A stretch of 64,000 nucleotides of DNA from Psychrobacter sp. JCM 18902 (GTDB taxonomy: Bacteria; Pseudomonadota; Gammaproteobacteria; Pseudomonadales; Moraxellaceae). The notes below the pieces were generated by a model. That model saw only the letters and a program-made list of their open reading frames with translations. It was not told where the DNA came from and made no database searches. Where the stretch lies: contig NZ_CAJHBK010000001.1 of assembly GCF_904846615.1 (NCBI RefSeq), positions 2,542,001 through 2,606,000 of the forward strand, read 5' to 3'. Position numbers and translations under genes: made by a program. Positions 1 to 64,000 of the stretch are shown here, in pieces; within the stretch, counting starts at the first letter, position 1; each line of letters opens with the position of its first letter.

Positions 1-1997
1 GACGCTTCGCTCCACGGATACAACTGGCTATCGGCTGAGCTAATGGCGTTCCATGCGGCACTACCGTCAAACACTTCACCATAGTTTTTGCGGAACATAT
101 CCGCATCGATATTATTAGCAATCAGCTCATTGATCTCATCTGACGTTGGCCAAATATCTTTTAAGAAAACATCTTTGCCATCTTGATCTTGTCCTAAAGG
201 CTGCGTCGTTAAGTCAATATCAACCGTACCTGCCAGCGCATAAGCAACTACGAGTGGTGGTGACGCTAAGTAGCTCGCTTTTACGTGCGAGTGGATACGA
301 CCTTCAAAGTTACGGTTACCTGACAACACGGCAGCAGCGACTAAGTCTTTTTCTTCGATACCTTTTTCAATCGACTCTAAGAGTGGTCCTGAGTTACCGA
401 TACAAGTGGTACAACCATAACCCACTAAATAGAAGCCTGTTTTTTCAAGCTCGTCCATTAGCTTAGATTTTTCAAGATAATCGGTGACGACTTTCGAACC
501 GGGTGCCAATGAGGTTTTGACCCAAGGCTTGGCTTTTAGACCTTTTGCAGCGGCTTTTTTCGCCACCAAGCCCGCGCCAATCATCACCGCAGGGTTTGAG
601 GTATTGGTACATGAGGTAATCGCTGCGATAACGACAGAACCATCACGCAATTTATGGCTCTTATCATCGATATTGACGTCAGAGAAAACATTAGGCTTAT
701 CATAGAGTCTATCCGCTTGCTCTTGCTCGCCGCCTTCTTCATCAAAGCGTACCTTGCCTTCGACTTCTGACTTGCGGTCTTTGGTCATTTTTTCTAAAGT
801 TTCGCCAAATTTTTCGTGCATATCACATAGATTGATACGCTGCTGTGGCAAGTTCGGACCGGCAAGTGCAGGCTGTACTGATGATAAATCTAGCTCTAAT
901 TTACTTGAATAAGTCGCTGCTGGCGTATCGGCATCGTGCCATAAGCCTTGCGCCTTGGCATACTTTTCGACCAATTCAATCTGACTTTCTTCACGACCTG
1001 ATAGACGCAGATAATCAATCGCCATTTGGTCAATCGGGAAAATACCACAGGTTGCCCCATATTCTGGTGACATATTGGCAATCGTCGCACGATCTGCCAG
1101 TGGCATACTGTGTAAGCCTTCGCCATAAAACTCAACGAATTTACCAACCACACCATGCGCACGTAGCATTTCAACCACACGCAATACCAAATCTGTCGCG
1201 GTAACGCCTTCAGTGAGTTTACCTTTTAGCTCAAAGCCAACCACTTGTGGAATCAGCATTGATGACGGTTGACCAAGCATTGCCGCTTCCGCTTCAATAC
1301 CGCCGACACCCCAACCAAGCACGCCGATACCATTAATCATCGTCGTGTGGCTGTCCGTACCAAATACCGTATCAGGATAAGCCGTCAACTCGCTTTTACC
1401 ATCAACATTGACATCAGCAGCCATTACAACACGAGCTAAGTATTCAAGGTTAACTTGATGCACAATACCCGTCGCTGGTGGTACGACCACAAAGTTTTTA
1501 AACGCATTACGACCCCAATGCAGGAATTCATAACGTTCATTGTTACGTTTAAATTCAATTTTTTCGTTCAAGTCTAGTGCATCTTCTCGGCCATAAGCAT
1601 CGACCTGTACAGAGTGATCGACGACCAATTCACTTGGGATAAAGGGGTTAATTTGCTCAGCTTTACCGCCAAGCTCAACCACGGCATCACGCATGGCTGC
1701 CAAATCGACAACTGACGGCACACCAGTAAAGTCTTGCAGGACTACACGGGCTGGCATAAAGGCGATCTCTTTTGACGCTTCTGCGCCTGCGTCCCAGTTA
1801 GCAACCGCTTCGATATGATTTTTGCCGACAGATTGACCATCATCTTCATTACGTAATAGGTTTTCTAAGACGATTTTCATGCAAAATGGCAATTTGCTGA
1901 TGTGCTCAAAAGTTTCGGTCAGCTTTGGCAAACTGTAATAGGCATGTTCCTTGCCATCGACCGTAATGGTGTCTTTTACATTAAAAATATCACTCAT
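1..1997 (-). CDS. acnA: Aconitate hydratase A (3' end outside the window)
   Basis: This is the TCA-cycle enzyme that interconverts citrate and isocitrate through a [4Fe-4S] cluster. About 665 codons are visible from an ATG at 1997, preceded by an AAGGAAG ribosome site; the C-terminal swivel domain lies beyond the left edge. The frame is open throughout. The cluster-binding region ITSCTNTSNP is present, followed by the second cysteine motif GCTTCIG. The substrate-binding stretch FGTDSHTTMING and the IRP/AcnA-type order of segments mark it as AcnA rather than AcnB. It is transcribed away from the YdjM-like gene. Confidence 0.96.
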   Translation of the reverse strand, partial: MSDIFNVKDTITVDGKEHAYYSLPKLTETFEHISKLPFCMKIVLENLLRNEDDGQSVGKNHIEAVANWDAGAEASKEIAFMPARVVLQDFTGVPSVVDLAAMRDAVVELGGKAEQINPFIPSELVVDHSVQVDAYGREDALDLNEKIEFKRNNERYEFLHWGRNAFKNFVVVPPATGIVHQVNLEYLARVVMAADVNVDGKSELTAYPDTVFGTDSHTTMINGIGVLGWGVGGIEAEAAMLGQPSSMLIPQVVGFELKGKLTEGVTATDLVLRVVEMLRAHGVVGKFVEFYGEGLHSMPLADRATIANMSPEYGATCGIFPIDQMAIDYLRLSGREESQIELVEKYAKAQGLWHDADTPAATYSSKLELDLSSVQPALAGPNLPQQRINLCDMHEKFGETLEKMTKDRKSEVEGKVRFDEEGGEQEQADRLYDKPNVFSDVNIDDKSHKLRDGSVVIAAITSCTNTSNPAVMIGAGLVAKKAAAKGLKAKPWVKTSLAPGSKVVTDYLEKSKLMDELEKTGFYLVGYGCTTCIGNSGPLLESIEKGIEEKDLVAAAVLSGNRNFEGRIHSHVKASYLASPPLVVAYALAGTVDIDLTTQPLGQDQDGKDVFLKDIWPTSDEINELIANNIDADMFRKNYGEVFDGSAAWNAISSADSQLYPWSEA

Positions 1998-2457
1998 GGT
2001 AGCTTCCTTATCGTTGTTATAGATCCTAAGCCCAAACGGTTATAGGTTTATGCTGAGGATTGGTGGCTAGATAGATGATTGTACGAGTTGTATTCAAAAT
2101 CGTTATTATTTGACACAATACAATATAAATTTGAGTTAACAAAATAGCTAAGCGACTCTTTAGCACTTAACAATAACGCTCTTTTACCATAACAAAACGG
2201 CGGCGCTTTGTTAACGTCTAGACGTTGTCAAATCGTGGCATAATCGTAAACGTAACAAGGGTTTAACGTTCTATTATTAAATATCAATATATTTTCCAAA
2301 GAAATATTAGAATCAAAGGTAGTGGGTAAACCAGTCGCAGCATACGAGCCTTATCTGTTAGACGTTTGGCTGCGCTATGCTATTATGGTGCGCTTTTTTA
2401 CCGCTAGGCAAACGCCTCGAAACAATCGTTTCGCGCGCTACTTATTGATGAGTTTTT
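1998..2457. other. Divergent intergenic region between acnA and the ydjM-like gene
   Basis: This 460-base AT-rich stretch must carry the promoters of two divergent genes. A possible plus-strand promoter is TTAGAC, a 17-base gap and TATTAT just before 2390, ahead of the gene at 2458. That match is weak. No convincing operator, RNA gene or open frame was seen. Confidence 0.4.
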
Positions 2458-3174
2458 ATGGCAAATTTTAACACCCACCTGAATGTTGCATTCATGGTCA
2501 GTGGTACGCTCAGTTTGACAGTTTATAAAGCGGGATTGATTGATGATTCGGGGTTTTTAGTTTGCGTGGCGCTCGGCACTATCGGTGGGCTGCTGCCTGA
2601 TTTGGATTCTGATAACTCAACACCGATTAAACTTGGGTTTAATATCACCTCATTTATTTTTGCCTTTGGTTTGGTCATGCATTGGCGCAGTGAGCTGAGT
2701 TTGCTCGCCCTGATTGCATTATGGCTAGCAGGCTACGGCTTTATGCGTTATGTGGTTTTCTCTATTTTTACCAACATGACCGTGCATCGCGGTGTGATTC
2801 ACTCCGTGCCTTATATGGCAACTTTGGGTTTGGGGCTGACTTATTTAAGCTACTACGTCTTGCACCTTCCACTGACGGCAAGCTGGTTTTACGGTTTATT
2901 TTTATTCGGTGGCGCGCTGGTGCATTTGACATTGGACGAGTTATATAGTGTTAACTTATCCAATATGAAAATGAAGCGCTCATCAGGTACAGCGATGAAG
3001 TTTTATCAGCCTAAAGATAAGTGGTGGTATTTATTACTATATACACTGCTCGCCATGTTGGTCTATTTTGCCCCGCCGTTTGATGCGTTTTGGCAGCAGC
3101 TGCGTGACCCAGCACCATGGGCACAACTAAAAGTTGGCATATTGCCAGAACTAATAAAAAACATGCTGCGATAA
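2458..3174 (+). CDS. YdjM-like inner-membrane metal-dependent hydrolase
   Basis: This 238-residue protein fits the YdjM family (PF04307, annotated as LexA-binding inner-membrane putative hydrolase). Residues that could bind metal are spaced as in the family: His7, the PDLDSD motif at 47-52, the pair His110 and His115 in TVHRGVIHS, and His156 with Asp160 in the HLTLDE motif. Several hydrophobic segments (about 32-48, 62-76, 82-98, 120-136, 142-158, 192-206) indicate an integral membrane protein. The physiological substrate of the family is not established. It is followed 45 bases later by the ychJ-like gene on the same strand. Confidence 0.85.
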   Translation: MANFNTHLNVAFMVSGTLSLTVYKAGLIDDSGFLVCVALGTIGGLLPDLDSDNSTPIKLGFNITSFIFAFGLVMHWRSELSLLALIALWLAGYGFMRYVVFSIFTNMTVHRGVIHSVPYMATLGLGLTYLSYYVLHLPLTASWFYGLFLFGGALVHLTLDELYSVNLSNMKMKRSSGTAMKFYQPKDKWWYLLLYTLLAMLVYFAPPFDAFWQQLRDPAPWAQLKVGILPELIKNMLR

Positions 3175-3219
3175 AGATACGGTAAAGCAATAAAACCCAA
3201 GCAAAAATGAGAATAAAAC

Positions 3220-3810
3220 ATGCAACCTAATCTACACGTTTGCCCTTGCCAAATTCATCCATCATCAAGCGCTATCAGCTCACCACTACTGTATAAAGAT
3301 TGCTGTCAGCCTTATCATGAGGCTGTTTATAATGATGCTCTTTATATTGGTGAGGTTGGCAAAGCAGATGGTATAAAAGCGGAGACAGCCGAACGTCTTA
3401 TGCGCACGCGCTATAGTGCCTTTGTATTGATTAAGCCAGAATATATCGTCAAAACCACCTTACCCGCGCAGCAAAACTTGTTGGATATCAAGGCGATTGA
3501 ATCGTGGGCAAAAGAGACGAATTGGGCAGGACTAGAAATCGTAGCGCACACGCCAACGCTAGGCAAACGCCATGCGCAAGTTGAGTTTAAGGCTTATTTC
3601 AAGCCAACTAATAATGCAAATAATTTAGAAGAGAAAGTGCAGGCGCATCATGAATTGTCTGCCTTTATGAAGGTGACAGACAAAATCAATAATGATGCAC
3701 ACTGGTATTTTTTGGATCCGACTGTTTCAATGTCTGTGACGCAAAAGCAGCCGTGTATTTGTGGGTCTGGTGAGAAGTTTAAGCGGTGTTGTGGGGGTTA
3801 TTTGAGTTAA
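3220..3810 (+). CDS. YchJ family protein with N- and C-terminal SEC-C-type cysteine motifs
   Basis: The 196-residue protein has a cysteine cluster at each end. The N-terminal set is Cys8 and Cys10 with Cys28-Cys29. The C-terminal set is a SEC-C motif, CICGSGEKFKRCC, at 179-191, of the kind that binds zinc in SecA. The central region, with RLMRTRYSAFVL at about 59-70, matches the YchJ/UPF0225 family, whose cellular role is unknown. The 3' end of this gene has a partial copy at about 4292-4329, on the far side of the immunity-like gene, which points to a local insertion or duplication. Confidence 0.85.
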   Translation: MQPNLHVCPCQIHPSSSAISSPLLYKDCCQPYHEAVYNDALYIGEVGKADGIKAETAERLMRTRYSAFVLIKPEYIVKTTLPAQQNLLDIKAIESWAKETNWAGLEIVAHTPTLGKRHAQVEFKAYFKPTNNANNLEEKVQAHHELSAFMKVTDKINNDAHWYFLDPTVSMSVTQKQPCICGSGEKFKRCCGGYLS

Positions 3811-3863
3811 TACTATTGCCATAAATTTCGTCATATATTTTAAAAACAATGTAGATAAACCAA

Positions 3864-4235
3864 TCAGTCTTTGTACGGAACGTAATTATCAAACTCCCAA
3901 TGAAAATACTCTGATAAATCGGTTGATACTTCGCTTGGATTTTGATTGTTACCCTTATCTTTAATTAAAGATTTAATGAAGTCTAACAAAATCTGCTTAT
4001 CAAAACACTTCATCACAAAAACCCCTTTTTTTCGAAAGTAAATTTCATAATCTTCAATGACTATTTCATCGCAGCTAGAGTCATAGTCATTAGTAATATA
4101 GAAGTAGAAATTATCACCTCCTTTCTCATCGCCTAACGTGAGATTAACATTTAAATCAAAATAATCACCACCACGAAACTCAAACCCATCAAAACTTTGA
4201 TGATCTTCAAATGATATATATTGAATTGACATCAC
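3864..4235 (-). CDS. Imm8-like orphan immunity protein
   Basis: This 123-residue acidic protein has no signal peptide or membrane segment. Its features resemble the Imm8 family of polymorphic-toxin immunity proteins: an N-terminal beta-rich part with a Gly-rich turn (LGDEKGGDNFYFYI, about 34-47) and a C-terminal LSEYFHWEFDNY at about 107-118, close to the family's W-E-F-x-x-Y ending. Families of this kind neutralise a cognate toxin, but no toxin gene lies beside it. It runs opposite to its neighbours and is more AT-rich. A different small DUF family cannot be excluded without a profile search. Confidence 0.55.
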   Translation of the reverse strand: MMSIQYISFEDHQSFDGFEFRGGDYFDLNVNLTLGDEKGGDNFYFYITNDYDSSCDEIVIEDYEIYFRKKGVFVMKCFDKQILLDFIKSLIKDKGNNQNPSEVSTDLSEYFHWEFDNYVPYKD

Positions 4236-4290
4236 TTAATAGTCCTTATTTTTCAAACTAGAACATGAAATCTTATAGACAAATATCAAT

Positions 4291-4340
4291 AAAAAGCAGC
4301 CTTGTATTTGCGGTTCAGATGAAAGGTTTGGTTTAAGCAC
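4291..4340 (+). pseudogene. Remnant copy of a ychJ/SEC-C tail
   Basis: The plus-strand reading gives KQPCICGSDERF, which parallels KQPCICGSGEKF near the end of the YchJ-like protein (DNA 3743-3780 against about 4292-4329). The frame then loses the CC pair and runs on without a matching stop, and no start precedes it. It therefore looks like a duplicated or recombined fragment rather than a gene. Confidence 0.6.
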
Positions 4341-4357
4341 TGTTTTGAAGAGTACTT

Positions 4358-5266
4358 TTAAATACTCGCCCCAACCGACCTTGCTACCGCAATCCCTTCC
4401 TCAATCGTCAAAAACTTGCGCTGGCTTGGGCTGTCTTTATAAATGACGTCCCCATCTTGAAATATCAGGCATTCATTAGCTGCCAGCTGTTGCCATTTCT
4501 CATTTTCAGTGAGAGGCACTGTCACTAGTATCGTCACTTTGTCGGTATCTGTCGTCACATCACCAAAGTTAATGGCTAAATCATCATCTGCTAATTTCGC
4601 TTCACCAAATGGTGCTTGACGCGTGAGATAAAACAATAAACTCCCCGCATAAGCCAATTGCCAACTGCCATTCGATATCAAGCAATTAAACAAGCCATTG
4701 GCGGATAAATAACGACATTGGGTGGTCAAAAAGTTAAACAGCGTTTGGTCATCAGGGCGAGTTTTAAAGCTGCTTTTTAGGCGATTAACAAGGTAGCAAA
4801 AAGCCATCTCAGAATCGGTATTACCGACTGGCTGGCAATGTGAGGCGTTGCCGTTGTCTTGCAAGCGCTGACAGCGTTTAATAAACTCGCTATTCATCTG
4901 CCCGTTATGCGCAAATACCCACTGTTCGCCCCAGACTTCGCGGACAAAAGGATGGGTATTTGCCAAGCAGTTTTGCCCTTGGGTCGCTTTACGAATATGA
5001 GCGATAACGTTCATAGCTTTAATCGGATAATTATTGACCAAATCAGCCACGGGCGATAAATGGCTTGGTTTATTATCGTGGAACAAACGCAAACCAGTTG
5101 AAGCATTCTCTGGTTTGTCACTGTTAGTGCACTCACTACGCTCAAAAAATGCAATGCCAAAGCCGTCTTCGTGGCTATCGGTCATGCCACCGCGGCGACG
5201 AAACCCTGCAAAGCTAAAACCAATATCGGTTGGGGTATTACAGTTCATTCCTAGGAGTTGACACAT
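4358..5266 (-). CDS. Class II glutamine amidotransferase (YafJ-like)
   Basis: This 302-residue protein starts MCQLLG. Cys2 becomes the N-terminal nucleophile of an Ntn-type glutaminase after Met removal. Family motifs follow: RRRGGMTDSHEDGFGIAFF (about 24-42), HIRKATQG (about 89-96), NTHPFVRE, and FAHNG (about 117-121), which supplies the oxyanion hole. There is no synthase domain, so like E. coli YafJ it is a stand-alone glutaminase of unknown acceptor. Its start abuts the stop codon of the DUF2007 gene with no gap, so the two are almost certainly co-transcribed and translationally coupled. Confidence 0.88.
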   Translation of the reverse strand: MCQLLGMNCNTPTDIGFSFAGFRRRGGMTDSHEDGFGIAFFERSECTNSDKPENASTGLRLFHDNKPSHLSPVADLVNNYPIKAMNVIAHIRKATQGQNCLANTHPFVREVWGEQWVFAHNGQMNSEFIKRCQRLQDNGNASHCQPVGNTDSEMAFCYLVNRLKSSFKTRPDDQTLFNFLTTQCRYLSANGLFNCLISNGSWQLAYAGSLLFYLTRQAPFGEAKLADDDLAINFGDVTTDTDKVTILVTVPLTENEKWQQLAANECLIFQDGDVIYKDSPSQRKFLTIEEGIAVARSVGASI

Positions 5267-5578
5267 TTATACTTTACCGCCGTTCTTGTCATCTTGTGCA
5301 GGATTTAAAGTAGGGTTAATTTTGGCTGCTGACGTTTCATCAAACACCTCATAAGGCGTTGCCCCATCGGTGTCAATATTCGCCAAAATGCGCTTTGCAT
5401 GCGCAAAATCAGCATCCTGTATCCACAGCACAATCCCAGAATTCATACCCGGCATTGCGCTCAGCGGTTGCAGAGAAACGGTAATACCATTGTTACGAAG
5501 CAGATTGGCATGCAGTTCACCTTGCATATTGGTGTCGTAGCGTGCCAGCTTGTGCCAGTTATCAACTTGATCGGTCAT
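5267..5578 (-). CDS. DUF2007 family small protein
   Basis: This 103-residue soluble protein has the DUF2007 layout: a short beta-alpha-beta unit beginning WHKLARYDTNMQGELHANLL, then a SGIVLWI strand, then AHAKRILANI. The family is labelled a putative signal-transducing protein but has no proven function. The C-terminal 30 residues are polar and probably disordered. It lies immediately upstream of the glutamine amidotransferase gene, and a 45-base gap separates it from the homoserine kinase gene upstream. Confidence 0.75.
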   Translation of the reverse strand: MTDQVDNWHKLARYDTNMQGELHANLLRNNGITVSLQPLSAMPGMNSGIVLWIQDADFAHAKRILANIDTDGATPYEVFDETSAAKINPTLNPAQDDKNGGKV

Positions 5579-5623
5579 GGGATCCGCCTTTATGGTTTTG
5601 ATACAAGAATAATAGAAAACACG

Positions 5624-6790
5624 TTATGCTAATTGGTCGAGCGTATATTCTTTAATGACAAAATCACTGCTGTTACTTAATTTATCACGCGCTTGCTCAG
5701 CTTGGGTGATATTGCTAAAAACACCGGCTATTGGATTTTCGGTTTTATTATCAATAGCTAACAACATAAATACCGTATTTTGCGCTTTTTCAACATGTGA
5801 CCAATGATAAGCAGCAAGGCGTTTCATCAGGTCAGGATTTTTGACCATGATGTTATCGCCCGTACGTCCTTCGGTACGGTTATAGTGAATAACGTTGAGA
5901 CGTAATAGCCAAAAAATCACCGCCGCTTTGGCGAGCATCACTGGTAAGGCACGTTTTTCATCTTCACCGAGGATACGTTTCGACTCATAGCCTTGCAAGA
6001 AAGCCGCCATTTTGCTGCGGTCAAAATTCACCGACTCACCCTGCTCAGCATCGCCCCAAGTGGTACAAAAATCATTAATCGTAATGGCAATATCCATCAC
6101 ATAGTGCTCGACGCTGACTTCGGTAAAGTCCAATAAACCTGTTAAACGTTCTTCACCTACTTGTAGATTCCACAAGGTATTATCGGCAAACATGTCTAAA
6201 TGACATAAGCCTTTTGGCAAAGTCGCAAGCGGCAAATCTGAGTAAGCGCGCCAAATATCACTCATCAATTTGGCTTCGTCAGCTGGCATAAACTGCCTTT
6301 CACGGTCGCGTACCTCGTTCCATGGATATAAAGGCACGCCATATTCTTCCGCAGGCTGTAATGCTTGCAATGTCTCATGCAGCATCGCTAAAGCGGCGCC
6401 AATTTCATGACACATCGCTTGCGTCGTCTGCTGTGGATGCGAGCCTGCTAGGCATGGCACTAAGGTAATTGCTTTATTGTCATAGCGTATGACATAGAAT
6501 TTTTCTGCGCTATCAGCGCCTAAATCAAGCAATGCTAACGGCGCAGCGACCGGTAATTTACCGTCTAGTTGATTTAAGATAATCGCCATCTTTTCGATGT
6601 CTTCTGGTGGACGCTCTTCAAATAAGGTAAATACATAAGAGTGTGCGCCATCTACATCGTCAGTCGTCTGAATAAACCAGTTAGAGTTTTTGATACCTTG
6701 GGTGATCGGAATGGCACGCGCGAATGACACGCCAAAACGCTGGCAAAAAGCGGCAAACTGGTCATCGGTTAACTGGGTATAGACGGACAT
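5624..6790 (-). CDS. thrB: Homoserine kinase, APH-fold type
   Basis: It phosphorylates homoserine with ATP in threonine synthesis. The fold is the aminoglycoside-phosphotransferase kind used by Pseudomonas-type ThrB, not the GHMP kind of E. coli. The catalytic loop HLDMFADN lies at 197-204 (His197, Asp199, Asn204) and the metal-binding DFTE at 221-224. The N-terminal QGIKNSNWFI matches the family nucleotide loop. At 388 residues it is about 60-70 longer than usual. The extra C-terminal piece after about residue 331 is a small alpha/beta segment (VFMLLAID, then IAGVFSNITQAEQARD). It is divergent from hisF. Confidence 0.9.
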   Translation of the reverse strand: MSVYTQLTDDQFAAFCQRFGVSFARAIPITQGIKNSNWFIQTTDDVDGAHSYVFTLFEERPPEDIEKMAIILNQLDGKLPVAAPLALLDLGADSAEKFYVIRYDNKAITLVPCLAGSHPQQTTQAMCHEIGAALAMLHETLQALQPAEEYGVPLYPWNEVRDRERQFMPADEAKLMSDIWRAYSDLPLATLPKGLCHLDMFADNTLWNLQVGEERLTGLLDFTEVSVEHYVMDIAITINDFCTTWGDAEQGESVNFDRSKMAAFLQGYESKRILGEDEKRALPVMLAKAAVIFWLLRLNVIHYNRTEGRTGDNIMVKNPDLMKRLAAYHWSHVEKAQNTVFMLLAIDNKTENPIAGVFSNITQAEQARDKLSNSSDFVIKEYTLDQLA

Positions 6791-6969
6791 GACATCTCAC
6801 TTATGGCAATTAAAAGAAGGTAAATAGATACGGTAATGACAGTGATTGTACCGTGCATGAGCAAACTTTGGCTAAAAGCATAATAATCTTGCGAAAACCT
6901 GCCTGAGATGGCGGTGATTTTGCTAGACTAGCGCTTATAGAATGAATTGATTATAAGGCGAAAGTCCCT

Positions 6970-7752
6970 ATGTTAGCAAAGCGTATCATTCCTTGTTTGG
7001 ACGTTGATAATGGTCGTGTGGTCAAAGGTGTGCAGTTTGTCGATATCAAAGACGCAGGAGACCCTGTTGAAGTAGCGAAACGCTACAACGAACAAGGCGC
7101 TGATGAGATTACTTTTTTGGACATTACTGCGACCAATGATGAGCGCGATACCACCTATCATACCGTTGAGCGTATGGCAGAAACGGTATTTGTGCCATTA
7201 ACTGTCGGTGGCGGCGTGCGTAAAATCGCTGATATCCGCAATTTGCTCAATGCGGGCGCGGATAAAGTAGCTATCAATTCTGCGGCGGTATTTACCCCTG
7301 AGTTCGTTGGCGAAGCGGCGCAGAAATTTGGTAATCAATGTATCGTCGTGGCTATCGATGCCAAACGCGTTGCAGATATTACGGTCGATGGCGTTATCGT
7401 ACCGCGTTGGGAGATCTTTACCCACGGTGGTCGCAAACCAACGGGTATCGATGCCGTCGCTTGGGCGAGCAAAATGGCTGAGCTTGGCGCTGGCGAATTA
7501 TTGGTGACCTCGATGGATGGTGATGGCACCAAAAAAGGCTATGATTTGGCACTAATGAAGCAAATTACTAGCCGCGTCAATGTGCCAGTTATCGCCTCAG
7601 GCGGCGTCGGCAATTTGCAACATTTAGCTGAAGGCGTATTAGAAGGCGGCGTCGATGCTGTACTTGCTGCCAGCATCTTCCATTTTGGTGAGTATACGGT
7701 TCAAGAAGCCAAAGCGTATATGGCAGCGCAAGGCATACAAATGCGTCTATAG
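6970..7752 (+). CDS. hisF: Imidazole glycerol phosphate synthase, cyclase subunit
   Basis: HisF closes the imidazole ring in histidine synthesis using ammonia delivered by HisH, releasing AICAR to purine synthesis. The 260-residue TIM barrel is full length. Catalytic Asp11 ([12 protein letters not shown]) and Asp130 (VVAIDAKR) are in place. The phosphate-binding glycine motifs TVGGGVR (about 78-84) and ASGGVG are visible. It stands alone here, without hisH or hisA, with a strong AGGCG ribosome site before the ATG. Confidence 0.97.
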
Positions 7753-7928
7753 TACGCTCGTAAAGTACAAATAAAACAGAAAAAAATGTTATCATAGCGC
7801 TAACCACTTATTTTCGTTCATTTAACTGATTATCTAACGGATAATAAACCATTTGAACCTAGCGATATATTTAGCGCATTATTTATGCCTACATTTTAAT
7901 TAAAAGCCCATTCGGCAAAGGATTTTTT

Positions 7929-8450
7929 ATGTCAAATCTACAACAGCAGCGTAATGACGTGACTCACATCGATGGTAATTTACATCAAAACAAAGACGTT
8001 CGTATTGGTATCGTCGTCGGTCGTTTTAATGGTTTTGTGGTTGAATCATTAGTAGATGGTGCAATTGATGCGCTACTACGTCACGGTGTATTGGGTAGCA
8101 ACATTACCGTTATCCGCGTGCCTGGTGCTTTTGAATTACCATTGGTTGCTCAACGTGCCGCTGAATCTGATCGCTTTGATGCCATCGTTGCTTTAGGCGC
8201 GATTATCCGTGGTAGCACCCCGCATTTTGATTTCGTTGCAAGCGAATCTGCAAAAGGCTTAAGCGCGGTAGCTATGGACTACAATATCCCAGTTGCCAAT
8301 GGCGTACTGACGACTGACAGCATTGAGCAAGCGATTGAGCGTGCTGGCACGAAAGCGGGTAACAAAGGCTCAGAAGCGGCAATGGTTGTACTAGAAATGC
8401 TTGCGGTACTATCACAGTTAGATATTGAAGATGACAGTGAAGACGCTTAA
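7929..8450 (+). CDS. ribH: 6,7-dimethyl-8-ribityllumazine synthase
   Basis: It condenses the pyrimidine intermediate with dihydroxybutanone phosphate in the penultimate step of riboflavin synthesis. The 173-residue protein has the family motifs GRFNGFV (31-37), PGAFELP (65-71) and [10 protein letters not shown] (94-103), in which His99 corresponds to the catalytic histidine. About 20 extra residues precede the core. No FMN riboswitch was recognised in the 176 bases upstream. Together with nusB, thiL and pgpA it forms a classic conserved gene order. Confidence 0.96.
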
Positions 8451-8489
8451 TCAAGCCATCATTTGATAGGCTGTTTGTTATTTAATGAG

Positions 8490-8533
8490 CGCTGTGGTTC
8501 TTATGAGCTTTCGTTTTTATCGAGACCACAGCG
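8490..8533. repeat. Inverted repeat between ribH and nusB
   Basis: Nine-base arms CGCTGTGGT (8490-8498) and ACCACAGCG (8525-8533) flank 26 bases. It can fold as a hairpin in the ribH-nusB transcript. There is no T-run after it, so it is not a standard terminator; attenuation or mRNA processing is possible. Confidence 0.6.
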
Positions 8534-8671
8534 TCAGTGTTACAAAAACTGTTACCAAGTACGCTACAAAACTTGACTGGCAAAGCCTGCCAGCTAACTA
8601 CTATTTAACATTTTATTTTAAAACTTTTATCTTAAAAACTTTTTATCTTAGCAACTAGGTATAGACCCCCT

Positions 8672-9544
8672 ATGACTGACCAACTCAAGCGCGCTATCAG
8701 CGCTGCGAAAACCGCCCAAACCAATGATAAACAAGCTGAAGCCACGCGCATCGCGAGCAGCAGTGCGGGTGATCAAATCTTCGATATGAGTGAGTCTTCT
8801 TACAAGACCAGTCACACTGCTATCCGTAAATCACGACGCTTTGCGATGCAAGGTCTATACGAATGGCTCGTCACTGACCGCCGCTTCGATATCGATGGTA
8901 AGCTTGGCTGGAAAGACAATGCCCCACACGATATCGCCGCTCGTACACGCGCGACCAATGCCATGCATACCGTGCATATTGGCTATTATCATGAAATGAT
9001 GCGTGACATCCCAGAGCAGATCGAGGCGCTAGATGTCCTTATCTCTCAGCATCTTGACCGTGAAATCGATAAATTGGATACCGTCGAACACGCTATTCTT
9101 TTAATTGGTGCTTACGAGCTACAAAACCGCTTAGAGATTCCTTATAAAGTGGTACTTGATGAAGCGATGAAGCTGAATAATCACTTTGGCGCTACTGACG
9201 CGCATAAATTGATTAATGCCGTCCTTGATAAAATGGCGGTAGAGCTACGTGCTATTGAAGTAGAAGCAGATAGCAAAGCCAATTTACGCACCTCACAAAA
9301 AACGGCTGCTAAACCTGTAATAAAAGCGGATAGCAATGCTGACGATAACGCTGATATAGAAGATAGTGCTGATACAGCTGCCATTGAAGAAAAATCAACT
9401 ACTTCAAACAAGCCTCGTATTAGCGCCAATAATGCTACCGTCAAACGCAATAGCGCTAGTAAGGCTACTGCCAATATTAGTGACTTTAAAGCGAGCAAAA
9501 AAGCGATTGAAACAGACCGCACTGATGCAGACAGCAAAGACTAA
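8672..9544 (+). CDS. nusB: Transcription antitermination factor NusB with long N- and C-terminal extensions
   Basis: NusB binds boxA RNA with NusE (S10) and supports rRNA antitermination. The core is at about residues 51-195: [13 protein letters not shown] (54-66), [16 protein letters not shown] (about 135-150) and a terminal [13 protein letters not shown]. The usual length is about 140-150 residues, whereas this product has 290. The first 45 residues and the last 95 are polar and Ala/Ser/Asp/Lys-rich, with no apparent fold. The stop lies 2 bases before thiL, implying coupling. Confidence 0.93.
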
Positions 9545-9546
9545 TC

Positions 9547-10587
9547 ATGAATGAGTTTGAGCTGATTGAGCGTATATTCTCCCAAATGCAAGCTGCGCAG
9601 TCATTGTCTAGCAGTGTCGACAAAGACAGTGTTGAAAAAGGCATTGGTGATGATGCCGCGGTGATGAGCTTGCCTGCAGGCGCGCGCTTGGTCAGCTGTA
9701 TTGATACACTGGTTCAAGGTCGACACTTCAGCGCCGATTGGCAACAAGTGAATAAGCTGGCATTTACCATCGGTTATAAAGCCGTGGCAGTGAACGTCTC
9801 AGATATTGCCGCTATGGGTGCAACTCCGCATAGTATTCTACTGGCGTTAGCCTTACCTCAGCGCTTGGCAAATGAGCACTGGTTAAGTGAATTTGCTAAA
9901 GGCTTATTTCATGCTTGCCAGCTATTTGGGGTGACGCTGATTGGGGGTGATACCACGCGCAGCGACAATTTAGTGCTTAGTATCAGCGCGCAAGGGTTAC
10001 TTACCAAAGAGACGCCAGCCGTCTACCGTTCAGGCGCGCAAGTTGGCGACAAACTCTATGTCTCAGGCACGCTTGGCGATGCCGCTTATGCGCTACAGCA
10101 TCCTGATACTGCTATCGGTATTGAGCTTGCGCATCGTCTACATATGCCAACGCCACGTATTGCACTGGGTGCAGCATTGGCAAAAATTGGTGCGACTGCG
10201 ATGATAGATATCTCAGATGGTCTGTCTCAAGATATTGGACATATCTGCCAACAAAGCAGCGTTAGTATGCGCATTCATCTTGATCAGCTACCTACTAGCA
10301 ACGCATTGGCAAACGCTGAGTTGACCGAGCGCTTGTTGTGCCAGCTGACTGGCGGTGATGATTATGAATTGGCTTTTACTTTGCCTGCTCATATTGAACC
10401 ACCTGTTAATGACAGTAGCAACACGCCTGTTACCTGTATCGGCGAAGTCATAGCCGTAAATGAGCCAGATTCTATCAAAAATTTACCACCAGAGCTTTTT
10501 TATCAAGGACAGCCAATCACACCTACCCATCCCGCCCCCTTTACTACTTGGCCCAATCTGACGGGTTACCAACATTTTGCAGGTTAA
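9547..10587 (+). CDS. thiL: Thiamine-monophosphate kinase
   Basis: It converts thiamine monophosphate to thiamine pyrophosphate with ATP. The 346-residue protein shows the PurM/ThiL-type pattern: GIGDDAAV (about 32-39), the CIDTLVQGRHF strand with metal-binding Asp, the VNVSDIAAMGA signature (about 87-97), IGGDTTRSD (about 135-143) and MIDISDGLSQDIGH. It sits 2 bases after nusB and 3 bases before pgpA in one operon. Confidence 0.96.
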   Translation: MNEFELIERIFSQMQAAQSLSSSVDKDSVEKGIGDDAAVMSLPAGARLVSCIDTLVQGRHFSADWQQVNKLAFTIGYKAVAVNVSDIAAMGATPHSILLALALPQRLANEHWLSEFAKGLFHACQLFGVTLIGGDTTRSDNLVLSISAQGLLTKETPAVYRSGAQVGDKLYVSGTLGDAAYALQHPDTAIGIELAHRLHMPTPRIALGAALAKIGATAMIDISDGLSQDIGHICQQSSVSMRIHLDQLPTSNALANAELTERLLCQLTGGDDYELAFTLPAHIEPPVNDSSNTPVTCIGEVIAVNEPDSIKNLPPELFYQGQPITPTHPAPFTTWPNLTGYQHFAG

Positions 10588-10590
10588 CCC

Positions 10591-11169
10591 ATGATTGATC
10601 ACAACCTATCTAAGCCTGATATCCGTAAAGCCAATGATTGCCCGCCGCTACCCGCCAATGCCAATATGCTTGACCGCGTAGTTTATTGGCTTGGGTTAGG
10701 TTTAGGTAGTGGCCTACCGCGCCGTGCGCCTGGTACTTGGGGAACTGTTGGCGGCTTAATCGTCGCCATACCGCTACTGAGCTTAGGCTTCGTACCATTC
10801 TTGATTATTACCATTCTGTCCTGTCTGGTTGGTAACGAGATATGTGGTCGCACCTCGAATCTGATGGGCGGGCATGATAACCCGCATATTGTTTGGGATG
10901 AATGGGCAGGCATATGGCTTACCCTACTGCCGCTATCTTATATGGGTATCGCTGACGGCAATTTTTGGCAAAATATCGCCCAAATCTCTTCTATTATTGC
11001 CATCATTATCGCCTTTATATTATTCCGATTTTTTGACATTATTAAGCCACCACCGATTGGCTGGGCAGATAAAAAAGTCGCAGGCGGCCTAGGTATCATG
11101 CTTGATGACATCATCGCAGGTATCATGGCAGCAGCCGTTTGGATCATTATTTATACCACCATCCTTTAA
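10591..11169 (+). CDS. pgpA: Phosphatidylglycerophosphatase A
   Basis: It dephosphorylates phosphatidylglycerol phosphate to phosphatidylglycerol at the inner membrane. The 192-residue product has the PgpA motifs GLGSGLPRRAPGTWGT (about 36-51) and the acidic DEWAGIW (about 103-109), plus FFDIIKPPPIG and a C-terminal GLGIMLDDIIAG. Three to four hydrophobic segments are evident. It closes the ribH-nusB-thiL-pgpA unit; a small hairpin (TCGCTT/AAGCGA) follows the stop. Confidence 0.95.
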   Translation: MIDHNLSKPDIRKANDCPPLPANANMLDRVVYWLGLGLGSGLPRRAPGTWGTVGGLIVAIPLLSLGFVPFLIITILSCLVGNEICGRTSNLMGGHDNPHIVWDEWAGIWLTLLPLSYMGIADGNFWQNIAQISSIIAIIIAFILFRFFDIIKPPPIGWADKKVAGGLGIMLDDIIAGIMAAAVWIIIYTTIL

Positions 11170-11426
11170 TTGTTAAATTAGCCTCGCTTTTATATAAGCG
11201 ACGGTCTTTCATAACCGATTGTCGTTTATAGTCCATCATTTTTTTAACTCTCCCGCTTTTTTAGTAATGCGTTTGTGACGATAGCCAATTTATCAGCAAG
11301 CCACCAGTAAATGGTAAGCCCATGACAAGCAACGTAAGTTACAAAGATATCACGACATAGCGTTTTAGTTAAATGACGGTTTGCGCTATAATTCTAAATT
11401 ATATTTTGTTACATTTGTAGGCTATT

Positions 11427-12809
11427 ATGACAAATCCCCTCTCGGTAATCATCCTCGCTGCCGGCAAAGGCACGCGTATGCAGTCGGCTAAGCCAAAAGT
11501 GCTACAGACATTGGCTGGTAAGTCGTTATTGGGTCATGTCCTTGATACGTGTCATCAATTAACGGTTGACGACACTATTATTGTTCATGGTTTTGGTGGC
11601 GAGCAAGTCCAAGCAGATATCAATGCTCAATATGCGCATCTGCCTATTACTTGGGTTGCTCAGACTGAGCAATTAGGTACTGGACATGCAGTGAAAGTGA
11701 CCCTGTCGGAATTACCCAAAGAAGGGCAAAGCCTGATTCTCTATGGTGATGTGCCATTAGTCAGCTGCCAGACATTAGCAACGCTACAAGCGGCTAACAC
11801 CGAGGGCATGTCGATGTTGACCTTGACCGTAGACAACCCTTTTGGTCTCGGTCGTATCAAACGTGACAAAGACGGCAACATCGAAGCCATCGTCGAGCAA
11901 AAAGATGCCAGCGCCGATGAGCAGAAAATCCAAGAGATTAATAGCGGTATTTACTGCGTCGATAATGCGTTATTGCATAAATACCTGCCAAAGCTGTCTA
12001 ATGACAATGCGCAGCAAGAATACTACCTAACGGATATCGTTAAAATGGCGGTCGCTGAAGGCATTAATATTGTCGCGATTGAGCCTGAGCATACCTTTGA
12101 GATTGAAGGCGTCAATAACCGCCAACAACTTGCAAGCTTAGAGCGCACTTGGCAAGGCAAACTGGTTGCCGACTTACAAGAAGCGGGCGTGCAGTTTGCT
12201 GATCCGACGCGCGTTGATATTCGCGGTACCTTGACTGCGGGTCAAGATGTGTTTGTCGATGTGGGTGTGGTATTCGAGGGTGATTGTGTCTTAGGTGACA
12301 ATGTTTATATCGAAGCGGGCTGTGTCATCAAAAACGCCCACATTGATAATGCCTGCCACATAAAACCTTATTGCGTGATTGATCGCGCTGAGATTGGGGC
12401 AGGTGTTGATGTCGGTCCTTTCGCCCATTTGCGTCCTGAAACCGTACTGTCTGATAACAGTAAAGTTGGTAATTTCGTCGAAATTAAAAAATCAACGGTC
12501 GGTCATGGCAGCAAGGTTAATCACTTGAGTTATATCGGTGATACGACCATTGGTACAGAGGTCAATGTCGGCGCTGGCGTCATTACTTGTAATTATGATG
12601 GTGTCAATAAATCACAAACCATTATTGAAGACAATGCCTTCATTGGCTCGAACTCAAGTTTAGTGGCACCTGTGACTATTGGTGATACCGCTACGGTTGC
12701 CGCAGGTTCAGTGATTACTAAAGACGTCGACAGTAAAGCATTAGCCTTTGGACGGGCACGACAAACTCAGAAAAACGACTTTCAGCGTCCGACCAAAAAG
12801 TCAAAATAG
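11427..12809 (+). CDS. glmU: Bifunctional GlcN-1-P acetyltransferase / UDP-GlcNAc pyrophosphorylase
   Basis: GlmU makes UDP-GlcNAc for peptidoglycan and lipid A. The N-terminal uridylyltransferase domain carries LAAGKGTRM at 10-18 and the TEQLGTGHA substrate loop. The C-terminal half (about 250-450) is a left-handed beta-helix of hexapeptide repeats with FAHLRPET, FVEIKKSTVG and the CNYDG catalytic loop of the acetyltransferase. The 460-residue length is typical. glmS follows 247 bases downstream on the same strand, giving consecutive steps of one pathway. Confidence 0.97.
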   Translation: MTNPLSVIILAAGKGTRMQSAKPKVLQTLAGKSLLGHVLDTCHQLTVDDTIIVHGFGGEQVQADINAQYAHLPITWVAQTEQLGTGHAVKVTLSELPKEGQSLILYGDVPLVSCQTLATLQAANTEGMSMLTLTVDNPFGLGRIKRDKDGNIEAIVEQKDASADEQKIQEINSGIYCVDNALLHKYLPKLSNDNAQQEYYLTDIVKMAVAEGINIVAIEPEHTFEIEGVNNRQQLASLERTWQGKLVADLQEAGVQFADPTRVDIRGTLTAGQDVFVDVGVVFEGDCVLGDNVYIEAGCVIKNAHIDNACHIKPYCVIDRAEIGAGVDVGPFAHLRPETVLSDNSKVGNFVEIKKSTVGHGSKVNHLSYIGDTTIGTEVNVGAGVITCNYDGVNKSQTIIEDNAFIGSNSSLVAPVTIGDTATVAAGSVITKDVDSKALAFGRARQTQKNDFQRPTKKSK

Positions 12810-12857
12810 CAATGGTCAATCACAAGCATTTTGAACAGTATCTATTGAAGTAATACT

Positions 12858-12888
12858 AAGCAGCATGACAATTTTTGTGATGCTGCTT
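12858..12888 (+). terminator. Hairpin after glmU
   Basis: Arms AAGCAGCAT (12858-12866) and ATGCTGCTT (12880-12888) pair perfectly around a 13-base loop 49 bases after glmU. The following sequence is T-rich but interrupted (CCTTATATTTAT), so termination may be partial. Confidence 0.55.
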
Positions 12889-13056
12889 CCTTATATTTAT
12901 AACGTCAAAATTGTTAGTATAAAAGCTCTGCCAGTATGAACTTCTATTATTTATTGACTGAACATTATCGCCTCTCAAAGTATTTGAGCGTTTAAGCATT
13001 GAAACATTGAAGCCTTTAAAAATCAAAACATGAAACATCGAATTTAAGGAATAGTT

Positions 13057-14901
13057 ATGTGTGGAATCGTTGGAGCAGTCGCTGAGCGTAATATCGCTAA
13101 TATCTTACTTGAGGGTCTTAAGCGTCTAGAATACCGTGGTTATGATTCTGCCGGTCTGACCGTCATTCGTGATGGCGAACTCCATCGCGAGCGCCAAGTG
13201 GGTAAAGTGCAAGCATTGGTCGATGCTGTGGCAGTTAATCCTGAATTTTTCGATGGTCACATTGGTATTGCACATACACGTTGGGCAACCCATGGCGAGC
13301 CGGCACAGCGTAATGCCCATCCGCACGTATCAGGCAAGATTGCTGTGGTACATAACGGTATCGTTGAAAACTATGCCGAATTAAAAGAAGAATTGATTGC
13401 TAAAGGTTACGTATTTACGTCGCAGACTGATACCGAAGTCGTCGCTCATCTAATCAATGATATCTACAAAACCACACCTGATTTACTAGAGGCGGTTCGT
13501 GCGGTTATTCCGTTATTACATGGCGCATTTGCCCTTGGTATTCTACATATCGACTGCCCAGAAGAGCTGATTACTGTTCGTTTAGGCTCTCCACTAGTGA
13601 TTGGTGTGGGTATCGGTGAGAATTTTATTGCTTCTGATCAATTAGCCCTACTACCGGTCACCAATCGCTTTATGTACCTAGAAGAAGGTGATATCGCCAA
13701 ATTGACGCGCAGTAGCATTCAGGTTTATGCCGATGGTGTCGAAGTAAAACGTCAGATACATGAAATTGATGCCGCCCAACATAATGCGGATAAAGGTGAA
13801 TTTAAGCATTATATGCTCAAAGAAATCTATGAGCAGCCAGACGCGGTCGCCCGTACTGTTGAGATGGCTGTAGATAGCGATGAGCCATCTAAACTGCGTG
13901 ATGATTTTTTACAGCGTCATGAAGCGCAATTAAAAGGCATTAAGCATGTCCAAGTCATCGCTTGTGGTACCAGTTACCACTCAGGCTTGGTCGCAAAATA
14001 TTGGTTTGAGAGCTTGATTCGTGTGCCTTGTTCCGTTGAAGTCGCTAGTGAATTTCGCTATCGCAATCCTGTCGTCATCGACAACACACTTGTCATTTGT
14101 ATTTCTCAATCTGGCGAAACGGCAGACACGTTATCGGCGCTACGTGATATTCAAAAGCACACACCAGCAGGTCTAGTTAGCTTAGCATTATGCAACGTAC
14201 CGACATCGTCTTTGGTACGTGAGACGGATATCTTTTTACCAACGCTTGCTGGTCCCGAGATTGGTGTTGCTTCTACCAAAGCATTCACCACTCAGCTCGC
14301 CGCTTTAATGCTATTGGTCTTAAAAGTGGGTGTCGTTCAGGAGCGCATGACTGGCGAAAACCTGAGTACCTTGCTTGGTAAATTGCAAGAGCTACGTGGT
14401 CAACTACATGCCAGCTTAAACCTCGATGCGCCTATCAAAGCCATGAGTGAGCATTTTGAGTATAAAAAGAGCTGCTTGTTCTTAGGTCGTGGTTTGCAGT
14501 TTCCAATAGCACTAGAAGGCGCGTTAAAGCTGAAAGAAATCTCTTATATTCATGCTGAAGGCTATGCCGCAGGCGAGCTGAAACACGGTCCATTGGCATT
14601 GGTCGATAAAGACATGCCCATCGTCGTACTAGCGCCTAAAGACAGCATGTTTGATAAGCTAAAAGCCAATATGCAAGAAGTACACGCGCGTCATGGTGAG
14701 CTGTTTGTTTTTGCCAGTGAATCTAGTCAAATGGTCGCAGAAGACAGATTGCATGTGGTCTATGTGCCCGATGTTTGTGAAACGCTTGCCCCTATCGTCT
14801 ACAGCGTACCCGTACAGCTGTTGTCATACCATGTCGCCGTAATGCGCGGTACAGACGTCGATCAGCCGCGTAACCTTGCTAAATCAGTGACTGTTGAGTA
14901 A
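13057..14901 (+). CDS. glmS: Glutamine--fructose-6-phosphate aminotransferase (isomerizing)
   Basis: GlmS makes glucosamine-6-phosphate from fructose-6-phosphate and glutamine, the entry step to UDP-GlcNAc. Its 614 residues comprise an Ntn glutaminase with Cys2 (MCGIVGAV), HTRWATHGEP (about 71-80) and HNGIVENY, followed by two SIS domains with CGTSYHSG, SQSGETADT and the C-terminal KSVTVE. The start has an AAGGA ribosome site. No glmS ribozyme was recognised upstream, as expected for this group. Confidence 0.97.
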   Translation: MCGIVGAVAERNIANILLEGLKRLEYRGYDSAGLTVIRDGELHRERQVGKVQALVDAVAVNPEFFDGHIGIAHTRWATHGEPAQRNAHPHVSGKIAVVHNGIVENYAELKEELIAKGYVFTSQTDTEVVAHLINDIYKTTPDLLEAVRAVIPLLHGAFALGILHIDCPEELITVRLGSPLVIGVGIGENFIASDQLALLPVTNRFMYLEEGDIAKLTRSSIQVYADGVEVKRQIHEIDAAQHNADKGEFKHYMLKEIYEQPDAVARTVEMAVDSDEPSKLRDDFLQRHEAQLKGIKHVQVIACGTSYHSGLVAKYWFESLIRVPCSVEVASEFRYRNPVVIDNTLVICISQSGETADTLSALRDIQKHTPAGLVSLALCNVPTSSLVRETDIFLPTLAGPEIGVASTKAFTTQLAALMLLVLKVGVVQERMTGENLSTLLGKLQELRGQLHASLNLDAPIKAMSEHFEYKKSCLFLGRGLQFPIALEGALKLKEISYIHAEGYAAGELKHGPLALVDKDMPIVVLAPKDSMFDKLKANMQEVHARHGELFVFASESSQMVAEDRLHVVYVPDVCETLAPIVYSVPVQLLSYHVAVMRGTDVDQPRNLAKSVTVE

Positions 14902-14952
14902 CATAAGTATTTGATTTGATTTTATTATCAATTATTTACTTTTTGCACCGAG

Positions 14953-14995
14953 TCCTTCGCTATCTGGTAAGAATAAGATAGCGAAGGATTTTTTT
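14953..14995 (+). terminator. Rho-independent terminator of glmS
   Basis: A perfect 13-base stem (TCCTTCGCTATCT at 14953-14965 with AGATAGCGAAGGA at 14976-14988) and a 10-base loop are followed by seven T. It is a strong intrinsic terminator 51 bases after glmS. Confidence 0.92.
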
Positions 14996-15067
14996 GTGAA
15001 TAACGAAATAGAAAAATATCAGTAATTTATATAATTCAATCACTTATATAATTACTGTATCTACAGT

Positions 15068-15853
15068 ATGGACAATGAGAACATGGATATCGAAAGCGGC
15101 ACCGCCAATCAAATCGCTAGTCAAATAGAAATAATCTATGAAGATGAATTTCTGGTGGCAATTAATAAAGAGGCTGGTCTATTGGTGCATCGCAGTTGGC
15201 TGGATAAAGGCGAGACACGCTTTGCCATGCAACTCACCCGTGATGCGGTAGGTTGTCATGTATTTCCGGTGCATAGGTTAGACAAGCCTACGTCAGGCGT
15301 ATTATTGTTTGCCAAGAGCTCAGCTGTGGCGCGTAGCCTTGGCGAGGCCTTTACGGCACATACCGTGACGAAGCAATATCTAGCCGTGGTACGCGGCTTT
15401 ATGCCAGACCAAGGCACCGTAGATTATGCGTTGAGCTTTCAACCCGATGCCATCGCCGATAAGTTTGCAAATTTGGACAAACCCGCTCAAGAGGCGGTGA
15501 CCCATTGGCAAAGTTTGGCACAAATCGAGCTACCATTTGCCGTATCAAAAAAGCATGACACGAGCCGCTATAGTCTTGTGCGCTTGACACCCGAGACTGG
15601 GCGCAAGCATCAGCTGCGTCGGCACATGCGACATGTGTTCCATCATATCGTGGGTGATACCAGCCACGGCGATATACGTCACACACGATTTTTTCGTACT
15701 CACTATGATTGTACGCGCATGCTGCTGCATGCTCAGACTTTAGCGCTCAGCCACCCCGTCACTGGTGAGCCATTATTGCTAAAAGCTAAATTAGACGACC
15801 AATGGATGCGTATCTTAGAAGAGTTTTCTTGGGTAGACAGCGCTAAAGATTAA
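15068..15853 (+). CDS. truC: TruC-like RluA-family pseudouridine synthase
   Basis: This enzyme family isomerises uridine to pseudouridine; TruC acts on U65 of some tRNAs. The 261-residue protein carries the RluA signature HRLDKPTSGVLLF at 69-81 with catalytic Asp72. It also has GLLVHRSWLD (38-47), a TruC-like feature, and TGRKHQLRRHMRH. There is no S4 RNA-binding domain, which agrees with TruC rather than RluC or RluD. The ribosome site of the first ATG is poor; an in-frame ATG at 15083 is an alternative start. It converges on the eamA-like gene. Confidence 0.88.
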   Translation: MDNENMDIESGTANQIASQIEIIYEDEFLVAINKEAGLLVHRSWLDKGETRFAMQLTRDAVGCHVFPVHRLDKPTSGVLLFAKSSAVARSLGEAFTAHTVTKQYLAVVRGFMPDQGTVDYALSFQPDAIADKFANLDKPAQEAVTHWQSLAQIELPFAVSKKHDTSRYSLVRLTPETGRKHQLRRHMRHVFHHIVGDTSHGDIRHTRFFRTHYDCTRMLLHAQTLALSHPVTGEPLLLKAKLDDQWMRILEEFSWVDSAKD

Positions 15854-15914
15854 ACAGTGTAGGTTTTATCTTAGATAGTCATATGAAAGAAGTCGACATA
15901 CTGATGCTAGATAT

Positions 15915-15994
15915 GAAGGTTCGATACCCTAGTAAGGACTTGAACCTTCGGCTATGAGCGTTTGGATTTTTATTTTTATTTTTATTTTTATTTA
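15915..15994. repeat. Inverted repeat and (ATTTTT)n simple repeat between convergent genes
   Basis: GAAGGTTC (15915-15922) and GAACCTTC (15942-15949) form an 8-base inverted repeat. Just after it is a run of about four ATTTTT units (15966-15993). The hairpin followed by a T-rich tract could serve as a loose terminator for truC. Confidence 0.5.
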
Positions 15995-16030
15995 CCGTAA
16001 GCGCTGTTATAGAAATAAGAAAAGCTAACA

Positions 16031-16975
16031 TCATATTGGCTGGCGCTTTCTTCCCAGTTTCATTTTTATATTCGCTAGCACCAACCCCGACAATATCAAT
16101 ATCATTGCCAGCATCTTCCACCATGTCACGACCTCTCCTGTAAGCAGCACTGAGGTTGTCATACCGAATACTGGCACCAATAGAGCAAACGGCATAACCT
16201 TAGAAGCCGTATTTTGACTAAGCAGATGCGCCCACAGTCCAAAGCCTATCAGCGTTGAGACATACACGATAAACCCAAGTGATAACCAAGACTTAAGCGA
16301 TGCCTCTGTAAACGTCGCTAGCTGCCATGCCTCGGTCTCAAATATGAGAGAAGATAGCGTTAAAATCACGCAAGCGATCAGACCACCCCAAACCACGAGA
16401 GCGAGAGCAGACAACGCGGATGCCTTATTCCTTCCAGTATTAGACGAAATAATAGCCCCGTCTGATCCTTGCTGCGTCGCTTGTGTTGAAACCTGTTTTG
16501 AAGCAATGTTACCAAAGCTCCAGCCTATGGCCGCAATCAAGATACAGACAAACCCAGCCAGAGGCATGTCACCACCAAGGTTCAACGCGATGACGCTAAG
16601 CCCTAGCACACCGACCAGCATACCGATGATTTGCATGCGACTCACTGCCTCACCCAGTATAAAATACGCCAACAATACGGTAATAAAAATTTGAATTTGT
16701 AGCAATAGTGCCGTCAATCCTGCTGATGCCCCTAAGTGCATGGCAGTAAAGACAAAAGCATACTGCATGACAAACGTACCGATAGCATAGATAAGTAATG
16801 TACGGTTAAATTTGGGCGGCTTCAGAAAGAAAACCAGTGGCACAGCGGTAAAGAAAAAACGCAGGGCGGTGAGCATTAGCGGTGGAAAGCTTTCAAGCCC
16901 CCATGCAATAAAAGTAAAGTTCACACCCCAAATAAAAGTAACCAGTACAGCCAATGCAGTGTATATAGGAGTCAT
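16031..16975 (-). CDS. EamA/DMT-family transporter
   Basis: The 314-residue protein has about ten hydrophobic segments arranged as two five-helix EamA units. It opens with ALAVLVTFIWGVNFTFIAWGL, the usual first helix of amino-acid or metabolite exporters such as the cysteine/O-acetylserine exporter EamA. The second unit is preceded by an insertion of about 25 polar residues (TQATQQGSDGAIISSNTGRN). The substrate cannot be read from sequence. Export of cysteine-related compounds would suit the nearby sulfur cluster, but that is inference. Confidence 0.85.
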   Translation of the reverse strand: MTPIYTALAVLVTFIWGVNFTFIAWGLESFPPLMLTALRFFFTAVPLVFFLKPPKFNRTLLIYAIGTFVMQYAFVFTAMHLGASAGLTALLLQIQIFITVLLAYFILGEAVSRMQIIGMLVGVLGLSVIALNLGGDMPLAGFVCILIAAIGWSFGNIASKQVSTQATQQGSDGAIISSNTGRNKASALSALALVVWGGLIACVILTLSSLIFETEAWQLATFTEASLKSWLSLGFIVYVSTLIGFGLWAHLLSQNTASKVMPFALLVPVFGMTTSVLLTGEVVTWWKMLAMILILSGLVLANIKMKLGRKRQPI

Positions 16976-17055
16976 ATCGTTGGCCTAAGAAATTATGGCT
17001 GGTTATTATATTTAAAAAAATTTTATGACAATCTCGTATTAACCATAGGATGCTT

Positions 17056-17691
17056 TTAGAGAGCGAGCACCACACTTACAAACAATAGAACGGCAATGAG
17101 CATTAATGCTGCACCGCCTATTTTTGTAATTAACTATAGGTTATCTTGAGCTTTCCATAGATATCGACTAGCTAAAGCAAATGCTTCTGCGTAGCAAAAA
17201 TGGATCAGTAAAACCAATAGGCAAAAAGTTGAAGCTAAAATCAGAAATTGAGAAAGATAGGTCTGCTCAGTGTCGATAAATTGCGGAAATACAGCCATAG
17301 AAAATAAGATAGGTTTTGGGTTAGAAAGAGAGGTTAGCAAACCTTCTTTGAATAACCTACCAGCACTTGTACTACTCACATCTAACGTGTTACCAGAATC
17401 TAGGACAAATGATTTTCTTTTTCCAAAGGCCATTTTAAAACCCAAGTAGAATATATATTGCGCCCACTAATTGAATGGCCAAGAACATTTTCTTTGATGT
17501 TGCAATCACTAGTCCAATACTAGTAGCTGAGACAATAGCCGCGCCTAGCATTCCTAGAGAGATACCTAAGATGCCATAAGCTATTTTTTTCGACCATGCG
17601 TCAGGGAGTTTGTAATACTTAGAATTACACCGGGGCCTGGGCTAGCAATAGTGGCAGAGGCTATAAGGATATATAGGGCAATGTTATTCAT
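17056..17691 (-). pseudogene. Disrupted LysE/RhtB-type amino-acid exporter
   Basis: The reconstructed product (about 212 residues, normal for LysE) begins MNNIALYILIASATIASPGPG at the ATG at 17691, with the family motif ASPGPGV. Three lesions are visible. A run of seven A (17584-17590) needs one more base to keep frame. The AIYIL-LGFKM junction near 17453 lacks two bases (expected AIYILYLGFKM). An in-frame TAG at 17134-17136 precedes a continuing helix, LITKIGGAALMLIAVLLF, that ends at a natural stop at 17056. The longest intact piece is 17134-17445. Sequence error could explain one lesion but not easily three. Confidence 0.88.
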
Positions 17692-17935
17692 TAAAATACG
17701 ACTACCAGAGTAAGCTTTTGTTGGCATTCTAGCATTTAATTGATATTTTAAACTATGCTTATTTTAGAAAGGACAGTCATTCCGAAAAACAAAAGAGTAT
17801 ACCCCGAGGGAACCAGCTACTTCACCCTTTAAATCCATTAATAGACCACTTAAAGCAGACTGATATAAGAGAACCACTCAAAATAAACTTTTGAACGATC
17901 TAAACGTTGCAGTGTAAACGCGCCAATATAAAGAC

Positions 17936-18769
17936 TTAAACCAATCCCTTATACAGAAAGTAACACCCTACAACCGTTAATAACAACGCAAAGCATTTTT
18001 TCAATAATTGCGGTGATAGTATATGAGCAACTTTCGCGCCTAGCTTGGCGGTGAAAAAGCTCATGATACTGATCCCTAAAAAGGCATAAATGTGCACAAA
18101 GCCAATGGTATTAGGCACATCAATTCGTTGCTGCATCCCAAAGAACATAAAACCTAATGCACCAGCAATGGCAATCGGCAGACCACAAGCTGCTGAGGTG
18201 CCAACGGCTTTTTGCATCACAACACTATACCGCGTGAGATAAGGCACGGTTAAGCTACCGCCGCCAATACCGAAAATGGCAGAAGCGATACCGATAACCC
18301 CACCTGCTGCTAATTGCCTAGGTTTTGAAGGCAATTGTGTATTAGCATCGTCGGTACTACTAGAATTGGTAGCATGATTAGCAACCTGTTTTTTGCCACC
18401 GAAAAACATCTTGTAGGCGACCCACAGCAAAAACACCCCAACAATGAGTTGAAGATACAGCCCAGATATCTGCCCTGCAATCCCTGCCCCTAAAAAGCAA
18501 CCAATCGCTAAGCCTGGTGCCAGATTTTTGAAGACAGGCCACATGACTGCGCCTTTTTTATTGTGTGCCATGAGCGAGCTGATCGAGGTGACAATGATGG
18601 TCGCCAATGACGTCCCCAATGCCAAATGCATGATATTGTCAGGGCTGTAACCCATTCGCGTAAAGACGATGAATAATAATGGCACGATAATTGTGCCACC
18701 GCCCACACCAAATAGCCCCGCAGCAAATCCTGCTAGCGCGCCTATGATTAAAAAAATGATTAATTCCAC
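17936..18769 (-). CDS. TauE/SafE family sulfite/anion exporter
   Basis: The 277-residue protein has eight or so membrane segments and two family half-repeats, each with a glycine-rich loop: LFGVGGGTIIVPLL (about 19-32) and IFGIGGGSLTVPYL (about 164-177). TauE/SafE members export sulfite, sulfoacetate or related organosulfur anions. The start codon is GTG without an evident ribosome site. It lies 77 bases downstream of the flavin reductase gene on the same strand, at the end of the methionine synthase cluster, so a role in sulfur compound handling is likely. Confidence 0.87.
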   Translation of the reverse strand: MELIIFLIIGALAGFAAGLFGVGGGTIIVPLLFIVFTRMGYSPDNIMHLALGTSLATIIVTSISSLMAHNKKGAVMWPVFKNLAPGLAIGCFLGAGIAGQISGLYLQLIVGVFLLWVAYKMFFGGKKQVANHATNSSSTDDANTQLPSKPRQLAAGGVIGIASAIFGIGGGSLTVPYLTRYSVVMQKAVGTSAACGLPIAIAGALGFMFFGMQQRIDVPNTIGFVHIYAFLGISIMSFFTAKLGAKVAHILSPQLLKKCFALLLTVVGCYFLYKGLV

Positions 18770-18846
18770 GGGATATTTACTTCTTATATAGAGTTAGTAC
18801 GATGGTTATTTTAGTTCAGTGACAATCAATCAGTTAAAAAGCCAAC

Positions 18847-19347
18847 TTAAGCGATTTCTACTTGATCCACTTGACCAACCCGAGAATAGGCACGATTAAA
18901 ATACACCAAACTCTCCTCTTGCTCACTTTGTCTAATGGCGACCACCCGGCACATGAAAACACTGTGCGTGCCCACTTGCTGAATGTCCTCAATCTCACAA
19001 TCAAAACTGACCAACGCATCTTCTAAAACGGGAGCGCCTGTTTTGAGCGGTGACCAAGAGCCATATTCAAATCGCTCTTGTGAACTCAATTTGGAGGCAA
19101 AAGCGTTAGATATTGATTCGTGCTGTGCGCCTAAAACATTGACACTTAACGTTTTATTTTCAATAAAATGGGCATGTGAGCGCGACGTCTGATTCATGCA
19201 AACCAGCAAGGTTGGCGGTGTATCGGTAACGCTACACACCGCAGATGCGGTAAACCCATGAGTACCAGCGCTGCCTTCTGTGGTAATGACATTGACCGCT
19301 GTTGTTAACAAAGACATACCATCTCTAAAATCGGTGGCTTCAATCAT
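18847..19347 (-). CDS. Flavin reductase-like domain protein
   Basis: The 166-residue protein has the flavin-reductase-like split-barrel fold typical of HpaC/NtaB-type NAD(P)H:FMN reductases: an N-terminal FRDGMSLLTTAVNVITTEG, then GFTASAVCSVTDTPPTLLVCMN (about 30-51), then SVNVLGAQH, and FDCEIEDIQQVGTHSVFMCRVV. Such proteins supply reduced flavin to partner monooxygenases. It has a strong AGGAG ribosome site and lies 135 bases after the MesD-type synthase. A link to that oxygen-requiring system is an inference from position. Confidence 0.88.
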   Translation of the reverse strand: MIEATDFRDGMSLLTTAVNVITTEGSAGTHGFTASAVCSVTDTPPTLLVCMNQTSRSHAHFIENKTLSVNVLGAQHESISNAFASKLSSQERFEYGSWSPLKTGAPVLEDALVSFDCEIEDIQQVGTHSVFMCRVVAIRQSEQEESLVYFNRAYSRVGQVDQVEIA

Positions 19348-19482
19348 GACTTAACTCCTAAATTTTAAATCTTTAAGTTCATTGATAACTGAGGTCACTC
19401 ATGAGTTTAAACAAGCTAGTATAGACGGGTTAAAAACCCAACCTATAAAAGCTAAATTTTGCATCAGTTTATTCAATGAACC

Positions 19483-20538
19483 CTAAGCGGTCAGTTCTTG
19501 ACGCACGATTGCCGCGCCAGCACTTAACGCTTGCAGCTTACCTCGTGCCACTTGTCGAGACAACGGTGCCATGCCGCAGTTGGTTGAAGGATACAGCTTA
19601 TCCGCATCGACGAATTGCAAGGCTTTACGTAGCGTATTGGCCACTTCTTCAGGGGTCTCAATGGTATTGGTTGCCACATCAATGGCACCAATCATCACTT
19701 TTTTACCGCGGATCAATTCAATCAAATCCATCGGTACATGTGAGTTTTGACATTCTAAAGAGACAATATCAATATTCGACTGTTGCAATTTAGGGAATGC
19801 TTGCTCGTATTGACGCCACTCTGAACCCAGCGTCTTTTTCCAATCGGTATTGGCTTTGATGCCGTAGCCGTAGCATATATGCACCGCCGTTTCACACTTT
19901 AGACCTTCAATGGCACGCTCTAACGTGGCAATACCCCAGTCGTTGACGTCATCAAAGAACACATTAAATGCAGGCTCATCGAATTGGATAATATCCACCC
20001 CAGCCGCTTCTAATTCTCTGGCTTCTTGATTTAAGATTTTAGCAAATTCCCACGCCAATTTTTCACGGCTTTTATAATGACCATCATACAAGGTATCAAT
20101 CATGGTCATCGGACCAGGCAATGCCCATTTGATCGGCTGATCGGTTTGTGCACGTAAAAACTTAGCATCATCAACAAATACAGGCTTTTGACGGCTTACC
20201 GCGCCCACGACTGACGGCACACTGGCATCATAACGATTACGAATGCGCACGGTCTCGCGCTTCTCAAAATCGACGCCATCCAAATGTTCAATAAAGGTGG
20301 TCACAAAATGCTGACGAGTTTGCTCGCCATCACTGACAATATCAATGCCTGCATGCACTTGTTCTTGCAATGTCAAACGTAGCGCATCTTGTTTGGCTTC
20401 AAGCAGTTGCTCACCTTCCAATGCCCAAGGTGACCAGATTTTTTCAGGTTCTGCAAGCCAAGAAGGTTTCGGTAAGCTGCCAGCCGTTGACGTCGGTAAT
20501 AACTTTTGTGTCGGTAATAATATTGTCATACGATTCAT
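19483..20538 (-). CDS. mesD: Core (folate-independent) methionine synthase, MesD type
   Basis: This 351-residue protein matches only the C-terminal catalytic half of cobalamin-independent methionine synthase MetE and lacks the N-terminal folate-binding half. The zinc ligands are conserved: His220 and Cys222 (VHICYGYG), Glu262 (VSLECQ) and Cys321 (STNCGMAP). The MesD family of aerobic bacteria makes methionine without methyl-folate or cobalamin and needs the DUF1852 protein and oxygen; here a DUF1852 gene lies 45 bases upstream. The in-frame ATG at 20529, spaced better from AAGAAG, may be the real start. Confidence 0.9.
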   Translation of the reverse strand: MNRMTILLPTQKLLPTSTAGSLPKPSWLAEPEKIWSPWALEGEQLLEAKQDALRLTLQEQVHAGIDIVSDGEQTRQHFVTTFIEHLDGVDFEKRETVRIRNRYDASVPSVVGAVSRQKPVFVDDAKFLRAQTDQPIKWALPGPMTMIDTLYDGHYKSREKLAWEFAKILNQEARELEAAGVDIIQFDEPAFNVFFDDVNDWGIATLERAIEGLKCETAVHICYGYGIKANTDWKKTLGSEWRQYEQAFPKLQQSNIDIVSLECQNSHVPMDLIELIRGKKVMIGAIDVATNTIETPEEVANTLRKALQFVDADKLYPSTNCGMAPLSRQVARGKLQALSAGAAIVRQELTA

Positions 20539-20583
20539 CTTCTTATTAATTTGTATTTTACTTTTCGGCTACATTTATATTGG

Positions 20584-21621
20584 CTATGCTGCGGCTTTTT
20601 TCACAGCTTCTTTTTGCACAGTGTAGCTGGCAACATCGTAGCTTGCTGCCCACTCTTCAAGAATAGCTTTATAAGGCTTGATAAACTGCTCTTCCGTAAA
20701 TTTACCTTGCGTCACTGCCATTTGGCTGCGCTCTTCGCGATCATATACGATTTGAGTCAGCGAATAATCTTGGTACTTCAAGCTCGGTTGATACACTTGA
20801 CCGGCTGCCGAATTGGCATTATAAATCTCAGGTCGGTAGATTTTTTGAAACGTCTCCATGGTACTAATCGCACTGATCAGCTCAAGATCGGTGTAATCGC
20901 TCAGCAAGTCACCCGCAAAATAAAATGCTAATGGCGCGGCGCTACCCGTAGGCATAAAGTAGCGAACGGTTAAGCCCATTTTGGAAAAGTACTCATCGGT
21001 TAGTGACCCTTTGTTCAAAGAGCAGCCATCTTGTTTGTATTCAACGCCCAATACAGGGTGCTGATTGGTCGTACGCTGATAGGTTTTACTGGTGGAAACA
21101 CTCAAACAAATCACAGGATTTTTAGTGAAATTAGCTTGGTAAACTTCTGAATTCAATAAATACTGAAACAGTTTGCCATGTAAGTCACCGAAATCTACTG
21201 GCGGCGCAGATGATGGATGTTTATCGAAATGGTCTAATAAGACGACGCTAAAGTCATAATCGCGCACATAAGATGAGAAACTGTTGCCAATCATACCGTC
21301 AATACGGGTGTTTTCTTTATGATCCACAATCGTTGTTTGCAGCATCTCGATGATAGGGAAAGTATCGCCATTTCCTGCAACATCCATGTCGACAGAAATA
21401 ATATCAACCTCAACAGAATAACGATCTGCGGTGGGATTATCCCAATGTGCCAAGGCATTAAAACGATTATTGATCATTCTTAACGTTTTGCTTAAGTTCT
21501 CTTGACGATGCTCGCCACGCGCCAAATTCGCAAAGTTCGTCGTCAGACGCGTGCTATTTGCAGGATGATAGTTTTCATCAAAACGAATGCGTTTAATTGC
21601 ACAACTAAATTCTTTACTCAT
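20584..21621 (-). CDS. mesX: DUF1852 protein (MesX type), partner of the core methionine synthase
   Basis: The 345-residue protein begins MSKEFSCAIKRIRFDENY and has the DUF1852 character: no signal peptide, no membrane segment, and conserved stretches such as NFANLARGEHRQENL and VEVDIISVDMDVAGNGD. Genetic work on MesD systems shows this family is required for methionine synthesis by MesD, but its chemistry is unknown. It is the first gene of the minus-strand unit, followed by mesD. MetR-like palindromes lie 54-130 bases upstream. Confidence 0.88.
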   Translation of the reverse strand: MSKEFSCAIKRIRFDENYHPANSTRLTTNFANLARGEHRQENLSKTLRMINNRFNALAHWDNPTADRYSVEVDIISVDMDVAGNGDTFPIIEMLQTTIVDHKENTRIDGMIGNSFSSYVRDYDFSVVLLDHFDKHPSSAPPVDFGDLHGKLFQYLLNSEVYQANFTKNPVICLSVSTSKTYQRTTNQHPVLGVEYKQDGCSLNKGSLTDEYFSKMGLTVRYFMPTGSAAPLAFYFAGDLLSDYTDLELISAISTMETFQKIYRPEIYNANSAAGQVYQPSLKYQDYSLTQIVYDREERSQMAVTQGKFTEEQFIKPYKAILEEWAASYDVASYTVQKEAVKKAAA

Positions 21622-21674
21622 GATAATCCGCTACCCTAATCTACTCTCATTATTTGAGATAAAACCAAATTTGT

Positions 21675-21692
21675 GTATGAGGTGAATCATAC
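21675..21692. promoter_or_regulatory. Palindrome overlapping the proposed mesX -10 element
   Basis: GTATGA, six bases, TCATAC form a perfect 6-base inverted repeat about 55 bases upstream of the mesX start. It overlaps a TATGAT hexamer on the minus strand, so a bound protein would touch the polymerase site. The core TGA-N6-TCA loosely resembles a MetR half-site pair. Confidence 0.45.
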
Positions 21693-21736
21693 CTAAACTA
21701 TTACATGAATAAAAACGATACTATTTAAATATAAGA

Positions 21737-21749
21737 TGAATATAATTCA
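21737..21749. promoter_or_regulatory. MetR-like operator, TGAA-N5-TTCA
   Basis: TGAATATAATTCA is an exact match to the E. coli MetR consensus TGAA-N5-TTCA and extends to an ATGAAT/ATTCAT palindrome (21736-21750). It lies about 115 bases upstream of mesX, a position suited to activation. The match is seen; the regulator is inferred. Confidence 0.55.
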
Positions 21750-21914
21750 TGTTAATAGATTTATGGTATGACATGAGATTGGATAGCGGAGACTTTATGA
21801 CTTACTCGATAGGATCATTGAGCAAAAAATAAGCCTGTAGAAAAATGAGCTACGCTAAAGAAAGCATAAAGAAAATTTCGATAAACTAACTAACGAATAT
21901 AAGGATTCTCTCAT

Positions 21915-21957
21915 TAAAAAAGCCGAAACTTATTTTCTAAGTCTCAGACTTTTTTTT
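21915..21957 (-). terminator. Terminator of the yceI-like gene
   Basis: Read on the minus strand, GAGACTTA and TAAGTTTC pair (one G-U) around GAAAA, flanked by A-runs and T-runs. It lies about 40 bases after the yceI-like stop and may work in both directions. Confidence 0.6.
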
Positions 21958-21994
21958 GATAATATAAATAGAAAATTACTTTCTATTGATTGTG

Positions 21995-22609
21995 TTAGCG
22001 CTTTGCAGCTTCTATCTGAATGTTTAGCTGAACTTTTTCCGTAATACCCAATAACGTATATTTACTGATGCCCCATTTCGTTCGATCAATGGTCGTTGTG
22101 AAATCCCCACCGCAAACTGGCTTTTTCAATATTGGGTTTAGGTAGCAATTGAACTTGCTGGCCGTTAGCGTAATAGGGTTGGTCTTACCGTGTAGTGTCA
22201 ACATACCATCGACTTTGCTGACATTCGAGCCACTACCATCAGTCGTAAAATACCATTTGGTAGACTCAAATTGCGCCAGTGGAAAATGCTCAATATCGAA
22301 AAAATCTGCGCTTTTTAACGTAATATCAAATGCTGTATTGCCTGTATTTAGGCTATTCAGAGGAATTACTAGCGAGATATTACCAGTCTGAGCCGCTGGG
22401 TCATAATCTAGCTGTCCAGTGATATTATAAAAGCCACCTGTGTTGGTAGAGGTATTAAAATGGTCAATAGCAAAGCGTACATTGGTATGGGTGGGATCAA
22501 TATCGTAAGTCATCGCCTGACTGCTGGCGATACCTAACATGCTTAGGCATAAGGCTAGTAGCGGCTTCCGCGAGGACAGTATGACTGTCGAGAGGGACAT
22601 TTGATTCAT
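21995..22609 (-). CDS. YceI-like periplasmic lipid-binding family protein
   Basis: The ATG at 22609 is chosen because AGGAG sits 8 bases before it, giving 204 residues. A Sec signal peptide covers about residues 1-32 (KPLLALCLSMLGIASSQA), so the protein is periplasmic. The mature part starts TYDIDPTHTNVRFAIDHFNTS, the YceI signature, and has the lipocalin-like barrel pattern ending FTTTIDRTKWGISKYTLLGITEKV. Members bind polyprenoid chains; the function in vivo is uncertain. Two cysteines in the C-terminal third (FNCYLN, PVCGG) could form a disulfide. Confidence 0.9.
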   Translation of the reverse strand: MNQMSLSTVILSSRKPLLALCLSMLGIASSQAMTYDIDPTHTNVRFAIDHFNTSTNTGGFYNITGQLDYDPAAQTGNISLVIPLNSLNTGNTAFDITLKSADFFDIEHFPLAQFESTKWYFTTDGSGSNVSKVDGMLTLHGKTNPITLTASKFNCYLNPILKKPVCGGDFTTTIDRTKWGISKYTLLGITEKVQLNIQIEAAKR

Positions 22610-22694
22610 AGTAACACTCCTTTGCTGTATAAATGATAGAGCCGTCACATCCTTTGTGACTGTGCTTTTATAATTGTGCTCTTATATAATGACA

Positions 22695-22729
22695 ACAAGC
22701 CCATACTTAATCAATAGGTATGGGCTTGT
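22695..22729 (-). terminator. Hairpin after the RND pump gene
   Basis: A perfect 12-base stem (ACAAGCCCATAC at 22695-22706 with GTATGGGCTTGT at 22718-22729) and 11-base loop lie about 70 bases after the pump gene on the minus strand. The T-tail is weak on that strand and better on the plus strand. Confidence 0.6.
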
Positions 22730-22796
22730 CTATTTTAGACATAGCATTATCACTGCTAACGCTATGTGATAAGTATGATCAAATAAATCCGTTAAA

Positions 22797-25700
22797 TCAT
22801 ACTTTACTATCTGTTGTTGTCTGCTCTTTGCCACTAGGTACAAGCCATTTAGCAAACCATCCTGACAAATCATCCATCAAAGTATAAACCACGGGAATCA
22901 CCACAAGGCTTAATAACGTCGAAGTCACCAGACCACCCAATACCGCAGCGGCCATCGGACGACGGAAGGTTGGATCAGCATCACCCCAACCGAAGACTAA
23001 GGGCAACATCCCCGCCCCCATCGCAATGGTTGTCATAATAATAGGACGCGCCCGCTTGCGGCAAGCATCGATAATAGCCTCAAAACGCGCCAAACCTCGT
23101 CGCTGTGCAATCAGTGCATAATCGACTAATAAGATAGAGTTTTTGGTGGCAATACCCATTAGCATAATAAAGCCGATCATCGATGGCATAGAAAGACTGC
23201 TATTGGTAATAACCAAGCCCACAAAAGCGCCGCCTATCGATAAAGGCAATGCCATCAAAATGGTGAAAGGCTGCAATATACGCCCAAACAATAGAATAAG
23301 TACGCCTAAAATACAAACCACACCGACCGACATCGCAATCACAAAACCGCTGAATAGCTCAGCCATGTTTTCTGCTTGACCTTGGTCAATAATGGTAATG
23401 GAAGGCGGTAGTTGTTGCATGGCGGGTACTGATTTAACCGCTTGTACCAAGTCTCCAAGCTCGCCACTCGCAGGTTGCACCGTGATACTGATGGAGCGTT
23501 CTCGATCGAGCCTGCTAATCTGCGCAGGCCCAGTGCCAAAGTCTAATGACGCGACTTCACCCACACGTACGCCCTGTTCTGCTGGTAACGAGCTCGGTAC
23601 ATATAGACCTTCTAATTGACTGACATTTTGTTTGGCAACATCTGGTAGACGAATGACGATAGGAATCTGCCGCGTATCCAAATTGAGCTTGGATAAACGC
23701 TGCTCATAGTCACCCACCGTCGCCACTCGTAACGTCGTAGCGATGTCTTGCGTGGTCACCCCTTTATCCGCCATCGCCAGTCTGTCTGGCGTCACCGTTA
23801 ACTCTTGACGCGGCAAACTGCGGTCACTGGTCACAGAGCCAGCACTGGGCAGCCCTCGAATCTCTGACATGATTTGCTGAGCGGTTTGTTCAAGCAATTG
23901 CGGATTGGTACTGGTCATAGAGAAGTTGTAACCACTCTCTCCACCACTCGACAAACCAACGGTAAAGCGCGCACCTGGCACTTCTGCCAACAAACTACTT
24001 ATTTGACGTTCAATCTCTTGCTTAGAACCACGCTCTGCACGCGGTGCTAGCACGATATCTAGACCTGCTATATTTTCGGCCTTGCCACCACTAGAGTTTG
24101 AGTCCATGCTAGCCTGAGCCTCACCGACTGAGGTAAAAATATTGGTGACTTCAGGCATTGCTAAAATACGCTCACTTGCCAACGCAGCAACGCGCTCTGT
24201 GTCTTCCAGTGCAACGTCAGGTGTCAACTCAATCGCCACACGAGTTTGGTCAATGTCATTATCAGGAATAAACGACGTTGGTAGCAATTTGACAAGCATC
24301 AGTGACGCCACGAATAACACTAAAGTTGCACCCATCGTCAGCCAGCGATGATGCAGTGTCCATGCCACTATTTTGAGATACCAACCCATCAGCGCGCTTT
24401 GTTTCTCAACGTGTTTTTTCTCTGGTCGCAATATATACGCTGCCATCATCGGTGTGATAAGGCGCGCGACCATCAAAGACGCAAAAATCGATAATGCAGC
24501 TGTCCAGCCAAACTGACGGAAAAACTGTCCAACGATACCACCCATAAAGGCGGTGGGTAAAAACACGGCAATCAAAGTAAAGGTGGTCGCAACTACCGCC
24601 AAGCCAATCTCGTCAGCCGCTTCCATCGCTGCTTCATACGGTGTCTTGCCCATGCGTAAATGCCGTATGATGTTTTCGACCTCGACGATCGCATCATCAA
24701 CCAACACACCAATCACTAACGACAACGCCAACAAAGATATAATATTGAGGCTAAAGCCAAATAAGTACATACCTAAAAAGGTAGGAATCACTGATAATGG
24801 CAAGGCGACAGCAGCAACTATAGTCGCCCGAATGTTGCGCAAAAATAAGAATACGACGACGACTGCTAACAGACCACCTTCGATCAGCATCCGTAAAGAA
24901 GCTTGATAATCTTCAGCGATGGGCGTTGCCCGATCATAGACCTTTTCAATAGTGATATTACCTACATCGGCTGACAGCTTGGCAAGCTCTGCATCAACCA
25001 GCTCCATGACCTCAACTTCACTGGCACCACGCGAGCGGGTGATGTTAAATGCCACCACCGTTTGCCCGTCAAGCTTAGCAATAGAGCTCGGGTCAGCCGC
25101 GCCATCTGTGATTTGTGCCATACGTCCAAGTGCTTGCGTGCCGCCTGCTGGGATTGCCACTTGTAAATCATTGAGCTCACTTGCCCGCTCCACCGCACCA
25201 AGGACACGAATCGTCTGGGTGGTTTTGCCCACTTCTGCTTCACCACCAGAGCTGTCCTGCTGAATACCCGTGATTTGATTGGATAGTTGTGTGATAGAGA
25301 GCTTAAGACCACTCAAGGTAATCGGGTCAGCTGCGACGGTAATCTCACGCTGCAAACCACCAATACGGCTAACCGTACTGACACCCGGTATATCAGAAAG
25401 ACGCTTGGTGACCGTATCATCGACGAACCAAGACAAGTCTTCCACATTCATGTTTTCAGAAGCCACAGAATAAGTGACAACGGGGAATCCTGCGGTTGAA
25501 ACTTTAGTAATAATAGGGTCATTGGCAGCGGCAGGCAAATCGCCGCGTACCTCGCCTACTGCCGAGCGCACATCATCGACCGCTTCTTGAATATCCTTTT
25601 CTAACACAAACTCTGTGACCATGGTGGCAGCACCCGTTTGTAACGTGGTGCGAATATGCTTGATGCCCTCAATACTGGTAAGCTTGTTTTCTATCTTTTT

Positions 25701-25898
25701 TGCGATGTCGTTTTCGAGCTGTGATGGCGCGGCACCCGGTAAAGTCACCGTGACCACGACTGCAGGTAAGTCAATATCAGGAAACTGCTGTACCTTCATT
25801 TTCATAAAGCCATAAATACCGCCTAACGTCAGTAGTATAAATAGCAAAATGGCAACTAAAGGATTTTTTATCGAGTAAGCAGAAACATTTAAACTCAT
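22797..25898 (-). CDS. RND efflux pump, inner-membrane transporter
   Basis: The 1033-residue AcrB/MexF-class protein is a proton-driven exporter that works as a trimer with an adaptor and an outer-membrane channel. The N-terminus is the first transmembrane helix, followed by the first porter domain with VTVTLPGAAPSQLE. The proton-relay Asp pair lies in GVLVDDAIVEVEN (about 400) and the relay lysine in GIATKNSILLVDYA (about 945). Duplicated halves are evident. Its start overlaps the adaptor stop by 4 bases. No outer-membrane factor gene is adjacent, so a shared TolC-like channel is probably used. Confidence 0.95.
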   Translation of the reverse strand: MSLNVSAYSIKNPLVAILLFILLTLGGIYGFMKMKVQQFPDIDLPAVVVTVTLPGAAPSQLENDIAKKIENKLTSIEGIKHIRTTLQTGAATMVTEFVLEKDIQEAVDDVRSAVGEVRGDLPAAANDPIITKVSTAGFPVVTYSVASENMNVEDLSWFVDDTVTKRLSDIPGVSTVSRIGGLQREITVAADPITLSGLKLSITQLSNQITGIQQDSSGGEAEVGKTTQTIRVLGAVERASELNDLQVAIPAGGTQALGRMAQITDGAADPSSIAKLDGQTVVAFNITRSRGASEVEVMELVDAELAKLSADVGNITIEKVYDRATPIAEDYQASLRMLIEGGLLAVVVVFLFLRNIRATIVAAVALPLSVIPTFLGMYLFGFSLNIISLLALSLVIGVLVDDAIVEVENIIRHLRMGKTPYEAAMEAADEIGLAVVATTFTLIAVFLPTAFMGGIVGQFFRQFGWTAALSIFASLMVARLITPMMAAYILRPEKKHVEKQSALMGWYLKIVAWTLHHRWLTMGATLVLFVASLMLVKLLPTSFIPDNDIDQTRVAIELTPDVALEDTERVAALASERILAMPEVTNIFTSVGEAQASMDSNSSGGKAENIAGLDIVLAPRAERGSKQEIERQISSLLAEVPGARFTVGLSSGGESGYNFSMTSTNPQLLEQTAQQIMSEIRGLPSAGSVTSDRSLPRQELTVTPDRLAMADKGVTTQDIATTLRVATVGDYEQRLSKLNLDTRQIPIVIRLPDVAKQNVSQLEGLYVPSSLPAEQGVRVGEVASLDFGTGPAQISRLDRERSISITVQPASGELGDLVQAVKSVPAMQQLPPSITIIDQGQAENMAELFSGFVIAMSVGVVCILGVLILLFGRILQPFTILMALPLSIGGAFVGLVITNSSLSMPSMIGFIMLMGIATKNSILLVDYALIAQRRGLARFEAIIDACRKRARPIIMTTIAMGAGMLPLVFGWGDADPTFRRPMAAAVLGGLVTSTLLSLVVIPVVYTLMDDLSGWFAKWLVPSGKEQTTTDSKV

Positions 25899-27223
25899 GG
25901 TTGTGCCTGCGCTGCTGTACTCGTTTGGCTAACACCATCAACGATACGCACCAAATCTCCATCATTTAAAAAGCTGCCGCCTTGTTTGACAATTTGACTG
26001 TCACTAGGCAATGGCTCTAGCACTGCCACATTTTCGCCAAGTCGCTCGCCCAATGTCACTCGTTGTTGCTTGATACGGCCCATGTTTTGACCGTCTTGGC
26101 TCTTAATCTTGGTTACTAGCATCACATAATCATAGCCATCGTTGCTGACGATAGCGCTATTGGGCACCGTTTGCGCACTGGTACTGCCCAATAGGAACTC
26201 ACCCGTTTGATACATACCCGCGCGTACTTTTGCATTGGCCGCCAAGCTCGCATAGATAGTAATCTGCCGATTGTTATCCGCCGTTGGTGCTATGCGGCTC
26301 ACTTTCCCCATTACCGTATCACCATCTGGTAAGCTCACCCGTACTGGAGTCCCGACACTGACTTCACCAACAAGCTTGGGATCAATATCTGCACGCCATT
26401 CCAAAATACCACCTTTAATGATAGTAAATAATGGCTCGCCACCAGCAACCATACCGACCTCCGCCATTTTCTCGCTGATGACACCGCTGACTGGTGCGAC
26501 CACTGTTGCATTATCTACACTCAAGCGCTGAGTGCTCAGACGCGCTTTGGAGGCTTGTAGCGCAGCCTGTGCTTGAAGTTTTGCAGTGCGATAGCGATCG
26601 GCTTCTTGTCTACTAATGGCATCAATATCAAGCAGTGGCAATACACGAGCAGCATCAGCGCTGGCATTGGCAAGCGTCGCTTCTGCTTCGGCAACATCTG
26701 CCTCTGCTTGCAAGACTTGCTGCTCCATAGCATCGGTGTCAAATATCGCCAATACTTGACCCGCTTTGACGCGATCACCTTCTTCGACCAATATACGCTC
26801 GATAGCCACGCCATTGACTTTAGCACTGACATTCGCCGTATCTTTGGCATCAATGGTGCCATCAGCACTGAGTGTGTTACCAATATCATCTTGGCTTGGG
26901 CTGACCGTTTCTACTGATAATACCGCCTGCTCAGTACTCGTAGCGCTTGCAGTGGCACCATCACTTGAAGTACCACTAGAAACTGGCGATTCATCCGTCG
27001 CGGCTTCATCACTCCCGCCCCAATACTTTCCAAGTAGCACACCAATGATAAGCACGGCTGCCAATACGGGTAACAACCATAACGGTAATTTTGAAGCGGT
27101 TTTTTTAGAAAAAGTATCAGACTGGCGATACGGTGGTAGCTCAGATGGTTGAGGTGGCTCAATGTTGGTTTCTTGCTCGCTAGTCGGTGCTTGCTTATTA
27201 TTAGGGTGTTCAAAATCACTCAT
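25895..27223 (-). CDS. RND efflux periplasmic adaptor (membrane fusion protein)
   Basis: This 442-residue MFP links the pump to an outer-membrane channel. A polar N-tail is followed by one membrane anchor (LPLWLLPVLAAVLIIGVLLG, about 45-64). A biotinyl-lipoyl-like half follows (VSAKVNGVAIERILVEEGDRVKAGQVLA), then an alpha-hairpin, the second lipoyl half (ATVVAPVSGVISEK), and beta-barrel segments. The anchor is a transmembrane helix rather than a lipobox. It is the first gene of the efflux unit. Confidence 0.93.
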   Translation of the reverse strand: MSDFEHPNNKQAPTSEQETNIEPPQPSELPPYRQSDTFSKKTASKLPLWLLPVLAAVLIIGVLLGKYWGGSDEAATDESPVSSGTSSDGATASATSTEQAVLSVETVSPSQDDIGNTLSADGTIDAKDTANVSAKVNGVAIERILVEEGDRVKAGQVLAIFDTDAMEQQVLQAEADVAEAEATLANASADAARVLPLLDIDAISRQEADRYRTAKLQAQAALQASKARLSTQRLSVDNATVVAPVSGVISEKMAEVGMVAGGEPLFTIIKGGILEWRADIDPKLVGEVSVGTPVRVSLPDGDTVMGKVSRIAPTADNNRQITIYASLAANAKVRAGMYQTGEFLLGSTSAQTVPNSAIVSNDGYDYVMLVTKIKSQDGQNMGRIKQQRVTLGERLGENVAVLEPLPSDSQIVKQGGSFLNDGDLVRIVDGVSQTSTAAQAQP

Positions 27224-27305
27224 AGTCGGTCTCTATAAATAAGCACGGTACTAACGCCGTAAAAAGTATAAGGGAAACAAAATGATGCAGGCAGAGCTTA
27301 TCAAA

Positions 27306-27346
27306 ATAGTCTTTTATCATTGTAGACTATCTCGTCATTGGGTCAA
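27306..27346 (-). promoter_or_regulatory. Sigma-70 promoter and putative operator of the RND operon
   Basis: On the minus strand TTGACC (27341-27346), a 16-base spacer and TACAAT (27319-27324) form a good promoter about 95 bases before the adaptor gene. ATAGTC (27306-27311) and GACTAT (27325-27330) form an inverted repeat that brackets the -10 element, a common layout for a repressor site. Confidence 0.7.
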
Positions 27347-27382
27347 TTGTGTTAAGTATCTACATAGTCAATTGTTGATAGT

Positions 27383-27505
27383 AATCAAGACATAACAATC
27401 AAGACATAACAATCAAGACATAACAATCAAGACATAACAATCAAGACATAACAATCAAGACATAACAATCAAGACATAACAATCAAGACATAACAATCAA
27501 GACAT
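27383..27505. repeat. 14-base tandem repeat, about nine units
   Basis: Eight exact copies of AATCAAGACATAAC run from 27383 to 27494, followed by a ninth that is complete for 11 bases. The array begins 37 bases upstream of the RND promoter -35 element. There is no spacer between units, so it is a minisatellite, not a CRISPR. Confidence 0.97.
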
Positions 27506-27815
27506 AGTAAGACATTGAACTTAATAAAGATATTAGTAGCAAAGATTATCAGGTGAACGATAAGTAAAGACAAAAGACAGCGTATTCCTAGCTCATTGCA
27601 TAAGTCTTCTTCGCACAAAATCCCTTTCTTAAAACTTATTCATCCAATGAAAAAATGACCAAATATGCTGTCATATTGAATGCATTAAGATGCGACCATT
27701 ATAGTTGGAACCATCACTCGTAAAAACTAATGATACATACGCCCTACAGTTTAGACTTGTATTTATGGGGTAATTTGTCATTATTAAGATAACTCTACTA
27801 ATAAAGGAATTCATC

Positions 27816-27944
27816 ATGGCTAATAAATCAGACGTAAAAAAGCTTAAGCAAGAAATTAAAGATACCAAAGCAAAAATTAAGCAGAAAAAGAAAGATCTCA
27901 AAGATCTTAAGAAGTCATTGAAGAAGTCGAAAAAAGCCAAATAG
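27816..27944 (+). CDS. 42-residue lysine-rich coiled-coil microprotein
   Basis: The ATG at 27816 follows an AAGGA site and the frame ends at TAG 27942-27944. About half of the 42 residues are lysine; the rest keep a heptad-like pattern of I/L (KKLKQEIKDTKAKI, then KKDLKDLKKSL), so a single basic helix or coiled coil is predicted. A strong terminator follows 38 bases later, which makes it a self-contained unit. The antisense frame here is a shadow. No family is recognised; nucleic-acid binding is plausible from charge only. Confidence 0.75.
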   Translation: MANKSDVKKLKQEIKDTKAKIKQKKKDLKDLKKSLKKSKKAK

Positions 27945-27981
27945 CTTTGTTTCGAAATGATGACTCTACATCAAAAAACAG

Positions 27982-28012
27982 AAGAGGATAGCGTTGGCTG
28001 TCCTCTTTTTTG
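27982..28012 (+). terminator. Rho-independent terminator of the microprotein gene
   Basis: AGAGGATAGC pairs with GCTGTCCTCT through ten pairs (one G-U) around GTTG, followed by a T-run to 28011. Confidence 0.88.
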
Positions 28013-28071
28013 CTATTAATTTAGCCATTTTAGCCCATTTAGAGGATAATCGATTGAATTGAGGACACGCC

Positions 28072-30441
28072 TTAGGCATTGGTATAACGACTTGCCTCAG
28101 GCATCCAGCGGTGAATCAGTTGGCTGACATCTGCCTTGCGCGTAGGATCTGCAATTAAATGTTTGGCTAAACGCTGAGCAATGGCAAACAGCTGCTCGTC
28201 ACGTATCAGATCAGCCAAATAATAACCGACGTTACCCGTTTGACGTTTGCCTAATAACTCACCGGGACCACGCAATTCCAAATCTTTTTGGGCAATGACA
28301 AAACCATCAGTGCTATCACGCAGGACCTTTAAGCGCTCTGTACCTGTCTCTGATAATGGCTTTTGGTATAACAGTACGCAATAGCTTTTGGTTGAGCCAC
28401 GCCCGACTCGCCCGCGCAGCTGATGTAATTGCGATAGACCTAATCTTTCGGCATTTTCGATAACCATTAACGACGCATTAGGGACATCGACCCCGACTTC
28501 AATGACCGTTGTGGCAATCAACAAGTCCAAATTGCCAGCTTTAAATTCTTGCATGATGGCTTGTTTGTCAACGGATTTCATCTTGCCATGGACAAGACCA
28601 ATGCGAATATTCAAGCGCTCATTTAAGTCCTCATAAGTGGCTTCAGCAGCTTGCGCATCCAGCACACTAGACGCTTCGACCAACGAGCAAACCCAGTACG
28701 CTTGTCTACCCGCTTCACAATTAACCGCAATACGTTCGATCACCTCATCGCGTCGATTACGGTCAATGGTCACCGTAGTAATTGGCGTACGCCCCGGTGG
28801 CAATTCATCGATAATCGAGGTATCCATATCACCGTAAACGCTCATTGCGAGCGTGCGCGGAATCGGGGTAGCGGTCATAATCAGCTGATGCGGCGTGCTA
28901 TTGGCCACCCCTTTATTGGTTAGTGCCATACGCTGCTCAACACCAAAGCGATGCTGTTCATCGATAATAACTAAGCCCAATTTGGCAAACTGCACCTGCT
29001 CTTGAAATAATGCATGAGTCCCGACGACCACTTGCACCGCGTTTTCTGCGACTGCTTCCAACGCTTCGCGGCGCTGCTTTGCCGTTTGTTTCCCAGCAAG
29101 CCAGCCGACACCGATACCTAACGGCTCAAACCATTGCTTAAAGTTAAACAAATGCTGCTCTGCTAAAATTTCTGTGGGTGCCATTACCGCCACTTGCCAG
29201 CCACTATCAAGCGCATAACCCGCCGCACCCGCTGCGATCAGAGTCTTGCCCGCGCCAACATCACCTTGCACCAACCGCAGCATTGGGATGGACGTTGCCA
29301 TATCAGCCGTAATATCTTTCATGACTCGTTGCTGTGCACCCGTTAAATCAAATGGCAATGCGGCAAACAACTTATCAGCCAATGGACTTTGAGTGGCACA
29401 TTTGGGTGCTTTATGCTGATGCAGTTGCTGACGACGATATAACAAGCTGAGCTGATGGGCGGTTAATTCTTCAATAATTAAACGCTGACATGCTGCATGA
29501 GTACGGGCACTTAACTGGGTGAGTAGCTGATATTGTCGTCCTGCGTCGGTATAAGTCGGCGGTGTATGCAGTAATACTAAGGCCTCAAATATCGTCAGAT
29601 TATAGACGTTGTTATTAACTGTTCTATTAGCGACTGTATGGATATCACTGTTTGTATTATTATTGGCATCATAGACATTGGCTTTATTGACACTACTAAC
29701 GCTATGACCAGTCGTATTATCTGGCACACTACGCGCCAGTGTCGAGAATATATCTTCTGGATACTCTGCCTCTGTTACTACTGTCTTCGTCGGTTCAAAA
29801 GGTGCTAATGGCAAGTCAGCCACGGCTGCAAAGTCTGTAGGAGTAAACAGCGTCATCGGCAAGCCTTCACTGCGAACCGTCTGTAATGCCAGCTTAATTA
29901 AGGTACGCAGCTTATTTTGATGCAAACCTTTAACACTTGGATAAATAGGCTGCAAACCGGTATTTACTACCGTCTCATTACTACTGATAACTTGATATTC
30001 AGGATGGTGGATTTGCTTACCATAACGACTCACCTTTACTTCGCCAAATAATTGCAGCTGCGCCCCTAAGCTCATGGTTTGTGCAAGACCACGATAAACC
30101 TTAAAAAACCGTAGCGATATGGTGCCCGTATCATCATCTACCACGACCGTCATACCGCTGCGCTTGGTGTCAACGTGTACCACACGCCCAGTAATTAACG
30201 CAGACTGTCCGTGTCCCACCTCTGCTATAGACAGTAGTCGGCTACGATCTTCATAATCACGTGGCAGATGCAGCAATAAATCAAATATTCGTTTAATATT
30301 CAATTGTGCCAACTGTTCTGCGACTTTTAATCCCACACCCGCCAGTGCCGTCACTGGCATATCTAGCGCTGAGAGTGGCAGCTCAGACCTTATATGGTCT
30401 GTTGAGCTGGATAAAGAAGCGTTCACCGATACTGACATCAA
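28072..30441 (-). CDS. recG: ATP-dependent DNA helicase RecG
   Basis: RecG remodels stalled forks and Holliday junctions. The 789-residue protein has the wedge/OB domain at about 60-160. The helicase core has Walker A GDVGAGKT at 393-400 and the DEQHRFG box at 494-500. It ends with QLRGRVGRG and the TRG-type C-terminal motif. The usual length is about 690; about 45 extra residues at 238-282 are Asn/Thr/Val-rich and low-complexity (for example YDANNNTNSD), probably a disordered loop between the wedge and helicase parts. The neighbours are unrelated. Confidence 0.96.
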   Translation of the reverse strand: MMSVSVNASLSSSTDHIRSELPLSALDMPVTALAGVGLKVAEQLAQLNIKRIFDLLLHLPRDYEDRSRLLSIAEVGHGQSALITGRVVHVDTKRSGMTVVVDDDTGTISLRFFKVYRGLAQTMSLGAQLQLFGEVKVSRYGKQIHHPEYQVISSNETVVNTGLQPIYPSVKGLHQNKLRTLIKLALQTVRSEGLPMTLFTPTDFAAVADLPLAPFEPTKTVVTEAEYPEDIFSTLARSVPDNTTGHSVSSVNKANVYDANNNTNSDIHTVANRTVNNNVYNLTIFEALVLLHTPPTYTDAGRQYQLLTQLSARTHAACQRLIIEELTAHQLSLLYRRQQLHQHKAPKCATQSPLADKLFAALPFDLTGAQQRVMKDITADMATSIPMLRLVQGDVGAGKTLIAAGAAGYALDSGWQVAVMAPTEILAEQHLFNFKQWFEPLGIGVGWLAGKQTAKQRREALEAVAENAVQVVVGTHALFQEQVQFAKLGLVIIDEQHRFGVEQRMALTNKGVANSTPHQLIMTATPIPRTLAMSVYGDMDTSIIDELPPGRTPITTVTIDRNRRDEVIERIAVNCEAGRQAYWVCSLVEASSVLDAQAAEATYEDLNERLNIRIGLVHGKMKSVDKQAIMQEFKAGNLDLLIATTVIEVGVDVPNASLMVIENAERLGLSQLHQLRGRVGRGSTKSYCVLLYQKPLSETGTERLKVLRDSTDGFVIAQKDLELRGPGELLGKRQTGNVGYYLADLIRDEQLFAIAQRLAKHLIADPTRKADVSQLIHRWMPEASRYTNA

Positions 30442-30710
30442 AGATCCTAACGATATTATTTTTAGTTTTCATATACTCATTCAAGTATTTTCAATATACC
30501 GTAGATGATGACAGTTTTTATAAGAAAGCTGTCATCAACAGGACACATCAAAACACCGACTCATTTCATTATAGCTGACAATACAATTGCTTATGCTCAG
30601 CTATTTAGTAATACTGCGTCAAAAAGCCTGAAAGTCAAACGGCTCATTTGTATCATATCAATAACTGATGTCTTATTTTCCGTATTATGGTCATTTTATA
30701 AGGTGTTTTT

Positions 30711-31727
30711 ATGTTCCCTCCTGCCCAGTACCGACAACCTCTTCATAGTCTAAGAGTGCGACATAGTATGAGAATGCTATGCATCAGCTTAATTGCCGTA
30801 CTCGGATTATCTATCAGCGCTTGTAGCGCTCTAGCGCCAGCGCAGCCGTTACCTGAAGCACCAAAAATAGCGCCACTTAATGTTGCATTAGTCTTGGGCG
30901 GCGGCGGTGCCAAAGGCTTCGCCCATGTTGGGGTGATTAAAGCACTAGAAGCAAATGGTATCAAGCCCACGCTCATCGTTGGCACTAGCGTCGGCAGCTT
31001 GGTTGGTGGCCTATATGCGAGCGGTTACACACCAGTACAGCTTGAGCAACTGGCACTGACCACTACAGATAGCGAATTGACAGATTTTGTCTTATCCAAT
31101 CAAGGTGTCATCGAGGGTATCAAACTCAAAAACTTTATCAACGATAAAGTCGATGGACGAGTAATAGAGGATTTCCCTATCCGCTTTGCAGCAGTCGCGG
31201 CGGAGAAGCATACTTTGAAAAAAGCCATTTTTACCACTGGTGATGCGGGGCTTGCCGTTCAAGCATCCTGTAGCGTACCGAATATTTTTATTGCGCCGCG
31301 CATTCCCGAAAAGGTCGGTAAAAAATATATCGACGGTGGCGTGGTCAGCCTAGTACCTGTCGATAGTGCCCGTGATTTGGGCGCTGATATTGTTATTGCC
31401 GTTGATGTGACAGACACTGGTATTAACAATCCTAGCGGTGTCTCTACACTTGATAAAAAATTAAACCTCAACGGATTAAGCAATTTTTGGGGATTTTTGG
31501 AGAGTAATGTCGTAGCCTCGCCAAGCGCCAATCGTGCCTCATCGATGCAGCGTGAACGAGATCGTGCTGATGTGCTGATTACGCCTGCGGTCAGTCATAT
31601 CAGCTCACTAGATACCAGCCAGCGCCGTGCTCTCATAGCTGCAGGCTCGCAAGCCACTACCGCACAGATGGCTGCCATCAAGCAATTAATCAAAGAAAAA
31701 TCTAACCAGAAATACGCGACGCTTTAA
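30711..31727 (+). CDS. Patatin-like phospholipase, lipoprotein
   Basis: The 338-residue protein belongs to the RssA/patatin group of Ser-Asp dyad lipid hydrolases. Motifs: oxyanion loop GGGGAKGF (63-70), nucleophile elbow GTSVG (91-95, Ser93) and IDGG (207-210, Asp208). A lipobox ending in Cys38 (LSISAC) suggests anchoring after signal peptidase II cleavage. The ATG at 30711 has an AAGGTG site; an in-frame ATG at 30768 would give a more usual signal length but has no clear ribosome site. Confidence 0.9.
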   Translation: MFPPAQYRQPLHSLRVRHSMRMLCISLIAVLGLSISACSALAPAQPLPEAPKIAPLNVALVLGGGGAKGFAHVGVIKALEANGIKPTLIVGTSVGSLVGGLYASGYTPVQLEQLALTTTDSELTDFVLSNQGVIEGIKLKNFINDKVDGRVIEDFPIRFAAVAAEKHTLKKAIFTTGDAGLAVQASCSVPNIFIAPRIPEKVGKKYIDGGVVSLVPVDSARDLGADIVIAVDVTDTGINNPSGVSTLDKKLNLNGLSNFWGFLESNVVASPSANRASSMQRERDRADVLITPAVSHISSLDTSQRRALIAAGSQATTAQMAAIKQLIKEKSNQKYATL

Positions 31728-31771
31728 GCGCCTTGCAACGGCGTACCAAAATTTCTTGTTAACAACCCATA

Positions 31772-31806
31772 AAAAAGCACCACAGCAACGAGCCGTGATG
31801 CTTTTT
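31772..31806. terminator. Bidirectional terminator between convergent genes
   Basis: AAAAAGCA and TGCTTTTT pair with an inner CAC/GTG stem. It lies between the patatin-like gene and the converging secreted-protein gene and can serve both. Confidence 0.75.
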
Positions 31807-31877
31807 GTGATTAAACGAATATTAAGCCGGTATTAAATAAATCACACTGATAAAATACTTAATACTAAATGACTGAC

Positions 31878-32474
31878 TTATTTCACACGTGCACGGTATT
31901 TAACCACTACGGTGTCATTAAGGCCAACACCCTCTAAATCCCAGCGTACCGCTTTATAATACTTTAATGGAATTTCTTGCAGTTGGTTATCCACTTTTCC
32001 ACGTAATGGCATACGGGCAAAAGTATTGCCATCTGCACTGCCGTATGGAAAATCAGGTGATACTGTACGCAATAACTCTACCTGCTCAGGGATACTCATC
32101 GTCACAGTCATTTTACGGACGCGATCTGCATTGGTATTGGTAAAATAGCCTTGGTACTCCAAGACATTACCTGATTGTAGGCGCGTACTAGCATTCACCG
32201 GAGCCAAAACCTCTTGACCGTTTGCATCAACGCTAATCAATGACGCGGTAATTTTACTATTGACGGCCTGTGCACTCGAGTTGCTGCTTTTAGTAGCATT
32301 GGTCTGTACAGCTGCCGAACTATCAACCGCTTGTTCTGGCGTCGGTAGCATTGCCGAGGCTTGCGTCACTACCATCGCACCGATGAGCGTACCAGCCACA
32401 ACGTGGAATAAGCGATGTCCGCTCCAAGCACTAAATGGGCTAGCAAATTGGTTACTTTTTTTCATGGTTTTCAT
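31878..32474 (-). CDS. Secreted protein with a DUF11-like beta domain
   Basis: The 198-residue protein has a signal peptide (VVAGTLIGAMVVTQASA, about 25-41), a Ser/Ala/Asn-rich linker, and a C-terminal beta-sandwich-like region. The latter has LEYQGYFTNTNADRVRKMTVTM followed by IPEQVELLRTVSP, a pattern like the DUF11 conserved repeat that describes terms such as stage-specific growth of surface proteins. No enzymatic motif or anchor was seen. The function is unknown; a periplasmic or exported location is the only firm statement. Confidence 0.65.
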   Translation of the reverse strand: MKTMKKSNQFASPFSAWSGHRLFHVVAGTLIGAMVVTQASAMLPTPEQAVDSSAAVQTNATKSSNSSAQAVNSKITASLISVDANGQEVLAPVNASTRLQSGNVLEYQGYFTNTNADRVRKMTVTMSIPEQVELLRTVSPDFPYGSADGNTFARMPLRGKVDNQLQEIPLKYYKAVRWDLEGVGLNDTVVVKYRARVK

Positions 32475-32996
32475 TATCCCTGGTTAATATGTCGGTAAAA
32501 CGCAGCTGGTAAAACTTGAATAACTTCTGGTATATATTGAATCGTCTACAGGCAGCACAATTTAGACGAAATATATCCACTTATAAGAAACATGCTATAA
32601 GAAACATAACTCATTATAAATGGTCGACTGTTATAGTATTGGCAGACCTAGTATCGCTGCTGATTGTAGTGACAGCTAATGGCAAGCGCTGCATGCGTCT
32701 ATGCTGCTGGCGTCTATATTGTCATAGCTGGTAAGCTTATCGTATAAAGTTTTTATTTTTATTGATTATCTTCGTTCATCGCCTGTAAAGCAATAGCGCT
32801 TAGCATAGCAAAAAGTGTTTGTACGTACACTAACCCCGTGTTGCGGTTGTGTATATCGTCCATCAGTGATAAAAATTGATTGATACTACTGAAATAAAAG
32901 ATAGCTCATAACGGCGTTTTTTGCTATGGTAATTCTTTAGCGATAGGCATTTTTTGCTACGCCCCTTTTCTTATTCTCACTACTATTGCCCTTATT
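32475..32996. other. Intergenic region upstream of argA
   Basis: These 522 bases separate the divergent secreted-protein gene and argA. They include short imperfect direct repeats (CATGCTATAAGAAACATAAC, and GGTAAAAC twice near 32493-32514) and AT-rich tracts. A 72-codon frame inside has no ribosome site or recognisable product. No ARG box was recognised. Confidence 0.5.
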
Positions 32997-34319
32997 ATGA
33001 CTACTAGCGCCATGCCCCAAATCAACCCTGAATATGTCCATTGGTTCCGTAACTCTGCCCCCTACATCAATACCCATCGCGGCAAAACGTTCGTGATTAT
33101 GTTTGGTGGTGAGGCGGTCAATCATCCAAATTTCAGCACCCTTATTCATGATTTTGCGCTACTGCATAGCTTAGGTATCAAGCTGGTATTGGTACATGGA
33201 GCGCGACCGCAAATCGAAAAGAACTTAAAAGATGCTGACATTACCTCCCCACTGCATCAAGACATTCGAATTACACCGCGCGTGGCGATGCCTGCTATTT
33301 TACAAGCGGTAGGCGCTATTCGCCTGCAACTCGAAGCGCAGCTGTCGATGGGACTGGCCAATTCACCTATGTATGGTTCACGCATCGATGCCATTTCAGG
33401 CAATTTTGTGACCGCACGTCCTTACGGTATTCGTGATGGTATCGATTACCAAATGACTGGCGAAGTGCGCTCTATCGATGTTGAGGCCATCAAAAACAAC
33501 CTGCTACACGACCATATTGTGATTTTAGGCTCAATGGGTTATTCAGCAACTGGTGAAGTCTTTAATTTGCTAGCTGAAGACGTGGCGCTCAGTGCAGCCG
33601 TGGCACTGGGTGCTGATAAGCTTATCTTCTTGGGTGAAGAAGCAGGCATCAATGACGATGATCGCTTACTAAGAGAGATGATTCCTAATGAAGTCGATCG
33701 CTTCTTACGTGATCGTGATTTAAATTGCGAGATCAATTATTTCTTAAATTGCGCCAGTTTGGCTTGCCGCCAAGGCGTCCATCGCACCCATATTATCTCG
33801 TATGCCAAAGACGGTGCCTTATTAGAAGAGTTATTCACTCGCGATGGCTCTGGTACTCTTATCAGCCATGACCCTTACGAAGAGATTCGTCGTGCCAATA
33901 TTGACGATGTGGTCGGACTGATTGAGCTATTATCACCGCTAGAAGAGCAAGGCATATTAGTCAGCCGCTCACGCGAACGCTTAGAGCAAGAGATTGATAA
34001 TTATAGTGTCATCGAGCGTGATGGTATGATTTTGGGCTGCGCGGCGCTATATCCATTGGATACAGAATCAGCAGAAGTTGCCTGTGTCGCCGTACATCCC
34101 GATTATCGTAGCGGTAGTCGCGGTGCAGACTTACTGGCATTTTTAGAGCAACAAGCGCGCAGTCATGGTCTGCACAAGTTGTTTGTGTTGACAACACGGA
34201 CGGCACATTGGTTCGTCGAGCAAGGCTTTGCCGAAGTCGAGGCCAGCGCGCTACCTGCATCGCGTCAAGAAAAATACCATAATGGTCGTAACTCTAAAGT
34301 CTTTCAAAAAACTCTTTAG
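32997..34319 (+). CDS. argA: Amino-acid N-acetyltransferase (N-acetylglutamate synthase)
   Basis: ArgA makes N-acetylglutamate from glutamate and acetyl-CoA, the first step of arginine synthesis. The 440-residue protein has an N-terminal amino-acid-kinase domain that senses arginine (GKTFVIMFGGEAV at about 23-35, LVLVHGARPQIE at about 65-76) and a C-terminal GNAT domain (about 290-440) with the acetyl-CoA loop VHPDYRSGSRG. The architecture is that of Pseudomonas/E. coli ArgA. Confidence 0.96.
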   Translation: MTTSAMPQINPEYVHWFRNSAPYINTHRGKTFVIMFGGEAVNHPNFSTLIHDFALLHSLGIKLVLVHGARPQIEKNLKDADITSPLHQDIRITPRVAMPAILQAVGAIRLQLEAQLSMGLANSPMYGSRIDAISGNFVTARPYGIRDGIDYQMTGEVRSIDVEAIKNNLLHDHIVILGSMGYSATGEVFNLLAEDVALSAAVALGADKLIFLGEEAGINDDDRLLREMIPNEVDRFLRDRDLNCEINYFLNCASLACRQGVHRTHIISYAKDGALLEELFTRDGSGTLISHDPYEEIRRANIDDVVGLIELLSPLEEQGILVSRSRERLEQEIDNYSVIERDGMILGCAALYPLDTESAEVACVAVHPDYRSGSRGADLLAFLEQQARSHGLHKLFVLTTRTAHWFVEQGFAEVEASALPASRQEKYHNGRNSKVFQKTL

Positions 34320-34338
34320 ATGCTCAATCTCTAGTCAT

Positions 34339-34372
34339 AAAAAAGCCCTCATAATATTATGAGGGCTTTTTT
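34339..34372. terminator. Bidirectional terminator between argA and the FKBP gene
   Basis: A 34-base perfect palindrome with GCCCTCATAAT arms and flanking A6/T6 tracts. It terminates the convergent argA and FKBP genes. Confidence 0.92.
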
Positions 34373-34417
34373 ATGATTTTATTTTTTAACACTATTCACT
34401 AGGGTGTGTACTAAGTA

Positions 34418-35149
34418 TTATTTTACTTTTAATAGCTCAACCGTAAAGATAAGCGTGCTGTTAGGCTCGATACCTGCGTTACCCGCTTCGCCATAAGCAA
34501 TATCTGATGGGATATAAAATTCGTATTTACCGCCCTCTTTCATCAGCTGTAGACCTTCTGTCCAGCCAGCGATGACTTGGTTCAACGGGAACTCAATTGG
34601 CTCACCGCGCTCATAAGAGCTATCAAATACCGTGCCATCGATTAACTTACCTTCGTAGTTTACTTCAACCACGTCAGTCGCTTTTGGTGATTTACCCGTA
34701 CCTGCGGTGATAACTTTGTACTGTAAGCCAGAAGCCGTTTCTTTGACGCCTTCTTTTTTAGCGTTTTCTGCTAAGAATGCAGCGCCTTTGGTTTTGTTTT
34801 CTCCAGCTTTTGTTTCCATGTCTTTAACGAACTTTTCTTCTTGCTCTTTTTGATAAGTCGTCAATACTTCCTGCATTTGTTCTTGAGTCAATGCTGATTT
34901 ATTGCCTTCATAACCATCACGGAAGCCTTTTTCAAAGGTATCAAGATTTAGGTCACCGACCGCTTCTTTGTTACCTTCAGCCATCATGAAGCCTAAGCTA
35001 TAACCTACTTTTTCATTTGCTGAGCTTTGCTCGGTGATTGAAACGCTTTTAGCAGCGGTCTCTTGGTTACCGTTATTTGTGCTACAGCCTGTTACCAACA
35101 ACATAGCACTAGCAAGTACACCAACGCTTAAAGTAGTGATTTTTTTCAT
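34418..35149 (-). CDS. FKBP-type peptidyl-prolyl isomerase lipoprotein
   Basis: The 243-residue protein is Mip/FkpA-like. A lipobox ends at Cys22 (LVTGC), then an N-terminal dimerisation helix region (about 40-120) and an FKBP domain (about 150-243) with VVEVNYEGKLIDGTVFDSSYERGEP and IPSDIAYGE. It would help fold proteins in the periplasm as a membrane-anchored dimer. It has its own terminator. Confidence 0.93.
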   Translation of the reverse strand: MKKITTLSVGVLASAMLLVTGCSTNNGNQETAAKSVSITEQSSANEKVGYSLGFMMAEGNKEAVGDLNLDTFEKGFRDGYEGNKSALTQEQMQEVLTTYQKEQEEKFVKDMETKAGENKTKGAAFLAENAKKEGVKETASGLQYKVITAGTGKSPKATDVVEVNYEGKLIDGTVFDSSYERGEPIEFPLNQVIAGWTEGLQLMKEGGKYEFYIPSDIAYGEAGNAGIEPNSTLIFTVELLKVK

Positions 35150-35449
35150 AAAGTACTCTCAAATTGTAAGGATAGTGGCGAGATGTCACATGTTCCTATA
35201 ATAACAAATCTTAGTTTTAGGAACCATGTTTGCCGTCAAATTATCGGGCGAATGTACAGTCTATGTTAATATTTCTCATCATAATAACAAGTTATCACAC
35301 AAATACAGTAACACGTTAAGCTTTCTATCTTTAAATCCACTAATACATCAGCTAAGCTGAATTAGTTAAGGTGATAAGTAACCGAGTGTACGTCTTTATC
35401 ATGGATGATTAACATTGGCAGTAAGGCAATTAACACGAGGGAAACCAAC

Positions 35450-35488
35450 GTTTTTTGATAAGGTTTTTTGATAAGGTTTTTTGATAAG
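35450..35488. repeat. Three exact tandem copies of GTTTTTTGATAAG
   Basis: Units occupy 35450-35462, 35463-35475 and 35476-35488, followed by a partial fourth (GTTATC). The array lies about 150 bases upstream of the membrane-protein gene. Confidence 0.95.
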
Positions 35489-35571
35489 GTTATCTACTCA
35501 AAAATTATAATATCACCGCATAACTTACTTTAAAAATACTATTAATTATAACCATCTATGTATTGGTTTCG

Positions 35572-35604
35572 CTCAACAATAGCTGTACTGATGATATTGT
35601 TGAG
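35572..35604 (+). promoter_or_regulatory. Hairpin in the leader of the TM_helix protein gene
   Basis: Ten-base arms CTCAACAATA (35572-35581) and TATTGTTGAG (35595-35604) surround 13 bases, ending about 32 bases before the ATG and its AAAGGAGG ribosome site. It may be an operator or mRNA structure; no T-run follows. Confidence 0.55.
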
Positions 35605-35636
35605 TGGCTTTCGTATGATGATTAAAGGAGGATAAG

Positions 35637-37349
35637 ATGAATCCAATGTACACATCTTTTAACGGTTATCTTGGTGGGCCTATCGGCTCTATTATTGGTG
35701 CTATTTTAATATTTATTATTGGTTGGCTAGTGGCACTGGGTATCGCGGCACTGGTTCGTAATGTATTATCTAGAGTCAATCTGAACCAACGTATGAACTC
35801 TTCAACGGGTAAGACCTACGATTTAGAAGGTATTATCTCTAAGATTGTATTTTGGTTCATCTTTATCATCGCGATTTCTGGGGCGCTGAATCAATTGAAT
35901 TTGAACTCAATCTCGACACCGTTTGCAAATATGGTCAATCAAGTCCTAGCATTTATCCCTAATCTTATCGGCGCTATCGCTGTGGGTATTATTGGTTGGG
36001 TCTTGGCTACTGTTGCACGCACAGCTATCAACGCGGCATTGGCGAAAACGTCAATGGATGAGCGTTTAAGTGCTCAGGCAGGTGTAAAACCGATGAGTAG
36101 CACGATTGCCGATATGGTTTATTGGTTCATCTTGTTGGTTGTTTTGACAATGGTATTGGGTAAATTAGAGCTTGATGGTTTATTTGCTCCATTGACGAAT
36201 ATGGTTGATAAAATCTTTAGCTTTATCCCTAACATCCTCATTGCAGGTGTTGTCTTTGTCGTCGGTTATATCATTGCCAAAGTGGTGCGCGGCATTGTGA
36301 CCAACCTTGTGTCTACTTTTAATGTTCAAGAATTGGCTACAAAAGCAGGCTTAAGCGAAAAAAACAGCTTGCCTAATATCGCTGGTTCACTGGCATTTTT
36401 AGTAGTGATCATTCCAACTATTATTGCTGCATTAAACGCATTAAAAATTGAAGTGATTGCTCGTCCTGCGACAAACATGCTGAACAAAATCATGGAAGCA
36501 CTGCCAAACATCTTTATGGCGGTTGCGATTTTAGTCGTGACCTTCTATGTGGTACGTATGGTTGCCAATATCATCAAAGGTTTGATCGAAAACACTGAGA
36601 TTAATCAATTGCCTGCGAAAGTTGGTTTACAAGAAACCATGGGCGATAAGAGAATCTCTGATCTTGTTGGTTATGCGATTATCTTCTTTGCGATGTTATT
36701 TGCCTCAATTGCTGCCGCTGACTTACTAGGTTTTGAGCCTATCTCAGCCATTATCGCCATGTTTATTGCGTTTGGTGCCAACATTATCTTGGGCGCAATT
36801 ATCCTATTTATTGGCTTCTGGCTTGCCAATATCATTGCAGGTGTGGTTGAGCGTTCTGAGCAAGGCTCACAATTCTTAGCAAACATCGTCCGTGTACTAA
36901 TTATGGGTTTAGTACTTGCCATGGGTTTAAAAGCGATGGGTATTGCTGACTCTATCGTTAACCTAGCCTTTGGTCTAACACTAGGTGCCGTAGCGGTAGC
37001 CTTTGCCCTTTCATTTGGTCTTGGTGGTCAAGAAGCCGCTGCACGTTTCCTACGTAAAATGCAGGATAAAATGGACAAAGAACGTGAAGAAGCTAAAGCG
37101 AAATCTGCTCTTCATACTCGCTCAAGTACACAAGAAAAAGTTGCTGACTCAGTTCGCGAAAACACTCCTGCTGCTTCAGGTACAATGACTAGTGACTTCC
37201 CTACTAGCACTGTCGATACCAACAACCCTAGTACGGGTCATGTAGATATCACTCATGTTGAAACAAGTGATGACGATATCGACACTGGTTCAAATCTAGC
37301 GCCAAGTAATAAAGGCTTTACTGATATTGATAATAACGACTTAAAATAA
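35637..37349 (+). CDS. TM_helix-repeat membrane protein (mechanosensitive-channel-like)
   Basis: The 570-residue protein contains about five repeats of the conserved TM_helix unit (PF05552). Each has a hydrophobic helix followed by a positively charged turn, for example IPNLIGAIAVGIIGWVLATV (about 103-122), IPNILIAGVVFVVGYIIAKV, LPNIFMAVAILVVTFYVVRM and ANIILGAIILFIGFWLANII. The last helix pair (GLTLGAVAVAFALSFGLGGQEAA) resembles MscS-related proteins. No MscS beta domain follows; the C-terminal 90 residues are a charged coil then a Ser/Thr/Asp-rich tail. Ion-channel function is by family label only. Confidence 0.85.
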   Translation: MNPMYTSFNGYLGGPIGSIIGAILIFIIGWLVALGIAALVRNVLSRVNLNQRMNSSTGKTYDLEGIISKIVFWFIFIIAISGALNQLNLNSISTPFANMVNQVLAFIPNLIGAIAVGIIGWVLATVARTAINAALAKTSMDERLSAQAGVKPMSSTIADMVYWFILLVVLTMVLGKLELDGLFAPLTNMVDKIFSFIPNILIAGVVFVVGYIIAKVVRGIVTNLVSTFNVQELATKAGLSEKNSLPNIAGSLAFLVVIIPTIIAALNALKIEVIARPATNMLNKIMEALPNIFMAVAILVVTFYVVRMVANIIKGLIENTEINQLPAKVGLQETMGDKRISDLVGYAIIFFAMLFASIAAADLLGFEPISAIIAMFIAFGANIILGAIILFIGFWLANIIAGVVERSEQGSQFLANIVRVLIMGLVLAMGLKAMGIADSIVNLAFGLTLGAVAVAFALSFGLGGQEAAARFLRKMQDKMDKEREEAKAKSALHTRSSTQEKVADSVRENTPAASGTMTSDFPTSTVDTNNPSTGHVDITHVETSDDDIDTGSNLAPSNKGFTDIDNNDLK

Positions 37350-37375
37350 GTCATCGTTAACGATATATTTTGAAT

Positions 37376-37403
37376 AAAAAAGACAGCCTAGGCTGTCTTT
37401 TTT
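37376..37403. terminator. Terminator after the TM_helix protein gene
   Basis: A palindrome built on GACAGCC/GGCTGTC with flanking A6 and T7 runs. It serves the plus-strand gene and probably also the convergent 471-residue gene. Confidence 0.9.
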
Positions 37404-37463
37404 TATGGCGTAAATTTAGTTTCTACAAAAATCCCGCTACAGAACATCGCTACAAAATCATAC

Positions 37464-38879
37464 TCAGAACTTGGTCTTCCGTGCAGGTATATTCAAATTT
37501 AATTGCATTCGCATTGGCTCATTTTTACTTGCTGATAAGTTATTTGTCGTTTGCTTTTTATGCTGTTGGTTTAAGCGCTGTAGTTGCTTAGTCAGCTGCC
37601 GCTCACGCTGGGTCATCGGATCAACGGGTTGAATCCATAAATCGATATCAATAAAGGTGTCATTAGACTCGTCAATAAAATCAATGCCCAATACAATCAC
37701 ATGATGCAGCTCGGCTATTGGCAGGCGGCTCGCAACATCCTGTGCAATCCTTGCTAAGTTTGGCTGAATAGCCTGTTTACTGTGCTGGCTCTCAACATCT
37801 TGCCCATAAAATATTAATACATAATGCCTTCCCAAGCTCTCATAAGAGTGCTGATGGACGACATAACCTTCTTTTTGCAGACCATGTGCTTGTTTAGGAT
37901 GCCTATATAGAGTTCGAACCAGCTCATGGCGTGAAAATAAAGACTCGTCCAATAACTGCTGTTGCCAATAACAGCGTTTTGTTCCTAGTGTCTCTTTATC
38001 AGCATTGTCTAGTACTTCTTCATCGAGCATCTCTATCATTTGGGTGCTTAACTGCGACCACAGAGCTGCCGCTTGCGCCATATGCTGATGATACATCTGC
38101 GCAGTCGTGCTTTTGTTTTTGTAGGCAAGTGTCATAGCGACTAATGCAGGATTGGGCTCATCTTGCACCTCGTACTTGATGAGTGCATTATCTACTGCGA
38201 TAGCGTCCCTAAATAAAGTAGGGCGATGTAAAAACTGAATGACTAGATCTGCTTCTGATTCAAAGCTAGCGACATGATTACTGGCTGAATACTGTAATTG
38301 CCCTAAACGATAATGCAAAAATCGCCATAACTCGCATGGTGCTTGTAGGCTTGCTAATATCGCCTGCCAGTCATGCCAGCTAAAAACTTGTAGCTGCTGC
38401 ATACTGTCGCTCATATCCACCACCAAATCTTCCATAAAATAGCGGACACCAAAGCCATGAATGAGCCGTTTTAGGGATTGTCGTTGCTGGTTATTTATCT
38501 TAATTTTATTGATTTCTTCAGCTTTATCGGTGCGCTGAATATCAAAAACTAAAACATTATGGCTCATGTTGGCGTTATTTTTATGCTGAGTAAGATATGT
38601 CTTGTGCCATATGAGCGCGGCCTTTACTACCGCCATACGCGCAGCTTTAATATCGACCAGACTACTTTTAGCAGGCAAATACAATATGAGCTCAAGTAAT
38701 GATAGGTTACCCAGTGGCAATTGATAATGATATTGCTGAGCACGGTAATATGCGTCATATTTATGCTCAAGATGCTGCATATTGGTCAAAGCAATATCTA
38801 CAGCATCTTTCTGCAAATAGCAGGTCAACTCATTAACAAGACAATCATTATCAGATAGGGTAATAGATGAGTCAGACAC
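37464..38879 (-). CDS. Unrecognised 471-residue protein
   Basis: No family was recognised. The protein is soluble, rich in Gln, His, Leu and Tyr, and starts at a GTG with AAGG about nine bases before. It has helical N-terminal two thirds and a C-terminal segment with alternating hydrophobic strands (YVLIFYGQDVE, HHVIVLGIDFIDE, TFIDIDLWIQPVD), then a polar tail rich in Gln/Lys/Asn (LTKQLQRLNQQHKKQ). Lone context: it converges on the TM_helix gene. It may be genus-restricted. Confidence 0.7.
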   Translation of the reverse strand: MSDSSITLSDNDCLVNELTCYLQKDAVDIALTNMQHLEHKYDAYYRAQQYHYQLPLGNLSLLELILYLPAKSSLVDIKAARMAVVKAALIWHKTYLTQHKNNANMSHNVLVFDIQRTDKAEEINKIKINNQQRQSLKRLIHGFGVRYFMEDLVVDMSDSMQQLQVFSWHDWQAILASLQAPCELWRFLHYRLGQLQYSASNHVASFESEADLVIQFLHRPTLFRDAIAVDNALIKYEVQDEPNPALVAMTLAYKNKSTTAQMYHQHMAQAAALWSQLSTQMIEMLDEEVLDNADKETLGTKRCYWQQQLLDESLFSRHELVRTLYRHPKQAHGLQKEGYVVHQHSYESLGRHYVLIFYGQDVESQHSKQAIQPNLARIAQDVASRLPIAELHHVIVLGIDFIDESNDTFIDIDLWIQPVDPMTQRERQLTKQLQRLNQQHKKQTTNNLSASKNEPMRMQLNLNIPARKTKF

Positions 38880-39184
38880 AGTGTTAACCTTTTATTATCG
38901 AATGAACGCGTTGTATGGTAAGTTGCTATTGATGAGCATAACACTAGAGCATGTTGAATATTCGCAAATGTTTTTGCTATAACGACAGGCTACCAACAAA
39001 AAACTTAACAAAATAAGCCTTATTAAATGCAGTCGCTTTCAGGGCAATGAGTTGTTATGATAATAGCAAAGTAGCATGATTTGCAGTCAAACTTATCGCT
39101 TATGGGCTGGCTTTGATTACATTTTTTAGAGACATTTATTAAAATTATTTAATGACCATCATATAATAAAAAGGATTGAACGTT
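38880..39184. other. Intergenic region before the SDR-like gene
   Basis: These 305 bases between divergent genes are AT-rich. No clear promoter, repeat or small gene was recognised. Confidence 0.45.
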
Positions 39185-39853
39185 ATGAAGCGCTTTAAAG
39201 AGAAAACTGTCATTATAACAGGTGCAGATTCTGATATTGGTCGTGCAACGGCGCTTAGATTTGCACAGGAAGGGGCGAATTGTATAATCGTTGGTATTAA
39301 TAACGATATTTTAGAATACATCTACGAGGATCTGCCACAGGATCATACATGGATCAATACAGGTAACCACCTTACCGTAACCAGTGACATTAATGATCTG
39401 AACCAAACGGCAAGATTAATAGAGCATGTACGCGATAAATATAAACATATTGATGTGATGGTCAATATAGATACTGCGGTCGGCATTCATCAGTCAGTTA
39501 TTCCAGAACTGATAAAAACCCAAGGCAATATCGTTAATGTATCAACGCTAACGGAGATATCAGCAGACTGGAATATAGAGAACTATAAAGCTAGGCAAAG
39601 GAATTTGACTGATGTTACAAAGAAGCTGGCATTAGAGAATATACCAAATAATGTACGTATTAATGCCGTATCTGCTGGATTGGTGGCAACAGACATCAGT
39701 CCAAATCCATTTATTAGCCACTCTCCACTAGGGAAGACAGCGACACCGTTTGATGTAACCGCCGCTGTGATGTTTTTAGCCAGTGATGATGCTGCCATCA
39801 TTACTGGTATGAATTTACCTGTCGATGGCGGGGTTAGTACGTTTAATAGCTAA
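39185..39853 (+). CDS. Divergent short-chain dehydrogenase/reductase-like protein
   Basis: The frame can be read from a TTG at 39176, but the ATG at 39185 is preferred. The 222-residue product has a Rossmann start TGADSDIGRATA (12-23), whose usual central Gly is Asp, and an SDR ending VRINAVSAGLVATD then TGMNLPVDGG. Compared with active SDRs the NNAG motif reads NIDT, the YxxxK motif reads YKARQ (Lys replaced by Gln), and about 25 residues are missing between them. It is probably not a normal oxidoreductase; it may be decaying or have a binding role. Confidence 0.75.
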   Translation: MKRFKEKTVIITGADSDIGRATALRFAQEGANCIIVGINNDILEYIYEDLPQDHTWINTGNHLTVTSDINDLNQTARLIEHVRDKYKHIDVMVNIDTAVGIHQSVIPELIKTQGNIVNVSTLTEISADWNIENYKARQRNLTDVTKKLALENIPNNVRINAVSAGLVATDISPNPFISHSPLGKTATPFDVTAAVMFLASDDAAIITGMNLPVDGGVSTFNS

Positions 39854-39904
39854 CTCAATGCTTAGTTTTTTAGCCATTCTTAAAACTCATCACCGCAAAC
39901 AAAA

Positions 39905-39934
39905 GACCTCCTGACATTAATCTGTCAGGAGATC
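39905..39934. terminator. Hairpin between the SDR-like and acyltransferase genes
   Basis: CTCCTGACA and TGTCAGGAG pair over nine bases with a six-base loop, in the gap between the two convergent genes. Confidence 0.7.
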
Positions 39935-39972
39935 TTAATATAATACAGATACTCATAACTCATTTAAAAACT

Positions 39973-40707
39973 TTATTCAGCTGAATGATTGATATCTTGT
40001 AATGGTTGAGATAAGCGCTCAGGATGTCTTGGTATCACCCCTTTATACTGAGCATAAATTTTTGGTAAATCCGCTTCGATATCACCACTAGGATAAACCA
40101 ACGACATAAAGCGTATCTCTTTAGTTTTGTAATCCATCGCTACCGGCAAAATAGGTACACCAGCGCCCACTGCTAAATAATAAAAGCCAGATTTCCAAGT
40201 TTCAGTATATTGACGCGTGCCTTCTGGTGCTAAACCCAAAAATAGTGGCTTACCGGTTTTGAACTTATCAATACTTGCTTGCAGCACTGAGCCTTTGTCA
40301 CTACGATCAATGGGAATCACCCCTATCCAGCTTAATAGCTGAGCAAATATTGGCACTTTAAATAACGTATGCTTACCCATAATACTGATTTTTAAATCTA
40401 GGGCGAATAAACTGGGTATTGCATAAACCCCGTCGATATTCGAAGTATGCGGCAGCGCTAAAACCACGGCTTGTGAAATATTTGGAATCTCTCCAACTGT
40501 ACGCCAACCCGCAGCTTTTAGCATAGCTGAGGCAATCACTGGCGCAATTTTATTACCGCGTTTCGGGACTAAACTACCCAGCTGCTTTCTACTAAGCTTA
40601 GGCAATATTTTAGAGTTTACAGACTTAGAAGCAGCAGCTTTTGAGCGATTAAACAACTTTGATGTCATGACGGCACCACATAATAAAAGATACCTACATA
40701 ATAACAT
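39973..40707 (-). CDS. Lysophospholipid acyltransferase family protein
   Basis: The 244-residue protein has the PlsC-type HX4D motif (HTSNID, 87-92) and the substrate-binding APEGTR motif, with GKHTLFKVPIFAQLLSWIGVIPIDRS between them as in 1-acyl-glycerol-3-phosphate acyltransferases. It probably acts at the inner-membrane surface on phospholipid precursors. An in-frame ATG at 40668 would remove a 13-residue start; neither ATG has a convincing ribosome site. It follows parE on the same strand with a 110-base gap. Confidence 0.88.
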   Translation of the reverse strand: MLLCRYLLLCGAVMTSKLFNRSKAAASKSVNSKILPKLSRKQLGSLVPKRGNKIAPVIASAMLKAAGWRTVGEIPNISQAVVLALPHTSNIDGVYAIPSLFALDLKISIMGKHTLFKVPIFAQLLSWIGVIPIDRSDKGSVLQASIDKFKTGKPLFLGLAPEGTRQYTETWKSGFYYLAVGAGVPILPVAMDYKTKEIRFMSLVYPSGDIEADLPKIYAQYKGVIPRHPERLSQPLQDINHSAE

Positions 40708-40792
40708 TAAGCTTATACAACCAAATTGAATTTTATAGGCTTTTATTGCTTACCAGCTTACCGGTTTATAAAGTTATATAAATATATAGCTA

Positions 40793-40812
40793 TTGATGGA
40801 CATATCCATCAA
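40793..40812. repeat. Short palindrome after parE
   Basis: TTGATGGA and TCCATCAA pair over eight bases around a CATA loop just past the parE stop. There is no T-run, so it is only a possible 3' stabilising hairpin. Confidence 0.5.
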
Positions 40813-40817
40813 GCCGA

Positions 40818-42704
40818 TTAGGATATGTCAGCCAAATTGCCTTTATTCTCAAGCCAAACCTTGCGATCAGCAGCCCGTTTTTTAGCCAGCAGCATATCCA
40901 TCACGCTATTGGTCAGCACCATGTCATCCATATCTAGCTGAACTAAACGCCGAGTATCACGGTTCATGGTCGTCTCACGTAACTGCTCTGCACTCATTTC
41001 ACCCAAGCCTTTAAAACGGGTAATCTGCGCTTTTTTATTGCCCGGCACATTGGACAAAATGTGCTGAAGCTCAGGCTCATCTAACGCATAATGCACCTCT
41101 TTACCCACGTCTACTCGATATAACGGCGGCATGGCGACAAATAAATGACCCGCATCCACCAAGGCAGGAAAATGCTTAACAAATAGGGCGCAGATGAGCG
41201 TGGCGATATGCAGACCATCAGAATCCGCATCCGCTAAGATACATACCTTATCATAACGCAGCTCAGACAAATCATCAGATGCCGGATCGACACCGATAGC
41301 AATGGCGATATCATGAATCTCTTGGCTCGATAACACCGTATCTGATGACACCTCCCACGTATTTAAAATCTTACCACGCAGCGGTAATATCGCCTGATAA
41401 TGACGGTCACGTGCTTGCTTGGCGCTACCACCCGCAGAATCACCTTCCACCAAAAACAGCTCAGCACCATCACGCAAATCACCTCGACAATCTGCCAACT
41501 TACCCGGTAATGCAGGACCTTGCGTGATTTTCTTACGGGCGACTTTTTTGGCAGACTTTAGACGACGTCCAGCTTTATTAATCGCCAGCTCTGCGATTTG
41601 AGTACCCATATCAGCATGCTGGTTTAACCACAGACTAAAAGCATCTTTTGCCAATGTCTGTACTGCCCCAGCAGCTTCGCGGCTAGATAGACGCTCTTTG
41701 GTCTGTCCAGAAAATTGCGGCTCAGAAAATTTAAGCGACAGAATATAGTTCACCCCATCCCAGACATCTTCTGCCGTTAGCTTGACACTCCGTGGTAGCA
41801 AATTATGAATATCGCAAAACTCACGCAATGCCTCTAAGATACCCGTTCGCAGACCATTGACGTGCGTACCGCCTTGCGCGGTCGGAATCAGGTTCACATA
41901 GCTTTCTTGAATTGGCGTACCGCCGTCAGGCAACCAAGACAAGGCAAAGGTAATAGCAGCACGTTCGCCCGCTTTTGCATCGTAATTGTAATAGAACGGT
42001 GCTTCAGGTAAGGTTTCTAAACCATCCAACTGTTCGCTTAGATATTCGACCACTCCGTCAGTAAACTGCCAAACCACCTTTTCATTATTAATATCATCGA
42101 CAAATTCAATCGTCAGCCCAGCTGCCAATACAGCTTTGGCTTTTAGATTGTGCTTGAGCTGCTTGACATTAAATTTAGGCGTATCAAAAAAGCGACCATC
42201 TGCCCAAAAATGTACTCTGGTACCACGTTTTCGTTTGTTTGAGCTGACTGCTTCAGTCAACGGCGTAACTGGTGCGCCATTTTCAAACGCCATATCAAAC
42301 TGTGTACTATCACGCCATACCGTCACTTCGACGCGTGTGGATAAAGCATTGACGACAGAGATACCCACACCATGCAGACCGCCTGACACCTCATAATTAG
42401 AAGTCGAAAACTTCCCACCAGCATGCAAACGGGTCAAAATCAGCTCAATCCCTGACTGATTAAATTCAGGATGAATATCAGTCGGCATACCGCGCCCATC
42501 ATCCTCAACTGACAATGAGCCATCGCTATGCAGTTGCACCTTGATGGTTTTCGCATAACCCGCCAACGCTTCATCAACTGAGTTATCGATAACCTCTTGC
42601 GCCAGATGGTTCGGGCGCGTGGTATCGGTATACATACCTGGGCGACGACGTACTGGCTCAAGCCCTTCTAAAACTTCTAACGATTGCGCATTATATTGAC
42701 TCAC
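40818..42704 (-). CDS. parE: DNA topoisomerase IV subunit B
   Basis: ParE supplies the ATPase of topoisomerase IV, which decatenates daughter chromosomes. The 628-residue protein has the GHKL ATPase with EVIDNSVDEALAG, DDGRGMP and GGLHGVGISVVNALS. It also has the transducer region and the TOPRIM domain with EGDSAGGSA and DADSDGLHI. The GTG start at 42704 is chosen because AAGGA lies eight bases before; the nearby ATG in another frame soon hits a stop. The yqiA-parE order is as in E. coli. Confidence 0.96.
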   Translation of the reverse strand: MSQYNAQSLEVLEGLEPVRRRPGMYTDTTRPNHLAQEVIDNSVDEALAGYAKTIKVQLHSDGSLSVEDDGRGMPTDIHPEFNQSGIELILTRLHAGGKFSTSNYEVSGGLHGVGISVVNALSTRVEVTVWRDSTQFDMAFENGAPVTPLTEAVSSNKRKRGTRVHFWADGRFFDTPKFNVKQLKHNLKAKAVLAAGLTIEFVDDINNEKVVWQFTDGVVEYLSEQLDGLETLPEAPFYYNYDAKAGERAAITFALSWLPDGGTPIQESYVNLIPTAQGGTHVNGLRTGILEALREFCDIHNLLPRSVKLTAEDVWDGVNYILSLKFSEPQFSGQTKERLSSREAAGAVQTLAKDAFSLWLNQHADMGTQIAELAINKAGRRLKSAKKVARKKITQGPALPGKLADCRGDLRDGAELFLVEGDSAGGSAKQARDRHYQAILPLRGKILNTWEVSSDTVLSSQEIHDIAIAIGVDPASDDLSELRYDKVCILADADSDGLHIATLICALFVKHFPALVDAGHLFVAMPPLYRVDVGKEVHYALDEPELQHILSNVPGNKKAQITRFKGLGEMSAEQLRETTMNRDTRRLVQLDMDDMVLTNSVMDMLLAKKRAADRKVWLENKGNLADIS

Positions 42705-42814
42705 AAATGCATCCTTAACGATTCATGTTCGATTAATTCTATTAAGCCATTATAACGAAAAATAGCGACAGTAACGTCAATAGTCAGTCGCTCACGTCAT
42801 ATAATGTCGCCTGT

Positions 42815-43462
42815 TTAGACTCGTACTAAATCTTGTAGCATATTTATCACCATCGGCAACTGCTCACCAAAGTCACTAAACCGATGATCGCCACCCGCTT
42901 GTAAAATAACCGTACTCCCTTGCTGTTGATAAAAGGCTTTAGACAATTCAGGATTTAATAACTCATCGCCTTCTTTGATAAATACAGCAATTTTTTTAGG
43001 ATAATGAATTTCTGATAACTGATGATCTGCAAACCATTGCAAATCCGCAGAAGTAATATCCCAACCGCCAGTGGTCGTATAGAGAATTTGATTCTTTGGC
43101 AATTCATCTTCGCCTTGACCTTCATTACTATCGTTATTTAACAGTAAGTCATGAGCAAAGCGCTGTAATGTCACATGTGGCTGAGTACTGGGATTTAATA
43201 GTAAAGCCGCACAGCCTGTATGGTTGCTCACCAAGGTAGAAAAATAGCCACCCAATGAGCTACCAACGAATACAACTTTTGAGTCGCTGCCCCATTCCTC
43301 AACTAGACTTATCAGTTTATCGAACACGTCTTGTGGCGATTTATTCAAATCGGGACGCAGTACATTGATATCAGGATAATGATGCTGGCAGTATTTTTCT
43401 AATAGCATTCCCTTGGTAGAGTTCGCATCACTGTCCAGTCCATGGATATAAATCAAGTTCAC
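42815..43462 (-). CDS. yqiA: YqiA-like alpha/beta-hydrolase esterase
   Basis: The 215-residue protein begins IYIHGLDSD and has the nucleophile elbow GSSLGG (Ser in VFVGSSLGGYFS), an LLNPS loop, and the C-terminal His in GGDHRFSDFGE, as in YqiA/UPF0227 esterases. The start is GTG. It lies upstream of parE on the same strand with a 110-base gap, the order known from enterobacteria. The natural substrate is unknown. Confidence 0.85.
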   Translation of the reverse strand: MNLIYIHGLDSDANSTKGMLLEKYCQHHYPDINVLRPDLNKSPQDVFDKLISLVEEWGSDSKVVFVGSSLGGYFSTLVSNHTGCAALLLNPSTQPHVTLQRFAHDLLLNNDSNEGQGEDELPKNQILYTTTGGWDITSADLQWFADHQLSEIHYPKKIAVFIKEGDELLNPELSKAFYQQQGSTVILQAGGDHRFSDFGEQLPMVINMLQDLVRV

Positions 43463-43650
43463 GTATCATCTCACTTATTAATTTTGTTATGATTATCTTA
43501 TATAGGCTAGTGACGCTAAGCATAGCACCCGCTAAACAAAAATAATAACAATAAAACGGCACACCATTAGTCAGCATTTGCGACATAATAATATTGTCAT
43601 AATAGTTTTATACAAGTCAAAGGAATGACGATAATAGCAATGGAGTCGCC

Positions 43651-43902
43651 ATGAACCAACAGTTTGAGCTGTTTGAGATTGCCAATCCATGTATTGGTCT
43701 TTGCCAAAGCAATAAAAAAGGCTATTGCTTTGGTTGCCTGCGCAGTCGAACGGAGCGCCAGCGATGGCATGATATGACGACAGAGCAGCAACGCGAGGTG
43801 CTAAGGCTTATCGCAGGACGTAAGCTGCGTATAGAGCAAATGAGACAGCGTAAAGGCGAGCAGTTAGGGTTTGATTTTGATGAGATGGGTGAGTTGTTTT
43901 GA
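43651..43902 (+). CDS. DUF1289 small cysteine-containing protein
   Basis: The 83-residue protein carries the DUF1289 pattern: NPCIGLCQSNKKGYCFGCLRS at about 11-31, with four cysteines that could hold zinc or an iron-sulfur cluster, followed by W/R-rich ERQRWHDMTTEQQREVL. The family has no settled function. It is divergent from yqiA. Confidence 0.85.
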   Translation: MNQQFELFEIANPCIGLCQSNKKGYCFGCLRSRTERQRWHDMTTEQQREVLRLIAGRKLRIEQMRQRKGEQLGFDFDEMGELF

Positions 43903-44318
43903 GGAGTAAACGATAGGTATTTTAGATTGTCAAAGCAAGATATCATATTCTAAGCTTGGCACTTTTAAGAAAATAATATGTAAAAAATTTAGAAAAATAG
44001 CTTCATTATTAAAAAAATCTTTCTTAAAGCTGAATTTTGATTAGGTATATTGAACATTCAAATGTGCTGCTGGCAATAACTATTTTTTAGATAGTTCGAT
44101 ATTAAAAATCGATAAGTTTAGTTATTCTAGGTTACACAATTTCGCCATATATTGGCAAAGAATAATACTGCCACGAAGGGCTAATGCTAAAATCTCTCCA
44201 AATATTGTTACAAACCTAGCTAAGGTCTCAACATTATCGTAGGTTTATACCTAAATTGATACAGTTCTAGCAATCAGTAGCCCTAATGTTTAAATGTTCA
44301 ACAGACCGTACATACCTA
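43903..44318. other. AT-rich intergenic stretch
   Basis: These 416 bases separate the DUF1289 gene and the small membrane-protein pair, which are convergent. No long frame, strong hairpin or repeat was recognised. Confidence 0.45.
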
Positions 44319-44615
44319 CTATGTAGGCATTTCTTGAATCTTATTTCTTACAAAGATCAAAAATATTCCTGAACAAAAATCTATAATTGCCCAAATTTCC
44401 TTTGGTAAGTAAGTTTTTATTATGGGATTGAAAATAAGAGCGAGTAAAACAAAAACCCATGGCAATACAACTTCTTTCTTTTCAAAAGCTATAAATGCTG
44501 CCCATGTAAAAACTCCAAAAACTACAAGCCGCAATAACGTATAATAGCCATATGGCAATGGCAATACACCCAGTAAAAGAAGCCCAGCTGCAAAGTATAT
44601 AACTAGTTTTGGCAT
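44319..44615 (-). CDS. DUF6804-like small membrane protein
   Basis: The 98-residue protein has four hydrophobic segments (about 4-22, 25-43, 48-65, 75-92) and looks like the DUF6804 family. Its ATG abuts the stop codon of the upstream 63-residue gene, so the two are translated together. No function is known. Confidence 0.65.
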   Translation of the reverse strand: MPKLVIYFAAGLLLLGVLPLPYGYYTLLRLVVFGVFTWAAFIAFEKKEVVLPWVFVLLALIFNPIIKTYLPKEIWAIIDFCSGIFLIFVRNKIQEMPT

Positions 44616-44807
44616 TTACCAAGCTCCAAACCATATGCCGATGCCATGCACTATTGCTACGGGAAAGAACAATGCTCCTGCTATAAGAAAGCCCCATCTT
44701 TCATCTGAAAAACAGGTTATCACATGAGTAAGCCACGCTCCAAACAGTGCAATAAGTATGAAGACAGCTAATTCGCCTTCACCTTTCATTTTTTTCAGAC
44801 TATTCAT
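44616..44807 (-). CDS. 63-residue two-helix membrane protein
   Basis: A short charged N-terminus (MNSLKKMKGEGE) leads into two hydrophobic helices (LAVFILIALFGAWLTHVI, then FLIAGALFFPVAIVHGIGIW). It is directly upstream of the DUF6804-like gene with no gap. No family was recognised. Confidence 0.6.
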   Translation of the reverse strand: MNSLKKMKGEGELAVFILIALFGAWLTHVITCFSDERWGFLIAGALFFPVAIVHGIGIWFGAW

Positions 44808-45150
44808 TATTTGTGCCTTATAAATGGAACAGAAAACTACAATCAGTAATAATATAGCAAAATAAACAATAGAGGCTAACTTTTATCTACTAAAGGCATT
44901 CATTATACTATAATCGATCTGCTATAGAACAAAGATAGCTATACTGATTCTATTTTTGCCGCCTATTTATGCTTAGGTATAGCATAGCAATCAAGAAAAA
45001 TGTATCTCTTTATCTCATAGCTATAATAGCTATATTTGTATCTCTTTTAATCGATGTTACCAGTGTACTGAAAGGCGTGGCTAAGTAATCATCTGAAGAT
45101 CGAGTCTACAACACACTCTATTGGCTGAGGTATAAACAACCCACGGACAA

Positions 45151-45192
45151 AAGAAAACCCCTTTTCGCTAACGCGAAATGGGGTTTTCTTTT
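45151..45192. terminator. Terminator with an attached 5S-flank motif
   Basis: AAGAAAACCCC and GGGGTTTTCTT pair, with an inner CGC/GCG stem. Immediately after, at 45193-45208, is AAAATAGAGAGCTGAC, the same 16 bases that end both 5S genes. Confidence 0.8.
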
Positions 45193-45310
45193 AAAATAGA
45201 GAGCTGACACCAGAAAAGCGCCATAAAAACTGCATGCCAATTTTAGGCAGCGCAAGGGCAAATCCTTTAAATAGGATTTGCTGCGTAGGTCACTAGGAAT
45301 AAAAGATAAA

Positions 45311-45344
45311 AAAAAGAGCCACCCTGTTAAGGATGACTCTTTTC
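45311..45344 (-). terminator. Terminator of rRNA operon 1
   Basis: AAAAGAG and CTCTTTT pair, with an imperfect inner stem and TGTTAA loop, about 10 bases after the 5S gene in the minus direction. A T-run follows on the minus strand. Confidence 0.78.
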
Positions 45345-45354
45345 AAAATAGAGA

Positions 45355-45468
45355 GCTGACGATGACCTACTCTCACATGGACGAATCCACACTACCATTG
45401 GCGCAATGATGTTTCACTTCTGAGTTCGGGAAGGGATCAGGTGGTGCCATCATGCTATTGTCGTCAGC
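45355..45468 (-). rRNA. rrf: 5S ribosomal RNA, operon 1
   Basis: About 114 bases with the 5S landmarks: terminal stem GCTGACGA/TCGTCAGC, then on the minus strand ATGGCACCACCTGATCCC and CCGAACTCAGAAGTGAAAC. End points are estimated from the terminal pairing. Confidence 0.93.
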
Positions 45469-45661
45469 AAAGGGGGTTAGATATGAGTCTGTTATTTTTA
45501 TTGTTTGACTATAAGTGTTTAGTTTATGGTCGATCAACTTGTAACCTAACTGAATCAAGGTTAAAGGTGATATCGAAATATTCTTTCTTTTATTCTATAG
45601 GCTTTCGCTTATACAAGATAGATTAATTAGAGCTTTCATACAAACCACTTGGGTGTTGTAT

Positions 45662-48522
<2,861 letters not shown>

Positions 48523-48867
48523 TACAACCCCAAGTAGTCTTTCGACTGCTAAGTGTTATAAAGTCTAATTATGATAACGATATCACCTATGTTTATACGC
48601 TTGATTCAGTTCTCTTATTACTTTTTTTAATCACTCATCCCTGGGATAACAACTGATGTCGTTAAGAGGTGAGTGATTAAGGTTAAGAGGTGCGCGTGAA
48701 CACGCTCCTCCTAACCCAGACTCATATCTATGTTTTTAAATAGTCTCTATGCTCTCGTCGAGTCACAGATTCTGTATAAAACAGAAAGAAGTAATCGTGT
48801 CTTTATTCAAAGATAAATCACTTGTTTCTATTTATACTATTAGCACTTAAAGCTTATTCGTCTATAG
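48523..48867 (-). other. 23S/tRNA-Ala internal transcribed spacer, operon 1
   Basis: These 345 bases include two stable hairpins: AATCACTCA/TGAGTGATT (48629-48678) and GTTAAGAGG... paired with CCTCCTAAC (48682-48715). The latter may be processing signals. GTTAAGAGGTG occurs twice (48661 and 48682). Identical in operon 2. Confidence 0.7.
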
Positions 48868-48943
48868 TGGTGGAGCCAAACGGAGTCGAACCGTTGACCT
48901 CCTGCGTGCAAGGCAGGCGCTCTACCAACTGAGCTATGGCCCC
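48868..48943 (-). tRNA. tRNA-Ala (TGC), operon 1
   Basis: A 76-base cloverleaf reads GGGGCCATAGCTC at the 5' end and ends with encoded CCA. The anticodon loop CTTGCAC gives TGC. It lies in the 16S-23S spacer as is usual. Confidence 0.97.
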
Positions 48944-48952
48944 ATTATAAAA

Positions 48953-49029
48953 TGGTGGGTCTAAGTGGACTTGAACCACTGACCCCCGCGTTATCAACAC
49001 GGTGCTCTAACCAGCTGAGCTACAGACCC
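48953..49029 (-). tRNA. tRNA-Ile (GAT), operon 1
   Basis: A 77-base cloverleaf starts GGGTCTGTAGCTC and ends with encoded CCA. The anticodon loop TTGATAA gives GAT. Confidence 0.97.
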
Positions 49030-49104
49030 AATTACGCTTGTTAAAACGTAAGCTTAAACTAAAGAACAACTTGTTGTGAATTCTTGCTGACCGAATGCCA
49101 TCTA

Positions 49105-50643
<1,539 letters not shown>

Positions 50644-50958
50644 AATCTTGCTATGAAGTCCTTTAAAGAGACTTCTAAACTTGGCTCATCTAATCTGGCA
50701 AAATCGCTAAAAATTATGTTCGTAATGAATTAACTTTGAGTTTTTCTGCTGTCTTAAATGATAATTTTTATAGTTAGAATGAACTCCGAAAAGAAGTTAA
50801 AACCAACTTTATTTTTTAGCATTCTGAATCAGCAAAAATCCACACAAGTTGTTCTTTAGTTATGCTTTTAAATAGTGCTCAATCACTGTCGTCCAGTGCT
50901 AGTATTTTCAACTAAACAGTCTCAGCCAATGTGGCTTATCCTATTTAGCGAGCTGACT

Positions 50959-50986
50959 ATCATATCATGTTTTAATAGTCTGTCAA
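50959..50986 (-). promoter_or_regulatory. rRNA operon 1 promoter P2
   Basis: Minus-strand TTGACA (50981-50986), a 16-base spacer and TATGAT (50959-50964), about 315 bases before the 16S gene. Confidence 0.85.
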
Positions 50987-51078
50987 CTTCTTTTTTAATT
51001 TCGTTTCAATAAGTTAGCTGGTTAATTTACTGTGATTGCTCACTGTCTTATTAACTGCTTTGCCTTGATGAGGTGCGT

Positions 51079-51106
51079 ATTATATACATCTCACAGCCTG
51101 TGTCAA
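51079..51106 (-). promoter_or_regulatory. rRNA operon 1 promoter P1
   Basis: Consensus TTGACA (51101-51106), 16 bases, TATAAT (51079-51084), then ACGCACC, a GC-containing discriminator as expected for stringent control. AT-rich tracts upstream of -35 could act as an UP element. Confidence 0.9.
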
Positions 51107-51421
51107 CACCTTAATCAAAGGTTTTTTTAATTAGTTTGACACCCTTTCTAATAGCCGATACTTTTCAATGGGTTAGCGAAATGTATGGCCTCGATATACT
51201 TGACCTTGAACGCTGGAAATACTTATAGATCTTATATTAAGGTGGTGTTAGATCGGTTAACTACTTGCTTGAAGCTAAATATTATTTTTAACATTCTGAA
51301 ATAAGGCTTTTTTGATCGGTTGAATTGGCAATAATTGTCGAAATAAATAGTTTTGGCAAGTCTCCAGCCTATTGATTGAGAGGCTCTGAACCCAGCCCAC
51401 TTCCCCAAGCTACAGGCAAAG

Positions 51422-51455
51422 AAAAGCCCCCAACGAATTAACGTTGGGGGCTTTT
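51422..51455 (-). terminator. Terminator of rRNA operon 2
   Basis: A perfect 14-base stem (AAAAGCCCCCAACG with CGTTGGGGGCTTTT) and a six-base loop, about 17 bases after the 5S gene in the minus direction. Confidence 0.93.
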
Positions 51456-51471
51456 ACTTTCAAAATAGAGA

Positions 51472-51585
51472 GCTGACGATGACCTACTCTCACATGGACG
51501 AATCCACACTACCATTGGCGCAATGATGTTTCACTTCTGAGTTCGGGAAGGGATCAGGTGGTGCCATCATGCTATTGTCGTCAGC
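51472..51585 (-). rRNA. rrf: 5S ribosomal RNA, operon 2
   Basis: Identical to the 5S of operon 1, with the same terminal stem. Confidence 0.93.
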
Positions 51586-51778
51586 AAAGGGGGTTAGATA
51601 TGAGTCTGTTATTTTTATTGTTTGACTATAAGTGTTTAGTTTATGGTCGATCAACTTGTAACCTAACTGAATCAAGGTTAAAGGTGATATCGAAATATTC
51701 TTTCTTTTATTCTATAAGCTTTCGCTTATACAAGATAGATTAATTAGAGCTTTCATACAAACCACTTGGGTGTTGTAT

Positions 51779-54639
<2,861 letters not shown>

Positions 54640-54984
54640 TACAACCCCAAGTAGTCTTTCGACTGCTAAGTGTTATAAAGTCTAATTATGATAACGATAT
54701 CACCTATGTTTATACGCTTGATTCAGTTCTCTTATTACTTTTTTTAATCACTCATCCCTGGGATAACAACTGATGTCGTTAAGAGGTGAGTGATTAAGGT
54801 TAAGAGGTGCGCGTGAACACGCTCCTCCTAACCCAGACTCATATCTATGTTTTTAAATAGTCTCTATGCTCTCGTCGAGTCACAGATTCTGTATAAAACA
54901 GAAAGAAGTAATCGTGTCTTTATTCAAAGATAAATCACTTGTTTCTATTTATACTATTAGCACTTAAAGCTTATTCGTCTATAG
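54640..54984 (-). other. 23S/tRNA-Ala spacer, operon 2
   Basis: Same 345 bases and hairpins as in operon 1; no gene. Confidence 0.7.
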
Positions 54985-55060
54985 TGGTGGAGCCAAACGG
55001 AGTCGAACCGTTGACCTCCTGCGTGCAAGGCAGGCGCTCTACCAACTGAGCTATGGCCCC
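54985..55060 (-). tRNA. tRNA-Ala (TGC), operon 2
   Basis: Same sequence as in operon 1, with anticodon TGC and encoded CCA. Confidence 0.97.
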
Positions 55061-55069
55061 ATTATAAAA

Positions 55070-55146
55070 TGGTGGGTCTAAGTGGACTTGAACCACTGAC
55101 CCCCGCGTTATCAACACGGTGCTCTAACCAGCTGAGCTACAGACCC
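55070..55146 (-). tRNA. tRNA-Ile (GAT), operon 2
   Basis: Same sequence as in operon 1, with anticodon GAT and encoded CCA. Confidence 0.97.
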
Positions 55147-55221
55147 AATTACGCTTGTTAAAACGTAAGCTTAAACTAAAGAACAACTTGTTGTGAATTC
55201 TTGCTGACCGAATGCCATCTA

Positions 55222-56760
<1,539 letters not shown>

Positions 56761-57088
56761 AATCTTGCTATGAAGTCCTTTAAAGAGACTTCTAAACTTG
56801 GCTCATCTAATCTGGCAAAATCGCTAAAAATTATGTTCGTAATGAATTAACTTTGAGTTTTTCTGCTGTCTTAAATGATAATTTTTATAGTTAGAATGAA
56901 CTCCGAAAAGAAGTTAAAACCAACTTTATTTTTTAGCATTCTGAATCAGCAAAAATCCACACAAGTTGTTCTTTAGTTATGCTTTTAAATAGTGCTCAAT
57001 CACTGTCGTCCAGTAACTGATATATAGGGTAATTCTCTTGCTGTTTAGTCTCAAACCCTTGCGGGTCAAGCTATCTAGCGAGCCGACT

Positions 57089-57116
57089 ATCTTATCATAA
57101 TGATTTGATTTGTCAA
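57089..57116 (-). promoter_or_regulatory. rRNA operon 2 promoter P2
   Basis: Minus-strand TTGACA (57111-57116), a 16-base spacer and TAAGAT (57089-57094). The surrounding sequence has diverged from operon 1 except for the hexamers and a short AGTCGGCTCGCTAGATAG-like stretch. Confidence 0.8.
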
Positions 57117-57199
57117 GCTTTTTTATGTTTTGTCTTAGCTTGGTAATCTAAGTGATAAGTTGGTTAACTTACTGCTTAGCTTCCTTTGCTGTGGGGCGT

Positions 57200-57227
57200 A
57201 TTATATAGATTCTGACAGGGGTGTCAA
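57200..57227 (-). promoter_or_regulatory. rRNA operon 2 promoter P1
   Basis: Consensus TTGACA (57222-57227), 16 bases, TATAAT (57200-57205), then ACGCCCC. Same geometry as P1 of operon 1, 111 bases from P2 (120 in operon 1). Confidence 0.9.
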
Positions 57228-57576
57228 CCGCTTTATCAGAGGTTTTTGGGTTTATTTGATAAGACTTTTAATTGTGTATGGTTTTCAATGGGTTAAGGGT
57301 AGTGGTTGTTTAATTCGCTTAAATAATAACTCAGCTTTAAACAGTATCTATCGATATTCATTAATTGTCATCTATCGCGTTGCCATTAAGAACTTACTTT
57401 AAACTAAAACTTTGAGGCTCTATACTGACTTTTTGGCATATTTATCTGCTTTTTAATAATTGCCTTCGCTGTGTCCCTAGCTAACGATGATTTACACTTC
57501 TTGATATTCGTATAGATAGCATCTATATATAGAAGCCGACCTAATTCCTTACTATCTAGTGTTGATACACAGTTTT

Positions 57577-57585
57577 TGCTATAAT
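57577..57585 (+). promoter_or_regulatory. Extended -10 promoter upstream of thrS
   Basis: TGCTATAAT is an extended -10 (TG-N-TATAAT) about 200 bases before thrS. No good -35 is present at 17 bases, which fits the extended type. The long leader leaves room for the translational control known for thrS, though no operator was identified. Confidence 0.55.
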
Positions 57586-57786
57586 AGCTGACTTTATAAT
57601 ATTGCTTAATAGCATTTCTTATTAGCCTTGATTATTCAACGGTTAATTGTTTGAAATTTTGCCTTTAAGTGATATCTATCTCTTATAACATATCATAGCA
57701 GTTGGATATAATTGACGCAGTCTTGCGGTTATATGATTGATGGTTGCAATCATCACTGCCAACGGACGCAAAAAGGTGAATAGATT

Positions 57787-59721
57787 ATGGTAGCGATTAC
57801 TTTACCCGATGGTAGCGTAAAAAACTTCGAAGGTAGTACCACCGTCATGGAAGTGGCACAAAGCATTGGTGCAGGATTGGCTAAAGCAACGGTCGCCGGA
57901 CGTGTAGATGGTCATCTAGTTGATGCGCACGACCCTATCGCTCATGATGCTAAGGTTGAAATCGTGACACCAAAAGATGATGACGGTGTCGATATCATTC
58001 GCCATTCTTGTGCTCATCTATTAGGTCATGCCGTTAAGCAGTTATATCCTGATGTAAAAATGGTGATTGGTCCCGTTATCGATGATGGTTTTTATTATGA
58101 CATCTATAGCGAAACGCCATTTACGCCTGAGCATATGGCAGCCATTGAAAAACGCATGATGGAACTCATCAAGCAAGATTATGACGTTATCAAAAAAATA
58201 ACGCCACGCGATGAAGTCATTAAAATCTTTGAAGAACGTGGTGAAGACTATAAGCTTAAGCTGATTAACGATATGCCAGGCGAAGAAGCGTTTGGTCTCT
58301 ATCATCATCAAGAATATGTCGATATGTGCCGTGGTCCACACGTGCCGAACACCAGATTTCTAAAAGTATTCAAACTGACCAAAATGTCTGGTGCATATTG
58401 GCGCGGTGATGCCAAGAACGAGCAACTGCAACGTATCTATGGTACAGCATGGGCGGATAAAAAAGATTTAAAAGCCTATATTCAGCGTATCGAAGAAGCT
58501 GAAAAACGTGACCATCGTAAAATTGGTAAAGCGTTAAACCTATTCCATATGCAAGAGCAAGCGCCAGGTATGGTGTTTTGGCATGCTAATGGTTGGACTA
58601 TTTACCAAGTACTTGAGCAATATATGCGTAAAGTACAGCACGATAACGGCTATGAAGAAATTAAAACACCGCAAATCGTCGATCGTAGTTTGTGGGAGCG
58701 TTCGGGACATTGGGGCAACTATGCTACCAATATGTTTACGACTGCCAGCGAAAATCGTGATTATGCGGTAAAACCGATGAACTGCCCGTGTCACGTGCAA
58801 GTATTTAACCAAGGCTTAAAATCTTACCGTGATTTGCCATTACGTATGGCAGAGTTTGGCTCATGCCATCGAAACGAGCCATCAGGTTCGCTACATGGTT
58901 TGATGCGCGTTCGTGGCTTTACCCAAGATGATGCTCATATCTTCTGCACACAGTCGCAAATCCAGCAAGAAGTCGCTGACTTTATCAAGCTAACTCTTGC
59001 CGTTTATGAAGACTTTGGTTTTGATAATATCATTATGAAACTCTCGACCCGTCCTGAAAAACGGGTCGGTAGCGATGAATCTTGGGATTTTGCCGAAAAA
59101 GCTTTGGCCGATGCATTAGATAGCTCAGGTCTTGATTGGGCTTATCTGCCAGGTGAAGGCGCATTTTATGGTCCGAAGATTGAATTTAGTTTAAAAGATT
59201 CTTTAGGTCGCGTCTGGCAGTGCGGTACGATTCAGGTTGACCCAAACATGCCTGAGCGCCTTGATGCCGAATTCGTCAATGAGCAAAACGAGCGCGAAGT
59301 ACCTATTATGTTGCACCGTGCCATCTTAGGTTCATTCGAGCGCTTCATCGGTATATTGATTGAAAACTATGCTGGTTGGATGCCCGTTTGGCTAGCGCCG
59401 CAACAAGTGGTGGTGATGAATATCACTGATAAACAGGCAGATGCTTGTGAAAATGTGGTCAGCGAACTCAAAAAGTCAGGTTTGCGAGCTATTAGTGACT
59501 TGCGTAACGAAAAGATTGGATTTAAGATACGAGAGAAAACATTAGAACGCGTTCCCTATATGCTAGTATTAGGGGATAAAGAAGTCGAATCGGGCAGTGT
59601 CAATGTCCGTACTCGTGAAGGTGAAAACCTTGGCGTGATGAGTGTTCCAGAATTTATTACATTAGTACAGACCGATGTCAGCAACAAAGGCCGACAGACC
59701 CCAAAAACAGATGAGGAGTAA
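57787..59721 (+). CDS. thrS: Threonyl-tRNA synthetase
   Basis: It charges tRNA-Thr. The 644-residue protein has an N-terminal TGS domain (1-62), the editing domain with [10 protein letters not shown] (about 73-82) and CRGPHVPNT, and a class II catalytic core. The core has NCPCHV with the zinc cysteine and [22 protein letters not shown], motif 2. It ends with the anticodon-binding domain. The ATG has an AAGGTG site. infC starts 5 bases after the stop. Confidence 0.97.
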
Positions 59722-59726
59722 TACCT

Positions 59727-60248
59727 ATTAAACAGTCAAACCGTTTGAACATCAACGAAGATATCACAGCCAAAGAAGTCCGTCTCGTTAAAGAAGACGG
59801 CGAACAGATGGGCGTGGTCGATATCGAAACCGCGATGAAAGCGGCACGTGAGGACAGTCTAGATTTGGTCGAATTGGTTCCTGAAGCCAAACCGCCAGTA
59901 TGCAAAATCATGGATTATAAGCATTTCCTCTATGATCAAAAGCAAAAAGCGAAAGAAGCTAAAAAGAACCAAAAGCAAACTCAGCTAAAAGAGATGAAGC
60001 TGCGTCCTAGTACTGAAGAAGCTGATTATCAGGTTAAACTGAAAAAAATCGTCAGCTTTTTGGAAGACCAAGACAAAGTTAAAATCAGTATTCGCTTTCG
60101 TGGCCGTGAAATGGCGCACCAAGAGATTGGTCGCAAGCAGCTAGATCGTATTATCGAAGATACTGCTGAGATTGCTAACGTTGAGCAATATCCTAAGATG
60201 GAAGGTCGTCAGATGGGTATGCTGCTTGGGCCAACTAAGAAAAAGTAA
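59727..60248 (+). CDS. infC: Translation initiation factor IF-3, ATT start codon
   Basis: IF-3 discriminates initiator tRNA and start codons on the 30S subunit. A TTG at 59745 opens only a truncated form; extending upstream in frame reaches ATT at 59727 with GAGGAG eight bases before, giving 173 residues beginning [20 protein letters not shown]. Non-canonical ATT starts are the known basis of infC autoregulation in enterobacteria. The two-domain layout is intact: an N-domain with PPVCKIMDY and a lysine-rich linker, then a C-domain ending [10 protein letters not shown] strong terminator follows at once; rpmI and rplT do not. Confidence 0.94.
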
Positions 60249-60569
60249 TCTGTTTATTAGATGGCTGTTAGTCAATATAGATATGTATAACCTTAACCAT
60301 CAATATACTGCGGGATATTGATGGTTTTTTGTTGTGTGCATAGATACATATCTCTTTTAAATATGTTTAGTCAGATATAATTGGCTGACTCTATTTTACA
60401 AAACCTACCTTCTCAACCATTTGATTACGCGGTAATCTAAAGGTCTGTTTTATATTTGCTAATCAGCATTTATTAAAAATTTCTAGTAAGTGTATAAAAA
60501 TAACGTATATCACGACCATCAGAGTCGTTGACAAAAACACTACTTTTATCCAATATTGAAGGAAATTTC
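60249..60569 (+). other. Region between infC and telA
   Basis: These 321 bases hold the infC terminator and the telA upstream sequence. A TTGACA at 60528 is too close to the telA ATG to be its usual promoter. No other element was recognised. Confidence 0.5.
60295..60330 (+). terminator. Rho-independent terminator of thrS-infC
   Basis: A perfect 12-base stem (AACCATCAATAT with ATATTGATGGTT), an eight-base loop and six T, 46 bases after infC. Confidence 0.93.
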
Positions 60570-61814
60570 ATGCAAGAATTGACCCCACCAGAAAATGCAA
60601 CGACGCCAAGTATTTCTCTAACCGCGCCTGAACCTGTGAGAGAAATACAAAAAAGCGAAGCAGATCAAATGGTCAAATTGGATGACAGCCAAATCCCCGA
60701 GCTTGATGCCAAGGTCGATGCCTTTGTTGATCATGTGATTAACAATTCTGTACACAGCGCTGAATTTCAGCAAAATGTGCAATCGATTCACAATCTCGGC
60801 ACCAAAGAGATTCGTGAATCAGCCCAAGTATCTAATCGTATGCTTGATTTACCCGCCAAGAGTCTCAATGACAGCTTGTTTGATAATTCCCCTATCGCCA
60901 AGTCATTGACTGAGTTGCGCGGCATCGTCGAAGATTTAGATCCCAGTAAAAAAGAGCTGACCAGCTCGCGTAAGTTATTCGGTCTCATCCCATTTGGCAA
61001 TAAAGTACAGGATTACTTCCGTCAATACGAATCTGCACAGTCGCATATTAATGCGGTTGTTACCAGTCTATATAATGGTAAGGATGAGCTGCTCAAAGAC
61101 AATGCGATGATTGAGCAAGAAAAAGTCAATATGTGGGAGCTGATGCAATCCATACGCCAATACGTTTATGTCGGCAAAAAGATTGATGAGCAGTTAGAAC
61201 AGAAGGTTTATGCGATAGAAGCGACCGATCCCGAAAAAGCACGCATTATTAAAGAAGAGATGTTGTTTTATGTGCGTCAAAAAAACACCGATTTTTTAAC
61301 TCAGTTAGCCGTGAACGTGCAAGGCTATTTAGCGCTCGATACCATTCGCCGCAATAACTTAGAATTGATAAAAGGCGTTGATCGAGCCACCACAACCACC
61401 GTATCTGCACTACGGACAGCGGTCGTGGTTGCACAAGCAATGACCAATCAAAAACTGGTACTTGATCAAATTACTGCTTTAAATAAAACCACCAGCAGCT
61501 TGATTGAATCGACCTCAGCGATGCTAAAACGTCAGTCAGGTGAAATCCATGAGCAAGCGACCAGTAGCAGCATTGAGCTTGATAAATTGCAAAACGCTTT
61601 CAATAACGTCTATGATACGATGGATATGATTAGCAATTATAAAATTGAAGCGCTAGAGAACATGAAACAGACGGTCAATACTTTGACTACTGAAGTCGAT
61701 AAGGCTCAGAAATACTTGGATAAGTCTAACCAAACAACAGTACTAGAAGTGTCGAAAGAGATAGACAGTAAAAAGATAACCAATAGATCAAGTACAGTCG
61801 ATATCGACATTTGA
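60570..61814 (+). CDS. TelA family protein (toxic anion resistance)
   Basis: The ATG at 60570 has AAGGA eight bases before and gives 414 residues; an earlier in-frame start lacks a ribosome site. The protein matches TelA/KlaA (PF05816): a helical, soluble protein with FGLIPFGNKVQDYFRQYESAQSHI (about 138-161) and a long coiled-coil second half. Family members are linked to tellurite and other stress tolerance, but the mechanism is unclear. No ter operon accompanies it. Confidence 0.87.
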   Translation: MQELTPPENATTPSISLTAPEPVREIQKSEADQMVKLDDSQIPELDAKVDAFVDHVINNSVHSAEFQQNVQSIHNLGTKEIRESAQVSNRMLDLPAKSLNDSLFDNSPIAKSLTELRGIVEDLDPSKKELTSSRKLFGLIPFGNKVQDYFRQYESAQSHINAVVTSLYNGKDELLKDNAMIEQEKVNMWELMQSIRQYVYVGKKIDEQLEQKVYAIEATDPEKARIIKEEMLFYVRQKNTDFLTQLAVNVQGYLALDTIRRNNLELIKGVDRATTTTVSALRTAVVVAQAMTNQKLVLDQITALNKTTSSLIESTSAMLKRQSGEIHEQATSSSIELDKLQNAFNNVYDTMDMISNYKIEALENMKQTVNTLTTEVDKAQKYLDKSNQTTVLEVSKEIDSKKITNRSSTVDIDI

Positions 61815-61956
61815 TTTGTTTTTAATAGTTGTTGCCTATTACAGGTGGCCACTTCCTGCTACCAAATACACTTAAGACAATTGACGCAAGATATTGCAAC
61901 GTCGTTCGTGTTAAGATAGCCATTATTAATAATTTTAAAAATAGATACGGTAATTT

Positions 61957-64000
61957 ATGAGTTGGAACGATCCAAACGCCTCAAGTGAGGCAAAAAGATA
62001 TGACAATCCTATCCCTAGTCGCGAACTGATACTCAGTACGATTAATGAGCATGGTGAAGTCACGCATCAACAATTGGCAAAAGCCTTTAATATTGATGAC
62101 CCAGACCAGTTTGACGCTTTAGGCAATCGCCTAAAAGCCATGGCACGCGATGGACAAGTAAACCGCGACGGTCGTCCTTATCGCTATCGCACGGTGACCA
62201 AGCAAGATGTCGTCAGAGGTACAGTGTCTGCACATCCTAAAGGCTTTGGCTTTGTATTATTAGGCGATATGCCAGATTTGTTTTTGCATGAAAAGCAAAT
62301 GCGCTGGGTTTTCAACGGTGATACCGTAGATGCAGTCGGTACATCGACAGACAATCGTGGGCGCACAGAAGGACGTATCGTCGATGTCGTTGAACGTCGC
62401 CAAAACAACTTCATTGGTACATTAGCGCGTGATGAAGATGGCTACTGTGTCGAGCTTGGTAGTCCAAATAATCACCAGCCGATTACCGTCACTGAAGAAA
62501 ATGTACAAGCGATGAATGCCAAGCAAGGCTCTCCTGTTAAGGTTGATGTGATTGATTGGCCAAATCAGCATGAATTTGCGACGGGTAAAATCACCGAAGT
62601 ACTGTCTGACGACAATGATCGCGAACTGATTATTGAAACCACCTTACTTAATTATGATATCCCATCAGATTTTAGCGAAGCAGCACTGAAGCAAGCCAAC
62701 GATTATCAAGAACCGACTGAAAAAGATCTAAAAGGTCGTAAAGATTTGCGTGATCTGCCACTGGTGACTATCGATGGTGAAGATGCACGTGATTTTGATG
62801 ATGCCGTATTCGCCGAAAAACGCTCAGGTGGCAACTATCGTGTCTTAGTTGCGATTGCTGATGTCAGTTATTACGTCACACCAAACTCGCCACTTGATAA
62901 AGATGCCTACGAGCGCGGTACGTCCGTATACTTCCCGCATCGTGTGATTCCAATGTTGCCTGAAGTGCTCTCTAATGGTCTGTGCTCACTGAATCCTGAC
63001 CGTGATCGTCTTTGTATGGTAGCTGATATCAAAATATCACGAGCAGGCAAAGTGACTGGTTATGAGTTCTATCCTGCCGTCATGCACTCACAAGCACGTT
63101 TAACATATAATCAAGTAAACGCTTATCTTGAGAACCCAGAAGATAAGAGCGTACCTCACTCACTCACGGGTAATAAAGACGTCAAAAAATCTGTCGATAC
63201 CTTACATCAATTGTATGAGCTACTGCTGAAAAAGCGTGAAGAGCGCCATGCAATGGAGTTTGAAACAGTTGAGACCTACATTAAGTTCAATGAGAAAGGT
63301 GGTATCGAAGCAATCCTACCGCGTACTCGCGGTGATGCTCAAAAACTCATTGAAGAATGTATGCTGCTGGCCAATACTTGTGCAGCGAACTTTGCACTCA
63401 AGCATGACCTTCCTGTCTTATATCGTAACCATGACAAACCTGATGGCGAAAAATCAATGCGTATTCACGAATACGCAAAGAACTTTGGTTTAAGCTTCCC
63501 AGAAGAAAATCCAACGCAAGCCGATTATCAGCGCATTATTGAAGCCACCAAAGACAGACCCGATGCGATTAGTATCCACAGCATGCTGTTGCGCTCAATG
63601 ATGCAAGCAAATTATGCACCTGACAATATCGGTCACTTTGGGCTAGCTTATGACGAATATAGCCACTTTACCTCGCCGATTCGTCGTTACCCTGATTTGA
63701 TGCTGCATCGTGCCATCAAAGCAAAAGTGACCAATACTCAGCAGCCAGTAATGGACTTTTCTCTTGAAGCGGCTGGCACGCAAACCTCAGATACTGAGCG
63801 CCGTGCCGAAAAAGCCTCACGCTATGTAGAGTCTTGGCTCAAGTGTCACTATATGAAAGATCATGTTGGTGAAGAGTTCGAAGGTGTGGTTACTACAGTC
63901 ACAAGCTTCGGTTTGTTTGTCACCTTGACTGACTTATATATCGATGGTTTGGTTCACATCTCTAATGTCGGTGATGACTTCTTTGTTTACGATGAACAGC
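61957..64000 (+). CDS. rnr: Ribonuclease R (3' end outside the window)
   Basis: RNase R is a processive 3'-5' exoribonuclease for structured RNA and RNA quality control, especially in the cold. The visible 681 codons contain an N-terminal helix-turn-helix (about 20-80), two cold-shock domains with KGFGFVLL (95-102), and the RNB catalytic domain with GEDARDFDDA (274-283). There Asp273, Asp279, Asp281 and Asp282 bind metal. The start of an S1 domain (GEEFEGVVTTVTSFGLFV) follows. The right edge cuts the C-terminal part. Confidence 0.96.
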   Translation, partial: MSWNDPNASSEAKRYDNPIPSRELILSTINEHGEVTHQQLAKAFNIDDPDQFDALGNRLKAMARDGQVNRDGRPYRYRTVTKQDVVRGTVSAHPKGFGFVLLGDMPDLFLHEKQMRWVFNGDTVDAVGTSTDNRGRTEGRIVDVVERRQNNFIGTLARDEDGYCVELGSPNNHQPITVTEENVQAMNAKQGSPVKVDVIDWPNQHEFATGKITEVLSDDNDRELIIETTLLNYDIPSDFSEAALKQANDYQEPTEKDLKGRKDLRDLPLVTIDGEDARDFDDAVFAEKRSGGNYRVLVAIADVSYYVTPNSPLDKDAYERGTSVYFPHRVIPMLPEVLSNGLCSLNPDRDRLCMVADIKISRAGKVTGYEFYPAVMHSQARLTYNQVNAYLENPEDKSVPHSLTGNKDVKKSVDTLHQLYELLLKKREERHAMEFETVETYIKFNEKGGIEAILPRTRGDAQKLIEECMLLANTCAANFALKHDLPVLYRNHDKPDGEKSMRIHEYAKNFGLSFPEENPTQADYQRIIEATKDRPDAISIHSMLLRSMMQANYAPDNIGHFGLAYDEYSHFTSPIRRYPDLMLHRAIKAKVTNTQQPVMDFSLEAAGTQTSDTERRAEKASRYVESWLKCHYMKDHVGEEFEGVVTTVTSFGLFVTLTDLYIDGLVHISNVGDDFFVYDEQ

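Follow-up and report, generated by a model that had tools for sequence, protein, structure and literature searches.

The flavin reductase encoded next to mesX and mesD in Psychrobacter probably powers a methionine route that is known, and biochemically unexplained, by supplying it with reduced flavin. MesX and MesD, and a flavin reductase near their genes, have been published before; new in this analysis, at the level of sequence, are a conserved MetR-type box and a MetR-like regulator in the Moraxellaceae. The source of the methyl group used by MesD is a question of one-carbon metabolism, as it concerns methionine made without methyl-folate or vitamin B12, and the comparative evidence narrows this question, with reduced flavin as the likely cosubstrate and a sulfur-borne methyl donor being unlikely. 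The window, which is the whole 64-kb stretch of DNA analysed, contains the four genes of the original prediction at the predicted positions on the minus strand, namely mesX, mesD, a PF01613 flavin reductase gene and a gene for a TauE-family transporter, together with several candidate control elements:

17936..18769, minus strand: TauE/SafE-family membrane transporter, 277 aa, GTG start (PF01925, 185.9 bits, cut-off 32.6)
18847..19347, minus strand: flavin reductase, 166 aa (PF01613, 135.6 bits, cut-off 27)
19483..20538, minus strand: mesD, MetE catalytic half, 351 aa (PF01717, 132 bits, cut-off 21)
20584..21621, minus strand: mesX, DUF1852, 345 aa (PF08908, 578.9 bits, cut-off 25)
21675..21692, minus strand: second conserved palindrome, GTATGA-N6-TCATAC, from the consensus of 50 Psychrobacter upstream regions
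21736..21750, no strand assigned: MetR-type palindrome ATGAATATAATTCAT upstream of mesX, which fits the 15-bp consensus given in Leyn 2014
21923..21947, minus strand: terminator-like hairpin 3' of yceI, from a consensus scan

The intergenic gaps measure 45 nt (mesX-mesD), 135 nt (mesD-reductase) and 77 nt (reductase-TauE), and the four genes would form one transcript. This gene order recurs in nearly all Psychrobacter loci, so the arrangement is not due to chance. The hairpin downstream of yceI may separate this gene from mesX, and the consensus scan found 5 such sites compared to a mean of 4.4 in shuffled sequences, which makes it a weak indicator.

The description of MesD as the catalytic half of MetE without the folate domain was borne out, since PF01717 matches the protein once and no further Pfam family does so at E 0.001. 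It scores 705.2 bits against NF006589 (cut-off 392), and its solved relative is 3rpd (664.7 bits). The zinc ligands are intact as predicted (H220, C222, E262, and C321), whereby E262 and C321 were aligned to MetE (1t7l) and the HxC pair had to be assigned by eye owing to a phmmer misalignment of this stretch. A PF01717 search of the genome found MesD as the sole match and thus no MetE, and the B12-dependent MetH is present. For closeness to ACIAD3523, the values given in Price 2021 (PMC7857596) are 560 bits and about 72% identity; the window protein, with 88% identity to MesD of the A. baylyi locus, exceeds the latter. According to the same source, relatives of MesD depend on MesX and oxygen and, in the experiments it describes, not on MetF, methyl-folate or cobalamin, and mesX and mesD alone rescue E. 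coli metE and metF mutants. The mesD gene in the window encodes a member of this family of folate-independent core methionine synthases and would likewise require MesX and oxygen.

The DUF1852 gene next to mesD was identified as mesX by its match over cut-off to PF08908, 'Putative oxygenase MesX', and its product is the putative oxygenase that would give MesD its methyl group. Reduced flavin would be its cosubstrate and a transferable methyl group its product. Comparison with solved folds, flavoprotein folds included, gave no match for MesX, and no similarity to any known oxygenase component was detected. H148, C172, H188, and E194, along with many Arg, Asp, and Glu residues, are invariant in all 247 distinct sequences, and C172 is the sole invariant cysteine. 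The four named residues are concrete targets for mechanism studies.

The link between MesX and the reductase is supported by a survey of the neighboring genes. Among unique loci with 2.2 kb or more of flanking sequence, the reductase gene follows mesD at 43 of 43 in Psychrobacter and at 45 of 45 in other Moraxellaceae. Its product is the sole PF01613 match in its own genome and is nearest in profile to RutF and HpaC, scoring below both equivalog cut-offs (212.4 bits against 254.75 for RutF, and 171.4 bits against 205.95 for HpaC). In the phylum sample, a PF01613 gene follows mesD at 1 of 46 unique loci, and an unrelated PF03358 reductase gene lies beside mesX at at least 4 of 47. A reductase at the locus is therefore the exception outside the Moraxellaceae and not obligatory. 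The PF03358 reductase gene shares the strand of mesX and lies immediately upstream of it at five loci (L060, L080, L136, L138, and L139), about 0.5 kb upstream at L066, and between mesX and mesD at L158; three of these seven reductases were tested and all three scored over the MsuE equivalog cut-off. Since two unrelated reductase families occur at the locus, reduced flavin is the likely cosubstrate, and the predicted oxygen-dependent step, with the adjacent reductase as its flavin source, gained support from the MsuE-type reductases of other lineages. E. coli has flavin reductases of its own. The complementation of E. coli by mesXD used no dedicated reductase, and the idea of a nearby reductase providing reduced flavin was already put forward in the same study (Price 2021, PMC7857596).

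The core of the MetR-type box, TGAA-N5-TTCA, has a single match in the window, which is the box upstream of mesX. The box is conserved in Psychrobacter at -112 to -143, with the exact core present at 37 of the 46 unique loci (background 0.003 per 288 start positions), and the 10 exceptions among all 50 Psychrobacter loci carry the core with one mismatch in the same place. Three exact cores precede mesX at the A. baumannii locus (L046). Upstream of mesX, the exact core is lacking at 19 of the 46 unique loci from other Moraxellaceae, at 37 of 46 phylum loci, and at 37 of 50 other named loci, with A. baylyi (L047) among those lacking it, and there was no genome-wide enrichment of the box (7 sites versus 7 in the control). 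A MetR-like LysR gene, one per genome, was found in all 46 chosen Moraxellaceae genomes, in each case scoring below the curated MetR cut-off (277.9 versus 382 bits in the genome of the window). The MetR-like protein would bind at the box upstream of mesX, and the GTATGA-N6-TCATAC palindrome is possibly the operator of another factor. In A. baumannii, B12 is reported to lower mesX expression by log2 values of -8.33 and -8.07, that of a flavin reductase gene two locus tags from mesX by -2.52, and to induce sfnG, msuE, ssuD, and tauD (PMC12892962). The reductase gene may have its own promoter, as it falls far less than mesX. A scan of the window stretch and 7 loci found no cobalamin riboswitch, and a homocysteine-sensing MetR-type switch would explain such a riboswitch-free shutdown by B12 in Acinetobacter.

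We consider it probable that the cluster is an aerobic, homocysteine-controlled operon, independent of B12 and methyl-folate, in which a flavin-fed MesX serves MesD and TauE is an accessory. The basis for this in the window is family membership, gene order, the conserved operator-like box, and the conserved MetR-like gene. The operon would act as a methionine synthase unit working only in air, in which MesX, using oxygen and reduced flavin from the adjacent reductase, would oxidize a common central metabolite and thereby yield a methyl group. Either MesX or a small carrier would hold this group, and MesD would transfer it to zinc-bound homocysteine. When MetH is starved of B12, homocysteine would build up and the MetR-like activator would switch the unit on. 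TauE would be a lineage-specific accessory for sulfur traffic, of either sulfate or sulfite, and stand outside the chemistry.

The original prediction had assigned TauE a more direct role, in that MesX would act as a flavin monooxygenase on a methylated sulfur compound, for example methanesulfonate, whose sulfite is exported by TauE and whose methyl group goes to MesD. The parts do lie adjacent on one strand, TauE genes occur near mesX above chance expectation and spread over several clades, and the other type of reductase, found at some mesX loci, belongs to the MsuE family, the name of which derives from methanesulfonate use. However, flavin-dependent desulfonation of a methyl sulfonate, as it is known, oxidizes the methyl group to formaldehyde instead of leaving a transferable methyl group, and most loci outside Psychrobacter lack TauE. 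Moreover, mesX and mesD sustain growth of E. coli in M9 glucose medium, for which MgSO4 is the one sulfur source listed (Price 2021, PMC7857596), and the sulfonate genes of A. baumannii respond to B12 in the direction opposite to mesX, so that the release of sulfite from a methylated sulfur donor was not supported and we find this chain hardly credible. TauE is optional at mesX loci. Counting unique loci whose flank extends to 3.4 kb or more, it is a same-strand neighbor at 36 of 40 in Psychrobacter and at 9 of 45 in other Moraxellaceae; the phylum sample has it on the opposite strand only (9 of 47). The expected co-occurrence across genomes thus held for the reductase at all Moraxellaceae loci and seldom elsewhere, and only in part for TauE. 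The label of sulfite-type exporter is unsafe as well, as the family contains both exporters and a sulfate importer; a sequence search found no solved relative of the TauE protein, and a homologue from Pseudomonas fluorescens rescues an E. coli sulfate-transport mutant (PMC11535334). TauE might therefore import sulfate or another sulfur anion for homocysteine synthesis, being co-regulated with mesXD and unlinked to the methyl-forming step. Its optional presence fits this role, although the exporters in the family speak against it, and we see it as a real possibility that falls somewhat short of an even chance; it is compatible with the flavin-fed MesX-MesD unit.

MesX could also be a non-haem iron oxygenase with H148, H188, and E194 as candidate metal site, and the reductase would then give electrons or serve another enzyme. 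The invariance of these residues, the missing match to a flavoprotein fold, and the lack of an adjacent reductase at most phylum-sample loci agree with this, but the two unrelated flavin reductase families beside mesX/mesD weigh against it, which makes it rather unlikely. That the reductase works for some unrelated oxygenase and adjoins mesD by descent only seems very unlikely: its RutF- and HpaC-like profile, the weaker B12 response of the A. baumannii reductase, and its presence at few loci outside the Moraxellaceae point that way, but it is found without exception at the 88 unique Moraxellaceae loci that have sufficient flank (43 and 45), stays under the RutF and HpaC cut-offs, and has no PF01613 paralogue in the genome. 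Finally, it is conceivable, if unlikely, that MesX is the first of a new FMNH2- and O2-dependent class with an unassigned fold. It would excise the methyl group from a central metabolite and might keep it on C172 or one of the invariant histidines until transfer to MesD; its pairing with unrelated flavin reductases would have arisen independently in different bacteria, as would that with TauE-type exporters, which would clear an anionic by-product.

The flavin-fed MesX-MesD unit can be compared with several known systems. FMN-dependent two-component monooxygenases pair with MsuE/SsuE or HpaC/RutF reductases, and as in the window, the small flavin reductase is encoded beside the oxygen-requiring enzyme, whereas MesX shows no detected similarity to their oxygenase component. 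MetE has the catalytic domain and zinc site in common with MesD, but MesD lacks the folate-binding half, and methyl-folate is not its donor according to the results given in Price 2021 (PMC7857596). The MesX/MesD systems of A. baylyi (ACIAD3523/ACIAD3524) and Sphingomonas koreensis described there belong to the same families, with the same mesX-mesD order and a flavin reductase nearby. The A. baylyi proteins (L047) are 69% (MesX), 88% (MesD, over 345 aa), and 68% (reductase) identical to those of the window; the A. baylyi locus yielded no counterpart of the same-strand TauE gene of the window, and TauE has no occurrence in the main text of that paper. The MetR regulon of Proteobacteria in Leyn 2014 (PMC4239095) has a 15-bp ATGAA-N5-TTCAT operator, which the box in the window fits. 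MetR was listed there as absent from the four Moraxellaceae genomes covered, whereas a MetR-like LysR protein below the cut-off was found here in 46 of 46, and the same regulon includes PF08908-metE2 as a MetR-regulated unit, as is proposed for mesX-mesD in the window.

The original prediction placed four genes together on one strand, and this arrangement was confirmed on the minus strand, each of the encoded proteins scoring over its Pfam cut-off:

20584-21621, minus strand: mesX (DUF1852/PF08908, putative oxygenase)
19483-20538, minus strand: mesD (MetE catalytic half, folate-independent core methionine synthase), also over the NF006589 cut-off
18847-19347, minus strand: flavin reductase (PF01613)
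17936-18769, minus strand: tauE (PF01925, TauE/SafE-family transporter)

The intergenic gaps measure 45 nt (mesX/mesD), 135 nt (mesD/reductase) and 77 nt (reductase/tauE). A sequence search for solved relatives returned 3rpd for MesD (664.7 bits) and 21 distinct structures for the reductase, and found none for MesX and TauE. The reductase is the sole PF01613 match in its genome, and its closest NCBIfam models are RutF and HpaC, with a score below both cut-offs. B12-dependent MetH is also present, and because MesD gave the sole PF01717 match in this genome, no second B12-free methionine synthase was found there. The closest named records come from Psychrobacter, and when 100 genomes of this genus, the window's own, were searched with PF08908, 97 proved to have MesX. 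The unit belongs to the MesX/MesD system already published, in which MesD requires MesX and oxygen, MetF is dispensable, and mesX and mesD together are sufficient in E. coli; the same study describes a putative flavin reductase often close to these genes and predicts that a central metabolite undergoes a redox reaction (Price 2021, PMC7857596). MesD homologues have also been tied to growth under N2O (PMC13059711).

Downstream of tauE, a broken-frame remnant (17134-17700, minus strand) resembles by eye a LysE/RhtB-type exporter. It is followed by an EamA-family transporter gene (16031-16975), whose product comes closest, among NCBIfam models, to the O-acetylserine/cysteine exporter (164.8 bits, cut-off 472); L002-L004 and L024, all close relatives, likewise have an EamA-family gene next to the locus.

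The neighbourhoods of mesX were surveyed in two sets by means of tblastn with the window proteins. The named set comprised the 80 loci closest to the window MesX (30 Psychrobacter, 50 others) and, since it was picked by similarity, is no fair sample. The second set of 120 loci was chosen by place: 47 from a phylum sample, 53 from the 57 other Moraxellaceae genomes with MesX, and 20 Psychrobacter loci hand-picked from 19 genomes, a further 30 short loci being excluded from the counts. In the phylum sample, 49 of 397 genomes carried MesX; the 47 outside the family were all used, and the other two were the source genome of the window and G005, which belongs to its genus. Removal of exact duplicates (mesX plus 150 bp upstream) left 46 loci each for Psychrobacter, the other Moraxellaceae and the phylum sample, and 50 for the other named ones.

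Features near mesX (Psychrobacter; other Moraxellaceae; phylum sample; other named)
MesD within 1.8 kb downstream: 45/46; 43/46; 46/46; 48/50
Reductase follows (flank at least 2.2 kb): 43/43; 45/45; 1/46; 29/50
Same-strand TauE follows (flank at least 3.4 kb): 36/40; 9/45; 0/45; 3/50 (all three Acinetobacter)
Opposite-strand TauE nearby: 0; 0; 8/45; 3/50
Core TGAA-N5-TTCA within 300 bp upstream: 37/46; 27/46; 9/46; 13/50
Core background per 288 start positions: 0.003; 0.015; 0.012; 0.015

The expected co-occurrence was borne out in part: the reductase accompanies all Moraxellaceae loci with enough flank and 1 of 46 phylum loci, and same-strand TauE is common in Psychrobacter (36/40), with 9/45 in other Moraxellaceae and 0/45 in the phylum sample.

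Some loci were unusual. Psychrobacter genome G072 has two mesX loci (L225 and L226), and at the second mesD and the reductase are present as low-scoring pieces only, with a full-scoring TauE. The mesX-mesD pair of Alcaligenes faecalis (L048) has immediately upstream of it a frame of 763 aa that gave a MetE-type match and shares 23% identity with MesD across 323 aa. L071, whose record bears the title Bacillus subtilis, has a mesX-mesD-reductase block laid out like that of Pseudochrobactrum (L079), with reductase identities of 42% and 43%, respectively; the record is possibly mislabelled or contaminated.

At least 4 of the 47 phylum-sample genomes (G346, G437 and G192, all of one genus, and G180) have a PF03358 reductase adjoining mesX. 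Named loci included, this family occurs at L060, L066, L080, L136, L138, L139 and L158, and the three reductases tested from these seven loci all passed the MsuE equivalog cut-off; at L158 the gene sits between mesX and mesD. Since PF01613 and PF03358 have unrelated folds, it looks as though one source of reduced flavin was replaced by another. Of the comparative evidence here, this apparent swap is what best favours reduced-flavin use by MesX; it stays indirect because most phylum-sample loci carry neither family. L158, from G180, has the divergent order mesX-msuE-mesD, with a MesD 57% identical to that of the window; G180 also has separate MesX pieces elsewhere, one with an internal stop.

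All 48 genomes tested contain PF01925 proteins (1 to 11 copies). TauE was near mesX in 9 genomes versus 0.34 of 47 expected by chance (7-kb counting window), and by genus in 5 of 27 versus 0.19, a rough estimate as relatives are not independent and 5 of the 9 come from one genus. These nine include L126, with TauE 2.9 kb away, and L146, the ninth phylum locus with an opposite-strand TauE, whose flank was too short for the 8/45 count. In a tree of the window protein, 25 of 65 neighbour proteins and 18 chosen paralogs, one clade comprised Moraxellaceae neighbours, encoded downstream on the same strand, and another, with upstream and divergent genes, united genus g28 with Vibrio penaeicida and two Pseudoalteromonas records. 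Neighbours from f9 and f31 genomes, encoded downstream on the opposite strand, grouped with one paralog, and one protein stood alone; given several long branches, the deeper order is uncertain. Because the neighbours fall into separate groups, TauE appears to have joined mesXD on more than one occasion, which suggests a loose functional tie and no essential part. The family holds exporters and a sulfate importer (PMC11535334). No support was found for the proposed methyl-donor route, a sulfite-releasing oxidation of a methylated sulfur compound.

PF08908-metE2 has been assigned to the MetR regulon in five to seven taxonomic groups, and MetR, which responds to homocysteine, was reported as absent from Moraxellaceae (Leyn 2014, PMC4239095). 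Upstream of mesX, ATGAATATAATTCAT at 21736-21750 matches the published MetR consensus and contains the single TGAA-N5-TTCA core in the window. Of all 50 Psychrobacter loci, the ten that lack the exact core have a one-mismatch version at the same distance; the median pairwise identity of the Psychrobacter upstream regions is 0.67, and most box columns reach at least 90%. A. baumannii (L046) has three cores upstream of mesX, and no exact core was found there in A. baylyi (L047) or the TauE-bearing Acinetobacter loci L036, L037 and L041. The window's genome showed no overall excess of the box (7 sites versus 7 in the control). A single-copy MetR-like LysR protein was found in every one of the 46 Moraxellaceae genomes chosen (E < 1e-30), with E. 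coli the sole match among 14 controls, and none of the 46 reached the curated MetR cut-off. Its gene in the window's genome has two one-mismatch boxes directly upstream, and MetR-like genes adjoin mesX in several other lineages too. A second conserved Psychrobacter palindrome, GTATGA-N6-TCATAC (21675-21692), lies between the MetR-type box and mesX.

On B12, the DUF1852 gene changed by log2 -8.33 and -8.07 in two A. baumannii strains, and in one strain a flavin reductase two locus tags away changed by -2.52, with sfnG (3.99), msuE (3.64), ssuD (2.81) and tauD (2.78) induced (PMC12892962). Judging from the locus tags and the gene order at L046, this reductase is probably the mesD neighbour. Because MetR answers to homocysteine, a natural reading is that B12 would repress mesX through MetH and homocysteine-responsive MetR-type control.

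Compared with the known MesX/MesD system, the additions here are the apparent MsuE-type reductase replacement at mesX loci, the seemingly repeated recruitment of TauE and, for Moraxellaceae, a MetR-type box together with a MetR-like regulator.
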